Assembly (NCBI GenBank): GCA_009698445.1
Contig: WLQG01000001.1
Coordinates: 30,586 to 94,585, forward strand
Reading direction: 5' to 3'
Source of the DNA: Actinomycetota bacterium
GTDB taxonomy: Bacteria; Actinomycetota; Actinomycetes; Nanopelagicales; Nanopelagicaceae
DNA length: 64,000 nucleotides
The notes below the pieces were generated by a model, which made no database searches, was not told where the DNA came from, and saw nothing but the letters and a program-made list of their open reading frames with translations. The position numbers and the translations under genes are program-made. Positions 1-64,000 of the stretch are shown here, piece by piece (positions within the stretch are counted from its first letter, which is position 1; every line of letters begins with the position of its first letter).

Positions 1-657
1 AACGGCATCAACATCTTGGCCATCTACGATTTCCTTACGCATTGCATAAGAATCAGCTCTGTCAGCTAAATCTGATATCGGTGTACTCAAATTAATGCGT
101 GTGTATTCACCATAAAGATTATTTTCAATTACAAATATGACAGGCAGTTTAAATATGCTAGCCATATTCAAAGTTTCATGGAATGCCCCAATATTTGTTG
201 AGCCATCTCCAAAGATTGTCAGTGCGACTGAGTCATTCTTTTTTAACTTTGCTGCAAGTGCTACACCGGCTGCAACTGGTAACCCAGCACCAACTATTGC
301 AAAGGTTGGCATCAACCCAACACTCGCGTCCATCAAGTGCATAGATCCGCCAATGCCACCTGAACAACCAATGACGCGCCCACAAATTTCACCAAGTACG
401 CCTTCGGGAGTGACTCCAAGGGCAAGGGCTGCTGCATGCCCGCGATAAGTGCACGTCACCACATCCGTAGGTCTTAAAACGCTGGCAATTCCAACTGACA
501 CTGCTTCCTGTCCATTTGCTAAGTGCGTACTTCCGCGCACGTGCCCATCGTTATAAAGAGTCTGAATGCTTTCTTCTACTGCGCGAATTTCTAACATTCG
601 CTCTAAGCGGCCAACCTCTGTGTTTAGCTGACTTCTACGCGTTAATGATGTGACCAT
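1..657 (-). CDS. Thiamine-diphosphate-dependent 2-oxoacid dehydrogenase E1 alpha subunit (partial, runs off the left edge)
   Basis: Reverse-strand translation from ATG at 657: MVTSLTRRSQLNTEVGRLERMLEIRAVEESIQTLYNDGHVRGSTHLANGQEAVSVGIASVLRP...TYRGHAAALALG...GGIGGSMHLMD...GDGSTNIGAFHETLNMASIFKLPVIFVIENN; ThDP-binding GDG..N motif. TAATG overlap with the upstream E1 beta stop. Absent from the ORF track because it is truncated. Confidence 0.93.
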   Translation of the reverse strand, partial: MVTSLTRRSQLNTEVGRLERMLEIRAVEESIQTLYNDGHVRGSTHLANGQEAVSVGIASVLRPTDVVTCTYRGHAAALALGVTPEGVLGEICGRVIGCSGGIGGSMHLMDASVGLMPTFAIVGAGLPVAAGVALAAKLKKNDSVALTIFGDGSTNIGAFHETLNMASIFKLPVIFVIENNLYGEYTRINLSTPISDLADRADSYAMRKEIVDGQDVDAV

Positions 658-1664
658 TATTTTGCTCCTTCCCACCAAGCAGCGGGGCTTTTACCAGTTT
701 TTAAAAGCTCATTAATTTGTGAAACAACGTAGTCAGAGCTCGGTAGATATCTCTTTTCAAGTTCTTGCGCATAAGGGATCGGTGCATCTGGTGAAGTGAT
801 TCTGTGTGGAGGAGTTTTCAATTGTCCCCACAATTTTGATACAACTTCAGAACAAATTTCTGCACCCCAGCCACCTGAATATGAGCTTTCTTCAATGACA
901 ACTAGTCTGCCGGTTTTTGCTACTGATTTCATCACTGCTGATTTGTCCCAAGGGACCAATGTTTGTAAATCAATAATTTCTGCAGACCATTCAGATTGAG
1001 ATTCCAGCGCAACCTTGGCTGTTAAAACTGTGCTACCGATTGCAACGATTGTTACATCTGATCCTTCAGTAACTGTACGTGCTTGGCCGATTGGAATAAT
1101 TCCAGCCTCACCAGTAATGACATCACCTCGCTCGCCGTACAGACCTTTGTGCTCAAGAATTACAACTGGGTCGTTACTACGAATCGCACTTCTGAGAAGG
1201 CCATACATAGATTGTGGAGTTGAAGGAATTACGAGACTAATTCCAGCATTTCCTCTAAACCATTGATCCAAGATTTGAGAATGCTGACATCCAAATCCCA
1301 TTCCAGCACCTGCAGCTGCTCTAATTGTTAAGGGCACTTGATATGCACCTCTAGATAAATATCTAAAAAATGCGCCTTGAGTTGTTAGTTGATCTAAAGC
1401 AACTCCAATGAACTCAATAAACATCATTTCAACGACAGGACGCATGCCCATCGCTGCGGCTCCAACCCCAGCACCAAGAAATGCCATTTCCGAAATCGGT
1501 GTATCGATTACCCGGGTATCCCCAAATTTTTCAATCAATCCTTCAGTGGCTTTAAACGGCCCACCAGATCCAATATCTTCTCCCATAAGGAATACGGTTG
1601 GGTCGCTTTCCATTTCATCGGAAAGGGCTTGAATAACTGCTTGGCGTGTCCGCATGACGGTCAT
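657..1664 (-). CDS. 2-oxoacid dehydrogenase E1 beta subunit (transketolase-like pyrimidine-binding family)
   Basis: 335 aa; VFLMGEDIGSGGPFKATEGLIEKFGDTRVIDTPISEMAFLGAGVGAAAMGMRPVVEMMF, RITSPDAPIPYAQELEKRYLPS typical of E1 beta. Confidence 0.95.
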   Translation of the reverse strand: MTVMRTRQAVIQALSDEMESDPTVFLMGEDIGSGGPFKATEGLIEKFGDTRVIDTPISEMAFLGAGVGAAAMGMRPVVEMMFIEFIGVALDQLTTQGAFFRYLSRGAYQVPLTIRAAAGAGMGFGCQHSQILDQWFRGNAGISLVIPSTPQSMYGLLRSAIRSNDPVVILEHKGLYGERGDVITGEAGIIPIGQARTVTEGSDVTIVAIGSTVLTAKVALESQSEWSAEIIDLQTLVPWDKSAVMKSVAKTGRLVVIEESSYSGGWGAEICSEVVSKLWGQLKTPPHRITSPDAPIPYAQELEKRYLPSSDYVVSQINELLKTGKSPAAWWEGAK

Positions 1665-1984
1665 TTGATTTCACCATATCTCTTCGGGTCGTTTGGATGT
1701 TCTGCTAAAGGCCAAATCTCAGTCTCGAGCCATGGGAAGAATGGCAAACTAGAAATCGCTGCATGCAGTTGCGTTGCATCAGCAGCAACCCAAATACCAA
1801 CATTAGATTTCTGGCCAGGTCGTCGCCAAATTTTCTTAATTACGCCTTCATTAGCCAACACGGTTGCGCGGGCACTTTCAGCTTTTGTAAGAGAGGCTAG
1901 TAAATCTTTGTCCCCATCGGCAGGGTACGTATTCTTAATTAAAACCATAAATTCCATAATTTCACTCGCCCTTATATTCGCCAA
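1661..1984 (-). CDS. Muconolactone delta-isomerase-like small protein
   Basis: 107 aa; MEFMVLIKNTYP...GVIKKIWRRPGQKSNVGIWVAADATQLHAAISSLPFFPWLETEIWPLAEHPNDP matches the MIase family pattern. Confidence 0.75.
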   Translation of the reverse strand: MANIRASEIMEFMVLIKNTYPADGDKDLLASLTKAESARATVLANEGVIKKIWRRPGQKSNVGIWVAADATQLHAAISSLPFFPWLETEIWPLAEHPNDPKRYGEIK

Positions 1985-2435
1985 ATGAGGTTGAACTTTG
2001 AATCAACTCCACCCGAACACCATCAGGATCAATCATGTAAATTGCCCGTCCGCCCTTGTTTGGTCCAATCGTTGGAGTTACAGGAGTAGAGACACTTTTC
2101 ACGCCTTTCTTTGTTAACTCCTTGAACCACTCATCGACATCATCGACAAAAAAAGCAATGTGAGCGATACCTGGGTTGGCATTTCCATGATCTATATCCT
2201 TCAAATCCACATTCCCATATTCAAGTAGTTCTAAAAAAACATCTACGCCTGGCATTTTTAAAATCGTAGCGTTGAGGTCAACATCCGGATAGCCGGTCAA
2301 TACACCTATGTACTCTGCTTGTGGATTCCAGGAAAACACTTCTTCAAATCCGAGAAGCTCTTTATAAAATTTAGTTGATTCTCGCAACGACTTTACAGAG
2401 ATACCTGTGTGATGCGCTTTGGTTATCTGGGCCAA
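1962..2435 (-). CDS. VOC/glyoxalase family protein (start revised to TTG at 2435)
   Basis: ITKAHHTGISVKSLRESTKFYKELLGFEEVF...HIAFFVDDVDEWFKELTKKGV...IYMIDPDGVRVELIQ. The ORF-track start at 2504 lies inside the putative promoter/operator; TTG at 2435 has AAGGGG upstream. Confidence 0.85.
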   Translation of the reverse strand: MAQITKAHHTGISVKSLRESTKFYKELLGFEEVFSWNPQAEYIGVLTGYPDVDLNATILKMPGVDVFLELLEYGNVDLKDIDHGNANPGIAHIAFFVDDVDEWFKELTKKGVKSVSTPVTPTIGPNKGGRAIYMIDPDGVRVELIQSSTSFGEYKGE

Positions 2436-2468
2436 CTTTAATTCCCCTTCTTCAGCAGCTTTTCGAGC

Positions 2469-2516
2469 GTTCCCAAGGCTATGTGAGGTCGCTAGGTTAG
2501 TCAACCGATTGACTAA
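2469..2516 (-). promoter_or_regulatory. Putative LacI-type operator (2497-2516) overlapping a promoter for the VOC-MIase-E1 operon
   Basis: TTAGTCAACCGATTGACTAA at 2497-2516 (8-bp perfect arms, 4-nt centre). Minus-strand -35 TTGACT (2504-2499), 17-bp spacer, -10 TAGCCT (2481-2476). Confidence 0.7.
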
Positions 2517-2522
2517 AATTAT

Positions 2523-3590
2523 TTAGCGCTTCGGTTTTCCCGTGGAATCTCGGGCCACTAACACCGGCGGAGTATCCACAATCAGATGGCCAGGTGATCC
2601 TCCACCAATGATTCTGAGCAGTAAATCTACAGACTGGCTACCCATCTCAACTGTAGGCAAATGAACTGTGGTTAAGGAGGGCGATAAATAATTTGCAATA
2701 TCGCTATCGTGCAATGCTGCAACCCTCACATTATTAGGAATATCTACGCCTAGTTCATGGGCTGCGCGAATAAATCCGATTCCCATCATAATTGTCGAGG
2801 CAAATACTGCGTCTGGTTTGACCTTCTTTGACAGTAGTTCTAGGCCGGCTTCTCTTCCAGCTTCCATTCCCCAAGAATTTTTTTCGATAACCGTATGTTT
2901 GAGTTTGTTTCTTGCTGCTGCACTTTCAAAACCCTTACGACGTCGTTGTGCCGTATCGATAATTTGTGGGCCGAATATACCCGCAATGGACTTAGTACCA
3001 AATTGAGCTAGATGATCAACTGCAAGTGATGCCCCCAGTTCATCGTTCACAGTTACACTTGCCGAGACACCTTTAACACGACGATTTACCATGACTACAG
3101 ATTTATAGTGATCAAGGATTTCTTTCTTTAGAAATGTATCGGAAAGAGTGCCTGAAGCAATTAAAAGACCATCTACTTGCCCTCGTTCAAGTAAATCTGT
3201 GAATGTTTTTTCAGAATCACCTTCAGCATGATCTCCAATTAAAATTCCATATCCGAGATCTTTACACCTCTGCTCTACGCCCGTAATTATTGCTGAATAC
3301 ATGGGATTGGCCATATCAGGAAGCAGAAGGCCAATCATCTGCGTGCGGGCGGTTTTCAACATTCTCGCCGCTGAATTAGCTCTATAACCTAACTCTTGAA
3401 CGGCATCTAAAACTCGCTGACGCGTTGCTGGCGATGCACTCGCTTTGGGGTCATTATTAACAATTCGTGAAACAAGGCTGGGATCTACTTTAGCAATGCG
3501 AGCAACATCTCTAATTGTCGCGCGTACTTGCTTTACATCGCTCGCTTTTTCGCTCTTTGGCGTCGCCACAATTCTTGCCCTCTGTTTCAC
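2523..3590 (-). CDS. LacI/GalR family transcriptional regulator
   Basis: RATIRDVARIAKVDPSLVSRIVNNDPKASASPATRQRVLDAVQELGYRANSAARMLKT helix-turn-helix plus periplasmic-binding-like effector domain; GTG start. Confidence 0.95.
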   Translation of the reverse strand: MKQRARIVATPKSEKASDVKQVRATIRDVARIAKVDPSLVSRIVNNDPKASASPATRQRVLDAVQELGYRANSAARMLKTARTQMIGLLLPDMANPMYSAIITGVEQRCKDLGYGILIGDHAEGDSEKTFTDLLERGQVDGLLIASGTLSDTFLKKEILDHYKSVVMVNRRVKGVSASVTVNDELGASLAVDHLAQFGTKSIAGIFGPQIIDTAQRRRKGFESAAARNKLKHTVIEKNSWGMEAGREAGLELLSKKVKPDAVFASTIMMGIGFIRAAHELGVDIPNNVRVAALHDSDIANYLSPSLTTVHLPTVEMGSQSVDLLLRIIGGGSPGHLIVDTPPVLVARDSTGKPKR

Positions 3591-3663
3591 CTATTTATTC
3601 ACAAGGATTGTAATATACGGCACACCATGGGGAAAGGCCCTATCAATCTTGATTTGAGGAATT

Positions 3664-4293
3664 TTGGGCACAGTACGCTCTATTGCTAAGAAGTCAATCA
3701 GCAATAAAACAATTTCAGACCTCGCCGCTGCCATTCATGCTGGGCGCTTAGTAATTTTACCGGCAACATCGGGCTACATAATCGCTTGTGATGCACAAAA
3801 TACATCGGCAATTACTGATTTAAACATACTTAGAGAAAACAATGAGGAATACATTCTTTCAATGATTTTTTCATCAATAACCCAAATGGATAGCGAAGTG
3901 ACTATTCCCAATTTTGATGAGGAAACCAAAAATTATATTGAAACTGGACAATTAACATTAGTTCTTCCTCGCGATGAGTCCATGCGGGTAAATGCATCTG
4001 GTTTTAGAGAGTTAGTTGCCGTCAACATTCCGGTGAATCAAAACATTAAGAAATTACTAGAAAAAACTGGTCCGTGCGTGGTAGCTGCCGCGGCATTACC
4101 TGGGCAAGGATTACCACTAGAGGTCAAAGATATAAGTTCAAAAATCAAAGAAGGGGTTGAATACATCTTGGATGCCGACAAGATTTCAGGGTTGGTCTCC
4201 ACAGTTATAAATTTTGAGAAAAGAAAACCAATAATTTCAAGAAATGGCGCAGTGCCAGAAGAGACTATAAAAAAGCTTTTCCCGGAAATTTAA
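3664..4293 (+). CDS. Divergent YrdC/Sua5-domain-like protein
   Basis: TISDLAAAIHAGRLVILPATSGYIIACDAQN...GPCVVAAAALPGQGLPLEVKDISSKIKEGVEYILDADKISGLVSTVINFEKRKPIISRNGAVPEETIKKLF; overall YrdC-like layout but degenerate motifs; probable TTG start. Confidence 0.65.
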   Translation: MGTVRSIAKKSISNKTISDLAAAIHAGRLVILPATSGYIIACDAQNTSAITDLNILRENNEEYILSMIFSSITQMDSEVTIPNFDEETKNYIETGQLTLVLPRDESMRVNASGFRELVAVNIPVNQNIKKLLEKTGPCVVAAAALPGQGLPLEVKDISSKIKEGVEYILDADKISGLVSTVINFEKRKPIISRNGAVPEETIKKLFPEI

Positions 4294-5420
4294 TTAAAAA
4301 TTCCTTCAGGATCTTCAAAATTTTGTGTATGGATCCAATCCTTATTAACTAGGTTTCCAAAACCACTCTCTTCAGCAAGTGGGCTCATATAGCCGCCATC
4401 AATAATTTCAGGTTGGCGCAAACTGTCCGCATAGGGGTCGACGCCAGTCCAAGGTACGCCCCATTCAATTGGCACAGATGCATGGCCCCAAGCGCTGAAT
4501 ACTTGACTGTGAACATGGGCAAACATGTGTGGCGCAAAATCTACTTTTGATTCAAGACACTGTTTTACTATTTTCTTTCCACCAGTTATCCCGCCCATGC
4601 AGGTCAAATCAATACGTACGACATCAACAGCAGATTTTGAAATTAAAGATTCTGGGTAATAAATTCCACCTTGTTCATCTCCCATAGCTATAGGGATGCG
4701 AGTTCGTTGCCTCAGCTCGCGTACTACTTGTGCATTACCGGGTGGAAATACATCTTCAAACCAACCCAAATTTACATCCCCTAATAAGTTTAATAAATCC
4801 ATCGCAGAATCAACATCATCAAAAATCCATGCTGCATCGCAACCAATCCAAGCATCGGGAGCCGCTTTGCGCGCTGCCAGTAAGCGTTCAGCAGTTGCCA
4901 TATTATTTACACCCACTGGAGCTTTGAATCTTCGCCAGCCCTTTTTATAAAGATCGCTTACTTGTTCAAATACTTCATCGCCCCCCATTTTCGCTGGCGG
5001 ATATCCAATGATTGCCGTGGCAGGCATCGGTGCAAGATGGCCACCTAGAAGAGATGAAATTGATTTGTTTGACTGCTTTGCATAAGCATCCCAAGTGGCT
5101 AGATCAAGGATTGATAACGCCCTAAGACCTAACCCAGCCGAGTGTGAGGCCAAACTTCTCCGCAAAGCTGTCACGTATGTTTTCTCAACATCTTGTGCAT
5201 CTGTTCCTATGTAAATATTTTTTAAAGTCTTTCGAATCTGCTCAGCGACTGCTCCATCGCGCGTGAGAGTAAATGCCCATCCTTCAACACCTGAATTTAA
5301 GGTAACTTTGACAACCACGTACTCTCTAGTTTTCATAATCCAATCGCCAAAAACAACCGGTGCAGGTAGTTCCCCTGCAACTGTGGCCACATTGATACTA
5401 GATATGGTTGACGCGCTCAT
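4290..5420 (-). CDS. Mandelate racemase/muconate lactonizing enzyme (enolase superfamily) protein
   Basis: 376 aa; AYAKQSNKSISSLLGGHL, WIGCDAAWIFDDVDSAMDLL, LGWFEDVFPPGN, IPIAMGDEQGG, VDVVRIDLTCMGGITGGKKI, APHMFAHVHSQ. Confidence 0.9.
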   Translation of the reverse strand: MSASTISSINVATVAGELPAPVVFGDWIMKTREYVVVKVTLNSGVEGWAFTLTRDGAVAEQIRKTLKNIYIGTDAQDVEKTYVTALRRSLASHSAGLGLRALSILDLATWDAYAKQSNKSISSLLGGHLAPMPATAIIGYPPAKMGGDEVFEQVSDLYKKGWRRFKAPVGVNNMATAERLLAARKAAPDAWIGCDAAWIFDDVDSAMDLLNLLGDVNLGWFEDVFPPGNAQVVRELRQRTRIPIAMGDEQGGIYYPESLISKSAVDVVRIDLTCMGGITGGKKIVKQCLESKVDFAPHMFAHVHSQVFSAWGHASVPIEWGVPWTGVDPYADSLRQPEIIDGGYMSPLAEESGFGNLVNKDWIHTQNFEDPEGIFN

Positions 5421-5495
5421 GAATGAAAAGTAAACCCAGCCCCCCTTTTAGTCAACCGATTGACTAAAAGGGGGGCTGGGTTTAAGGTATTGCCA
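5420..5495. promoter_or_regulatory. Symmetrical divergent promoter with central LacI-type operator (inverted repeat 5431-5484)
   Basis: TAAACCCAGCCCCCCTTTTAGTCAA-CCGA-TTGACTAAAAGGGGGGCTGGGTTTA: perfect 25-bp arms. Plus strand: -35 TTGACT 5460-5465, 17 bp, -10 TAAGGT 5483-5488. Minus strand: -35 TTGACT 5455-5450, 17 bp, -10 TACTTT 5432-5427. Confidence 0.78.
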
Positions 5496-5527
5496 AGAAG
5501 TTCAGGGACTAAGGGCAAGGATCAGCA

Positions 5528-6013
5528 ATGAAACGTGAATTTGATGCCCGAGCTGATCGGTATGGGCGTTTTTATGATGAATTTGAAGTTGGTGACATTT
5601 ACCGACACTGGCCAGGGAAAACAATAACCGAGTCTGAAGATCATCTTTATTGCATGTTAACTATGGCCGGTAGCCCGCTGCATATTGACTCTCACTATGC
5701 CAAAGTTGAAATGCCTCAAGGAAAAAATATTGTTGTGGGCACTTATATCTATGCATTGTTAACCGGAATGTCTGTGGCTGATATTTCAGGAAAAGCTATT
5801 GTAAGTTTAGGTGTGAAGGAACTAAATCATATATTGCCAGTTTTTCATGGAGATACTATTTATGCCTCTACTGAGATATTAGACAAAAGGTTTTCCAAAT
5901 CAAAGACAGACCAGGGAATTGTAAGTGTTAAAACATCAGGGTTTAATCAAAACAAGGAATTAGTTTGTACATTTGAGCGCGCATTTTTAGTTCCTTTACA
6001 TGGGCCAAAGTAA
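5528..6013 (+). CDS. MaoC-like (hotdog-fold) dehydratase 1
   Basis: GRFYDEFEVGDIYRHWPGKTITESEDHLYCMLTMAGSPLHIDSHYAKVE...GVKELNHILPVFHGDTIYASTEILDKRFSKSKTDQGIVSVKTSGFNQNKELVCTFERAFLVP. Confidence 0.9.
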   Translation: MKREFDARADRYGRFYDEFEVGDIYRHWPGKTITESEDHLYCMLTMAGSPLHIDSHYAKVEMPQGKNIVVGTYIYALLTGMSVADISGKAIVSLGVKELNHILPVFHGDTIYASTEILDKRFSKSKTDQGIVSVKTSGFNQNKELVCTFERAFLVPLHGPK

Positions 6014-7158
6014 TGACTGCTAAAGAACATTCAGGCCCACTCGTCGGGCTAAAAGTCATTGACTTAGCAACAGTTGTTGCTGGTCCAGGGGTAGCAAAAT
6101 ATTTTGCGGATTATGGTGCAGATGTAATTAAGATAGAAAGACCCTCTGGAGACTCCACTAGAGCAATGGGATGGACCGAGCCAGGTGAGACTGATTCTCT
6201 CTGGTGGAAATTAGTAAATCGTGGCAAACGTTCACTAGTTTTAGATTTAAAGAATGACGCAGATCTTTCAATATTAAAGGAGCTTATTGATTCTGCCGAT
6301 TTATTGATAGAAAACATGCGCCCCGGAAAAATTGAACAACTTGGGTTGGATCCTGAAGAATTGATTTCTAGAAATCCAAAACTAGTTGTTTTACGCGTTT
6401 CTGGTTTTGGACAAACTGGTCCATACGCGCAAAAACCTGGCTTTGCCACAATTGCAGAAGCCCTTTCAGGTCTCTCTTCGCTTTTAGGAGAACCTGATGG
6501 GGGTCCACTATTGCCGCCAATCGCACTTACTGATGAAGTCACAGCGCTAGTTGGATCATTCTCAGCCATGATTGCGATTTTTCACGCAAAGCTAACTGGG
6601 CAAGGCCAGATAGTGGATATAGATCTTGTTGACTCAGTCTTGCAAATCATGGGACCACTGCCAGCAGCCTGGGATTCACTTGGTTATCTTCAGCCACGAC
6701 TAGGTTCAAGCATTCCTTATTCAATTCCCCGTGGAACTTATAAGTGTTCTGATGGAGTTTGGGTAGCACTTTCAGCTTCAGCGGAATCTGTGGCTAAGCG
6801 GCTCATAGAAACCGTAGGAGGGGCAGGTGATCCTCGATTCACATCCTTTCAATCTCGATTTGAGAACCGAGAAGCTCTTGAAGAGCTGACAAGTAACTGG
6901 ATTGGCTCGAGAACTTCTAAAGAAGTCATTGAAACTATTGAAGCCGCAGACGCAGCTATTGCACCAGTTTATAATATGCAACAGGTTATTGAAGACCCTC
7001 ATTTTATCGCCAGGGAAAGCTTCACAAAAGTGGACGGGATTCTCATGCAAAACTTGGTAGCTCGGCTTTCGAAAACTCCTGGCAAGATTATTTCAGCTGG
7101 GCCAAAATTAGGTGAGCATAATGAAGAAATTAAAAGAGAGCTTCATGACAAGAATTAA
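6013..7158 (+). CDS. CaiB/BaiF (class III) CoA-transferase 1
   Basis: GLKVIDLATVVAGPGVAKYFADYGADVIKIERPSGDSTRAMG...LWWKLVNRGKRSLVLDLKN...ADLLIENMRPGKIEQLGLDPEEL...VLRVSGFGQTGPYAQKPGFATIAEALSGLSSL. Confidence 0.95.
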   Translation: MTAKEHSGPLVGLKVIDLATVVAGPGVAKYFADYGADVIKIERPSGDSTRAMGWTEPGETDSLWWKLVNRGKRSLVLDLKNDADLSILKELIDSADLLIENMRPGKIEQLGLDPEELISRNPKLVVLRVSGFGQTGPYAQKPGFATIAEALSGLSSLLGEPDGGPLLPPIALTDEVTALVGSFSAMIAIFHAKLTGQGQIVDIDLVDSVLQIMGPLPAAWDSLGYLQPRLGSSIPYSIPRGTYKCSDGVWVALSASAESVAKRLIETVGGAGDPRFTSFQSRFENREALEELTSNWIGSRTSKEVIETIEAADAAIAPVYNMQQVIEDPHFIARESFTKVDGILMQNLVARLSKTPGKIISAGPKLGEHNEEIKRELHDKN

Positions 7159-8104
7159 TCTCTTGTCAAAAAGAAGTGTCCTAGCAGTTCCCGGCTCTAG
7201 CGAAAAAATGATTCAAAAAGCACGGCTATTGAATGCTGATGAAATATTCCTAGATTTAGAAGATTCAGTGTCGCTACCCGAAAAGGAATCTGCTAGGTCA
7301 TTAGTCATTTCTGAATTGAATAAGGGCGGTTTTAATTCAGCCTCAGTGGCTGTTCGGGTTAACGAACAAAACCAATCAATAGGAATCCAAGACATCGAAG
7401 AACTTATTACTAAAGCGCCTACTAAATTTTCTTCTATCATCATTCCTAAAGTTGAGACGTCACAACAAGTTACTGAGATTTGTCAGAGATTAACTGATTT
7501 AGAACTCTCACAAGGGTTGAATGATCAAACAAAAATTCAACTTCAAATTGAATCAGCACGTGGACTACTAAATGTTAAAGAAATAGCCAGTGCATGCGGG
7601 CGCACAATCTCCTTGATTTTTGGCCCTGGTGACTTCGCGGCAAGTATGGGGATGCAGGTTTTGAATATCGGTGAGAACCCAGTCAATTATCCAGGTGAAG
7701 ATGCATATCATCATGTCCTATTTTCAATACTTACTGCTGCACGCGCAAATGGTTTATTAGCAATCGATGGTCCCTTTAGCGATCTTGGAAATGAGCCTGG
7801 ACTAAAACATAGGTCTCAATTATCTGCTTCCCTTGGCTACGATGGAAAGTGGGTTATTCACCCATCGCAAATAGAAGTAGTGAATTCTATTTTCACACCT
7901 AGTGAGGAAGTTTTCGAGAAATCTTCTAAAATTATTGCTCACTTTAACCGTTCGAATGCAACTGAAAAATCTGCGGGTGCCTTTTTATTCGAAGGGAAAA
8001 TGATTGATGAGGCAACTAGGAAAATGGCTGAAATGATTTATTCAAAAGGTATCGCTGCAGGTTTAAAGCCTTCTATGAATGGGGATAATAATGGCAAAGC
8101 ATAA
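7145..8104 (+). CDS. HpcH/HpaI aldolase/CitE-like acyl-CoA lyase
   Basis: RSVLAVPGSSEKMIQKARLLNADEIFLDLEDSVSLPEKESAR...IIIPKVET...LQIESARGLLNVKEIASA...LIFGPGDFAASMGM...WVIHPSQIEVVNSIFTPS. ORF track starts at 7112; the internal ATG at 7145 is preferred. Confidence 0.93.
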   Translation: MTRINLLSKRSVLAVPGSSEKMIQKARLLNADEIFLDLEDSVSLPEKESARSLVISELNKGGFNSASVAVRVNEQNQSIGIQDIEELITKAPTKFSSIIIPKVETSQQVTEICQRLTDLELSQGLNDQTKIQLQIESARGLLNVKEIASACGRTISLIFGPGDFAASMGMQVLNIGENPVNYPGEDAYHHVLFSILTAARANGLLAIDGPFSDLGNEPGLKHRSQLSASLGYDGKWVIHPSQIEVVNSIFTPSEEVFEKSSKIIAHFNRSNATEKSAGAFLFEGKMIDEATRKMAEMIYSKGIAAGLKPSMNGDNNGKA

Positions 8105-8624
8105 AGCTGAACTGGGTAGATTTTATGAGGATTTTGTTGTTGGTGATTCGTATGAACATCCTTTTGGTCGTACCATCAGTGAGACTGATTGCACATGGTT
8201 TACACAATTAACATGTAATACAAACCAAAACCATTTTAATGCGCATCTGGCTCTTTCTAATCCGGTCTCAAATGGAAAAATAATTGTCAACTCTGGTCTT
8301 ACTGTTGCCATTATCCTGGGCATTTCAGTTATTGATATGAGTCAAAATGCAGTGGCTAATTTGGGCTGGACTGACATTAAACTTACACACCCGGTCTATG
8401 TTGGGGACACTTTGTATGCCGAAAGTATCTGCACAGAAGTTCGCGAATCTTCTTCAAAACCAAATATGGGAATTATTTCTATGTTCACTAGAGGGTTAAA
8501 CCAGGATGGCATCGAAATAGTGACTTGGTTTAGAAGTGTCATGATTCCAAAGCGAAGTTCTGGAATTGGCCAGAATTATTTTCCTACGCCAAAATCTGGA
8601 GCAATTGAAGGGCGAATGTCTTAA
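8091..8624 (+). CDS. MaoC-like dehydratase 2
   Basis: AELGRFYEDFVVGDSYEHPFGRTISETDCTWFTQLTCNTNQNHFNAHLALSNP...AVANLGWTDIKLTHPVYVGDTLYAESICTEVRESSSKPNMGIISMFTRGLNQDGIEIVTWFRSVMIPKR; resembles the itaconyl-CoA/mesaconyl-CoA hydratase type. Confidence 0.9.
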   Translation: MAKHKAELGRFYEDFVVGDSYEHPFGRTISETDCTWFTQLTCNTNQNHFNAHLALSNPVSNGKIIVNSGLTVAIILGISVIDMSQNAVANLGWTDIKLTHPVYVGDTLYAESICTEVRESSSKPNMGIISMFTRGLNQDGIEIVTWFRSVMIPKRSSGIGQNYFPTPKSGAIEGRMS

Positions 8625-8626
8625 GC

Positions 8627-9859
8627 ATGACTCTTGCATCACCAATACTTTCTGGTTTGAGAATTATTGAAGGATCGGCCTTTGTAGCTGCCCCTCTCGG
8701 TGGGCTTACTTTGGCTCAACTTGGAGCAGAAGTAATTCGCTTTGACCCCCTAAGTGGAGGGCTGGATTTCAAACGTTGGCCAATTACCAAATCTCATGCA
8801 TCACTTTTTTGGGCTGGATTAAACCGTGGGAAGAAATCTATTCAAGTGGACCTCAAGAGCCAGAGAGGTAGAAAGTTAATATCTGACCTAATAACTTCGC
8901 CTGGCGAAGGATCTGGAATATTTCTCACGAATCTTGCCTCTAAAGATCAATTGAGTTATGAAGAACTTCGTAAGAAAAGATCTGACGTTATTGTAATTTC
9001 TTTAACTGGTAATTTTGATGGTTCAAGCGAAGTTGATTACACGGTGCATCCAGCATTTGGATACCCAATGATTACAGGGCCAAAAAATTCGGATTCGCCA
9101 ACAAATAGTGTTCTGCCAACCTGGGATTTGATCCTTGGAAACCTTGTCGCAATTGCAATTTTAGCGGCAGAGCGAAAACGACGTCAGACAGGTGAAGGTG
9201 AATTTGTTTCGATTGCACTCTCAGATGTCGCATTGTCAGTTGTTGGTGCTCTAGGTCGACTATCACAAGCATATATTGGTGAAGAGATGATTGCCCAAGA
9301 TGGAAATTACCTTTATGGGTCTTTTGGTAAGAATTTTCTTACAGCAGATAAACAACAAATTATGCTAGTTGGTTTAACTTCTAGACAGTGGAATTCACTT
9401 ACGACCGCACTTAATATAGAAAGTTCATTAAAGGAACTTGAAAAGGATTTAGCTGCCGATTTCCAAGATGAAGGGCAGCGATATGCGCATAGAGAATCGA
9501 TAGCGCTCATCATAGAAAGAGTTGTTGCATCAAAAGAATTACAAGAATTAATTCCTATTTTTGTAGCCAATAAAGTGAGCTGGTCTAAATATCAAAGCTT
9601 TGAGGATTTGCTCAATAATGATGCAAGGGCTTCTGATCAAAATCCTATTTTCTCTCTCCAGAACCAGCCAGGGGTAGGAACAACGCCAAATATTGCATCG
9701 CCAATAAGATTCCAATTTAGCCGCAATCTAGAGCCAGAGATTGCGCCTTACTTTGGACAGCACACCGAGGAAGTCCTAAAGGAGATTCTAAATCTGAGCC
9801 CTGAAGAGCTTGATGACTTGGTTAAGGAAAAAATCATAAAGAGAGATAACAGGGGGTAA
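8627..9859 (+). CDS. CaiB/BaiF (class III) CoA-transferase 2
   Basis: GLRIIEGSAFVAAPLGGLTLAQLGAEVIRFDPLSGGLDFKRWP...LFWAGLNRGKKSIQVDLKSQRGRKLISDL. Confidence 0.93.
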   Translation: MTLASPILSGLRIIEGSAFVAAPLGGLTLAQLGAEVIRFDPLSGGLDFKRWPITKSHASLFWAGLNRGKKSIQVDLKSQRGRKLISDLITSPGEGSGIFLTNLASKDQLSYEELRKKRSDVIVISLTGNFDGSSEVDYTVHPAFGYPMITGPKNSDSPTNSVLPTWDLILGNLVAIAILAAERKRRQTGEGEFVSIALSDVALSVVGALGRLSQAYIGEEMIAQDGNYLYGSFGKNFLTADKQQIMLVGLTSRQWNSLTTALNIESSLKELEKDLAADFQDEGQRYAHRESIALIIERVVASKELQELIPIFVANKVSWSKYQSFEDLLNNDARASDQNPIFSLQNQPGVGTTPNIASPIRFQFSRNLEPEIAPYFGQHTEEVLKEILNLSPEELDDLVKEKIIKRDNRG

Positions 9860-9862
9860 TCA

Positions 9863-10099
9863 GTGCAAACTAAAGTGAAGATGCCGAGAGTTGGCGAAAA
9901 TGTTAATTCTGCTTTCGTGGTTGACATTAAAGTCCAACCCGGACAAGAAGTTAATATTGGTGACATATTGATATCGGTCGAGACGGACAAAGCAACCGTT
10001 GATATTGAATCTCCGGTCGCCGGTAGAGTTATAGAAGTCTTAGTAAAAATGGATGAAGAAATCGAACCCGGAGTACCTTATATAAGTATAGAAACTTGA
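9863..10099 (+). CDS. Stand-alone biotinyl/lipoyl-attachment domain protein (78 aa)
   Basis: VKMPRVGENVNSAFVVDIKVQPGQEVNIGDILISVETDKATVDIESPVAGRVIEVLVKMDEEIEPG; lipoyl ETDKA motif; GTG start; tight operon spacing. Confidence 0.9.
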   Translation: MQTKVKMPRVGENVNSAFVVDIKVQPGQEVNIGDILISVETDKATVDIESPVAGRVIEVLVKMDEEIEPGVPYISIET

Positions 10100-10103
10100 T
10101 AAA

Positions 10104-10832
10104 GTGAAAATAACGGTGACTGGTGCGGCCAGTGGAATAGGTAAAGCCACAGTTCTTAAGTTGCTTGATTCAGGCCATGATCTGATTGTTGTCGACCTAC
10201 CGGGCGCAAATTTTGATTTTTTGTCAGATTCAAAAGCTCAAATTATCTATGGCGATGTTTCTAATCAAGATGACAGAAACGCAATCATTGCCGCTTCTAA
10301 AGGCGTAGATGGATTAGTCAATGCTGCTGGGAAAATTGAAACTAAAAATCTCTCTGATTATTCAATTGCTGACATAAGGGAACTCTTTGCCATAAATTTC
10401 GAGTCAGTCTGGGACTTAACTGCCAATATCGGAGCCACAATGCCTAGTGGAAGTGCAATTGTGAATTTAAGTTCTACCGGCGCAAAGGTTGTAACTAATT
10501 CTAATGTTGGTCCTTATGCGGCAACCAAGGCTGCAGTTTTAAGTCTGACTAGAACTTTTGCTTTCGAGTTTGCTAAAAAAGGTGTAAGAGTCAATGCAAT
10601 TTGCCCAGGACTTATTGAAACACCTATGCAAACTAAAGTAAGTGAAGGCCTCGCTAAAGGTCAAAACCTACAAATTGGTGATGTCATCCAAAAGAGAGTT
10701 GAAATGATTCCACTAAATCGCTTTGGAACTGCTTTGGAATGCGCCAACTTAATTGTTTTTCTTCTTTCACCTGATTCCAGCTATATGACTGGGCAAGCAA
10801 TAAACATAAGTGGCGGTTTGGTTACTTTTTAA
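10104..10832 (+). CDS. SDR-family oxidoreductase
   Basis: TGAASGIGKATVLKLL, GLVNAAGKIE, SSTGAK...YAATKAAVLSLTRTFAFEFAKKGVRVNAICPGLIETPM, SYMTGQAINISGG. Confidence 0.95.
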   Translation: MKITVTGAASGIGKATVLKLLDSGHDLIVVDLPGANFDFLSDSKAQIIYGDVSNQDDRNAIIAASKGVDGLVNAAGKIETKNLSDYSIADIRELFAINFESVWDLTANIGATMPSGSAIVNLSSTGAKVVTNSNVGPYAATKAAVLSLTRTFAFEFAKKGVRVNAICPGLIETPMQTKVSEGLAKGQNLQIGDVIQKRVEMIPLNRFGTALECANLIVFLLSPDSSYMTGQAINISGGLVTF

Positions 10833-11679
10833 CTGCATTCTTGCTGAGCTCTTGAGCAACAAATTTCCAATTAACAGGAATTGACTGCTGATTTGCGGTC
10901 GTTAATCCAGCCCAAATTGTGCTCACTGTAAGCATGTCGATGGCGGATCTATTTTCATATTGAGAAAGAACCACACCGGCTAAAAATGAGTCGCCGGCAC
11001 CAGTTGAATCAACTACATCGATTTCCATAGCACGAATTGCGACCTCTTTGTCATCATGAAAAAGCGTAGAGCCATTCGCACCATCTGTAACAATGATTTT
11101 TGAAAACCTTGATTTAAATTTTTCTAATGTTTCAGGTCGATCTACTTCACCATTTGAAAGTACCAATATGTCTCCTGATATATCTTCGGCACTATTAAGA
11201 CTATTAGAACCTATAATCGTTGTGCAGATCCCACTTATTTCCTGGAGCATAGGAAAAAAAGCATCTACCCAAAACGGCCATACAACAATGTCGCCTGGTT
11301 TGACTGGAAGTGAGAGGGAAGAAATTTTCGCAAGTAAATTCTTCTCCATTCCAATCATTGTTCTTTCACCAGATTTTTCTACAAGAATAGTTACATGCGG
11401 AGAAGGCGAATCAAAAGTCTGAATATATTTTGATGATAGACCACTTTCTGAAATTGCTTCTCTTAGATTTGATCCCACAGAATCGTTCCCAACATATCCA
11501 ACTAGATTGACTGGGAGGTCAGCGCTCTTAATTCCAGAAGCCACGTTGAAACCTTGTCCTCCAGCTCGTTCATGATGAGAGTTCGCGTGCAGGAATCTTC
11601 CTGAAGTCGGGATTTGCGGTACATATAGGACTGTGTCCCAGGCTATTGGACCTATCACCCAAATGGAGGCTGAATTCAT
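10822..11679 (-). CDS. PfkB-family carbohydrate kinase
   Basis: ERAGGQGFNVASGIKSADLPVNLVGYVGNDSVGSNLREAI...DVVDSTGAGDSFLAGVVLSQ. Confidence 0.93.
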   Translation of the reverse strand: MNSASIWVIGPIAWDTVLYVPQIPTSGRFLHANSHHERAGGQGFNVASGIKSADLPVNLVGYVGNDSVGSNLREAISESGLSSKYIQTFDSPSPHVTILVEKSGERTMIGMEKNLLAKISSLSLPVKPGDIVVWPFWVDAFFPMLQEISGICTTIIGSNSLNSAEDISGDILVLSNGEVDRPETLEKFKSRFSKIIVTDGANGSTLFHDDKEVAIRAMEIDVVDSTGAGDSFLAGVVLSQYENRSAIDMLTVSTIWAGLTTANQQSIPVNWKFVAQELSKNAVKK

Positions 11680-11738
11680 AAATAGGACTCTATTCCAGTT
11701 TTGTTCTTGCTGTAGGTAATAACTGGTAATTTTGTACT

Positions 11739-13037
11739 ATGTCCCAAAGTCAAGTACCTAATAATTTACTGGGAAGTCCACTCGGAAAAAATGCGTTCAT
11801 CGGAGATTTTGATAGCGAGTTATCAAGTACCGAAATTACTGAATTCATTGTCAGGGCATTAAAGTCAATCGATTTCACTGGCAAGAATGTAACTCTTGTT
11901 GTACCCGACGCCACGCGCTCTTGTCCCTTACCAACAATTTTACCTATCTTTTACGAGGCAATCTCTCCTGGTGCAAATTCTCTGACTGCACTCATTGCAT
12001 TAGGCACACATGCTCCTATGACCCCAGAAGCAATCGATAAATTCTTAGCGGGGGAAAATCAAACAACTAATCAAAAATATCCAACGATGAAAATTTATAA
12101 TCATGAGTGGTGGGAACCTTCAACTTTTACACACTTGGGTTCAATAACTGCAGAAGAAATTACAAAAATCTCTTTGGGCCAGATTACCTCTGAAGTGCCA
12201 GTTTCCATAAATAGACATGTCACCGAATCCGATTTAGTCATAATCATCGGTCCTGTTTTTCCACACGAAGTTGTTGGCTTTAGCGGCGGAGCAAAATACC
12301 TATTTCCAGGTGTATCAGGTGAAGAAATGATCGATTACTCTCATTGGCTTGGGGCAATAATTTCAAGTGCAGAAATTATTGGTACTTTAGGAATTACTCC
12401 AGTTCGCGAAATGATTAATCTCGCTGCAAGCAAAATTGAAGTTCCGCTTCTTGCACTGTGTCTTGTTGTAGAAACTGGTACCAGTACTATTTCATCTCTT
12501 TCCTTTGGTGCCCCCCATACTGCCTGGGAGTACGCTTCTGCTGTTTCGGCAAGAAAGCATATTAAGTTCTTGGACAAACCAGTTAAGCGAGTAGTCTCAA
12601 TAATGCCATCGCGGTATCAAGATATTTGGACTGCTGCAAAAGGTATGTATAAAGTTGAACCAATCATTGAAGACGGTGGTGAAGTTATTCTTTTTGCCCC
12701 TCACATAACTGAGTTTTCTATTACTCATAAAGAGCTTGAGGATATTGGGTACCACTGCCGAGAATATTTCTCATCACAAATGGACAAATTTGCAGATGTA
12801 TCAAAAACTCTTATGGCTCACTCATCACATTTGAGAGGAGCTGGAAGTTTTTCTGCCTCTCAAGGGGAGCAATGCAGAATCACAGTGACACTTTCAACAG
12901 GAATCTCAAAAGAGAGAACTGAAGCAATGAACCTGAAATATCTAGATCCTTCTTTATTTAACTTGTCGGACTATGAAAATAATTCAGAGGTTTTGGTCAA
13001 CCACAATGCGGGTGAAATTCTTTATAGATTAAACTAG
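11739..13037 (+). CDS. LarA-like nickel-dependent lactate racemase family protein
   Basis: VTLVVPDATRSCPLPTILPIFYEAI...LIALGTHAPMTPEAI...SDLVIIIGPVFPHEVVGFSGGAKYLFPGVSGEEMIDYSH. Confidence 0.85.
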   Translation: MSQSQVPNNLLGSPLGKNAFIGDFDSELSSTEITEFIVRALKSIDFTGKNVTLVVPDATRSCPLPTILPIFYEAISPGANSLTALIALGTHAPMTPEAIDKFLAGENQTTNQKYPTMKIYNHEWWEPSTFTHLGSITAEEITKISLGQITSEVPVSINRHVTESDLVIIIGPVFPHEVVGFSGGAKYLFPGVSGEEMIDYSHWLGAIISSAEIIGTLGITPVREMINLAASKIEVPLLALCLVVETGTSTISSLSFGAPHTAWEYASAVSARKHIKFLDKPVKRVVSIMPSRYQDIWTAAKGMYKVEPIIEDGGEVILFAPHITEFSITHKELEDIGYHCREYFSSQMDKFADVSKTLMAHSSHLRGAGSFSASQGEQCRITVTLSTGISKERTEAMNLKYLDPSLFNLSDYENNSEVLVNHNAGEILYRLN

Positions 13038-13142
13038 GCCAGCTTTTGAGGGTAATTAAGCCTTGTATATTGCACTGTCATTAACTTGTTCAGCACCAGC
13101 AAGAGGCGCTCAGTACTTGCGCTTAAATTGATAAGCTCTTAC

Positions 13143-13227
13143 TGGTGGCGGGTGAAGGATTTGAACCTTCGAAGGCAGAGCCGGGGGATTTACAGTCCCC
13201 TCCCATTGGCCGCTCGGGCAACCCGCC
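13143..13227 (-). tRNA. tRNA-Tyr (anticodon GTA)
   Basis: Reverse strand GGCGGGTTGCCCGAGCGGCCAATGGGAGGGGACTGTAAATCCCCCGGCTCTGCCTTCGAAGGTTCAAATCCTTCACCCGCCACCA: acceptor stem, long variable arm, GTTCAAATCC T-loop, encoded CCA. Confidence 0.95.
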
Positions 13228-13333
13228 AAGGTCGAACAAGTACTGCGGCAATTATGGATAGTGCGAAGGGTAAGGATACCTTAGGACAGTAGGCGTACAA
13301 ACCGCCTTTTCCTTGAACAGAAGGGCCGAAACC

Positions 13334-13825
13334 ATGGCAGCAGATGCAAGTTTTGACGTAACCTCCAAGATTGATCGCATGGAGCTCGATAACGCTATAA
13401 ATCAGGCGATTCGAGAGATTGATACTCGTTTTGATTTCAAAAATACCGGGTCAAAAATTGAACTTGAGGGTGAAAAGATTTTAATTGAAGCCGATACAGA
13501 AGAGCGTGCAAAAGCAGCCCTTGATGTGGTTAAAGACAAGATGATTAAGCGTGGAGTTTCACTCAAGCACTTAGATGCTGGAACCCCACAGCTGAGCGGA
13601 AAAATTTACAAAATTTCTGCACCATTAAAGGAAGGCATCTCAACTGAGAATGCCAAAAAAATTGCAAAGTTAGTACGCGACGAAGGTCCTAAATCAGTAA
13701 AAACACAGATCCAAGGCGATGAACTGCGCGTCACATCAAAGAGCCGTGATGATCTGCAGGACACTATGGCAATGATCAAAGATGGTGGCTGGGATTTCGC
13801 AGTTCAATTTACGAACTTTAGATAA
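13334..13825 (+). CDS. yajQ: YajQ-family nucleotide-binding protein
   Basis: [45 protein letters not shown]...[12 protein letters not shown]. Confidence 0.95.
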
Positions 13826-14716
13826 TTGAGTAAATATAAGCTCGGCCTAGTTTATGGCTTCAGTGCATATTTCTTTTGGGGCTTTCTGCCTATCTATTGG
13901 AAGCATATTCATAACGCCTCATCTTTTGAAATTCTTGCCAATCGAGGAATCTGGTCACTTGTTATGTGTACCTTACTTCTAATGTTGCGTAAGGAATTAA
14001 AAAGTACTTTCCTCATCATCAAATCGAAGAGAATGTTTTCAATACTCGCGATTTCATCTGGATTACTCACCATAAATTGGGGAGTATTTATCTGGGCAGT
14101 TGGTGCTGACAGAGTTGTCGAAAGCGCATTGGGATATTACATAGCACCCTTACTCAATGTGTTATTTGGTATTTTAATTTTTAGGGAATCTCTGCGATTT
14201 TTGCAATGGGTAGCTGTAGGACTTGGCGCCACTTCCGTACTTATTCTCACAGTTGAATATCACCACTTCCCTTGGATTGCGCTCTTACTGGCACTTTCAT
14301 GGGGAACATACAGTTTGGTTAAAAAACGAATTGATCTTGGAGCCCTTGAATCACTGACCATAGAGACTCTAATTGCGTTCATCCCAAATTTGGCATTCCT
14401 TTTCTACATTCAGGGGCAAGGAACAGCACAGTTTGGTCAAGGTTTAATGGTGACAACGCTGCTTTGTCTTGCTGGAGTAGCAACCGTAATTCCACTGTTG
14501 CTTTTCAATGGGGCAATAGTGCGGTTACCACTATCCACCTTAGGATTACTCCAATACATAACTCCAACTATTTTTTATTTATTAGGCGTCTTTTTGTTTA
14601 ACGAGGACATGTCTAGTGGAAAAGTTATGGGGTTTGCATTTATTTGGGCGGCGCTAATTGCTTTGAGTGCAGATTTAGTTCGATCAAGCAGATCGGTCGA
14701 TAACCGCGTCGCATAG
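13826..14716 (+). CDS. rarD: EamA-family transporter RarD
   Basis: GLVYGFSAYFFWGFLPIYWKHI...LTINWGVFIWAVGADRVVESALGYYIAPLLNVLFGILIFRE; TTG start. Confidence 0.92.
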   Translation: MSKYKLGLVYGFSAYFFWGFLPIYWKHIHNASSFEILANRGIWSLVMCTLLLMLRKELKSTFLIIKSKRMFSILAISSGLLTINWGVFIWAVGADRVVESALGYYIAPLLNVLFGILIFRESLRFLQWVAVGLGATSVLILTVEYHHFPWIALLLALSWGTYSLVKKRIDLGALESLTIETLIAFIPNLAFLFYIQGQGTAQFGQGLMVTTLLCLAGVATVIPLLLFNGAIVRLPLSTLGLLQYITPTIFYLLGVFLFNEDMSSGKVMGFAFIWAALIALSADLVRSSRSVDNRVA

Positions 14717-15673
14717 CGACATCAATGCACCTGTTGCATCGCATACAGGTAATGGACCAAGGGCAGTTCGGGCTTCTCTAGCAACTTGTAATAACTGTTC
14801 GCGAGATTCACCAAGGGCATTGTGATTGCGAAGCTCTACTAGAACCTGTTGAACAGTTGCCTCATCCTCAATTGGTGCCGATAAAAGCTGTTGTAGTTCG
14901 CGGTCAGAAGAATCAGTGGACTTCATAACATTGAGCGTGACTAACGTTGGTACCCCTTCACGCAAATCAGTCCCAGGGGTTTTTCCAGATTGATTTGATT
15001 CACTCGCAATATCAATAACGTCATCGGCGAGCTGAAATGCAACACCAATCTTTTCACCAAATTTTGTAACAGTCTCGGTAATTTCTGCAGGTGCACCAGA
15101 GACCATTCCGCCATATCTGGCAGATGCCGCAATTAGCGATCCCGTTTTATCTGCAACAACTTTTAAGTAATGTTCTAATGGATCTTGGCCTGGATTAGGT
15201 CCTTGAGTTTCCATGATTTGACCAATTACAAGACGTTCAAAAGTGCGAGCCTGTAAACGAACCGCTGCAGGACCAAGATCTGCCAATAGATCAGATGATT
15301 TTGCAAAGAGAAAATCTCCCGTCAAAATTGCAATTGTGTTTCCCCAACGCATGTTTGCACTTTCAACCCCGCGGCGAAGTGGAGCTTCATCCATAACATC
15401 ATCATGATAAAGCGTTGCTAGATGGGTAATTTCACACGCTACTGCTGCGGCGATTATCTCTTTTCGTGTTGGGTCACCATATTGCGAAGTCAGAAGAGTT
15501 AAAAGTGGGCGCAAACGCTTTCCGCCAGCGGCAACTAAGTGGTGGGCGGTCTCGTCAACAAATGGATACTCACTGCGGGTATGGCTTCGAAGAAGTGATT
15601 CAACTTCTGCCATCTGTGCGACCAGAGTTGCTTCCAACTCTGGTGCAACATTTGGAATACCAAAAGAGGACAT
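14684..15673 (-). CDS. Polyprenyl diphosphate synthase
   Basis: AAGGKRLRPLLTLL, ITHLATLYHDDVMDEAPLRRG, FQLADDVIDIASESNQSGKTPGTDLREGVPTLV (first Asp-rich motif DDVMD, second DDVID). Confidence 0.96.
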   Translation of the reverse strand: MSSFGIPNVAPELEATLVAQMAEVESLLRSHTRSEYPFVDETAHHLVAAGGKRLRPLLTLLTSQYGDPTRKEIIAAAVACEITHLATLYHDDVMDEAPLRRGVESANMRWGNTIAILTGDFLFAKSSDLLADLGPAAVRLQARTFERLVIGQIMETQGPNPGQDPLEHYLKVVADKTGSLIAASARYGGMVSGAPAEITETVTKFGEKIGVAFQLADDVIDIASESNQSGKTPGTDLREGVPTLVTLNVMKSTDSSDRELQQLLSAPIEDEATVQQVLVELRNHNALGESREQLLQVAREARTALGPLPVCDATGALMSLCDAVIDRSA

Positions 15674-17190
15674 TAGCGAATGAACGTTGCAAGAGTTGAG
15701 ATGAAGTTCAGAACTGGTGCTGGGTATACACCCAAAGCAATTGTTACGATTATTGAGAAAATAACGGTGATAGAGGTAAGTGATGACGGGATTTCAACGC
15801 CAGTTCCATCTTCAACTGGATCAGTGAAGAACATCAAAACAATGACTCGAATGTAGAAGAAAGCCGCAATCACACTTGAAAGAACACCAGCGATAACCAC
15901 ACTCTTGGCACCGCTTTCATAGGCGGCCGAAAAGATTGAAAATTTTCCTATAAAACCACTTGTTAGTGGAATACCAGCAAATGAAAGAAGGAAGCCAGCA
16001 AATGCTGTCGCAACCCATGGTGAGCGCTTTCCTAAGCCTTTCCAACGATTTAAGTCAGTGACTTCACCGGCAGAGTCACGAACCAAAGTCACGATAGCAA
16101 AGCCACCAACTGTTGCAACGCCATAAGCAAAGAGATAAAAGATTGATGCTTCAAGTCCGGGTTTATTAAGTGCGATCACACCTGTGAGCAAAAAGCCAGC
16201 ATGCGCAATGGATGAATACGCCAACATTCGCTTTACATCGCGTTGGGCAATTGCAACCAAGGAACCAAAGACCATTGTGATGATGGCAATGATTGTGAGC
16301 ATTGGTGTCCATGACCACTGAGCGTTTGCAAATGATGTGTAATAAATACGGAGCATGGCACCGAAAGCGGCAACCTTTGTAGCCGCTGCCATAAACGCAG
16401 TTACTGGTGTTGGCGCACCTTGATAAACATCTGGTGACCACGCATGGAATGGAACTGCACCGACTTTAAATAGTAAGCCAACTGATAAAAATGCGATTCC
16501 GATCAGCAAGAAGACATCGTTGCCACCGCCGCCAACAACTGCGTTGCGGATTCCAGCAAAAGTAATTGATGCTGAGTATCCATACAAGAAAGCTGCGCCA
16601 AACAAGAAGAAAGCCGATGAAAAAGCTCCTAATAAAAAGTATTTCAGGGCTGACTCTTGTGAAGCTAAACGGCGACGGCGTGAAAGCCCTGCCATTAGGT
16701 AAAGCGGAAGTGAAAGCATTTCAAGTGCGACAAATAAAGTTATTAAGTCATTGGAAACAGGGAACAAAAGCATTCCAGCAACAGCAAAGAGTGTAAGAGG
16801 ATAAACCTCAGTTACTTGATTGCCTGTCTGTAGCGCATGGCGTTCTTCTTCTGATCCTGGAAGTGAAGCCGCTAATGCTGTGAACTGTTCGGTATCTGCA
16901 ATAAGAAAAACTGAGATTATTGAAATAATGAGAATTGATGCTTGAAGCAATACAGCAGGGCCATCGATAACAACTGATCCCATTGCTGCGCCGGTAGATT
17001 GTTCGTTACGGATTTTCCAGACCTGAAAAAGGGCTAAAACAAGTGAACCAAGCGTTACGGACAACTGTGTAATTGGACGTAAGGCTTTAGACATAAATGC
17101 TTCAACTAATACACCAATGAGTGCGCCGCCAAGCAAAATAAGCATTGGTGATAAAAGTGTGTAATTAAGAACCGGTGCGCTGAATTCCAT
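15673..17190 (-). CDS. nuoN: NADH-quinone oxidoreductase subunit N
   Basis: Antiporter-like membrane protein, last gene of the nuo operon; FHAWSPDVYQGAPTPVTAFMAAATKVAAF. Confidence 0.95.
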   Translation of the reverse strand: MEFSAPVLNYTLLSPMLILLGGALIGVLVEAFMSKALRPITQLSVTLGSLVLALFQVWKIRNEQSTGAAMGSVVIDGPAVLLQASILIISIISVFLIADTEQFTALAASLPGSEEERHALQTGNQVTEVYPLTLFAVAGMLLFPVSNDLITLFVALEMLSLPLYLMAGLSRRRRLASQESALKYFLLGAFSSAFFLFGAAFLYGYSASITFAGIRNAVVGGGGNDVFLLIGIAFLSVGLLFKVGAVPFHAWSPDVYQGAPTPVTAFMAAATKVAAFGAMLRIYYTSFANAQWSWTPMLTIIAIITMVFGSLVAIAQRDVKRMLAYSSIAHAGFLLTGVIALNKPGLEASIFYLFAYGVATVGGFAIVTLVRDSAGEVTDLNRWKGLGKRSPWVATAFAGFLLSFAGIPLTSGFIGKFSIFSAAYESGAKSVVIAGVLSSVIAAFFYIRVIVLMFFTDPVEDGTGVEIPSSLTSITVIFSIIVTIALGVYPAPVLNFISTLATFIR

Positions 17191-18698
17191 TATTTATCAC
17201 CATTCGTTGGAGCTGGATCAGTAAAGCCCAATTGAGCAATGACATGTGCTGAAGCTGGGTTGATTACCTTGAGCAACGGCGCTGGATAGAAACCAAGGGC
17301 AATAATGATTGCAATGACCGGGGCAATTGCAATCTTTTCGCGAAGATTTAAATCACTTAAATTTTCATTACCTGGAGTCGTTGGGCCATGCAAAGCTTTT
17401 TGTACTGGAATCAAGATGTACAAAGCCGCAAGTACGATTCCAAATGTTGCAACCACTGCATGCACTGGATAACGAGTAAATGTTCCAACAAGAACTAAGA
17501 ATTCGCTTACAAAGCTGGACATGCCTGGAAGTGCGAGTGACGACATTCCTGCTAAGAAGAATGACCAAGCCATAACAGGTGTTACTCGCTGCAAACCACC
17601 AAAGTCAGCAATCGTTGAAGATCCGCGACGAGAAATCATCCAACCACCAACCAAGAACAGCGCCGCCGTTGAGAAACCATGGTTAAACATGTACAAAGTT
17701 GCGCCGCTGTGACCCTGAGATGTCATTGCGAAGATTCCCATTGTGATGAAGCCAAAGTGAGAAATAGAAGTAAATGCAATCAAGCGTTTTAAATCGCGCT
17801 GACCAATTGCAAGGAATGCCCCGTAAACAATTGAAATAACCGCTAGAACCAAAATCATGGGGGTAAATGTCTTGCTGGCATCTGGGAACAAAGTTAAGCA
17901 ATAGCGGATCATTCCAAATGTTCCGACTTTATCGAGAACGCCAAGGAGTAACACTGATGTTCCTGGAGTTGCAGACTCTGCAGCATCTGGCAGCCATGTA
18001 TGTAGTGGCCACAGTGGTGCCTTAATTGCAAAAGCAATAAAGAACCCAAGGAATAAGAAGTTTTGAGTTGTTGAACTCATCTGTAGATGAGACAACGTTT
18101 GGAGATCAAAAGTATGTCCACCTTGATCGCCCGACATTACATAGAGGGCAATTATTGACGCTAACATCAATAACCCACCGAAAAGACTGTAGATCAAGAA
18201 TTTAACTGCAGCAGCTGAACGTTGACCGCTTCCATAACCACCTATAAGGAAGTAAACAGGAATCAACATGGCTTCAAAAATTACGTAGAACAAGAAGACA
18301 TCAGTTGCGGCAAATACACCAATCATCATTGTTTCTAGAACAAGTATGAGCATATAGAAAACCTTGACTGACCAACGGCCACCATGTGCTTCATTCCAGC
18401 CAGCTAATACAACGATTGGCGCCAGGATTGTAGACATTAAAATCAGCACCAGGGCTAGGCCATCAATACCAACGGCAAAGTTTATTCCAAAGGTTGGAAT
18501 CCAAGAATATTTCTCAACAAATTGCAGATCAACGTTATCGCGCTGAAAACTAACTGCCATTGCGATTGTTGCGGCAGCAACTATTAACGTCGTTGCTAGT
18601 GCTACTTGCTTAGTCAGCGTTTCATTCGCCTTCGGTGTAGCTGCTAATGCAACTGATCCAAAAATTGGTAAAAGCATCAAGAGCGTTAATGAGTTCAT
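17190..18698 (-). CDS. nuoM: NADH-quinone oxidoreductase subunit M
   Basis: FAVGIDGLALVLILMST, APLWPLHTWLPDAAESATPGTSVLLLGVLDKVGTFG. Confidence 0.95.
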   Translation of the reverse strand: MNSLTLLMLLPIFGSVALAATPKANETLTKQVALATTLIVAAATIAMAVSFQRDNVDLQFVEKYSWIPTFGINFAVGIDGLALVLILMSTILAPIVVLAGWNEAHGGRWSVKVFYMLILVLETMMIGVFAATDVFLFYVIFEAMLIPVYFLIGGYGSGQRSAAAVKFLIYSLFGGLLMLASIIALYVMSGDQGGHTFDLQTLSHLQMSSTTQNFLFLGFFIAFAIKAPLWPLHTWLPDAAESATPGTSVLLLGVLDKVGTFGMIRYCLTLFPDASKTFTPMILVLAVISIVYGAFLAIGQRDLKRLIAFTSISHFGFITMGIFAMTSQGHSGATLYMFNHGFSTAALFLVGGWMISRRGSSTIADFGGLQRVTPVMAWSFFLAGMSSLALPGMSSFVSEFLVLVGTFTRYPVHAVVATFGIVLAALYILIPVQKALHGPTTPGNENLSDLNLREKIAIAPVIAIIIALGFYPAPLLKVINPASAHVIAQLGFTDPAPTNGDK

Positions 18699-20587
18699 TA
18701 GTTAGTCACCACCCAAATCGCTGCTATTAAAAGGACGGCCCCAACAAGAATGAGTGCGGCATAACTGCGCACGAAACCACTTTGAACCCCACGCAGAAGT
18801 GAGCCTGAACCCATCGCCATATGTCCAACTCCGCGAACTGCGCCATCAATGACTGCCTCATCTGTCTTAACCAAAACTTGAGTTAATTGCTGGCCAGGGC
18901 GCATAAAGACCGCTTCATTGAAACGATCTTGCATTAAATCTTGACGAGCAATTTTGGTAAATACTGAAACATCCTCAGGAGCCACAGAAGCAACTTCTTG
19001 TCGTGAATACTTAAGGAATGCAATTGCAACACCAATAGCTACCATTGCTAGAGCAAGACCTGACACAACAATTGGCTTTAATAGTTCTGAGTGTTCGCCA
19101 TGTTCTTGAAATAGTGGCGCTAACCAATTAACTAGCGCATCACCACGACTGAGCAAAAATCCTGAAGAAACTGAACCGATTGCAAGTACTGCCATTGGCA
19201 ACCACATCAACAGTGGAGACTCGTGAGGGTGTGCCTCTTCATCCCAACGAGATTTACCAGTAAAAGTAAGAATCATGACGCGAGTCATGTAGAAAGCTGT
19301 AATGCCTGCACCTAAAAGCGTGACAGATCCCAAGATAATTCCTTTGGTACCACCAGAATTAAATGCAGTTTCAATGATCATATCTTTTGAATAGAAACCA
19401 GCAAATGGTGGAACTCCAAGAATAGCTAAGTAGCCAAGACCAAATGTTGCAAAAGTAATTGGCATGAACTTACGAAGTGCACCGTACTTGCGCATGTTTA
19501 CTTCATCGTTCATTCCATGCATAACGGAACCGGCACCCAAGAACATTCCAGCCTTAAAGAATCCGTGAGTTAACAAGTGCATGATTGCAAATGCATAACC
19601 GACTGGGCCAAGGCCTGCACCCAAAATCATGTAACCAATTTGAGACATTGTTGATGCAGCAAGTGCTTTCTTAATGTCGTCTTTAGCTGTACCGATTAAT
19701 GCACCGAATAACAAAGTAATTGCGCCAATAATTACGACAAGTAGTTGGGCAGTAGGTGCGGCATCAAAAATGAAGTTGGAGCGAGTAATTAAATAAACAC
19801 CTGCAGTAACCATGGTTGCTGCGTGGATCAATGCAGATACAGGGGTTGGACCTGCCATCGCATCGCCCAGCCATGCCTGCAATGGGAATTGAGCAGATTT
19901 GCCGGTAGCTGCGACCAACAACATAATTCCAATTGCCGTTAAGGCGCCAGTTGATGTGTGGTGCACATGCTCTTTAATTCCTTCAAAAGATACGGTTCCA
20001 ACTGTTGCAAATGCAATCATGATTGCAAAGGACAAGCCCATGTCACCGATACGGTTCATGACAAATGCCTTCTTAGATGCAGTTGCATAAGCGGGCTTCT
20101 GATTCCAGAAACCAATAAGTAGGTATGAAGCAAGACCAACGCCTTCCCAACCCACATAAAGATTGAGATAGCTATTGCCCAGAACCAACAGAAGCATTGC
20201 TGCAATAAATAAGTTTAGGTAGGCAAAGAAGCGTCGACGATCGTGATCGTGAGACATGTAGGAAATTGAGTAGACATGAATCAAAGTTCCAACACCAGTA
20301 ATAAGGAGAACAAAGCAGATTGAGAGTTGGTCAAGAAGAAGCGCTGCATCTACCTTGAAACTACCAACAGAAATCCACTCAAATAGTTTTTGAGTAACTG
20401 GGCGGGCCTCATTTGACCGACCGAGCATTTGTGAGAGTTGATATAGGCCGACTGCAAATGAAGATCCTGACATCACAGTGCCAAGAATGTGGCCCCATTT
20501 ATCTGCACGACGACCAGCCAGCAGCAGAATAGCTGCACCCAATAACGGAAGTGCGATTAAGTAAACCAAGCTGTTTGAAGTCGTCAT
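18698..20587 (-). CDS. nuoL: NADH-quinone oxidoreductase subunit L
   Basis: [76 protein letters not shown]. Confidence 0.96.
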
Positions 20588-20589
20588 GG

Positions 20590-20889
20590 CTATCGCTTCA
20601 ACAAACTTGCATCATCAACAGATGCAGATCGGCGTGAGCGGTAAATAGTCACGATGATTGCTAAGCCAACTACAACTTCGCAAGCGGCAACTACCATCGT
20701 AAAGAAAGCAACGACTTGACCATTGAGATCGCCATTGATTCTTGAGAAAGTTACAAAAGCTAAATTTGCTGCATTAAGCATGAGTTCAATACACATGAAA
20801 ACTACAATTGCATTACGGCGTACAACTACACCGACTGCGCCAATTGTGAAAAGAAGGACTGATAGATATAGATAATTAGCTGCATCCAT
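20590..20889 (-). CDS. nuoK: NADH-quinone oxidoreductase subunit K
   Basis: 99 aa; [24 protein letters not shown]. Confidence 0.96.
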
Positions 20890-21681
20890 TTACTTCTCCT
20901 CCCCCGCGCTCGTATCAATTTTTCCAAGTTCAAATACGCCAGTTGCCAGCATGTCCCCGCGTGCTTCAAGGGTTGCATTTACTGAGTTCGCTGCAGGTGA
21001 ACCATCTGGAAGTAATGCAGGAACATCAACTGCATTGTGGCGAGCAAAAACTCCAGGAGCTGGGAGTCCAGCTGCATTTGCAAGTGAGATTCCACGGAAT
21101 CGCTGCGTTGAAAGTTCGCGCTGGGTTGGACGAGTTTGAATTCGTTGGTGATGCGCCAGAACCATTGCACCAAGGGCAGCAGTAATGAGAAGTGCAGATA
21201 CAACTTCAAATGGCCATACATATGTAGAGAAAAGGAGTTGAGCTAATCCCTTTACGTTTCCATTTGCATTTGCACTCTCTAATCCAATTGCTGGGCGACC
21301 TAAAGTTGCACGACCAAGAAGTGAAACCATCAATCCGCCAAAACCAACTGCTGCTGTGATTGCAATAGGTCGTAGCCCGGTGATTGTTTCAGTCAATGAA
21401 TCTGAAGAATCAACACCCACCAGCATCAGGATAAAGAGGAAAAGCATCATCACTGCGCCGGTATAAACAACAATCTGAACTATTCCAAGGAAAAGCGCAT
21501 CTTGTGCAATATAAAAGAAGGCAAGATTAATCATTACCGAAGCCATCAAGATCGCTGAGTGAACCGCTTTTTTAACTAGCAACATTCCAAAAGCTGCTGC
21601 AACTGTTAACGGCGCAAGAATCCAAAACATTACGGCTTCTGGTGTCTGCGTCTGACCAACTGCTAGAGCTAAATCAATCAT
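20890..21681 (-). CDS. nuoJ: NADH-quinone oxidoreductase subunit J
   Basis: VKKAVHSAILMASVMINLAFFYIAQDALFLGIVQIVVYTGAVMMLFLFILMLVGVD. Confidence 0.95.
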   Translation of the reverse strand: MIDLALAVGQTQTPEAVMFWILAPLTVAAAFGMLLVKKAVHSAILMASVMINLAFFYIAQDALFLGIVQIVVYTGAVMMLFLFILMLVGVDSSDSLTETITGLRPIAITAAVGFGGLMVSLLGRATLGRPAIGLESANANGNVKGLAQLLFSTYVWPFEVVSALLITAALGAMVLAHHQRIQTRPTQRELSTQRFRGISLANAAGLPAPGVFARHNAVDVPALLPDGSPAANSVNATLEARGDMLATGVFELGKIDTSAGEEK

Positions 21682-22293
21682 TTACTTCACATCCTGTGAA
21701 GGGTGAGATTGCGTCACATCGCCCTTGTAGTAATTGCTGTCATCCATATCTGGATACATTGGATGCGGAGGCATCAGCATTCCTTGACGAAGCGGAGCTA
21801 GCAGATCTTCTTTTTCGAAGATTAATTTCGTGCGTGAATCATCAGCTAATTCATATTCATTAGTCATAGTCAACGCACGTGTTGGACAGGCTTCGATGCA
21901 TAATCCACAAAAGACGCAGCGCAAATAATTAATCTGATAAACCTTGCCGTAACGCTCACCAGGAGACATTTGATTATCTTTTGTGTTGTCTGCGCCTTCG
22001 ACATAGATAGCATCGGCAGGACATGCCCATGCACAAAGCTCACAACCAATACATTTTTCTAAACCATCTGGGTGACGGTTAAGTTGATGGCGACCATGGA
22101 AACGCTCTGCAGTTGGCGCCTTTACTTCAGGATATTCAACTGTGAGTGTCTTTTTGAAAATCTTTGAAAAAGGAATCCAGAAGCCTTTGAGGTGTCCCAA
22201 TAAGCCAACTGAATCGCCAGTCTCAATCTGTGTAAAGGCAACATCATTAACTGAGATCTCATTCTTCTTAAGCGGTTCGAGTTGCTCAGACAT
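21682..22293 (-). CDS. nuoI: NADH-quinone oxidoreductase subunit I
   Basis: Two 4Fe-4S motifs [16 protein letters not shown] and [16 protein letters not shown]; start revised from 22389 to the ATG at 22293 ([10 protein letters not shown]). Confidence 0.95.
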
Positions 22294-23533
22294 GATCGCC
22301 TCCATTGCCAGCTTGTGAAACATTGATAGTTGAAACATTGATTGGAACCGTCGGAACTGCAAAAGATGGAGTTGTAGTTTCAACTTCAAGGGAAATTAGT
22401 TTTTTCTTCTTGGCATTGTCAAAACCTAGATTTACTGCCATGACAAGAAGAACTACAAAACTTGCAAAACCAACTACTACAACGCGTGGTGCACCTTGTA
22501 AGGAAAGCGTACGAAGTGTCGCAACTACCAAGATCCAGAGAATAGAAACTGGAATCAGAATCTTCCAACCAAATTGCATGAACTGGTCATAGCGCAGACG
22601 AGGCAATGTTCCACGTAACCAAACAAATACGAAGAAGAAAACTAAAACCTTAGAGAAGAACCAAATTCCGGTAAACCAGCCACCCAGCCACGCCTCGGTA
22701 AAGCCAAGGCCAGGTAATGCGTGGTATCCGCCAAGGAATAACGTTGTAGCAAGTGCTGACACTGCAATGATGTTGACGTATTCAGCAAGGAAGAACAGTG
22801 CAAATTTAAGTGATGAATACTCGGTGTGGAATCCACCAACGAGTTCGCCTTCAGCTTCAGCTAAGTCAAATGGTGCGCGGTTAGTTTCACCGACCATTGA
22901 AATTGCGTAGATTGCAAAAGAGGGGAACAAAACAACGCCATACCACCACGTTGATTGTGCGGCCACGATGTCAGAAGTAGACATTGAACCGGCATAGATA
23001 AATACGGCAACAAGTGAAAGTCCCATTGCGACTTCATAAGAAATTACTTGCGCACTTGAACGCAATCCACCAAGTAGTGGATAGGTAGATCCTGAAGACC
23101 AACCCGCGAGAACGATTCCGTACACACCAACTGATGCAATGGCTAATACATATAGAACGCCAACTGGAAGATCGGTTAGCTGCATTGCAGTTGTGTGACC
23201 GAATAATGAAACTTTGCCAGTAATTGGAATTACTGCAAAGGACATAAAACAGGTTGTAGCGCTGATAATTGGCGCAATAACGAAAACAATTTTGTCAGCA
23301 GCAGCTGGAATTAAATCTTCTTTAAGCGCTAATTTCACGCCGTCAGCAAGGGCTTGAATTAAACCAAATGGTCCAACACGGTTAGGACCTGGGCGTTCCT
23401 GCATGCGACCAACTAAGCGGCGCTCACCCCATACTGACATCAGCGTTAAGACAACGCAGAAAATGAAAACTAATAGGGCTTTAATCGCAATGATGGCGCC
23501 AGAATCTGCCCCAATGAGCTCTGCTGTTGTCAT
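22286..23533 (-). CDS. nuoH: NADH-quinone oxidoreductase subunit H
   Basis: [66 protein letters not shown]. Confidence 0.97.
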
Positions 23534-25878
23534 GCTTTCACCACCGTCACTACTGCGCCATGTGCAACGCCTAGATTTACAAGTAATTGAGAACCACGTG
23601 AGTTACGAGGGGCCCACACTGCATCGTCATGAATATCTTCAACTAGTGCGCTCAGAGTTACTGAACCTAGCGACGTTGAAATCTTTAATTGATCCCCATC
23701 AGCAACACCCATTGCTTGCGCACGTTTTGGTGAGATAACTGCAACAGTTTTGCGAGCTGTACCAGCAAGATTTTCTTCACCTTGTTGCAAAGTTCCAAGA
23801 TCAAGCAATCGACGCCATGAAGTAAGAATAAATTGATCGCCAGATACTGCAGGAAGTGAAGCTGAAGAAACTTTGTTCATTGAAGCGCGAGCACCATCCC
23901 ATTTGCCGATGGACGAAATCTCTTTAATCGCTGCAGTTACTGTTGCAAGATGTACTGAAGTGCCCATCTCTTCGGCAATCATTGAAAGAATTCGAAGATC
24001 GCTGCGATTGAGTGAATCCTGAACGGCTGCATCAAATGATCTTGCACGACCCTCCCAGTTTAAAAATGATCCGCTCTTTTCAGTTACTGCAGCAACAGGC
24101 AAAACTACATCTGCACGTTGGGTAACTGCGCTACTTGCAATTTCTAAAGAAACGACAAATGCCTTTTCTAAAGCAGCAAGTGCGGCTTGGCTGTATTCAC
24201 TATCCAAAGGATCCACACCACCAACAAGTAATGCTCCGATTTCACCGGCGTTAACCGCTGCAAAAATTTCATTGGTGTTCTTACCGACTGTAGTTGGAAG
24301 TGAATCGGCGCCCCATAAAGCGGCAATATCTACGCGGGCAGCTGCATCCTCAACTGGTCGACCGCCTGGCAATAAATTTCCGATTGCGCCGGCTTCTAGT
24401 GCTCCGCGCTCTCCCGCACGACGTGGAATCCATGCAATCTTTGCGTTGCTTGAATCAGCTAGAGCTGCGACAGCGCTTAATACTCCGGCACTTTCTGCTG
24501 CTCGCTCGCCTACCAAAATTACTGATTTTGAGGTTAATGATTGTGCAGCAATAGCTGCGCTTTCTTGTCCTGGTGCAACCTTTACAAACTCACCTTTGAG
24601 TTTTTCAACTCCGATTGAAAGTTTGGTTGCAATTGCGCTGACCTTAAGTGCACGCTTTCGTACTTGCTTATTCAAACGCAAGAAAACAATTGGAGATTCT
24701 TCTTCGGGTTCAAAGCCAATCAATAAAACGTGATCGGCGCGATCAATATCCATGTACGTAGTTGATAAACCAACAACTCGCGCTGCAAGGAATTCGCGCT
24801 CTTCATCGGATGAAAGGCGTGAGCGGAAATCAATATCGTTTGTATTAAGCGCTACTCGAGCAAACTTGCTATAACCGTAAGCATCTTCATGTGTTGCGCG
24901 GCCACCGACTAGAACTGCCGCCTTAGCTGCCTTTAGGCCCTTAGCTGCAGCGGCTAATGCCTCTGGCCAAGATGCTGCTACTAATTCACCCGAAGCGTTA
25001 CGAACAAGTGGAGTTGTTAGGCGATCAACAGAAGTTACATATTTAAATGCCCAACGTCCCTTATCGCAGTTCCATTCTTCGTTAACAGTTGGGTCATCTC
25101 CTGCAAGTCGACGTAAAGTTTTTCCGCGACGAACATCGGTACGCATATCGCAACCTGATGAACAGTGTTCGCAAGCTGAAGGAGTTGATACTAAATCGAA
25201 AGGACGAGCACGGAATCGATATGCAGCTCCAGTTAACGCACCCACTGGGCAAATTTGAACTGTGTTACCTGAAAAATAAGATTCAAAAGGTTTGTTCTCA
25301 TAAATACCAACTTGTTGCAAAGCACCACGTTCATTTAAAGTGATAAATGGATCTGATGCAATTTGCTCAGAGAAACGTGTGCAACGTGCGCACAAAACGC
25401 AGCGTTCACGATCTAGCAATACTTGTGATGAAATATTGATTGGCTTCTGGAAAGTGCGCTTTACGCCTTCAAAACGAGTTTCTCCTTGGCCGTTGCTCAT
25501 TGCTTGGTTTTGCAATGGGCATTCCCCGCCCTTGTCGCACACTGGGCAATCAAGTGGGTGGTTAATAAGCAAGAGCTCCATTACTCCGCGCTGTGCTTTT
25601 TCTGCAACTGGTGAAGTTAATTGTGTTTTAACAATCATGCCTGGTTCAACTGGAATTGTGCAAGATGCTTGAGGTTTAGGAAAAGCGCGGCCATTAATTT
25701 CAATATCAACAAGGCATTGGCGGCAAGCACCGACGGGATCAAGAAGCGGGTGATCGCAAAAACGTGGAATTTGAATTCCTAATTTTTCTGCTGCACGAAT
25801 AACAAGAGTTCCCTTTGGAACACTTACTTCAAAACCATCGACTACAACAGTGATCATGTCTACAACTTCAGTAGTCAT
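23530..25878 (-). CDS. nuoG: NADH-quinone oxidoreductase subunit G
   Basis: [25 protein letters not shown]...[17 protein letters not shown]...[14 protein letters not shown]...[17 protein letters not shown]. Confidence 0.96.
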
Positions 25879-27159
25879 TTATGCACCTGCCCCTGCGAAA
25901 AGAGTTGATGCAACTGGATCAAATGGGCATCCACCATTTGTAATGTGTGCGATGTACTCATCACGGAAATATTTAATTGAAGATGTAATTGGGCTAGTTG
26001 CGCCATCGCCGAGGGCACAGAAAGAACGTCCCATAATGTTGTCGCAAAGATCGAGCAACTTAGCAAGATCTGCTTCAGTGCCTTTACCAGCTTCAAGATC
26101 GCGCAATAGTTGCACTAACCACCATGTGCCTTCGCGACAAGGTGTGCACTTTCCGCATGACTCGTGCTTATAGAACTCAGTCCAGCGCAATACTGCGCGA
26201 ACAACACACGTAGTTTCATCAAAAATTTGTAGCGCTTTAGTTCCAAGCATTGAACCAGCTGCAGAAACGCCTTCGTAATCTAGAGGCACATCTAAATGTT
26301 CTGATGTGAAAATTGGAGTTGAAGATCCACCTGGTGTCCAGAATTTCAAAGTGTGACCAGCACGAATACCACCTGAAAGTTCAAGAATTTCGCGCAAAGT
26401 AATTCCAAGAGGTGCTTCAAACTGTCCAGGATTTTTTACATGGCCAGATAATGAATAAAGCGTTGCGCCTTTGCTTTTTTCAGTTCCCATTCCCTGATAC
26501 CACTCGGCGCCATTTGCAATAATGGCTGGCACAGAAGCAATAGATTCAACATTATTTACAACAGTTGGGCGTGCATAAAGACCGGCGATAGCTGGAAATG
26601 GTGGGCGCAAACGAGGTTGCCCGCGAAAACCTTCAAGTGAATCAAGCAAAGCTGTTTCTTCACCGCAGATATATGCACCTGCACCAATGTGTAAAACAAC
26701 GTCAATTCCTTTTCCAAGCAAACCAGCTTTATAAGCGTCTTCGATTGCTTGATTCAAGCGACGAGCAACATGTGTTACTTCACCACGAATATAAATAAAT
26801 GCATGCTTTGCGCGGATTGCGTGACAGGCAATGATGCAACCTTCGATAAGTACATGTGGGTTAGCCATAAGCAATGGCATGTCCTTACATGTTCCAGGTT
26901 CTGATTCATCTGCATTAACAACCAAGTAGTGATCTTTATCGTCACCCTGTGGAATAAATCCCCACTTCATACCAGTTGGGAAACCTGCGCCGCCGCGACC
27001 GCGAAGACCTGAATCTTTAACTAACTGAATAACAGCATCTGGATCCATCGCAAGTGCTTTTGCAGATGCTGTGTATCCACCATGACGCTTGTAAGCCTCA
27101 ATTGTGAATGAATCTTTTTCATCCCAATGTGCAGAAAGAATCGGAGTTAACTTAGTCAT
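25879..27159 (-). CDS. nuoF: NADH-quinone oxidoreductase subunit F
   Basis: GLRGRGGAGFPTGMKWGF, GAGAYICGEETALLDSLEG, ESCGKCTPCREGTWW. Confidence 0.97.
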   Translation of the reverse strand: MTKLTPILSAHWDEKDSFTIEAYKRHGGYTASAKALAMDPDAVIQLVKDSGLRGRGGAGFPTGMKWGFIPQGDDKDHYLVVNADESEPGTCKDMPLLMANPHVLIEGCIIACHAIRAKHAFIYIRGEVTHVARRLNQAIEDAYKAGLLGKGIDVVLHIGAGAYICGEETALLDSLEGFRGQPRLRPPFPAIAGLYARPTVVNNVESIASVPAIIANGAEWYQGMGTEKSKGATLYSLSGHVKNPGQFEAPLGITLREILELSGGIRAGHTLKFWTPGGSSTPIFTSEHLDVPLDYEGVSAAGSMLGTKALQIFDETTCVVRAVLRWTEFYKHESCGKCTPCREGTWWLVQLLRDLEAGKGTEADLAKLLDLCDNIMGRSFCALGDGATSPITSSIKYFRDEYIAHITNGGCPFDPVASTLFAGAGA

Positions 27160-27789
27160 TTACTTAGTTTCTCCCTTAGCAATTTTTAAACCTAGAAGTG
27201 TTGGTGCTCCGGCTTGAACGCCTTCATTTGCTTTTCCATCATTTAAGCCAGCCAAGACTGCAGATGCTTGCTTCCATGTGACTAAAGAATTTGGCCCACG
27301 TGTTGGTGGCTTTGGATTTCCTGCGCGCATTGAATCAACTAAATCTTTTGCCGATTGGACAGTTTGATTGTCGTAGAACTCCCAGTTAGCCATAACAACT
27401 GGTGCGTAATCACATGCAGCGTTGCACTCAATATGCTCAAGTGAAACTTTGCCATCGGTTGTAACTCCATCATTTTCAATTCCAAGATGATCTTTGAGTG
27501 CATCCATAATTGCGTCCCCACCCATTACTGCGCACAAAGTATTTGTACATACACCTACGTGATATTCACCTACAGGTGTTGGCTTGTACTGGGTATAAAA
27601 GGTTGATACCGCAGTGACTTCAGCGGCGGCGAGATCAAGTTGCTGGGCAATTAATTCGATTCCTTCATTGGTTACATAACCATCTCGGGATTGAACAAAG
27701 TGCAGCAAAGGCATGATTGCAGAACGTGGGCGTGGGTAACGCTTAATGATTGTTTCCATGATTGCAAGATCTTCGTTTGAGAATGCCAT
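27160..27789 (-). CDS. nuoE: NADH-quinone oxidoreductase subunit E
   Basis: 2Fe-2S thioredoxin-like: CTNTLCAVMGG...HIECNAACDYAPVVM. Confidence 0.95.
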   Translation of the reverse strand: MAFSNEDLAIMETIIKRYPRPRSAIMPLLHFVQSRDGYVTNEGIELIAQQLDLAAAEVTAVSTFYTQYKPTPVGEYHVGVCTNTLCAVMGGDAIMDALKDHLGIENDGVTTDGKVSLEHIECNAACDYAPVVMANWEFYDNQTVQSAKDLVDSMRAGNPKPPTRGPNSLVTWKQASAVLAGLNDGKANEGVQAGAPTLLGLKIAKGETK

Positions 27790-29126
27790 TAGCGGTCAAC
27801 GCCTCCCATAACTGGATCAATTGAAGCAACTGCGCCGATGATGTCGGCGATCATTCCGCCTTCACTCATTGCAGAAGTTGCTTGTAAGTTATTAAAAGAT
27901 GGTTCGCGGAAGTGCATGCGATACGGCTTCGTTCCACCATCAGAAACTACATGTGCACCTAGCTCACCGCGTGGAGACTCAATTGCTGCGTACACCTGAC
28001 CTGCAGGAACATGGAAACCTTCGGTAACTAACTTGAAGTGGTGAATCAAAGATTCCATAGAGGTTCCCATGATTTCGCGAATGTGGTTGAGAGAGTTACC
28101 GAGTCCATCTCCACCCAATGCCAACTGTGCTGGCCACGCAATCTTTTTATCTGCAACCATGACTGGTGCGCCTTCAAGTTTTTCTAACTTATCAAGTGCT
28201 TGTTCAATAATGCGCAGTGATTGCTCAAGTTCATTCATACGAATCAAGAAACGGCCATAAACATCGCAAGTATCCGCAGTGATGACATCAAAGTTATAGT
28301 TTTCATAACCAGAATATGGCGCGATCTTACGAAGATCCCAAGGAAGACCTGTAGAGCGAAGTACTGGTCCAGTAATTCCAAGAGTTGTACATCCAGCTAG
28401 ATCCAAGTAACCAATTCCTTGTGTGCGCTTCATCCAAATTGAATTACCAACAAGCAAGGTTGTGTTGTCTTTGAAGTTCTTGCGCATGAGCTTTACTGCA
28501 TCACGAATTTTTGGAATCGCACCTGCTGGAAGATCTTGTTGAACTCCACCTGGACGCACATAGGCCATATTCATACGAAGCCCCGAGATCATTTCAAAGA
28601 TATCCAGAACAATTTCGCGCTCACGGAAAGCAAAGAACATTGGTGAAATGGCGCCTAATTCAAGGGCGCCAGTACCAAGGGCAACCATGTGTGAGGAAAT
28701 GCGATTGAGTTCCATCATCATCACGCGAATAACACTTGCGCGTTCTGGAACATCGTTTGTAATTCCCAAAAGCTTTTCAATAGCTAAGCAATATGCAGTC
28801 TCATTAAATAGTGGGGCTAGATAGTCCATTCGCGTGACGAAAGTTGTGCCCTGAGTCCAACTGCGATATTCCATGTTCTTTTCGATACCTGTGTGTAGGT
28901 ATCCAATTCCGGCACGGGCTTCAGTAACTGTTTCGCCCTCAAGTTCTAGAACTAAACGAAGCACGCCGTGTGTTGATGGGTGTTGTGGTCCCATATTTAC
29001 AACAACGCGTTCTTCTTTTGTTGAACCGATTTCTTGAACTAGTGAATCCCAGTCACCACCAGTTACTGAATAAACCGTTCCTTCAGTTGTATCGCGTGAT
29101 GGTGCATATGGATCAAATGTTGTCAC
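27789..29126 (-). CDS. nuoD: NADH-quinone oxidoreductase subunit D
   Basis: [53 protein letters not shown]. Confidence 0.97.
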
Positions 29127-29752
29127 TTGTATGCCCTCCGCTCATTTGGAGGAGGAGTTGTTGCGCCCTTGTATTCAACTGGAATTCCACCGAGTGCGTA
29201 GTCCTTGCGCTGTGGGTGACCTTGCCAATCATCTGGCATCAAAATTCGAGTAAGTCCTGGGTGACCATCAAAAATAATTCCAAACATGTCAAAAGTTTCG
29301 CGCTCATGCCAGTTGTTACCAGCCCACACTTCGACAAGTGTTGGAATATGCGCATCTGAATCAGGAACCGAAACTTCTAAACGAATTCGGCGATTATTTG
29401 TAAGTGAGAGCAATGGATAAACCGCGTGTAATTCGCGACCGGCATCGGCTGGGTAATGAACTCCAGATACACCCATACACATTTCGAATTTCAATGAGTC
29501 ACGCAAAATAAGACACACTTCAACTAATTTTTCACGCTTTACATGCAGAGTTAATTCACCGCGATCAACAACTACTCGTTCAATTGCTTGTGAAAATAAT
29601 GGATACGCACGTTCAAGATCATCGGCAACATCATCGAAATAACTGCCATATGGACGCTCGGAAGAACCGGTTGAAGCTGCAGTTGGTGCTAGCCCGCCAT
29701 ATCCAGATGTATCTCCGGTGCCGCGGGCACCAAACATTCCGTGATCACTCAT
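29123..29752 (-). CDS. nuoC: NADH-quinone oxidoreductase subunit C
   Basis: [53 protein letters not shown]. Confidence 0.96.
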
Positions 29753-30310
29753 TTAAGCCAGCAGGCCCTTCATCTCAATAGTGGGCTTTGCATTAATTGC
29801 CGCTAGCTCAACTTCTTTGATGATGTCTGCACGATTTGATCCAAGTTTTTCATCGTAAATCTTTGAGTGAAGTTTCAAAATTGCATCGAGCAACATTTCA
29901 GGACGAGGTGGGCAACCTGGAAGATAAATATCAACTGGAACCACATGGTCTACACCTTGAACAATCGCGTAGTTATTAAACATTCCTCCAGATGAAGCGC
30001 ATGCGCCCATGGCAATTACCCATTTAGGCGCTGCCATTTGATCATAAATCTGACGAAGCACTGGCGCCATTTTGTTTGAAACGCGGCCAGCAACAATCAT
30101 TAAATCTGCTTGGCGTGGGGATGCACGAAAAACTTCCATTCCAAAGCGGGAAATATCGTATTTAGCCGCTGATCCAACTGCCATCATTTCAATAGCACAA
30201 CATGCAAGACCAAAAGTTGCTGGCCACAAAGAGTTCTTGCGCATGTACCCAGCGAGTTTTTCTACAGTTGTTAAAACAAAACCGCTTGGGATTTTCTCTT
30301 CAAGACCCAT
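29753..30310 (-). CDS. nuoB: NADH-quinone oxidoreductase subunit B
   Basis: [20 protein letters not shown]...[77 protein letters not shown]. Confidence 0.97.
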
Positions 30311-30313
30311 TTA

Positions 30314-30685
30314 TTAATCCCATTCCAATCCGCCACGGCGCCATACGTATGCATACGCTACGAAAACTGTTCCAATAAAAATTGTCATTTCGACTAAACC
30401 AAAAATTCCTAGTGCATCAAATGAGACTGCCCATGGATAAAGGAAAACAATTTCAATATCAAAAATAATAAAAAGCATGGCAGTTAAAAAGTATTTAACT
30501 GGAAAACGCCCGCCTTGGGCAGCTTGTGGTGAAGGTTCGATTCCGCATTCGTAGGCATCAAGTTTTGCGCGGTTGTAACGCTTCGGACCGGTGAGAGCCC
30601 CAGCTGCAACTGAAAAAATCGCAAAGCCAAAACCGATTGCGCCTAGCACCAAAATAGGCACGTATGGATTTGATGTGGATATCAC
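30314..30685 (-). CDS. nuoA: NADH-quinone oxidoreductase subunit A
   Basis: YNRAKLDAYECGIEPSPQAAQGGRFPVKYFLTAMLFIIFDIEIVFLYPWA; start revised to GTG at 30685. Confidence 0.95.
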   Translation of the reverse strand: MISTSNPYVPILVLGAIGFGFAIFSVAAGALTGPKRYNRAKLDAYECGIEPSPQAAQGGRFPVKYFLTAMLFIIFDIEIVFLYPWAVSFDALGIFGLVEMTIFIGTVFVAYAYVWRRGGLEWD

Positions 30686-30725
30686 GTGTGAAATCTTAAG
30701 GTCGGTTGGCCGATGCCGTTGACCG

Positions 30726-31415
30726 CTAGCCCTTAATCCCGCTGTGAACTGCAACAACCCCGCCGGTCAGGTTTTTCCAGCTCACCTGGCTCCAGCCCGC
30801 CTTCTCCATAGCCGATGCCAAAGCCGGCTGAGCTGGCCAGGCCCGAATCGATTCAGCCAAATAAACGTAGGCGTCAGGGTTGGATGAGGTTCTGCGCGCG
30901 ATTATCGGCAAAAGCTTCATCAGATACTCGCTGTATATGGTGCGAAATGGCCCCCAGGTGGGATGGCTAAATTCGACGACGACTATGCGCCCGCCAGATT
31001 TACTCACTCGAAGCGCCTCAGCGAGCGCCTTGGGGTAATCCACCGTGTTTCGAAGTCCGTAGGAAATGGTGACAACGTCAAAAGTATTGGCCTCAAAGGG
31101 CAGATTCAGGGCATCGGCCTTTGAAAAATTGAGGTACGGACGCGTTTTACGGCCAACGGCCAACATGCCTTCTGAGAAATCAGTGGCAAAGACGGTTGCG
31201 CCGGCTTTATGCAAAGGTTCAGAGGAAGAACCGGGGCCGGCAGCTAAATCCAGAATTTTCATGCCAGGTGCTGGGGCGATGATCTTGGTTGCGGCTTTGC
31301 GCCAGGCTTTGGTGCGGCCCAGGCTTAATAGATCATTTACCAGGTCATAGCGCTTGGCCACGCCATCAAACATCGCCGCTACTTCATCGGGATCTTTGTT
31401 CAAATGAGCGCGGGA
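30726..31415 (-). CDS. menG: Demethylmenaquinone methyltransferase (UbiE/MenG)
   Basis: VAAMFDGVAKRYDLVNDLLSLGRTKAWRKA...GMKILDLAAGPGSSSEPL...DVVTISYGLRNTVDYPKALAEALRVSKSGGRIVVVEFSHP; start revised to MSRAHL at 31415. Confidence 0.95.
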   Translation of the reverse strand, partial: SRAHLNKDPDEVAAMFDGVAKRYDLVNDLLSLGRTKAWRKAATKIIAPAPGMKILDLAAGPGSSSEPLHKAGATVFATDFSEGMLAVGRKTRPYLNFSKADALNLPFEANTFDVVTISYGLRNTVDYPKALAEALRVSKSGGRIVVVEFSHPTWGPFRTIYSEYLMKLLPIIARRTSSNPDAYVYLAESIRAWPAQPALASAMEKAGWSQVSWKNLTGGVVAVHSGIKG

Positions 31416-31478
31416 CATAAGCATATTCTCCCTTGAAGTAGGCTCATCCACAACTCTGCGCACGCGAAAGGTTCAAGG

Positions 31479-32063
31479 ATGTCATTTTCAACTACGCCAC
31501 TTAGAGCTTTAGTAATTCCTCGTTCCAGCGCACTGAGCAATTCAATCCTGGTCGTTGGCGGCGTTGGCTTCTTATCGGCCTTAGCGCAAATTGCCATTCC
31601 AGTTCCAGGGTCCCCGGTTCCAGTAACTGGTCAAACTCTTGGCGTGCTTTTAGTTGGAACAACTTATGGTGCATCACTGGGTTTTGTTACTTTTGCAACG
31701 TACCTTCTAGCAGGAATTGCTGGCGCACCGATTTTTGCAGGACAGAGTTTTGGAATTGAAAAAGTTACAGGTGCAACTGGTGGCTACTTAGTCGGCATGT
31801 TAATTACTACGTATGTTTTGGGATTATTTGCTAACAAGCACTTTGATCAAAAATTTATAACAGCGTTGCCATCCATGCTTTTCGGTACTGCAATTGTTTT
31901 CACTTTCGGAGTTTTCTGGCTACATCAATTCACCGGAAAAGATTGGGCCTGGACAATTAGCGCAGGTTTAACGCCATTTATAATTGGTGAAGCTTTAAAA
32001 ATTCTAATCGCGGGTACTTCACTCCCTATTGTTTGGCGAATAGTTAATCGCAAGAACGCATAA
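31479..32063 (+). CDS. bioY: BioY biotin transporter (ECF S-component)
   Basis: IPVPGSPVPVTGQTLGVLLVGTTYGASLGFVTFATYLLAGIAGAPIFAGQ...GATGGYLVGMLI. Confidence 0.95.
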   Translation: MSFSTTPLRALVIPRSSALSNSILVVGGVGFLSALAQIAIPVPGSPVPVTGQTLGVLLVGTTYGASLGFVTFATYLLAGIAGAPIFAGQSFGIEKVTGATGGYLVGMLITTYVLGLFANKHFDQKFITALPSMLFGTAIVFTFGVFWLHQFTGKDWAWTISAGLTPFIIGEALKILIAGTSLPIVWRIVNRKNA

Positions 32064-32076
32064 CTTAACTTTCACT

Positions 32077-33297
32077 ATGGCTTCCCTTATCCCCGTAACA
32101 ACCACTCGCCTGGGCGAACACTTGCCTTTGCTCGACTTACTTCCAGATGCCCAACCGTTTGCTTGGGTGCGATCTGGTGAAGGAATTGTTGGTTGGGGAG
32201 TTCATGCAACAACAACTGTTAGCGGGCCACATAGATTTGCTGATGCCAGGCATTGGTGGCAGAAACAATTAGAAGGTTTTGCTGTTACAAACACGGTTCA
32301 CGGAAATGGAACTGGGCCGGTTTTATTCTCATCTTTTTCTTTCTCACCAGATGATGTTTCAGTTTTAGTTATTCCAAAAGTGATAGTCGGTAAAAAAGGC
32401 GATAAATCCTGGATTACTTGGATTGGCTCAGAACCTCAACCAGTATTGAATTCAGTTGCTCCCGCGCTCCCACAGCTTTCTGTTACTTGGGAAATAGATG
32501 CAAATAGCGCCAAAGTATGGAAATCGCGCGTACAAACTGCAATTGATCGTATTGCTGCGCAAGAGTTAGACAAAGTTGTTTTAGCTAGAGATGCCCTTGG
32601 AAATTCACAATCTCCAATAGATCCCCGTTCAATTTTGCGCACGCTGGCTTTGGAATATCCATCTACCTGGAATTTTTGTGTTTCGGGTTTAGTTGGAGCA
32701 ACTCCAGAGTTACTACTTCGATTAACCAAGAGCATGGTTACTTCACGCGTGTTGGCTGGCACCATTAGTAAGACCGGCGATGATGAAAGAGATTTAGCGC
32801 TAGCTGCTTCACTTGCACGTTCTTCAAAAGATTTAGAAGAACACGAATACGCAGTGCGCTCGGTTGCCGATGCTATTGAACCATTTTGCACATCCATCAA
32901 CGTTCCAGAATCACCATTTGTTTTGCACTTAGCCAATGTCATGCACCTTGCGACAGATGTGACTGGGGCCCTTGCCGAAACTTTGGCACATGTTGATGCC
33001 TTTACAATTCTTGAACAACTTCATCCATCTGCTGCTGTGTGTGGAACACCACGACCACAAGCCGGCGCCTTAATCACTGAGATTGAGGCGATGTCTCGCG
33101 GCCGATATGCAGGTCCAGTTGGTTGGATTGATGCTGCTGGTGATGGAGAGTTAGGAATCGCTCTTCGTTGTGGACAGATTAAAGGCGATTCAATTCGAAT
33201 TTTTGCTGGGTGTGGAATTGTTGCTGGCTCTGATCCAGATAAAGAGTTGGCCGAAAGTGAAGCAAAGTTTTTACCAATGCGCAGTGCACTGCTTTAA
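32077..33297 (+). CDS. menF: Isochorismate synthase
   Basis: DKVVLARDAL, ATPELLLRL, VLAGTISKTGDDERD, HLATDVTGAL, LHPSAAVCGTPR, YAGPVGWIDAAGDGELGIALRCGQI, FAGCGIVAGSDPDKE. Confidence 0.95.
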   Translation: MASLIPVTTTRLGEHLPLLDLLPDAQPFAWVRSGEGIVGWGVHATTTVSGPHRFADARHWWQKQLEGFAVTNTVHGNGTGPVLFSSFSFSPDDVSVLVIPKVIVGKKGDKSWITWIGSEPQPVLNSVAPALPQLSVTWEIDANSAKVWKSRVQTAIDRIAAQELDKVVLARDALGNSQSPIDPRSILRTLALEYPSTWNFCVSGLVGATPELLLRLTKSMVTSRVLAGTISKTGDDERDLALAASLARSSKDLEEHEYAVRSVADAIEPFCTSINVPESPFVLHLANVMHLATDVTGALAETLAHVDAFTILEQLHPSAAVCGTPRPQAGALITEIEAMSRGRYAGPVGWIDAAGDGELGIALRCGQIKGDSIRIFAGCGIVAGSDPDKELAESEAKFLPMRSALL

Positions 33298-34868
33298 ATA
33301 GAGCTCATCGATTCATAAATAGCTTTTAGTGAATCTGCATTTGCATCACGCGAAGGAACCTTTGCCACAACAATTGAAATTCCATTTACTGGAGCTGCTA
33401 AAGTTTTTTTAAGTTCGGCAATTGTTGTAATTGTTGAAGACTTAACTCCCATGGCTGCGGCGATAGCGGCCAGATCTAATCCGTGAGGGGTTCCAAAGAT
33501 AGTTTCAAAGCCGGGCATTCCGCGTTGCGGCAAAGTTGAAAAAATCCCTCCTCCATCATTATTAATCACAATAAAGCAGCAGTTGATCTCTTCACGGTGA
33601 ATTAAGCCAGTTAAATCATGTAGAAATGAAAGATCGCCTAGGACTGCAAATGTTGCTTTGCTGGCAGATGCGATTCCGAGCGCAGTTGAAATATTTCCAT
33701 CGATTCCAGCTAAACCTCGATTTGCATGTGTGGTTACGCCATCACGTGGGGTCCCAAATCCCTCTAAGTCCCGTATCGGACGTGATGAAGAAACAAAAAG
33801 CGTTGAACCGGCAGGGATACCAGCAGCAATCTCTTTAGCAATTATCGCTTCAGTGAATCCAGTTAATCCTTCAATCTGCTTTGCGCATCGCGCGGCGTAT
33901 TTTTGCCACTGCGCTAACCATTCTTCTGAAGCTTTTTTGGTATTCAACTGCGGTATCTCAATGAATTTCTTATCTGCAACGCGGTCGCTATCAACAGTTG
34001 CCATGCGGGGATCAATCACAATTTGAGTCGGAGCTAACTTTATAAATGCATTAATGGATCTAGAAAGGGTTGTACGACCAATAACAATAACCGTTTGAGG
34101 AATTAAGGCTGCACGAATCTCCGATGAAGTTAAAAAGATAGAAGCGTGCGCAATAGCATCTGGAAATGAAAGTGGGTCTTCTGCAATAACTGGCCAGCCC
34201 AGTTGCGTGGCAAATTTTTCCACGCTTTTTTTGCTTAAACCGCCACGGTCATGACCAATAACTAATACCCCGCGATTTGCTTCACTCTTTAATGTTCCAG
34301 CTTTAGTTCGTGGCACAAACTCTTTTGGTGCAACAACAATCTCATCTAGCCACTGATTAGATTCATCAGGCAGTGTTGGTTCATCAAATTGAACATTGAG
34401 ATGAACAGGACCATTTCGCAAACTATCGAAAGGTAGTTCCATGGGAAATACTGGCCCATCAATATCGGCAAAATAACGAACTGCTTTTCCATAGATTCGT
34501 GCTTGCTCGGTAGTTTGATTAGCACCAGTTTTACGCAACGTCGCTGGGCGATCGGCAGTTAAAACCAGCAGTGGAGCGTTTGTATGGCTGGCCTCTAAAA
34601 CAGCTGGGTGGTAGTTAGCAACCGCGGTTCCGCTTGTACAAACAATTGGAACTGGGCGGCCCGTAGCTTTAATAATTCCTAATGCAAAAAACGCTGCAGT
34701 TCGTTCATCAATACGTACATGCAGTTTGATTAAGCCTCGTTCTGCGGCGGCATTAAAGGCAAGAGATAACGGTGCATTTCGTGAGCCAGGTGAAATAACT
34801 ACATCAGAAATTCCTGCTTCAATAATTTGGCGAACCATTACGCGCGCAAGGCTGGTTGAGTTATTCAT
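33294..34868 (-). CDS. menD: 2-succinyl-5-enolpyruvyl-6-hydroxy-3-cyclohexene-1-carboxylate synthase
   Basis: DVVISPGSRNAPLSLAF...HVRIDERTAAFFALGI...VCTSGTAVANYHPAVLEASHTNAPLLVLTADRPATLR...GANQTTEQARIYG; start revised to the ATG at 34868. Confidence 0.96.
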   Translation of the reverse strand: MNNSTSLARVMVRQIIEAGISDVVISPGSRNAPLSLAFNAAAERGLIKLHVRIDERTAAFFALGIIKATGRPVPIVCTSGTAVANYHPAVLEASHTNAPLLVLTADRPATLRKTGANQTTEQARIYGKAVRYFADIDGPVFPMELPFDSLRNGPVHLNVQFDEPTLPDESNQWLDEIVVAPKEFVPRTKAGTLKSEANRGVLVIGHDRGGLSKKSVEKFATQLGWPVIAEDPLSFPDAIAHASIFLTSSEIRAALIPQTVIVIGRTTLSRSINAFIKLAPTQIVIDPRMATVDSDRVADKKFIEIPQLNTKKASEEWLAQWQKYAARCAKQIEGLTGFTEAIIAKEIAAGIPAGSTLFVSSSRPIRDLEGFGTPRDGVTTHANRGLAGIDGNISTALGIASASKATFAVLGDLSFLHDLTGLIHREEINCCFIVINNDGGGIFSTLPQRGMPGFETIFGTPHGLDLAAIAAAMGVKSSTITTIAELKKTLAAPVNGISIVVAKVPSRDANADSLKAIYESMSSI

Positions 34869-35794
34869 CCTAATAGCGCCGCGGTTCTCATGATTCGATT
34901 CTTCCACCATTCGTAGCGATCTGCTGACACTTCTAGTCCATCAAATTGTGGCTCAATGTCTGTGACCTCAATAATTCCATCGATGATAGGGAGATCTCCT
35001 ACGTTCGAATTTAAAAGCGAAGCAGTTGCCAGCCCACACGCATAATCTAAACGTTCTATGGAAGCGGCGAGTTTGAGACCGTATGAAATTCCAATTGCAC
35101 TTTCCAGCGCACTTGAAACTACAACTGGAAGTTGGTGATGCTCAGCTAGTTTTTTAGCTTGAGTAATTCCACCAAGTGGCTGAACTTTAAGCATCAAAAT
35201 ATCTATGGCTCCTTCTAGCTCCACTTCAAATGGATTCTTACTTTTTCGAAGGATTTCATCGCCGACTATTTTTACGTTTACCCGTGATTTTAATTCGCGA
35301 AGTTCTTCAATCGATGCACAAGGTTGTTCTACATATTCAATATCGCCACAAAGTTCTAGAAATCTAGTTGCTTGATCTACTTTCCAAAGACCATTCACAT
35401 CAATTCTTAACTTTGCATCTGGTGCAATTTTACGAACAGTGGCAATTCGTACTAAATCTTCTTCCTTGTTTTCGCCAACTTTAATCTTGATAGTTGTGCA
35501 ACCGGGAAAAGCAGAAAGTATGCGTGTGATTTCACTTTCGCCGTTGAGTGCCGGCAGTGTTGCATTTACTGCAATTGTCTTTCGAAATAGATGAGGGGTG
35601 GGAACAGTTGCAGCTTCAATCGCACATGAAAGCCAGCGTGCTGATTCTTCATCAGAGTATTCAAGGAAAGGTGAGAATTCAGCCCAACCTTCGGGGCCTT
35701 GAAATAAGGCGACCTCACGTTGATTAACTCCACGAAAATTCGTCTTAGTAGGAAGGCTTACAACTCTTAACGAATCGAGAATCAAATCAAGCAT
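34865..35794 (-). CDS. menC: o-Succinylbenzoate synthase
   Basis: Enolase superfamily: TIKIKVG, LRIDVNGLW, IEYVEQPC, KIVGDEIL, DILMLKVQPLGGI; in the men cluster. Confidence 0.93.
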   Translation of the reverse strand: MLDLILDSLRVVSLPTKTNFRGVNQREVALFQGPEGWAEFSPFLEYSDEESARWLSCAIEAATVPTPHLFRKTIAVNATLPALNGESEITRILSAFPGCTTIKIKVGENKEEDLVRIATVRKIAPDAKLRIDVNGLWKVDQATRFLELCGDIEYVEQPCASIEELRELKSRVNVKIVGDEILRKSKNPFEVELEGAIDILMLKVQPLGGITQAKKLAEHHQLPVVVSSALESAIGISYGLKLAASIERLDYACGLATASLLNSNVGDLPIIDGIIEVTDIEPQFDGLEVSADRYEWWKNRIMRTAALLG

Positions 35795-35797
35795 GTG

Positions 35798-36676
35798 TTA
35801 TGGACGCTTTGGGAATTTTCCGAAATCAGGATCGCGCTTTTCCTTATATGCATCACGGCCTTCTTGGCCTTCTTCAGTCATATAGAACAAAAGCGTTGCA
35901 TCTCCGGCTAACTGTTGAACTCCAGCTAACCCATCATCGGCTGCATTCAAACTGGCCTTGAGCAATCGAAGTGCTAGCGGTGAGTTTCGCAGCATTTCGC
36001 GTGACCAAGAAACTGTTTCGGCTTCAAGTTCTGCAAGTGGAACAACAGCGTTAACAAGTCCCATGTCCAAAGCTTCTTGTGCATCGTATTGTCTAGTAAG
36101 AAACCAAATTTCACGGGCCTTCTTTTGTCCAACATGTGCGGCAAGCAAGCCTGCGCCATATCCGCCATCAAATGAGCCAACCATTGGTCCGGTCTGACCA
36201 AATTTTGCATTGTCTGCCGCAATAGTTAAATCACACACAACATGCAAAACATGTCCTCCGCCAACTGCCCAACCTGCAACCATTGCAACAACTGGCTTTG
36301 GTGTCCGACGAATTTGAACTTGTAAATCTAAAACATTAAGACGTCCAATACCTTTTTTGGCAAGCTTGTCGTCACCAAGATATCCATCATCTCCGCGAAC
36401 ACTAATGTCACCACCAGAACAAAATGCTTCTGTGCCTTCACCGGTAAAAATAATCACACCAACGTCTTCGTTGTCGCGTGCAAGATGAAAAGCTTCTATT
36501 AATTCAATAATTGTTTGTGGGCGAAATGCATTGCGAACTTGTGGGCGGTTAATGGTGATTTTGGCCATGCCATCACCCATTTGATATTTAATATCAGTGA
36601 AATCTTCACCACCTGGCGCGCTGATCCAATTAGGAATCTCACGGCTACCAAAATCACGCTTGAAAGGCTTGCTCAC
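35798..36676 (-). CDS. menB: 1,4-dihydroxy-2-naphthoyl-CoA synthase
   Basis: [25 protein letters not shown]...[11 protein letters not shown]...[50 protein letters not shown]. Confidence 0.97.
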
Positions 36677-36717
36677 ATTTCCTCCATAGTCTTTACAAGG
36701 GATACCCTACGGGTGCA

Positions 36718-37794
36718 ATGGAGACGAAGTCACAACGAGGTATTGACCGGGTTAACCCTGCGTGCACAATCCCTGATTTAGCCGCGCAAATCACTGCCGC
36801 CCTGGTTGGCAACGCTTCTGCCTTGGGTCTCGGCGACGTTCGATCCACCAGCTGCCCATCAAATATCGCATTAGTAATTGGCACAAGTGGAACAACTGGA
36901 ATGAGCAAAGAAGTTGCATTCACTTCAAACGCTTTACTTTCTTCAGCACGTGCCTCTAATAAATATCTAAATGCGCAAGCTGGACAGGTGTGGTCACTTT
37001 TCTTGCCCCTTACTCATATCGCAGCTGTCAATGTGATTCTCCGTTCAATGGAGTTAGGAACGTTGCCAATTGATTTGCGCGATTACGAAGGTGAATATCC
37101 AAAAGTTGATTTCACGTCAATTGTTCCTACCCAGTTATTTCGTGCGCTTAATGGTGATGATCGATTGCTACGACATTTGCAACATGCCCAGGCAGTATTA
37201 GTTGGCGGTGCCGCATTGTCTGCAACTTTGCGCAACCAAGCACAAACCCAAAAAATTAACGTTGTTGAAACCTATGGGATGACAGAAACATCTGGTGGGT
37301 GTATCTATAACGGAGAAGCTCTAGAAGGTGTTGAGTATTCAATTAATGAACACGGTTTAGTTCAGATCCGTGGATCAGTAATGTCACAAACTTATTTAAA
37401 TGCGCCGGAGCTTTACAGACTAAGTGAAGGTTGGTTTATAACTAATGATCTGGGTGAAGTAATCAATGGCAAATTAAATATTCTTGGTCGAGCCGATGAT
37501 GTAATCATCTCGGGCGGTGAAAATATCTCTCTCACAGGTATCGAAGCCACACTTTCAATTAGATATCCTGAAATTGAATTTGCAGCTTTTGCGGTTAATG
37601 ACATTCAATGGGGACACGCTCTTCATTTAGCTGTAGTCGGAGAAATAAACGAAAGCGAAATTTTGCATTACCTAGAGGCTGCTCTTGGTTCGGCATCAAA
37701 ACCAAAAGGTATTCACCACTTAGAATCAATTCCGCTATTAGGTATCGGTAAAACTGATCGCAAGGCTCTTGCAAAGATGGTGGGACATGAATAA
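36718..37794 (+). CDS. menE: o-Succinylbenzoate-CoA ligase (short ANL enzyme)
   Basis: VIGTSGTTGMSKEVAFTSNALLSSA...VVETYGMTETSGGCIYNGEAL...GRADDVIISGGENISLTGIEATL...GIGKTDRKAL. Confidence 0.92.
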   Translation: METKSQRGIDRVNPACTIPDLAAQITAALVGNASALGLGDVRSTSCPSNIALVIGTSGTTGMSKEVAFTSNALLSSARASNKYLNAQAGQVWSLFLPLTHIAAVNVILRSMELGTLPIDLRDYEGEYPKVDFTSIVPTQLFRALNGDDRLLRHLQHAQAVLVGGAALSATLRNQAQTQKINVVETYGMTETSGGCIYNGEALEGVEYSINEHGLVQIRGSVMSQTYLNAPELYRLSEGWFITNDLGEVINGKLNILGRADDVIISGGENISLTGIEATLSIRYPEIEFAAFAVNDIQWGHALHLAVVGEINESEILHYLEAALGSASKPKGIHHLESIPLLGIGKTDRKALAKMVGHE

Positions 37795-38635
37795 GTGGAT
37801 TCTGGGTGCAAGACCTCGCACACTGCCGGCTGCAATAGCTCCCGTTGTTGTAGCAACAGCTTTAGCTGGAAGTGATTGGAATTGGTTTCGCGCCGCTCTT
37901 GCTTTAAAGGTGGGCATTTGGTTACAGATAGGCGTTAATTACGCCAATGATTATTCCGATGGAATCAAAGGCACTGATGCCAATCGAATTGGACCTACGC
38001 GTTTAGTTGCAAGTGGTTTAGCTACGGCCAAGCAAGTAAAGCGCGCTGCACTTATTTCTTTTGCTATCGCAGCTATTGCTGGAATTTGGCTATCCCTACT
38101 GAGTTCACCTTGGTTATTACTCGTTGGAGCGGCTGCAATTGCTGCAGCTTGGGGTTACACGGGTGGAAAAAATCCATATGGATATAGCGGTTTGGGTGAA
38201 GTTTCAGTATTTATCTTCTTTGGTTTAACTGCAACAGTTGGAACGTACTATTCACAAACCAATCATGTCTCTGCTCTGAGTGTTTTATGTGCCGTGCCTA
38301 TGGGTTCCCTTGCTTGTGCAATCTTGGCAGTTAATAACCTACGAGATCGTGGGCAAGATGAACTAGTTGGTAAGCGAACTCTCGCCGTAAGACTGGGGGA
38401 TTCAAAAGCGCGCAAAGGTTTTGTTGCCTTACTAGTTATTGCTCACTTAAGCGCCTTAGCAACTTTGGTTCCTTGGTCATTAATCACCTTGGCTGTGCTT
38501 CCATTAACAGTCTCAATTTCACGTGCAGTTGTGTCAGGCGCGTCAGGGGCAGACCTTATTCCGCTACTGGGCAAGACCGGCAAACTGCAAATGTTTTTTG
38601 GGGTTCTCTTTGCAATAGCTCTGGCGATACACTAA
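37787..38635 (+). CDS. menA: 1,4-dihydroxy-2-naphthoate polyprenyltransferase
   Basis: GARPRTLPAAIAPVVVATAL...IGVNYANDYSDGIKGTDANRIGPTRLVASGLA; start revised to the ATG at 37787. Confidence 0.96.
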   Translation: MNKWILGARPRTLPAAIAPVVVATALAGSDWNWFRAALALKVGIWLQIGVNYANDYSDGIKGTDANRIGPTRLVASGLATAKQVKRAALISFAIAAIAGIWLSLLSSPWLLLVGAAAIAAAWGYTGGKNPYGYSGLGEVSVFIFFGLTATVGTYYSQTNHVSALSVLCAVPMGSLACAILAVNNLRDRGQDELVGKRTLAVRLGDSKARKGFVALLVIAHLSALATLVPWSLITLAVLPLTVSISRAVVSGASGADLIPLLGKTGKLQMFFGVLFAIALAIH

Positions 38636-38639
38636 GCCC

Positions 38640-38894
38640 ATGCCACGTCTCTTGCTCGTCTTTCTCCTAGCTGGTTTCACAATTTATTCACTCATTGACT
38701 GTGCACGCACTGATGAAACCCAAGTTAGAAATCTGCCAAAGTGGGCATGGATTCTCATTATTATTTTAATTGGAACTCTTGGCCCTATTGCATATTGGAT
38801 TGCCGGACGACCAAAGCGCAAAGGTTTGGGTGGCGGACCAAAGCGCCGAATCTTGCCTCCGGATGATGATCCAGACTTCTTAAGAAAGCTCTAA
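38640..38894 (+). CDS. PLDc_N-domain small membrane protein
   Basis: FTIYSLIDCARTDETQVRNLPKWAWILIIILIGTLGPIAYWIAGRPKR. Confidence 0.85.
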   Translation: MPRLLLVFLLAGFTIYSLIDCARTDETQVRNLPKWAWILIIILIGTLGPIAYWIAGRPKRKGLGGGPKRRILPPDDDPDFLRKL

Positions 38895-38898
38895 TCTC

Positions 38899-39792
38899 TT
38901 ACAGCCCTGAGTACGTGTGCTTTCCAGTTCCCCAAATATTTACGTACACATAGTTAAATAAGAATGTTGATCCGGCAAATAAACACAGCCATGCAGCCTT
39001 GCGGCCACGCCAACCGATAGTTACGCGGGCATGTAAATACGCGGCATATGCAACCCAAGTAATAAAGGCCCAGGTCTCTTTTGGATCCCAACCCCAATAA
39101 CGACCCCACGCACTTTCTGCCCAAATTGCCCCAGCGATAACTGCAAAAGTCCATAGTGGAAATACAAAAGCAACAAGACGATAAGAGAGTTGATCAAGAA
39201 CTTCAAGTGAAGGCAAGCGTTTAGCCCAAGCCGTTCTTTCACCACGTGATTCCATCGCATCTAAATAAAGATATGCAGCCGCGATTGTATTTGCTAATAA
39301 AAAGACTCCGCCAGAAATAATTGCAGCAGAGACGTGAATGATTAACCACGTTGATTTAAGTGCAGGAACTAACGGTGCACTGGGGCGGTATAAAACTGCA
39401 ACTGCAGTTCCGAGTGTCAGCAATACTGAGATGGAAACCAATAATCCCAACCAGCGAAGATCATATTTACGAAGTGCGGCAAGGTATGCACCAGAAAAAG
39501 CCATGGCACCAGTAATCGAGAATTCATACATATTTCCCCAAGGCACACGGCCAGCAGAAATACCTCTGGCAACAACGCCAGCAACAAGTAAAAGGAATCC
39601 CAAAATCATCATGGCTGTTGCAATGCGCGCTACTTTTTCAGTGCGCTTGTAATCCAAAGTTTTCTTTGAATCTTCAGTTGTGATTCGAACTGCCCATGCA
39701 GTTTCAACCGCGTGAGCAAAAAATGACAATGTATAAACTGCCATTGATGAATAAATAAGGTAGTTAGAGAGATACGCCCACGTACGTGCCAT
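38899..39792 (-). CDS. ccsB: Cytochrome c biogenesis protein CcsB/CcsA-type
   Basis: LIIHVSAAIISGGVFLLANTIAAAYL...WAESAWGRYWGWDPKETWAFITWVAYAAYLHARVT: WGxYWGWDPKE haem-handling motif. Confidence 0.95.
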   Translation of the reverse strand: MARTWAYLSNYLIYSSMAVYTLSFFAHAVETAWAVRITTEDSKKTLDYKRTEKVARIATAMMILGFLLLVAGVVARGISAGRVPWGNMYEFSITGAMAFSGAYLAALRKYDLRWLGLLVSISVLLTLGTAVAVLYRPSAPLVPALKSTWLIIHVSAAIISGGVFLLANTIAAAYLYLDAMESRGERTAWAKRLPSLEVLDQLSYRLVAFVFPLWTFAVIAGAIWAESAWGRYWGWDPKETWAFITWVAYAAYLHARVTIGWRGRKAAWLCLFAGSTFLFNYVYVNIWGTGKHTYSGL

Positions 39793-41262
39793 TTAATTCT
39801 CTCCTTTAAGCATCGTTACAAACTTTTGCATTTCAATATCTAATCCGGGTGCTGCATTCTTAGCTAATCCAGCTACTTCAATTGACTTTCCAGCACGAAT
39901 CCAAATTCGACGCCTTCTGGTAAACAACGATGCAAGTAAACCAAGGATGGCAACAATACCGCCGAGCAGCGCAAAGTTCTTGCCAGGATCATTAACGATC
40001 TGAAGGTTGACCCATTGCTGGTATCCCTCAAATGTTATTGAGCCTTGCGGATAAATAAATTTCTCACCTGGCTTTAAGGATTTAAGTCCCACTTGCTTCA
40101 TCTTTGACGTATCAATTCGATAGACCGATTGTGGAACACCACTATCTAGGCCTAAATCACCAATCCATGCAGATAATAAAAGTCTTGGATCAAGGGCTTC
40201 AGGGAAAACGCTGATTGCACCGTTGCCCGTACTTCGCGCATAGGTTGGAACAAAGGAACCAACAAAGCCAATCTGCGGATCTGCATCAGGAACTTTAATC
40301 GCACCAATGGATCGAAGATTTGCATCCTGTGGCAAGAATGGAATAGGACCTTGCATCGCTACATTGCCCTTTGAATCTCTAACCGTTACCACGGGTGAGT
40401 ATCCGTTGGCTTGTAGATAGATATTTGTATTTCTCACCTTTAATGGTGAGTTAACTTTAATTACTCTTTTGGTGAATTTTGTTAAGTCACCCTGCGCAAA
40501 CGTGACATCGAGGGTGTAGTCCTCTGGTGCGTTTGTCTCCACATTGTATTTCGCAGTGAATTTATCAATTTTAATTGAAAAATCTGAAAGGTTATATTCT
40601 TTAAAGAGTTTTCCATACTGCAAAGAATCATAACTGGTTGGAGTATTCACAAAACGTTCCCCAACATTGAGTATTGCCTCACCACGCATACCGAAAAGTG
40701 AGCTAAAAGATATTCCTAATAAAACAAGAATCAATGCCAGGTGGAAAAAGAGGTTTCCAGTCTCTCGTGAGAAACCTTTCTCGGCCGAAATGGAACCGTC
40801 TTTTTCTAAAATCCTAAATCGATTTGTTTTAAACCACGCTTTTGCTTTTTCCAACTCATCACCTTGTGCAGTCCAAGATGCATAGTGCTCCATGCGGTCT
40901 AAGTTTTTAGGGGTAGCCGGTGGAAGGGCGCGAGCAGCATGGAAATGTTCGATTGTTCGAGGTAGTACACAACCAATAAGGGAAATAAAAAGCAGAATAT
41001 AAATAGCGCTAAACCAGGGTGAGCCATAAACATCAAAGAGTGAGAAGCGATCCATCCATCGCGAAAGATCTGGAGAGTTCTTAAAATACTCACTGACTTT
41101 CATTGGATTTTGTGTGCGTTGTGGAATCAGAGAACCTGGAATAGCTGCAACACCAAGCATTAACAGTAGAATCAAAGCGGTGCGCATACTTGTTAATTGG
41201 CGCCAGCTATAACGCAGTAGACCAACACTGCCTAGTTCAGGGATTTGTATTTCTTGACTCAT
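39793..41262 (-). CDS. resB: ResB-family cytochrome c biogenesis protein
   Basis: YSWRQLTSMRTALILLLMLGVAAIPGSLIPQRTQNP...SPWFSAIYILLFISLIGCVLPRTIEH. Confidence 0.95.
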   Translation of the reverse strand: MSQEIQIPELGSVGLLRYSWRQLTSMRTALILLLMLGVAAIPGSLIPQRTQNPMKVSEYFKNSPDLSRWMDRFSLFDVYGSPWFSAIYILLFISLIGCVLPRTIEHFHAARALPPATPKNLDRMEHYASWTAQGDELEKAKAWFKTNRFRILEKDGSISAEKGFSRETGNLFFHLALILVLLGISFSSLFGMRGEAILNVGERFVNTPTSYDSLQYGKLFKEYNLSDFSIKIDKFTAKYNVETNAPEDYTLDVTFAQGDLTKFTKRVIKVNSPLKVRNTNIYLQANGYSPVVTVRDSKGNVAMQGPIPFLPQDANLRSIGAIKVPDADPQIGFVGSFVPTYARSTGNGAISVFPEALDPRLLLSAWIGDLGLDSGVPQSVYRIDTSKMKQVGLKSLKPGEKFIYPQGSITFEGYQQWVNLQIVNDPGKNFALLGGIVAILGLLASLFTRRRRIWIRAGKSIEVAGLAKNAAPGLDIEMQKFVTMLKGEN

Positions 41263-41988
41263 TTAAACCACCGGTATGAAATCAGATATGAGGGCACGGA
41301 TTGAATTCATCATCTGACCCCATAAGCCAGTAACTTCCAAAATACCAATGACAATCAGAAAGATTCCGCCAATCTTTGAAATTAAATCTCCGCGCCTCAC
41401 TAAATACTTACGCATTTTTTCTGAGCGATCAAGAAAAACGCCTGATGCAATGAACGGTAAGCCCAATCCAAAGCAGTAGCCAAGAGATAACAAGGCGCCA
41501 CGAGCCGCACTTGATTCCTGAAAAGCTAAAGTTTCAACGGCTGCCAATGCAGGACCAATGCAAGGTGTCCAGCCAACGCCGAATAGAAAACCTAAAACTG
41601 GAGCACCAATTAATCCACCAGTTGTTTTAATCGTTGGTCGAAATGTTGGGGCAAATGGAAATTTACCCAGAAAAACAAAACCCAAGAAAATAGTTAACAG
41701 CCCAAGAATTCGGGAAATCACATCTTCGTTTGCAGCTAAGTGATTCCCTATTCCGCCAAAAATTGCGCCATAGGAGACAAAAACTGCACTAAAGCCAAGT
41801 ACAAATAAAATTGATCCCAAAAGTACTTTGCCACGATTTGCTGAAAATCCTGCAGCAAAAGAAAGATAGCCCGGTACAAGTGGTAATACGCAGGGTGATA
41901 AAAATGAAATTATTCCAGCAACAAAAGCTACGGGCAACGCAGTAATAAGAAAGCCACTCATTATCTGTTCTACGAAGAAATCTTTCAT
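41263..41988 (-). CDS. ccdA: CcdA-like cytochrome c biogenesis protein
   Basis: FLSPCVLPLVPGYLSF, GVGWTPCIGPALAAV. Confidence 0.95.
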   Translation of the reverse strand: MKDFFVEQIMSGFLITALPVAFVAGIISFLSPCVLPLVPGYLSFAAGFSANRGKVLLGSILFVLGFSAVFVSYGAIFGGIGNHLAANEDVISRILGLLTIFLGFVFLGKFPFAPTFRPTIKTTGGLIGAPVLGFLFGVGWTPCIGPALAAVETLAFQESSAARGALLSLGYCFGLGLPFIASGVFLDRSEKMRKYLVRRGDLISKIGGIFLIVIGILEVTGLWGQMMNSIRALISDFIPVV

Positions 41989-42530
41989 TCGGCGCTCACT
42001 CGCTCAATCAAATCAGTCAGCGATGCAACTGTCACTGCACCCGAAATTCGTGCCGCAACTCTTCCCTTTTTATCTATAACTACCGTAGAAGGAATGGCGT
42101 TTGCAGGTAGAGAGCCTTTGAAACCAATTAACAATGAGTCATCAATGAGCGTTGGATAAGGCAATGCAAAACGTCGTTGGAATGCTTCAGCAGTTGCAGG
42201 ATTATCACGAGTCAATATTCCAATAAATGAAACATCGCTGTATTTAACTGCAAGGGCGGCAAGAGTTGGGGCTTCTGCTCTACATGGGGAACACCATGAT
42301 GCCCAAACATTTACTACGGCTACTTTGCCAACTTCATATTTATAGTTAGTACCAGACAATGTCATTCCCTCTAATGCTGGGGCTTGAACTCTTTTTTCAG
42401 ATTTAACAAAACTTACTGACCCATTTCCAGCAACAAAGCTTTCTTGTGAACTAGAAGTTCCTCCGCCACCGCATGCAGTTAATAAAGCCATGGCCGTGAT
42501 CACAGCGAGAGCTTTAACTCCGAATTTCAT
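41985..42530 (-). CDS. TlpA/ResA-like thiol-disulfide oxidoreductase (lipoprotein)
   Basis: Lipobox LLTACGGG; VVNVWASWCSPCRAEAPTL WCxxC motif. Confidence 0.93.
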   Translation of the reverse strand: MKFGVKALAVITAMALLTACGGGGTSSSQESFVAGNGSVSFVKSEKRVQAPALEGMTLSGTNYKYEVGKVAVVNVWASWCSPCRAEAPTLAALAVKYSDVSFIGILTRDNPATAEAFQRRFALPYPTLIDDSLLIGFKGSLPANAIPSTVVIDKKGRVAARISGAVTVASLTDLIERVSAE

Positions 42531-43153
42531 TACTTCTTCTTTGGTAATAAGTGACGCGCAGGTTCAGAGTAAGTAAGGCCAGAGATAAAACCTTCATCAT
42601 CAAAATGAACACTGGTCACAGATGCTAAAGAACATTCGCGGCGGCGTGGATCATGAATTAATCTGCGATTTTCAATGGCGCTTCGTAGAATCCAAATTGG
42701 TAGCTGGTGCGAAACTACGATTGCATCTTTACCTTGTGCTGCATCTCGGGCGGCAAAGATCGCTGCGAGCATTCGATTAATCTGCTCGTCATATGGTTCA
42801 CCCCACGATGGTCTCCATGGATTCCATAAATGGCGCCATGAGGATGGATGTTTTAAAACTCCGTCGCCAACTCCAAATGGTTTACCTTCAAAAATATTTG
42901 CCGCTTCAATCAAGCGTTCGTCAGTAGTAATAGAAATATTGTGTGCCGCTGCTATCGGAGCTGCGGTTTCTTGCGCCCGTTGCAATGGCGAAACATGGAG
43001 TGCGCCAAGATCAATAGTGCGCGACCAATCGCCCAATGTTTTTGCCATCTCTTGCCCGCGCAGCGAAAGGCTCCAGCCGGGTTGGCGTCCATAGAGAATC
43101 TTGTTGGGATTTTCTACTTCACCGTGACGGACGACATGAACTGTTGAACTCAT
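42530..43153 (-). CDS. Histidine phosphatase family (phosphoglycerate mutase-like)
   Basis: VHVVRHGEVENP...LSLRGQEMAKTL...VSPLQRAQETA; start revised to the ATG at 43153. Confidence 0.92.
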   Translation of the reverse strand: MSSTVHVVRHGEVENPNKILYGRQPGWSLSLRGQEMAKTLGDWSRTIDLGALHVSPLQRAQETAAPIAAAHNISITTDERLIEAANIFEGKPFGVGDGVLKHPSSWRHLWNPWRPSWGEPYDEQINRMLAAIFAARDAAQGKDAIVVSHQLPIWILRSAIENRRLIHDPRRRECSLASVTSVHFDDEGFISGLTYSEPARHLLPKKK

Positions 43154-43203
43154 TGGTAAAGCATAAAGCGTCCCAATTGAAGCAAGTTCGTTAAGGTAGT
43201 GAC

Positions 43204-43971
43204 ATGGCACTCACGGCGAAGCGAGCAGCCTTTTTTGATGTAGATAACACCCTGATTCGTGGCTCGACCCTGTATTTCCTGGGCAAGGGCATGTACCAGC
43301 GTGGATATTTCACAAAGAAGGATATTTCGCGATTCGTTTTGGCCAATCTGCGATTTCGCCTGACTGGAAAAGAAAATAAAGAAGAGATTCAACGTTTTCA
43401 AGATGCTGCAACAGATTTTATTGGTGGCCATGATGTTAAAGATATTGAAAAAATTGCGCAAGAAATTTATGATCAATATGTATCTCCCGCATTGTGGCAA
43501 GGGACCATCGATATTGCACAAAAACATTTAGCTGCTGGTGAAGAAGTCTGGTTGGTTACGGCAGCACCTGAAGATATGGCAGTACTGATTGCTAAAAGAT
43601 TGGGACTTACTGGCGCTCTTGGTAGTAAAGCCGAAACTGAAGATGGCAAATACACTGGTGCGATGTCAGGTGCGCTTTTGCACGGAAAAGAAAAAGCTGT
43701 TGCAGTTCGTGAGTTAGCAAAACAAAAAGATTTGAATCTAGAAATTTGTTATGCATATTCAGATAGTCATAATGATTTTCCATTGCTTCAATGTGTTGGT
43801 AATCCATCTGCAATTAACCCTGATGCAATCTTGTCACTGCGCGCCATGGCAGAAGGTTGGCCAATCCATGATTTCCGTAGAGCCCGGCATCTGGCAAAAA
43901 TTGTTTCTCCCGTTGTAGTTCGACTTGCCGCACTTGGGACTTGGCTGACTCCGCGCGGAAAGAAACGTTGA
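43204..43971 (+). CDS. HAD-IB family hydrolase (SerB-like)
   Basis: RAAFFDVDNTLIRGSTLYFLGKGMYQRG...VWLVTAAPEDMAVLIAKRLGL...CYAYSDSHNDFPLL. Confidence 0.92.
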   Translation: MALTAKRAAFFDVDNTLIRGSTLYFLGKGMYQRGYFTKKDISRFVLANLRFRLTGKENKEEIQRFQDAATDFIGGHDVKDIEKIAQEIYDQYVSPALWQGTIDIAQKHLAAGEEVWLVTAAPEDMAVLIAKRLGLTGALGSKAETEDGKYTGAMSGALLHGKEKAVAVRELAKQKDLNLEICYAYSDSHNDFPLLQCVGNPSAINPDAILSLRAMAEGWPIHDFRRARHLAKIVSPVVVRLAALGTWLTPRGKKR

Positions 43972-44011
43972 TTAACCCTTAAAGGCTAAATGCCAGTAAT
44001 GTAAGCAAGTT

Positions 44012-46207
44012 ATGGAAATGCGCTCATTCTCCGACTACCTACGTAGTGTCGATGATGATGCCCTCTTGCAGTTATTTTCCGCCAGACCAGATCTAGTAAC
44101 GCCGGTTCCACCAGATATCGCATCCCTTGCAGTGCGCGCATGTTCTGCACCAAGTTTGGCTCGTGCAATTGATTCTCTTAATCAATGGCAGTTTCAAGTA
44201 TTAGAAGCTGCTGCTGCACTTAACGAGCCTTTTTTACTAAAAAGCATTGTTGCAATTACAGATAAGGCTGCTACACAGGCGCTAGATCACTTAATTTCTA
44301 TCGGGCTTGTTTATCCCTCTGATGATGGCATGCGTCTGCCTTCACAATTGCGTGATGTCATTGGTAACGAACCTGCCGGGCTTGGCCCAACTTCAATTGC
44401 AAAAGTTAAGTTAGCCGACATTGAAAACGCTCCGGACGAAGCAAAAAAGGTTCTTGAGCGATTAATTTGGGGCCCACCACGTGGCAGTGTTGGCGATATC
44501 AAAAACCCTGGCCCTGGAGTTTCTTGGTTACTTGAAAACAAAATTCTTGTGCCACTTGATCAACGCACCGTCATACTGCCACGAGAAGTTGCAATTCATT
44601 TGCGCGGTGGCAAAGTACATAAAGAAAGATTTATTGTTCAACCTAAACTCAGCGGCACAAAGCGCGATGAGCGCCAAATAGATTTAGCTGCAATAGCTAA
44701 TATCCAAACGGTCTTACGTTGGGTTGAAGAACTCCTCAATTTCTGGGCAGATGAGCCTTCCGATGCGCTTCGTGCTGGTGGAATTGGTGTGCGCGACTTA
44801 AAAATACTTTCCAACCACTTAGGTGTTGATGAGTCATGTACTGCCTTTATTACTGAACTGGCGTATTTATCTTCACTTATAAGCATTGATTCAGAAGATC
44901 GAATAATGCCAAGTAACAAGTTTGATATCTGGTTAATGCAAACACCTGCAGATCGCTGGCAAGTTCTCGCATCACAGTGGCTAATTACCTCTAGAGTCAG
45001 CGGACTGGTAGGACGTGCTGATACAAAAAACGTTGCTGCCCTTGGTCCCGAACTCGATCGGGTAAATGCAGCCAAAGTGCGCGCCTTAACGCTTTCAATT
45101 CTTCAAGAAAATCCTGCTATAACTCCAGAAATAAATTCATTTAATGAGGTGATTGCCTGGCGTGCACCAGTACGTCGGAATTCATCTCTCCAAGAGGAAT
45201 TAGCAAGTTGGACTTTGCGCGAGGCAGAATGGCTAGGCATTACTGGGCAAGGTGCAATTTCTAAATACGGCGTTGAGTTCCTAAGCGGTGAAGATTTAGC
45301 GGTGATTAATGAAGATTTACCTAAGACCGTAGATCACATTTTGATTCAAAGTGACAACACAGCAATTGCACCTGGGCCTTTAGAACATGAGATTTCTCAG
45401 CAGCTTGCGATGATGGCTGAGATCGAAAGTCGTGGTGGAGCAACGGTTTATCGATTTAGTGAAGCAACGATTCGCCGGGCTTTAGACCATGGCAAAACTG
45501 GTGATGAAATTAAAGCTTTCTTAACTAAAACATCTAAAACTCCAATGCCGCAGCCTTTGGAATATTTGATTGCTGACGTATCAAAAAAGCATGGCAAGTT
45601 GCGAGTAGGTAATACCACCGCATTTATTCGCTGCGAAGACACGGCGCTAATTTCACAGATTATGAATGATAAGAGATTGGAAATACTTGCACTTCGCCGA
45701 ATTGCACCTGAAGTTGTTATTTGCGATCACGATGCAACAGATACAATGCGAATTTTGCGAGAGGCTGGTTACTTACCAGCCGGTGAATCATCTGCTGGCA
45801 TCATGCTCACTGGTCCTAGATCTAATCGCGCGCTGACCAAGCCACGACCACCAAGAGTTATAGGTGAGATTGAAATTCCTTCGGCCGAAAATTTAAACGC
45901 TGCAATTCGAGCAATACGTACCGGCGAGAAATCAACCCACAAGCAAACTCATTTGCGCCAAATTGCTAACGAAGCATTAGGTGCGCTCCCTCGCACCACA
46001 GCAAATGAAACTATGGACTTAGTTAATAAATACATCATCGAAGAGAAATCACTTTCAATTGGTTACGCCGACAACAATGGCGCTGTTACACATCGAATCA
46101 TTGATCCCATTCGCGTCAGCGCAGGAGCCTTAATCGCCCGTGATCACGCAACGGGAGAAGTACAGTCTTTTAGAATTCCCCGCATCACCGGCGTAGCGCC
46201 ACTATAG
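44012..46207 (+). CDS. Helicase-associated domain protein (actinobacterial XPB partner type)
   Basis: 731 aa; DYLRSVDDDALLQLFSARPDLVTPVPPDIASLAVRACSAPSLARAIDSLNQWQFQVLEAAAAL...C-terminal SLSIGYADNNGAVTHRIIDPIRVSAGALIARDHATGEVQSFRIPRITGV. Confidence 0.85.
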   Translation: MEMRSFSDYLRSVDDDALLQLFSARPDLVTPVPPDIASLAVRACSAPSLARAIDSLNQWQFQVLEAAAALNEPFLLKSIVAITDKAATQALDHLISIGLVYPSDDGMRLPSQLRDVIGNEPAGLGPTSIAKVKLADIENAPDEAKKVLERLIWGPPRGSVGDIKNPGPGVSWLLENKILVPLDQRTVILPREVAIHLRGGKVHKERFIVQPKLSGTKRDERQIDLAAIANIQTVLRWVEELLNFWADEPSDALRAGGIGVRDLKILSNHLGVDESCTAFITELAYLSSLISIDSEDRIMPSNKFDIWLMQTPADRWQVLASQWLITSRVSGLVGRADTKNVAALGPELDRVNAAKVRALTLSILQENPAITPEINSFNEVIAWRAPVRRNSSLQEELASWTLREAEWLGITGQGAISKYGVEFLSGEDLAVINEDLPKTVDHILIQSDNTAIAPGPLEHEISQQLAMMAEIESRGGATVYRFSEATIRRALDHGKTGDEIKAFLTKTSKTPMPQPLEYLIADVSKKHGKLRVGNTTAFIRCEDTALISQIMNDKRLEILALRRIAPEVVICDHDATDTMRILREAGYLPAGESSAGIMLTGPRSNRALTKPRPPRVIGEIEIPSAENLNAAIRAIRTGEKSTHKQTHLRQIANEALGALPRTTANETMDLVNKYIIEEKSLSIGYADNNGAVTHRIIDPIRVSAGALIARDHATGEVQSFRIPRITGVAPL

Positions 46208-46216
46208 GATTGACCC

Positions 46217-47278
46217 ATGTTGGCCGCCCTAGAAGCTCTCGTTAAGTTGGAATCTCCAACAGAAGATCTACAAGCCTGTAACGATGTTGTGCGTTTAGCC
46301 AGCGATATCGCAACACGAGTTCTTGGAACTCCTGCAGAAATTCGAGAAGTTAATGGTCGCCCAGTTTTTTGGTGGGGTGCTAATAACCCGGACGTAGTTG
46401 TTCTTGCTCACTTAGATACGGTTTGGCCTAAAGGATCTTTTACTCCCCTATGGAAAGTTGAAGGTACTAAAGCAACAGGCCCTGGAATCTTTGATATGAA
46501 AGCTGGTTTTATTCAAGCTCTTTATGCAATGAAGGGCCTCACAGGATCTGTCGCCTTAGTTGCAACTACTGATGAAGAAACTGGCAGTGCTACTAGCAAA
46601 GAGTTTATTAAAGAAATTTCTGCTGCTGCAAAAGCAGTCTTAGTTTTAGAAGCATCACTTAATGGAATGGTAAAGACTGGTCGCAAGGGCACTGCCATGT
46701 ATCAAATTAAGATTCACGGAAAAGCTTCACATGCAGGACTTGAACCCGAAAAAGGTGTGAACTCCACGGTTGAAATCGCTCATGCAGTTATTGCAGTTGC
46801 TGCTTTAGAAAATAAGGAGCATGGAACAACTGTGGTTCCAACCATGCTGCGTGCTGGCAACACAACTAATACAGTTCCAGATCTTGCAGTTTTAGATATC
46901 GATATCCGTTCATATTCGATGGATGATTTAAAGCGCGTGGATGCAGCAATCAGAGATTTAAAAGCAGTAAATCCACAAACGCGTTATGAAGTAACTGGTG
47001 GATTTAATCGGCCACCACTTGAAACTTCTTCGACAATGGCCCTGTATGAGCGTGCAGAAAAAGTTGCTAAAGCGTTAGGTATGAAGCCACTAGGTCATGC
47101 CTCCGTTGGTGGCGCAAGTGATGGCAATTTCGCCGCTGCTGCTGGTGCACAAGTTCTAGATGGTTTAGGTGCAATCGGCGATGGTGCTCACGCAGCACAT
47201 GAATGGGTAGACATCAGTACTCTTGATGTTCGAAGCAATCTCTTGCATGCATTAATTAAGGACATACTCAATGACTGA
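46217..47278 (+). CDS. M20-family metallopeptidase (carboxypeptidase G2-like)
   Basis: VVLAHLDTVWPKGSF, GPGIFDMKAGFIQALYAM, ATTDEETGS, GKASHAGLEPEKGVNS, VGGASDGNF. Confidence 0.93.
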   Translation: MLAALEALVKLESPTEDLQACNDVVRLASDIATRVLGTPAEIREVNGRPVFWWGANNPDVVVLAHLDTVWPKGSFTPLWKVEGTKATGPGIFDMKAGFIQALYAMKGLTGSVALVATTDEETGSATSKEFIKEISAAAKAVLVLEASLNGMVKTGRKGTAMYQIKIHGKASHAGLEPEKGVNSTVEIAHAVIAVAALENKEHGTTVVPTMLRAGNTTNTVPDLAVLDIDIRSYSMDDLKRVDAAIRDLKAVNPQTRYEVTGGFNRPPLETSSTMALYERAEKVAKALGMKPLGHASVGGASDGNFAAAAGAQVLDGLGAIGDGAHAAHEWVDISTLDVRSNLLHALIKDILND

Positions 47279-48920
47279 TGGCCCGTTAATCGTTCAAAGC
47301 GATAAAACGCTGCTGTTAGATATTGATCATCCACTTTCCACCGAGTGCCGCCGCGCAATAGCCCCATTTGCTGAATTAGAGCGTTCTCCAGAACACATCC
47401 ATACCTATCGCTTAACCCCGCTGGGTTTGTGGAATGCACGTGCTGCAGGACATGATGCTGAACAAGTGATCGATACTCTAATTAAATATTCACGGTACGC
47501 CGTTCCTCATTCAATTTTAATTGACGTTGCCGAAACCATGTCTCGCTACGGGCGTCTACGCCTTGAGGCAGATCCTGTTCATGGACTTATTTTGGTCACA
47601 ACAGATTCTGCAGTTCTCGAAGAAGTAATTCGTGCAAAAAAGATTCAACCACTTCTTGGTGCACGTATTGATAAAGAAACTATTGCGGTACTGCCAAGCC
47701 AGCGCGGACAAATTAAGCAATCACTTCTTCGACTTGGTTGGCCAGCTGAGGATTTTGCTGGCTACGTTGATGGACAGGCGCATGACATTGCACTCAAAGA
47801 AGATGGTTGGAAGATCCGTCCATACCAAGAGTTGGCTGCCGAAGGATTTTGGCATGGTGGTTCTGGGGTAGTTGTACTGCCTTGCGGAGCCGGAAAGACA
47901 ATCGTTGGTGCTGCAGCGATGGCGCATGCAAAGGCCACAACGTTAATTTTGGTAACTAATACCGTTGCCGCACGACAATGGCGTGAGGAACTACTAAAGC
48001 GAACCACCCTTAACGAAGATGAAATCGGTGAATACTCCGGAGCTAAGAAAGAGATTCGCCCTGTAACAATTGCTACCTATCAAGTGATGACAAAGAAAAA
48101 GAACGGTGTTTACGCCCACCTTGATCTCTTTGATTCATACGACTGGGGCTTAATTATTTACGATGAAGTTCACCTACTGCCTGCGCCAATCTTTCGCTTT
48201 ACTGCCGATATTCAATCTCGCCGCCGCTTAGGTTTAACTGCCACATTGGTGCGAGAAGATGGAATGGAAGGTGAGGTTTTCTCTCTCATCGGCCCAAAGC
48301 GCTTTGATGTTCCATGGAAAGAAATTGAATCACAGGGATACATTGCTCCAGCTGAATGTATTGAGGTACGAGTAAATCTGACCGAGACCGAACGCTTGTC
48401 ATATGCAACAGCTGAAGTTGAAAACCGCTATCGCTTCTGTGCTACTACTCGCACAAAACGCGATGTCGTTGAAGCTTTAGTCAAAAAGCATCAAGGCGAA
48501 CAGATTTTGGTTATCGGTCAATATATCGATCAACTTGATGAACTCTCAGAAGTTCTTGGTGTCCCAGTCATTAAAGGTGAAACTCCTGTCAAGGAACGCG
48601 AGATTCTTTTCAATAAATTTAGATCTGGAGAGTTAACAACACTCGTTGTTTCAAAAGTTGCTAACTTTTCAATTGATTTACCCGATGCAACTATTGCAAT
48701 TCAAGTCAGTGGCGCATTTGGTAGCCGCCAAGAAGAAGCACAGCGTTTAGGTCGAATCCTGCGCCCAAAGTCTGATGGGCGTACTGCAACTTTTTATTCA
48801 GTTGTTTCAAGAGACACTATCGATCAAGATTTTGCGCAAAATCGTCAACGCTTCTTAGCTGAGCAGGGTTACTCTTATAAAATTATTGATGCCGACGATG
48901 TTTTTCAAGGGAAGATCTAA
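47271..48920 (+). CDS. XPB/Ssl2-like DNA repair helicase
   Basis: WKIRPYQELAAEGFWHGGSGVVVLPCGAGKTIVGAAAM...IYDEVHLLPAPIFRFTADIQSRRRLGLTATLVREDG...QEEAQRLGRILRPK. Confidence 0.96.
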   Translation: MTDGPLIVQSDKTLLLDIDHPLSTECRRAIAPFAELERSPEHIHTYRLTPLGLWNARAAGHDAEQVIDTLIKYSRYAVPHSILIDVAETMSRYGRLRLEADPVHGLILVTTDSAVLEEVIRAKKIQPLLGARIDKETIAVLPSQRGQIKQSLLRLGWPAEDFAGYVDGQAHDIALKEDGWKIRPYQELAAEGFWHGGSGVVVLPCGAGKTIVGAAAMAHAKATTLILVTNTVAARQWREELLKRTTLNEDEIGEYSGAKKEIRPVTIATYQVMTKKKNGVYAHLDLFDSYDWGLIIYDEVHLLPAPIFRFTADIQSRRRLGLTATLVREDGMEGEVFSLIGPKRFDVPWKEIESQGYIAPAECIEVRVNLTETERLSYATAEVENRYRFCATTRTKRDVVEALVKKHQGEQILVIGQYIDQLDELSEVLGVPVIKGETPVKEREILFNKFRSGELTTLVVSKVANFSIDLPDATIAIQVSGAFGSRQEEAQRLGRILRPKSDGRTATFYSVVSRDTIDQDFAQNRQRFLAEQGYSYKIIDADDVFQGKI

Positions 48921-49134
48921 AACGTTCTGGATCTACTTTAAAGAAATCATGATGCACACCGTCGATATGAATTACCGGAACTTGTTCACCGTATAGCTTT
49001 TCTAATTCAATTTTTCCATCGATATATATTTTTTCAATATCAAAGTTCAGTTCACCCTGCATTGATGTAAGTACATCTAGGGCGACATCACATAAATGAC
49101 AACCATGTCTACTAAATATGGTTATCACTGTCAT
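48883..49134 (-). CDS. Glutaredoxin-like protein
   Basis: MTVITIFSRHGCHLCDVALDVL...YGEQVPVIHIDG. Confidence 0.9.
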   Translation of the reverse strand: MTVITIFSRHGCHLCDVALDVLTSMQGELNFDIEKIYIDGKIELEKLYGEQVPVIHIDGVHHDFFKVDPERFRSSLEKHRRHQ

Positions 49135-49225
49135 TACGCTGGGCCTTTCTGTCAGTTTGCTTAGAGAAGGGATTAATCCAACCTCAAGTTATGAGGCAAT
49201 CATCTCATCTTGATAGTGTGCGCCC

Positions 49226-51604
49226 ATGCAGAAAATCTCCTCGATGAGGCTGCGGGCTAGTGCCGTTGCTTTAGCCCTGGTTGCTTCAATTTTTTCTGCG
49301 CCAACAGCCCAGGCTCTTTATAAAGTAATCCCTGCAACTCAATGGGGAAATATTTATGCGGGAACAGCTTCTAGTGCAAAGCCTGAGACTCGTGGCAAGG
49401 TTAGCAACGCTGTTGCCAAATCAAAGTTTGAAGTTAAGTACAACAACTTCCCTGATTGGGCAAAAAAAGAAGTTCAAGCTGCGGTTGATGTGTGGTCTGC
49501 TAATTTTTCATCCCCAGTAACTATCAGTGTTGATGCATCCTGGGGACGTTCAAGTTCATGGGGAATTTTGGGAAGCGCACGCCCAACAAATTTCTATTCA
49601 GCTTTTGCTGGTGCTCCCGATCCATCACTGTGGTACTCATCTGCTTTGGCAAATTCATTAGCCGGTAAAGATTTAGATAAAACCAATCCGGAAATGATTA
49701 TTCAGGTGAACTCAGGCGCTGCTTGGAATACACGTGGTGATGGAGCGCCAGGTAATAATGAATACGATTTGGAATCAGTTTTCTTGCACGAGATTGCTCA
49801 CGGTCTGGGTTTCCTCTCAAATGATGCTTACGACCCTTTTTATGGGATAGCAAGCTTGGATCAACCAACTCCATACGATGCATATGCACAAACCTCCGAT
49901 GGTCGGCGTTTGGCTGATTTGCCTTCACCATCACTTGAACTTGGAAAAGCTTTAACAACTTCACTTGTATGGGCTGGCCCACTTGGAATCAAAGCGAATA
50001 ATGGAATTAAGCCAAAGCTTTACACACCATCAACTTATGAATCGGGTTCTTCTACTAGCCATTTAGACGAGGCTACATTTTCTAAAACGGGTTTGAATTC
50101 AGTCATGACACCAAATTTAGATCCCGGCGAAATCTTTAAAGAACCAGGACCCTTGCTATTAGCAATGATGGAAGACATGCGCAATAAACCTCCTGTAGGT
50201 GTTGCAGTTGGATTGCCTGAAGTTCCACGAAATGTTCAGGCATTTGTTGCAGACTCAGCAGCCCTTATTACCTTTGATCCCCCAGTAAATATTCGTACTG
50301 CACAAATTAGTGAGTACCTAGTCAAAAACTTAAGGACTGGTATTGAAAAGAAAGCCCTATCAAGTCCGATTGTTATCAGTGGTTTAAAAAATGGGACGTC
50401 CTACACATTTTCGGTTGTAGCCAAGAACTCACTTGGCCTTTCAGAGCCGGTTACGAGTAAGGCTGTTACTCCACAAGCTGGATGGAAGAGTTCTGTCTTA
50501 GATACAACTGCCGATGGAAAAACCCTCTCAAGTACAACATTTAACGGACAACCTGCTGTGGCTTATACCGATACAAAAAGCGGTGATTTAAAACTAGCTA
50601 CTTACAATGGCAAAACATGGAAGAAAATAACTGTTGACGGTGCTGGCGGTTCAAGCGGTCGAACATCAAATCCAATCGCTGGACAGATTTCAATGTGCGT
50701 GAACGGCAGTGGAACTAAGCAAACTCTTCACATTTTCTATAGTGATGCAACTGAAAAGGATCTTCGTTACGCCGCCTATAACGGAAAGAGCTTTACTTTC
50801 GATGTTGTCGATGGAGATGGATCTTCAGTTAATGATTACGCCGACCCTGTTCGCGTCAGAACATCCAGTGATGTCAGCGTTACTAACGCATGTGTCGCCA
50901 ATGCCTCAGGCATTCAAGTTTTTTATCGTGACGAAAGTCAAGGCGTATTGCTGGGGGCAGCAAAAACGAAGTCAGCTCCGTGGACGTACGAGATGATTGA
51001 CGGCGATCGCAAAACTGATGGCCGCACAACAGGTGATGTTGGTTTCCATTTACAAGCTATCTTTGACGGCACAAAAACTTACGTTGCCTATGACTCAGTT
51101 GTATCCAAGAATCAAAAGAATGAAATAACTGCTGGTGCAGTTCGAATCGCAGTTCGTACTGGAAGTGATGCAAACACTTGGAGCTATCAGACTCTTGATA
51201 TCTCAACTGATGATGCCTCGGTTTTTGGTTATGACGTGGCAATGTCAAAAATAAACGGAGATGTATTGGTAACTTGGCTTGCAACGTCAGTAGCGACGTT
51301 CCCTAAGCCAAATCAGATTCGCTGGACGCTGTTAAGCAAGCCGCTTGATATTTCAAAGCTCACAACTGAAAACTTTGGAACTCCGGGGGAACATCTTTCA
51401 ACTGATGGAAAAACTATTCTCTTTAACTGCCAGGATCGATTGTGTTCCCTTGATACAACCAAGAAAGATCTTGGACAATCGGCAATCCGTTTAATCAGAA
51501 GCACCCAAGACTCTGAACCAACTCAGAGCACTTGGGTGAATGTAAATAAAATTAAGTATGTGCTTGCCTCTGTTAGTGGAAAGCTGGCCTTACTAAAACC
51601 GTAA
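49226..51604 (+). CDS. Secreted putative zinc metalloprotease with fibronectin type III and long C-terminal repeat region
   Basis: Signal peptide LRASAVALALVASIFSAPTAQA; HEIAHGLGFLSND zinc motif; VPRNVQAFVADSAALITFDPP...GTSYTFSVVAKNSLGLSEP (FN3); repeated LRYAAYNGKSF/LKLATYNGKTW motifs. Confidence 0.82.
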   Translation: MQKISSMRLRASAVALALVASIFSAPTAQALYKVIPATQWGNIYAGTASSAKPETRGKVSNAVAKSKFEVKYNNFPDWAKKEVQAAVDVWSANFSSPVTISVDASWGRSSSWGILGSARPTNFYSAFAGAPDPSLWYSSALANSLAGKDLDKTNPEMIIQVNSGAAWNTRGDGAPGNNEYDLESVFLHEIAHGLGFLSNDAYDPFYGIASLDQPTPYDAYAQTSDGRRLADLPSPSLELGKALTTSLVWAGPLGIKANNGIKPKLYTPSTYESGSSTSHLDEATFSKTGLNSVMTPNLDPGEIFKEPGPLLLAMMEDMRNKPPVGVAVGLPEVPRNVQAFVADSAALITFDPPVNIRTAQISEYLVKNLRTGIEKKALSSPIVISGLKNGTSYTFSVVAKNSLGLSEPVTSKAVTPQAGWKSSVLDTTADGKTLSSTTFNGQPAVAYTDTKSGDLKLATYNGKTWKKITVDGAGGSSGRTSNPIAGQISMCVNGSGTKQTLHIFYSDATEKDLRYAAYNGKSFTFDVVDGDGSSVNDYADPVRVRTSSDVSVTNACVANASGIQVFYRDESQGVLLGAAKTKSAPWTYEMIDGDRKTDGRTTGDVGFHLQAIFDGTKTYVAYDSVVSKNQKNEITAGAVRIAVRTGSDANTWSYQTLDISTDDASVFGYDVAMSKINGDVLVTWLATSVATFPKPNQIRWTLLSKPLDISKLTTENFGTPGEHLSTDGKTILFNCQDRLCSLDTTKKDLGQSAIRLIRSTQDSEPTQSTWVNVNKIKYVLASVSGKLALLKP

Positions 51605-51607
51605 TTA

Positions 51608-51706
51608 CTATTTAGCGTTACGGCGCTGAATGCGAGTCTTCTTCAGAAGTTTCTTGTGCTTCTTCTTCGCCATGCGCTTGCGTCGCTTTTTAATTACGGA
51701 ACCCAT
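51608..51706 (-). CDS. bS22-like/AURKAIP1-COX24-domain ribosomal mini-protein (32 aa)
   Basis: Translated by hand: [32 protein letters not shown]; near-identical to the actinobacterial bS22 family; below the ORF-track size cutoff; near proC as in mycobacteria. Confidence 0.9.
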
Positions 51707-51757
51707 ATGTCACGCTCTCATTTCTTTCATCATTGTGCTTGGGGAGTTAGGTTACCT

Positions 51758-52924
51758 CTAGTTGAGGGTAAAAATCGAAACGGTATCCGCGCTTGCGCTG
51801 ATGCATAAAATCCCTAGATCCTTGGAGAAATAGAGCCCTAGAACCTCTTTCTGTTCTACAGGCGCGCTGTAGCCCCCTGTGATGGCGCCTTTCGCATCAA
51901 AGGTTAGAAGCAAAGGCGTTGGGCTTTTAGGTGACCAGTTCGCTAATTGAGTGAGCGCCCCTTTTGATTGTAGAAATGCATAGGTCGATCCTGAAGTAAA
52001 AGTTTTTCCTGTAGAAAGGAATCTATAGGTCCACGTTGGCATATATGAATTAGAAAACTTTGTGACTGCACTTTCAATTTTATTACTAGTGATAACTTCT
52101 CCACCAAGTAAGAGCGATGTAGAAGCTGAGTTCCAATTACGCAAGGCCTTTGGTGCAGAGCTTCGAACAACTGAAATTACTTTACCAATCTTTGAAAGCT
52201 TAATAATAACTCCGTCTACTTTACCGGCTAATTTTTTACCACTCAGAGTTTCAGAACTAGAGCCAACTACTGTCATCGAACCATCAGATGCTTTGACCAC
52301 TGCTTCCAAATTAGTTGCGCCACTACCTACAAACACAGGCTTTGAAATCTTGCCTGACAGATCTGAGTTAATTACTGCCCCAGAGCTTCCAACTGCAGTC
52401 AAACCGCTTTTGCTCGCTGATATGGCATTAATTAATATCGGTGAGGTTAGTTGAAGTGAATACTGAGTTAACGCTTGTGTAGTTGGATTTAGTGACCAAA
52501 GAGTAAAAGCATCTAAGTCGGTAGTAAAAATATCTGGAATTGCAGTGATGTTATCCGGATTTAATGGAGTTGCAATTGGCGATGGAGTTGGTGTTGCTCG
52601 CTGTAATGAAGTTGAACCAGCAATCCAAATAGTTCCGGCGCTATCAACCGTTGCTGCCGTTGCAACTGAGGGTGAAGCGCTGTCTAAAGCTAAATTCCAT
52701 AGTTCTTTTCCGGTTATATCTACACCTTTGGCAAATGATTTATCACCCTTGTTGCCATAGACAACAATTGTCGTACCGCTTGTTACTAAGCCCGCATATT
52801 CATCAACGTTTGAAACCGATGTAATTAACTTTAATGGCTTAACCGTTGGTTTTTTGGTGGCAGCTAAGGCTTGAGAATTAAAGAGCAGCGTTGAGATTAA
52901 AACAAGAGTTAAAAAGCGTTTCAC
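51758..52924 (-). CDS. Secreted protein of unknown function, possible beta-propeller
   Basis: Signal peptide MKRFLTLVLISTLLFNSQALAA; repeated VDSAGTIWIAGSTS/KASDGSMTVVGSSS-type strands. Confidence 0.7.
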   Translation of the reverse strand: MKRFLTLVLISTLLFNSQALAATKKPTVKPLKLITSVSNVDEYAGLVTSGTTIVVYGNKGDKSFAKGVDITGKELWNLALDSASPSVATAATVDSAGTIWIAGSTSLQRATPTPSPIATPLNPDNITAIPDIFTTDLDAFTLWSLNPTTQALTQYSLQLTSPILINAISASKSGLTAVGSSGAVINSDLSGKISKPVFVGSGATNLEAVVKASDGSMTVVGSSSETLSGKKLAGKVDGVIIKLSKIGKVISVVRSSAPKALRNWNSASTSLLLGGEVITSNKIESAVTKFSNSYMPTWTYRFLSTGKTFTSGSTYAFLQSKGALTQLANWSPKSPTPLLLTFDAKGAITGGYSAPVEQKEVLGLYFSKDLGILCISASADTVSIFTLN

Positions 52925-53715
52925 GCTAATTCCTGCGAGCGATCGCGCGCAGCTTTCATAGCGCTGGCAATTACATCGCCAATCTTGTCCGATTCAAAAG
53001 AAGCTAAGGCTGCAGCGGTTGTGCCATTGGGACTTGTTACATTTTCACGCAAAGTTGTTGCACTTTTTCCAGATTCATCAAGGAGCTTTGCTGCACCAAC
53101 AATTGTTTGCACTGTAAGTGTTGTTGCATCGGCGTCAGACAAGCCAAGTTCTTTTGCCCCAGCAACCATGGCTTCGACAAATCTGAAGAAGTAGGCAGGG
53201 CCTGATCCGCTGGTAGCAGTAACTGCATCTTGCAAATCTTCAGAAACTTGAATTACTTTTCCAGTTGCACCAAGAAATCCCATGACAAATGCGCTTTGTT
53301 CTTCGGTAACACCTGCGCCCAATGATGCCGCAGCCATTCCGGCCCCAACCATCGTTGGTGTATTTGGCATAACTCGCACAACTGGATTGCCAGTTCCAAG
53401 GCCTGCTTCAATAAATGAGATTTTCTTACCAGCCGCAAAAGTGATTACTACTGCCGACTTATTGATGCTGCCTTTGATTTCTTCGAGTACTGCCGCCATA
53501 TCTTGTGGCTTAACAACTAAAAGCAGGGCATCAGCCTTTGCTACGTTGGCTGATAAATCAGCAGCACTAATTCCGTAGCGGGCAGTTAATTCATCAGCAC
53601 GATCTTTACGCTTTTCAGAGATAACAATGGATTGTTGTGAAACGCCATAAGAAATTAGCGCGGCAATAAGGGCTTCACCCATAACGCCAGCCCCAATTAC
53701 TCCAACTTGTTTCAT
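52921..53715 (-). CDS. proC: Pyrroline-5-carboxylate reductase
   Basis: QVGVIGAGVMGEALIAAL...VVRVMPNTPTMVGAGMAA...TATSGSGPAYFFRFVEAM...LRENVTSPNGTTAAAL. Confidence 0.96.
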   Translation of the reverse strand: MKQVGVIGAGVMGEALIAALISYGVSQQSIVISEKRKDRADELTARYGISAADLSANVAKADALLLVVKPQDMAAVLEEIKGSINKSAVVITFAAGKKISFIEAGLGTGNPVVRVMPNTPTMVGAGMAAASLGAGVTEEQSAFVMGFLGATGKVIQVSEDLQDAVTATSGSGPAYFFRFVEAMVAGAKELGLSDADATTLTVQTIVGAAKLLDESGKSATTLRENVTSPNGTTAAALASFESDKIGDVIASAMKAARDRSQELA

Positions 53716-53753
53716 GTAATAAGCCTACCTTTATGCCTGTAGGCTCTGCGACT

Positions 53754-54566
53754 ATGTCAGAAATAAAACCAGGGTTTGCGCGTGATTGGGTTGAATTTAG
53801 CGACCCAAATGACGAAGAAGAAATCTTTAAGTGCGACCTCACATGGTTGACCTCATTTTGGACCTGTATCTATGGCGATGGTTGCCAAGGTGTATTTAAA
53901 AATCAACCCTTTAGTGGTTGCTGTACTGAAGGTGCGATGTATACCGATGAAGCAGATGAGAAGCGCACTGATAAAGCTGCCGCTTACTTAACTCCTGACA
54001 TGTGGCAGTTTTATTCAGAAGCTCGCCCAAAGAAGCCAGGTGGAGCTCTACGTATTTCAGAAAAAGATGAGGACGGCGATCGCAAAACTCGTCGTGTTGA
54101 AGATGGTTGCATTTTCTTAAACCGCAAAGGTTATGAGGCTGAAGGTTTCACTGGTTCATTTGGTTGCGTTCTGCACCATTTAGCAATTAAAGAAAAGAAA
54201 CACTTTGTTGATACAAAGCCAGATGTTTGCTGGCAGTTGCCATTGCGTCGTAGTTTTGAAACTCGCGAAGTTGGCGAGCGCGAATACTCAATCACCGTTA
54301 TTGGTGAATACGAACGCCTTGCATGGGGCGATGGCGGAGATGATTTCGATTGGTACTGCACCAGCAATCCTGACGCCCATATTGGTACTGAGCCGGTGTA
54401 TATCTCCAACAAATATGAACTTCAAAAACTCATGGGCGAAGCTGCCTATTCCGAGCTTGCTCGCTTGTGCGACATACGCGTTGCAGGAATCAAGGATGCT
54501 CAGAGCCGTTCATTGCCGCTCTTTGTTATTCAACACCCAGCAACACTTGCCGCCCAGAAGAATTAG
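53754..54566 (+). CDS. Cysteine-rich conserved protein (possible metal-binding, YkgJ/DUF3109-like)
   Basis: CDLTWLTSFWTCIYGDGCQGVFKNQPFSGCCTEGAMYTDEADEKR...FTGSFGCVLHHLAI...DVCWQLP...DWYCTSNPDAH. Confidence 0.6.
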   Translation: MSEIKPGFARDWVEFSDPNDEEEIFKCDLTWLTSFWTCIYGDGCQGVFKNQPFSGCCTEGAMYTDEADEKRTDKAAAYLTPDMWQFYSEARPKKPGGALRISEKDEDGDRKTRRVEDGCIFLNRKGYEAEGFTGSFGCVLHHLAIKEKKHFVDTKPDVCWQLPLRRSFETREVGEREYSITVIGEYERLAWGDGGDDFDWYCTSNPDAHIGTEPVYISNKYELQKLMGEAAYSELARLCDIRVAGIKDAQSRSLPLFVIQHPATLAAQKN

Positions 54567-54592
54567 TCAGTACTTAGTTCTAGGCTCTACCC

Positions 54593-55960
54593 ATGGCCAA
54601 AGTTGAAAAGGATCCCTTCCGCTGTAGCGAATGCGGTTGGAGCTCGCAAAAATGGGTTGGTCGCTGCGGTGAATGCCAAGCATGGGGCTCTGTTGAAGAG
54701 TTAGCTGCACCTAAGAAACTCTCACTCGTTCCCGGAAATGTAACGAATAAAGCAACTCCTATTGGCGATGTTGATTTATCTGCAGCTCATGCACGTCCTA
54801 CAGGAGTGTCCGAACTCGATCGTGTACTTGGCGGCGGATTAGTTCCAGGGGCAGCGATCTTGTTAGCTGGTGAACCAGGTGTTGGTAAATCAACGTTACT
54901 GCTTTCAGTTGCTGCACAAACTGCCGCTAAAGGAATTCAAGCCCTCTATATCAGCGGTGAAGAATCTGCATCACAAGTTCGCCTTCGCGCCGAACGCATC
55001 AAGGCAATCGACCCACAACTCTTCCTTGCATCTGAAACTGATTTAGGCGCAGTCATTGCCCATATCGATGCAGTTAAACCACAGTTATTAATTATCGACT
55101 CAGTACAAACAATAGGTAGCAGCACTGCCGATGGTTCACCCGGCGGAGTAACACAAGTACGCGAAGTTGCCGGAGCCCTTATTCGCATCTGTAAAGATCG
55201 CGACATTACGTTGCTACTAGTTGGCCATGTGACAAAAGATGGATCCATTGCTGGCCCTAGACTTCTTGAACATATTGTTGATGTTGTTCTCCAGTTCGAA
55301 GGCGAACGTCATTCACGTCTTCGTTTGATTCGCGCAATCAAAAACCGTTTTGGTGCATCCGATGAAGTTGGTTGCTTTGATTTAAGTGATTCAGGTATCG
55401 AATCAGTTCTTGATCCAACAGGTTTATTTACTTCTCGTCACGCCGAACCAGTTCCTGGAACATGCGTAACAGTAACTCTCGAAGGACGTCGCCCACTGCT
55501 TGCTGAAATTCAAGCATTAGTAAGTCAGGGACGTGAAAATGATTTTGGAAATGCCCGTCGAGTTGTATCAGGCCTTGATTCTGCCCGCACATCAATGACT
55601 TTGGCCGTGCTCGAACTTCGTGCAGGTGTTCGAGTTGGTGGCCGCGATGTTTATGCAGCAACTGTCGGTGGTATGAAAATGTCAGAACCTGCTGCAGATT
55701 TAGCCCTTGCTTTAGCCGTGGCATCTGCTGCCAAAGGTTTAGCGCTGCCTTCTGATCTAGTTGCAATCGGTGAAGTTGGTTTAGCTGGCGAAATTCGAAA
55801 GGTGAGCGGCGTAGATCGACGCCTGCAAGAAGCATTCCGTTTAGGTTTCAAACGTGCACTAGTTCCCACTGGATCTGAAACAAAGATCGCTGGAATGGAA
55901 ATTGTTGAAGTTTCACGACTTGACCAAGCACTCAAACGGGTAAAAATCACTGGCGAATGA
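54593..55960 (+). CDS. radA: DNA repair protein RadA
   Basis: FRCSECGWSSQKWVGRCGECQAWGSVEE zinc finger; LLAGEPGVGKSTLLLSVA; KNRFGASDEVGCF. Confidence 0.97.
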   Translation: MAKVEKDPFRCSECGWSSQKWVGRCGECQAWGSVEELAAPKKLSLVPGNVTNKATPIGDVDLSAAHARPTGVSELDRVLGGGLVPGAAILLAGEPGVGKSTLLLSVAAQTAAKGIQALYISGEESASQVRLRAERIKAIDPQLFLASETDLGAVIAHIDAVKPQLLIIDSVQTIGSSTADGSPGGVTQVREVAGALIRICKDRDITLLLVGHVTKDGSIAGPRLLEHIVDVVLQFEGERHSRLRLIRAIKNRFGASDEVGCFDLSDSGIESVLDPTGLFTSRHAEPVPGTCVTVTLEGRRPLLAEIQALVSQGRENDFGNARRVVSGLDSARTSMTLAVLELRAGVRVGGRDVYAATVGGMKMSEPAADLALALAVASAAKGLALPSDLVAIGEVGLAGEIRKVSGVDRRLQEAFRLGFKRALVPTGSETKIAGMEIVEVSRLDQALKRVKITGE

Positions 55961-56808
55961 ACCAGCTAGAAAAACCGATAATTTCCTGGTTTAAGAAAAA
56001 CAAACGCGACCTGCCCTGGCGCAAGACAACGCCTTGGGGCGTCATGGTCAGTGAATATATGTTGCAACAAACCCCAGTTAATCGAGTTCTTCCTAAATGG
56101 GATGAATGGATGAATCGCTGGCCAACTCCCAAAGATTTAGCTAAAGCATCTCCCGCCCAAGTTATTACAGCCTGGGGGCGTCTTGGTTATCCGCGACGTG
56201 CACTGCGCTTACATGCAGCCGCGCAAATTATCGCAGAAGATTTCAATAACCACGTTCCAGACGATGTTGAAATATTAATGAGTTTGCCCGGAATCGGTGA
56301 CTACACCGCAGCTGCAATCGCTGCCTTTGCCTTTGAACAACAAACTTTGGTGATGGATGTAAATATCCGCAGATTATTAACCCGTATCATCGATGGCAAC
56401 GAACACCCAAAGCTTGCACCAACAGTTAAAGAGAAAGCCTCACGACTTGCACTTCAGCCAACTAAAAATGCACACATCTGGGCTGCTGCAACTATGGAAC
56501 TGGGTGCACTTGTCTGCACATCTAAAAATCCAATCTGCGAACAATGCCCAGTCATTGGCCAATGTAACTGGCGCAAAAATGGTTATCCAAAAACTGATTT
56601 GGTCCGCAAATCACAAGATTGGCACGGCACCGATAGAAAATGTCGTGGAACAATTGTTCAAGCCCTGCGTGAAAATGAATCACTTACCGAGAGCGCAATC
56701 AAGAAACTCTGGCCTGATGAATCACAAGTAGAAAAAGCTTTAAAAACCCTGCAACAAGATTTACTCATCGAAGCTATCCCCCGTAACCGTTATAGACTCC
56801 CCGTATGA
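55957..56808 (+). CDS. mutY: A/G-specific adenine glycosylase
   Basis: DLPWRKTTPWGVMVSEYMLQQTPVNRVLPKW...LPGIGDYTAAAIAAFAF...C-x6-C-x2-C-x5-C cluster CTSKNPICEQCPVIGQC. Confidence 0.95.
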   Translation: MNQLEKPIISWFKKNKRDLPWRKTTPWGVMVSEYMLQQTPVNRVLPKWDEWMNRWPTPKDLAKASPAQVITAWGRLGYPRRALRLHAAAQIIAEDFNNHVPDDVEILMSLPGIGDYTAAAIAAFAFEQQTLVMDVNIRRLLTRIIDGNEHPKLAPTVKEKASRLALQPTKNAHIWAAATMELGALVCTSKNPICEQCPVIGQCNWRKNGYPKTDLVRKSQDWHGTDRKCRGTIVQALRENESLTESAIKKLWPDESQVEKALKTLQQDLLIEAIPRNRYRLPV

Positions 56809-57272
56809 TCCGCGCTGCCGTTAAAGAAGATGGACCACGAATCCTGCAACTCATTAAGGATTTAGCAGAGTATGAAAAGGCTCCGTTAGAAGCTAAAGCC
56901 ACATTGCAACAAATTGAAGAAACAATATTTAGCGACAAACCAACCGCCTTTTGCCACGTTGCTGAAGTAGATGGCCAAGTAATCGGAATAGCTATCTGGT
57001 TTCTCAATTACTCAACGTGGCTTGGCAAACCAGGAATGTATTTGGAAGATCTCTATGTTGATCCTGCGTACCGTGGTAAAGGTTTCGGAATGGGATTTCT
57101 AAAAACTCTTGCAAAGATCTGCGTTGAACGCGGATACGAAAGATTCCAATGGTGGGTTCTTGATTGGAATGAACCGTCCATTGAGCTCTATAAATCCATA
57201 GGCGCAGTAGCTATGGATGAATGGACGGTTTTCCGACTTAGTGGAGATGCCTTAAAGAAGTTAGGCGCTTAG
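56805..57272 (+). CDS. GNAT-family N-acetyltransferase (diamine acetyltransferase-like)
   Basis: MIRAAVKEDGPRILQLIKDLAEYEKAP...GMYLEDLYVDPAYRGKGFGMGFLKTLA. Confidence 0.92.
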   Translation: MIRAAVKEDGPRILQLIKDLAEYEKAPLEAKATLQQIEETIFSDKPTAFCHVAEVDGQVIGIAIWFLNYSTWLGKPGMYLEDLYVDPAYRGKGFGMGFLKTLAKICVERGYERFQWWVLDWNEPSIELYKSIGAVAMDEWTVFRLSGDALKKLGA

Positions 57273-58615
57273 TTTTTAAGTGCCAATCTGAACTGCTTAA
57301 GAATGTACGGGGCAGCCTCGATATAGAGCTCGGACCTAGTCTTTCCGATTACCTTTAAAACAGTGGCATCATAATTTTGAGTACTGGAGATTCCTTTTGC
57401 AATATTCCAGTAAGAATCAAAACCATAGTTGGCAATTAGCCACTCCCATAAATGGAAACCAACTGTATATGCCCATGTGGAGCCGGCAGCATTGTCATTT
57501 TTTTCGGAAGTTTGCAACATTAAAATTATTTCTGCTGTCGTGGTTGGTATCACCTTAGCCGCAGTTGGACCACCAAGAAAATTATCCATAATTTTGCGAT
57601 TTATTTCATCGTTATACCAACCAATATTTGGAAATGCCAAGGCAGTTCCAAAAGTTTGCGCTCCTCCTTCCGTAAAGTTATAGGCAACCCATTCATCTCG
57701 ATGGCCCATCACGCCATTACTATTCCAAATTAAGCCCTGAATACTATGAGTGAATTCATGGGGCAGATTGACAGGATCCCAGTCTCTACTGCTGTTCGAA
57801 GTTGGGAAGACTATCCAATATCCAACTTGTCCGGAGTTCTTACCATCAGCTAAAACATGGGCTCCCGCAATTCCACTTCGCCACCCACATTTAGTCATTC
57901 CAAAATTATTAGGATTTAAATAAGTATCCATTACCCACTTTGCATCAACAGAGTTTAGTGTATTAGCTGCATCTATAAGCTCTGTATCCTTCTCTGTTAA
58001 GAATGTTGCTTGCATGTGACTACCAACTTGAAAGCGATCACTCCAAAATTCAGTGACTGCTTTAAGTTGCTGCTTTAAAGGGTTTAAAACATCAATTGGG
58101 AAGTTAGGCGAAATGTGGAAATCTATTTGCGGGGCTACTTGAGCAGCTGATAAATGTGCCCTGATAGTTTCATAAGCCTTGACTCGTATTGGGTCAAAAT
58201 CTAAATTGGTTCTAGTATCACTTGGGGTAAACAATTTGTCAGGATAAAAAGATCTTTCAATAACTCCATTATTCATGCGGTAATAGAAGTTTCCATAGCC
58301 ACAGTTTTCTGATTTCAATGGTGGATCACCGGCCACTGGAAGTTGTGCAGTTGGCGTTGGCGTTCCACCAATTGCACCTGCTGGATCACCTATTGCGGTA
58401 GGAGTTACTTTAGGAGTCGGTTTAGGAAGTGCAACGCCCTTATTCCAGGCCAATTTCTTTCCGGATTTAACACATGTGTACTTCTTACCGCCTGTAGTAG
58501 CTACCGCACCTAATTTTGAACATTTAACACCAGGTGTTACAGCCGCTAATGAAATCTGAGTAGAGAAGATTGAAATAAGAACTACGGTCACTACCCATAC
58601 TCGAGCTTTGCGCAT
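57269..58615 (-). CDS. Secreted protein with HExxH motif (putative metallopeptidase)
   Basis: Signal peptide after MRKARVWVVTVVLISIFSTQISLAA; VKCSKLGAVATTGGKKYTCVKSGKKLAWNKG module; LPHEFTHSIQGLIW zinc-like motif; start revised to the ATG at 58615. Confidence 0.7.
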   Translation of the reverse strand: MRKARVWVVTVVLISIFSTQISLAAVTPGVKCSKLGAVATTGGKKYTCVKSGKKLAWNKGVALPKPTPKVTPTAIGDPAGAIGGTPTPTAQLPVAGDPPLKSENCGYGNFYYRMNNGVIERSFYPDKLFTPSDTRTNLDFDPIRVKAYETIRAHLSAAQVAPQIDFHISPNFPIDVLNPLKQQLKAVTEFWSDRFQVGSHMQATFLTEKDTELIDAANTLNSVDAKWVMDTYLNPNNFGMTKCGWRSGIAGAHVLADGKNSGQVGYWIVFPTSNSSRDWDPVNLPHEFTHSIQGLIWNSNGVMGHRDEWVAYNFTEGGAQTFGTALAFPNIGWYNDEINRKIMDNFLGGPTAAKVIPTTTAEIILMLQTSEKNDNAAGSTWAYTVGFHLWEWLIANYGFDSYWNIAKGISSTQNYDATVLKVIGKTRSELYIEAAPYILKQFRLALKN

Positions 58616-58698
58616 AGTCACAAGGTAAAGCAAAACCCCCACGGAGAGAATAGCCAAAGAAGGTATTGATAGATATTTCTCTTGCGCCAGAGCACAAC

Positions 58699-59220
58699 TT
58701 AAATAGTTGGAATCACAATCTCGTTGTACTGCATGAATCCTGGCTTAAATGGCGGATCAAAGCGAGCGATTCTGGTTTCGTCAGAGAGTGCTACGTTTTG
58801 CTTTTCTGCGGCTGCTCGAAGTTCAGCGATTTTCTTTGCAGTTAAAGCAGTAGTCGCTTTCCCGCGAAATGCAACAGCCACACAAATCTCTGCACCAAGT
58901 TCGCGCAAGACAACTTTAGAATCAATTGGCAGAGGCATATCAGCAAGTGTGCTTCCTGCGGGCATTACAAATGAAACAAACCATTCATCCTGGGTGAGAT
59001 TATCGGATTTTTGTGCAGTGATCACAGGAGCAGTCATAGCTATTTTCTCGGCAGTTTTATTTCCTTGAGAAATGTAGCTAAAGAGTGATCGGAAAGCAGA
59101 ACTTCCCGCATCGGAATAGCTAGCAGAAGTTTTTACTTCGGCAACTACACAAGGCGCATATTCACGAATTTCGAACTCTGAATAAGTTTTTAGCGTTCGA
59201 AATTCCTGCCTCTTAGTCAT
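58699..59220 (-). CDS. SOUL-family haem-binding-like protein
   Basis: YSEFEIREYAPCVVAEVKTSASYSDAGSSAFRSLFSYISQGNKTAEKIAMTAPVI...WFVSFVMPAGSTLADMPLP. Confidence 0.9.
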   Translation of the reverse strand: MTKRQEFRTLKTYSEFEIREYAPCVVAEVKTSASYSDAGSSAFRSLFSYISQGNKTAEKIAMTAPVITAQKSDNLTQDEWFVSFVMPAGSTLADMPLPIDSKVVLRELGAEICVAVAFRGKATTALTAKKIAELRAAAEKQNVALSDETRIARFDPPFKPGFMQYNEIVIPTI

Positions 59221-59228
59221 TTAAATAA

Positions 59229-61730
59229 CTAAGCAGTTGGTGCTTCAGCTAAATTTTCAGGTGAATCAGGCGTTTCGGCCTTAGCTGCACCTTTGAATGT
59301 GAAAATTGCATCAGTGCCTTCGCCCTCTGCATCTACAACAATGATTTCGCCGGCCTTAAGTTCACCGAACAAGATGCGCTCTGAAAGAGCATCTTCAATC
59401 TCACGTTGAATTGTGCGACGCAATGGACGAGCACCAAGAAGTGGGTCATAACCGCGCGCAGCAAGTAAATCCTTAGCTGCAGGTGTTAATTCGATACCCA
59501 TATCTTTTGCTTGCAAACGATCATCAAGGTTCTTGATCATCAAATCAACGATTTGAATAATCTGATCCTTAGTTAACTGGTGGAAGACAATTACGTCATC
59601 GATTCGGTTAAGGAATTCAGGGCGGAAATGAGATTTTAACTCCTCATTAACTTTGCCCTTCATGCGATCGTAATTTGTTTGATCATCATCGCTATTAGCA
59701 AAACCAAGACCTAGGCTCTTTGATATATCGCGAGTACCGAGGTTTGTAGTCATGATGATTACAGTGTTTTTGAAGTCAACGGTGCGACCTTGTGAATCTG
59801 TTAGGCGACCATCTTCAAGAACCTGAAGAAGTGAGTTGAAGATATCAGGGTGTGCTTTTTCGATTTCATCGAAAAGAACAACAGAGAATGGGCGGCGACG
59901 AACCTTTTCAGTTAGCTGTCCACCTTCGTCATACCCAACATACCCTGGAGGTGCACCGAATAAACGAGATGCGGTGTGACGTTCTGAGTATTCAGACATA
60001 TCAAGTTGAATCAACGCGTCTTGATCACCAAATAAGAATGATGCAAGTGTGCGAGAAAGTTCAGTCTTACCAACACCTGAAGGACCAGCGAAGATAAATG
60101 ATCCACCAGGACGGCGAGGATCTTTTAAGCCAGCGCGAGTACGGCGGATTGCTTGTGACAAGGCCTTGATTGCTTGATCTTGTCCAATAACTCGATTGTG
60201 GAGTTCGTCTTCCATACGAAGAAGGCGTGCAGTTTCTTCTTCAGTTAACTTAAAGACTGGAATTCCAGTTGATGCAGAAAGAACTTGGGCGATGAGTTCT
60301 TCATCAACCTCAGTGACCTTATCTAGATCAGTTGCTTTCCAATTCTTTTCAGCTTCATGCTTTTCAGCGATAAGGTTTTTTTCCTTATCGCGAAGTGATG
60401 CAGCCATTTCAAAATCTTGGCCATCAATTGCAGATTCTTTTTCCTTACGGGCATCTGCGATTTTGTCATCAAAAGCGCGAAGTTCTGCAGGTGCAGTCAT
60501 GCGCTTAATGCGAAGACGTGAGCCTGCTTCATCGATTAAATCGATTGCCTTATCTGGTAGGAAACGATCTGAGACATAGCGATCGGCAAGATTTGCTGCT
60601 GCCGCTAGTGCACCGTCAGTAATAGATACGCGGTGATGAGTTTCGTAGCGATCACGAAGACCCTTCAAAATTTCGATTGTGTGAGCGACTGATGGCTCTT
60701 TTACTTGAATTGGTTGGAAGCGGCGCTCAAGGGCTGCATCCTTTTCAACATGCTTGCGATACTCATCAAGAGTTGTTGCACCGATTGTCTGTAATTCACC
60801 GCGTGCAAGCATTGGCTTCAAGATGCTAGCTGCATCAATTGCACCTTCTGCAGCTCCGGCACCAACAAGTGTGTGAATTTCATCGATAAAAAGAATGATG
60901 TCGCCACGAGTTTTAATCTCTTTAAGAACTTTCTTCAAGCGCTCTTCGAAATCTCCACGGTAGCGGCTACCAGCAACAAGTGCACCAAGATCTAGTGAGT
61001 ACAGCTGCTTATCTTTTAAAGTTTCTGGGACATCGTTCTTGTAAATAGCTTGTGCAAGACCTTCAACAACTGCAGTCTTACCTACACCTGGTTCACCGAT
61101 AAGAACTGGGTTATTTTTTGTGCGACGTGAAAGAACTTGCATCACGCGTTCAATTTCATTTTCGCGACCAATAACAGGATCAAGTTTTCCTTCGCGGGCA
61201 GCTTGTGTGAGGTTGCGACCAAATTGGTCAAGTACCAATGATGTTGAAGGAGTTCCTTCTGCAGGTCCACCTGTTTGTACGGCTTCTTTACCTTGGTAAC
61301 CAGAAAGTAATTGAATAACTTGTTGGCGAACGCGGTTAAGGTCGGCGCCAAGTTTTACAAGAACCTGTGCAGCAACTCCTTCACCTTCGCGGATAAGACC
61401 AAGCAAAATATGTTCAGTACCGATGTAGTTGTGACCAAGTTGCAACGCTTCGCGAAGTGAAAGCTCTAGAACTTTCTTTGCACGCGGTGTAAATGGAATA
61501 TGTCCACTTGGTGCTTGCTGACCTTGTCCGATAATTTCTTCAACTTGCGCGCGAACGCCTTCAAGTGAAATGCCGAGTGATTCAAGACCCTTTGCAGCAA
61601 CGCCTTCGCCTTCATGAATTAAGCCCAGCAAAATGTGCTCGGTGCCAATGTAGTTGTGATTGAGCATGCGAGCTTCTTCTTGGGCCAGCACAACAACGCG
61701 GCGGGCTCGATCTGTAAAGCGCTCAAACAT
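59229..61730 (-). CDS. clpC: ATP-dependent Clp protease ATP-binding subunit ClpC
   Basis: [54 protein letters not shown]; two Walker A motifs ([31 protein letters not shown]); UVR-like middle domain. Confidence 0.98.
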
Positions 61731-61856
61731 GGGCGGGGCTCTCTTCCTGTGGTCTTCGCTTTAGCCTAATACCTGCAGGGTCACGCTCGCGAGGTGGAAA
61801 GCTACTGGTTTCTATAACCCAATACATGGGCGATTTATGCCCGGCCATGGCTATAT

Positions 61857-62354
61857 CTAGGCTAGTTTTTTGAGCATTCTGGTGTTGCCCAAGGTATTTG
61901 GCTTCACAGATTCAAGATCCAAGAACTCGGCCACACCAGCATCATATGAGCGCAAAAGTTCGGAATAAACCGCAGGGTCAACCGGTGTTCCTTCAATTAC
62001 TTCAAAGCCGTGGGAGCCAAAGAACTCGGTTTGAAAAGTTAGACAGAAAATCTTCTCGACACCAACTTCGCCAGCACGTTTAATAATCGCTTCCAGAATT
62101 TTATGACCTATCCCTTGGCGATTTAATTCTTTCTTAACGGCAACTGTGCGAACTTCAGCTAAATCTTCCCAAAGAATGTGAAGCGCTCCGCAACCAACGA
62201 CTACGCCATCAAGTTCGGCAACTACAAACTCTTGAACGCTTTCATAAAGTGTCACAGTTTCTTTTGCAAGCATTTGTCCAGGGGCAGCATATGAATCTAC
62301 AAGCGCGCGGATAGATTTAACATCCATTGTTTTTGCTGGACGAACAACAAGCAT
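61857..62354 (-). CDS. Amino-acid N-acetyltransferase (ArgA-like GNAT)
   Basis: VRPAKTMDVKSIRALVDSYAAPGQMLAKETVTLYESVQEFVVAELDGVVVGCGALHILWEDLAEVRTVAV. Confidence 0.88.
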   Translation of the reverse strand: MLVVRPAKTMDVKSIRALVDSYAAPGQMLAKETVTLYESVQEFVVAELDGVVVGCGALHILWEDLAEVRTVAVKKELNRQGIGHKILEAIIKRAGEVGVEKIFCLTFQTEFFGSHGFEVIEGTPVDPAVYSELLRSYDAGVAEFLDLESVKPNTLGNTRMLKKLA

Positions 62355-62356
62355 TC

Positions 62357-63862
62357 TTATTCGACCTCTGGCTTTACTAGTGGGAACAAAATTGTTTCGC
62401 GAATTCCAAGTCCAGTTAGCGCCATTAGCAAGCGATCAACACCCATTCCCATTCCACCTGTTGGTGGCATGCCGAACTCCATTGCGCGCAAGAAGTCTTC
62501 GTCAACTTGCATCGCTTCAAGATCACCCTTAGATCCAAGAGTTGCTTGTTCTACTAAGCGATCACGTTGGATAACTGGATCAATTAACTCTGAATATCCT
62601 GTTGCTAGTTCGAAACCATCAACATACAGATCCCATTTTTCTGCAACCCCAGGAAGTTCGCGGTGCGCGCGAACAAGTGGCGATGTATCGACCGGAAAGC
62701 CCATAACAAATGTTGGGGCAATCAACTGATCTTTCGCAACATGCTCAAAGATTTCTTCAGCTAATTTTCCTGTAATCCACTTAGGATCAATTTTCATTCC
62801 TAGCTTTGTTGCAATCGCTTTTAACTCATCAATTGGAGTCAGCGCAGTTACAGTTTGGCCAACGCCTTCAGAGATAGCGTCATACAAGGATATTTCGCGC
62901 CAAGTTCCGCCTAAGTCTGCTTGGCGACCATCGTGATGAGTAACAACATGAGAACCCGCAACTGCCATCGCTGCGTTTTGAACAAGCTCGCGCGTTAAGT
63001 CAGCGATTGTTCGCCAATCTCCATAGGCCATGTAGCTCTCGATCATTGCAAACTCTGGTGAGTGCGAAGAGTCGGCACCTTCGTTGCGGAAATTACGGTT
63101 GATCTCAAAGACGCGTTCAATGCCGCCCACTACACATCGCTTCAAAAATAACTCTGGCGCGATACGAAGAAAAAGCTCCATGTCATAGGCGTTAGAGAAA
63201 GATTTAAATGGACGCGCAGCAGCACCCCCATGCATAACCTGCAACATCGGAGTTTCTACTTCAGTGAAGTTTTGATTATGGAAAGTTTCACGTAAAGATC
63301 GCATTACTTGCGGACGCAGTCGCGCATTAGTGCGAGCTTCAGGTCGAACGATTAAATCTACATAACGCATACGTACACGCGTTTCTTCAGACATTGGCTT
63401 GTGATCATTTGGCAATGGGCGAAGTGATTTAGAAGCTAAGGCCCATGAGTTTGCCAGGATAGAAAGCTCGCCACGCTTTGACGTAATAATTTCGCCAGTA
63501 ACGGAAACAATGTCGCCTAAATCAATATCTGATTTCCATGAATCAATAGATTCTTGACCAATTTTGTCCAATGAAAACATGGCTTGAAGTTCTGTGCCAT
63601 CGCCCTCACGCAATGTTGCGAAACAAAGCTTTCCAGTATCTCGCTTAAAAATAATACGGCCAGTTAGGGATTCAATATCTCCTGTAGCAACATCAATTTC
63701 AAGTGCTGAATACTTTTCGCGAACTTCTTTTAAAGTTTTAGTTCGGGGCACAGAAACTGGATAAGGCTCGGTTCCACCGGCAAGTAGCGCTGCGCGCTTT
63801 TCACGGCGGATACGAAGCTGCTCAGGAAGATCCTCTTCGACAGGTGTGTTTTCTGTGCTCAT
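62357..63862 (-). CDS. lysS: Lysyl-tRNA synthetase (class II)
   Basis: EQLRIRREKRAALLAGGTEPYPV...FEINRNFRNEGADSSHSPEFAMIESYMAYGD...GFELATGYSELIDP...GMPPTGGMGMGVDRLLM. Confidence 0.97.
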   Translation of the reverse strand: MSTENTPVEEDLPEQLRIRREKRAALLAGGTEPYPVSVPRTKTLKEVREKYSALEIDVATGDIESLTGRIIFKRDTGKLCFATLREGDGTELQAMFSLDKIGQESIDSWKSDIDLGDIVSVTGEIITSKRGELSILANSWALASKSLRPLPNDHKPMSEETRVRMRYVDLIVRPEARTNARLRPQVMRSLRETFHNQNFTEVETPMLQVMHGGAAARPFKSFSNAYDMELFLRIAPELFLKRCVVGGIERVFEINRNFRNEGADSSHSPEFAMIESYMAYGDWRTIADLTRELVQNAAMAVAGSHVVTHHDGRQADLGGTWREISLYDAISEGVGQTVTALTPIDELKAIATKLGMKIDPKWITGKLAEEIFEHVAKDQLIAPTFVMGFPVDTSPLVRAHRELPGVAEKWDLYVDGFELATGYSELIDPVIQRDRLVEQATLGSKGDLEAMQVDEDFLRAMEFGMPPTGGMGMGVDRLLMALTGLGIRETILFPLVKPEVE

Positions 63863-63883
63863 AATGCGCCGAAGTCTACCGAC

Positions 63884-64000
63884 TCAAGCATTTCGTTCGT
63901 GAATCAGACGTAGGCCAATCAGAGTTAAATCTGGCTCATGATGGTCAATTGTTTCTGAAACACCAATAATCAACGGGGCTAAACCGCCTGTAGCGATAAC
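63884..64000 (-). CDS. coaX: Type III pantothenate kinase, C-terminal fragment (runs off the right edge)
   Basis: Reverse-strand translation VIATGGLAPLIIGVSETIDHHEPDLTLIGLRLIHERNA*; upstream of lysS as in many actinobacteria. Confidence 0.8.
   Translation of the reverse strand, partial: VIATGGLAPLIIGVSETIDHHEPDLTLIGLRLIHERNA

Follow-up and report, generated by a model that had tools for sequence, protein, structure and literature searches.

By comparing the 64,000-nucleotide stretch of DNA analysed here (the window) with related genomes, we found that a 54-bp perfect palindrome separating two divergent catabolic operons is, as judged from these sequences, two-layered: the central 20 bp are the predicted operator of a LacI-family repressor (O1), and the outer 17 bp of each arm are not operator. 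We think it fairly probable that this is an operator/promoter switch whose arms arose and have been kept mainly by template switching during replication (quasipalindrome correction), with the operator as the seed. The features concerned are collected in Table 1.

Table 1. Features of the palindrome, its predicted regulator and the genes around it (positions in the window).
Feature	Position	Strand	Description
O2-controlled operon	657-2435	-	VOC protein, muconolactone-isomerase-like protein, pyruvate-dehydrogenase-type E1 beta
Predicted promoter at O2	2476-2504	-	TTGACT-17-TAGCCT
Operator O2	2497-2516		second exact TTAGTCAACCGATTGACTAA copy; upstream of VOC / muconolactone-isomerase-like / 2-oxoacid dehydrogenase operon, adjoins lacI
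LacI-family repressor	2523-3590	-	Pfam LacI HTH and Peripla_BP_3; PDB relatives RbsR, CcpA, PurR
Enolase-superfamily (mandelate racemase / muconate lactonizing) dehydratase-like gene	4290-5420	-	Pfam MR_MLE_N, MR_MLE_C
Predicted promoter, enolase-superfamily gene	5427-5455	-	TTGACT (5455-5450)-17-TACTTT (5432-5427), 6 nt, ATG
Perfect palindrome	5431-5484		54 bp; 25-bp arms and 4-nt centre; between two divergent catabolic operons
Outer arm, enolase-superfamily side	5431-5447		17 bp; changes together with the opposite arm
LacI-type operator O1, TTAGTCAACCGATTGACTAA	5448-5467		central CG, AAnCGnTT core; conservation among relatives
Predicted promoter, MaoC/CoA-transferase/CitE operon	5460-5488	+	TTGACT (5460-5465)-17-TAAGGT (5483-5488)
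Outer arm, MaoC-operon side	5468-5484		17 bp; exact mirror of 5431-5447
Divergent operon	5528-9859	+	MaoC hydratase, class III CoA-transferase, CitE-like lyase, MaoC hydratase, second CoA-transferase-like ORF (assigned by similarity to the first CoA-transferase)

The arms 5431-5455 and 5460-5484 are complementary at 25 of 25 positions around a 4-nt centre, CCGA. The original prediction had described this geometry correctly, together with a -35 box and 17-bp spacer that are the same on both strands and lead to TAAGGT on the plus and TACTTT on the minus strand. The symmetric unit consists of the -35 box, the 17-bp spacer and the TA of the -10 box, within which the symmetry ends. A palindrome scan of 460 kb of the genome returned no longer palindrome, the runner-up having arms of 19 bp; several of the other long ones are terminator-like. 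Assuming equal base frequencies, simple arithmetic gives a chance of about 4^-17 for 17 extra matched pairs beyond 8-bp operator arms. A fold-back in the assembly, or a sequencing artefact in which one arm was error-corrected to fit its partner, could be suspected, as most genomes are MAGs and the palindrome of one relative (L038) is interrupted at its very centre by an NN gap. However, the genes on either side are unique and different, a typical short read is longer than 54 bp, the palindrome comes from six species and several projects with several arm sequences, and mismatches persist in one of them (L040). The probability of an artefact is therefore negligible, and a fold-back is excluded in practice by the homologous palindromes of the five other species, which lie between the same genes and have mostly different arm sequences.

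Concerning the inner layer, LacI-family operators are typically even palindromes of 16-22 nt with a central CG (PMC4052901), and O1 is a conserved, even 20-bp palindrome centred on AACCGATT. It was invariant across the five close species with complete sequence; three of four distant relatives keep it, one of them with the last base changed, and the fourth has a variant. The genome is 85% complete, and its single PF00356 match, the gene at 2523-3590, encodes a protein combining the LacI HTH with a periplasmic-binding-like ligand domain. We also noticed a feature that the earlier reading of this DNA had not mentioned, namely the second exact copy of TTAGTCAACCGATTGACTAA at O2, where 0.02 matches would be expected by chance in the window; O1 and O2 are the only two such sites in the genome at up to 3 mismatches. 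Among 296 genomes of the order, the sequence occurs with at most one mismatch in six and the LacI orthologue in eight, including all six operator-bearing ones. As for the other two, G312 (locus L038) is the one with the NN gap at the centre, and its second site has 2 mismatches; G253 (locus L044) has a variant operator, GTCAAACGCTTGAC. Operator, cognate regulator and regulated genes are thus present together. We assign the central 20 bp as the predicted operator of this repressor.

The system resembles the local regulons of the RbsR/PurR/CcpA type (PMC4052901) in having an HTH plus periplasmic-binding-like regulator that adjoins its catabolic genes, and an even palindrome (20 bp here) with an AAnCGnTT core. 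It differs from them in that its half-site doubles as the -35 hexamer of three promoters and that the genes look like organic-acid/CoA catabolism. Moreover, most local LacI regulators are autoregulated, whereas no operator matching O1 was found upstream of lacI itself. Outside the window, about 2.3 kb to the left of its start, we observed an operator-like site, GTCAAGCGTTTGAT (L033:17686-17699), upstream of a gene for a secreted-type protein, likely an ABC solute-binding one, and with TTGACT-17-TAATTT on the minus strand. In both G093 and G067, the neighbour of a similar site is the same enolase-superfamily paralogue, and with such sites the regulon may extend to uptake.

Each O1 half-site holds TTGACT, the predicted -35 box of one promoter, and one bound dimer should therefore block both. 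In every one of the 25 operator flanks examined, an actinobacterial-type TAnnnT box lies 17 or 18 bp downstream of the operator TTGAC. The flanks represent ten lineages (nine different species and a further locus of L041's genome) and are mutually related, so that the count shows conservation and not 25 independent tests. In M. tuberculosis, TAnnnT serves as -10 motif in 73% of the primary promoters that have been mapped (PMC3898074). At O2, the promoter TTGACT-17-TAG[CT]CT was kept in all seven loci checked. The ORF at 1962-2504 has its longest start (TTG 2504) overlapping this operator; the alignment of relatives suggests that the VOC protein likely starts at TTG 2435, with a GAAGGGG-type ribosome site ahead of it. 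For the enolase-superfamily gene, the start codon comes 6 nt after the -10 box, both in the window and in the seven relatives whose aligned sites are intact, which predicts a leaderless mRNA; 26% of the M. tuberculosis genes with a mapped primary start are leaderless (PMC3898074). Bacterial bidirectional promoters (PMC12825309, PMC10268837) likewise base divergent transcription on DNA symmetry, but they share one symmetric -10 used both ways, with starts typically 10-23 bp apart, whereas here the -35 boxes stand back to back, the -10 boxes are two separate ones and about 75 bp separate the predicted starts, near 5420 (-) and 5495 (+).

From the computed operator conservation, LacI co-occurrence and promoter geometry, we infer binding, repression and a response to inducer. 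A LacI dimer at O1 would block sigma from both -35 boxes and so shut down the enolase-superfamily gene at the same time as the MaoC/CoA-transferase/CitE operon; the O2 copy would give the same control to the third operon, and all three transcription units would open once inducer is bound. This fits the earlier proposals that both divergent -35 boxes lie within one LacI operator, an arrangement conserved in all relatives examined with the cognate LacI nearby, and that one repressor could close both promoters, which is well supported in silico by the comparison, through operator conservation and the 17-bp spacing to TAnnnT.

Then, we compared the outer arms within the palindromic clade, that is the window, L036, L037, L038, L039 and L040 (six species). 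Their sequences differ among these species, but their mirror symmetry is perfect in five members, with three unmatched positions in L040. First, 98.4% of pair cells pair in five species when G-U is counted, compared with 31-62% in slid registers. Second, four arm pairs changed on both sides. On the gene tree this amounts to 7 paired changes and 3 unpaired ones, all in L040; at least 5 paired changes are needed on any five-taxon tree, and the exact number of events is uncertain, as two arm states common to L036 and L037 conflict with the tree. Third, when arms were simulated as evolving independently, outcomes with no more than 3 mismatched cells and 4 or more variable positions made up 1e-6 of the runs at gene-tree scale and 8e-5 at half scale, so that the paired change goes beyond independent evolution, as in a quasipalindrome homogenised by template switching. 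Fourth, the arms changed at 0.41-0.59 per site, the flanks at 0.40-0.56 and the O2 spacer at 0.67, with 0 for the O1 operator. The G6/C6 runs illustrate this, being GGGGGG, GGAGGG, AGAGGG or AGGGGGG with only the mirror symmetry conserved. Taken together, these alignments indicate that in the outer arms it is the symmetry that is kept, not the sequence.

Two aspects of the sampling bear mention. The closely related clusters L036 and L040 sit on contigs filed under one alphaproteobacterial and one betaproteobacterial MAG, and these contigs are likely misbinned. The clusters L037 (G176) and L038 (G312) share 97.9% DNA identity although their genomes belong to different genera; this near-identity, together with a LacI orthologue in only 8 of 296 genomes, points to horizontal transfer or misbinning.

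The spacer symmetry, whose conservation the original prediction had left to an alignment of related genomes, was found in five relatives but not in the sisters L041-L043, where operator and promoters are present and the arms are not symmetric. Treating the whole 25-bp arm as operator or as a needed part of the switch, as in the original prediction, is not supported, because only the central 20 bp are invariant and the sisters do without spacer symmetry; we therefore rejected a whole-arm operator. For the G6/C6 spacers, which the original prediction had called unexplained, homogenisation of the arms is a better explanation than binding. A related possibility is that the arms extend the recognition site of the repressor or of another dimeric protein, or that they provide matched promoters, with identical spacers and similar strength. 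The symmetry does stop inside the -10 box, and the promoters share -35, spacer and TA. However, the arm sequence changes freely in pairs, O2 has no such arms, LacI operators span 16-22 bp (PMC4052901) and the -10 boxes differ, so that the strengths need not match. We consider both variants decidedly unlikely.

The main rival to template switching is a selected DNA hairpin or cruciform, whose extrusion under negative supercoiling would hide both -35 boxes or signal a protein; as divergent transcription raises supercoiling, it could add a supercoiling-sensitive layer to the LacI switch. In either form we regard it as unlikely, though it deserves attention. Five of six species have perfect stems despite differing sequences, single-strand DNA folding of four perfect stems predicts -26.9 to -30.2 kcal/mol, and the paired changes include a G-C to C-G swap, which has no wobble intermediate. 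On the other hand, sister species carrying the same promoters and genes lack the structure, three positions in L040 are unmatched and its predicted fold is weaker (-18.1 kcal/mol), and no reader of the structure is known. In a more specific version, the palindrome would be a selected supercoiling sensor: the central repressor would keep the DNA linear and, once it is gone, strong divergent transcription would extrude a cruciform, which would take up both -35 boxes and so restrict the expression of both operons. We give this version little credence.

A hairpin acting at the RNA level, with the transcribed stem serving as a terminator or a 5' leader element, would also account for a covarying stem, and the minus strand is terminator-like in a simple scan. 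Yet both divergent transcripts are predicted to start outside the palindrome, the one of the enolase-superfamily gene on its ATG, and this location disfavours an RNA or terminator reading. In addition, the flanking genes both read away from the palindrome, which lies between divergent starts and not at a gene end, and the scan fits one strand only. Such a role is, in our view, very improbable. Separately, we observed a second intergenic palindrome, a perfect one of 30 bp just upstream of an ABC permease gene (L079:19869-19898); in its relatives the arm changes are both matched and unmatched, and it is possibly a transcribed stem.

Template switching is favoured because the symmetry is kept without sequence conservation, in DNA predicted to be untranscribed, and because it is dispensable in sister species and partly lost in one member of the clade. 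From the computed paired evolution of the arms, we infer a mechanism in which the nascent strand would fold back at the operator's own inverted repeat, the operator serving as seed repeat, and one outer arm would be copied onto the other at replication. A single arm mutation would then be either erased or duplicated. Template switching is known to generate and perfect inverted repeats (PMC7202029, PMC8604942, PMC8794818). As in quasipalindrome correction described in E. coli reporters (PMC7202029), yeast genes (PMC8604942) and RNA stems (PMC8794818), the arms here become and stay identical, and the loop is not inverted, as expected of an intramolecular switch; unlike in those systems, the process is deduced here across species, at a promoter/operator and from sequence comparison. 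In the outgroups L041-L043, AAAA opens the MaoC-side arm, as in the palindrome, but not the opposite arm; this weakly hints at one-way copying with the MaoC-side arm as template. SbcD, half of the hairpin nuclease SbcCD, was undetected in five genomes of this lineage (G000, G093, G067, G176 and G312), two of which are 99% complete, while 13 of 14 control genomes scored. The SbcC profile gave weak matches to long SMC-sized frames only, so that the nuclease argument rests on SbcD; ExoVII is present. An increase of template switching here through a lack of SbcCD would be speculative.

Several observations temper this preference for template switching. Paired changes alone do not separate it from selection on a stem, because most compensatory changes are isolated and uninformative on mechanism (PMC8794818), and no clear multi-base switch footprint could be isolated among the six palindromic species. 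All six have arms of the same length with the same boundaries, which could reflect selection, and the three mismatches retained by L040 imply that homogenisation is not fast everywhere. In the literature, of which our coverage was partial, we found no direct precedent for the homogenisation of a bacterial promoter/operator.

If template switching is correct, the inverted-repeat site of a dimeric repressor can seed a mutation process that rewrites the adjacent promoter spacers, and two divergent promoters would turn into mirror images, and remain so, with no selection for the symmetry. Covarying changes, usually taken as proof of a functional stem, could then stem from mutation alone, and sister species together with matched substitution rates would offer a natural control for covariation.
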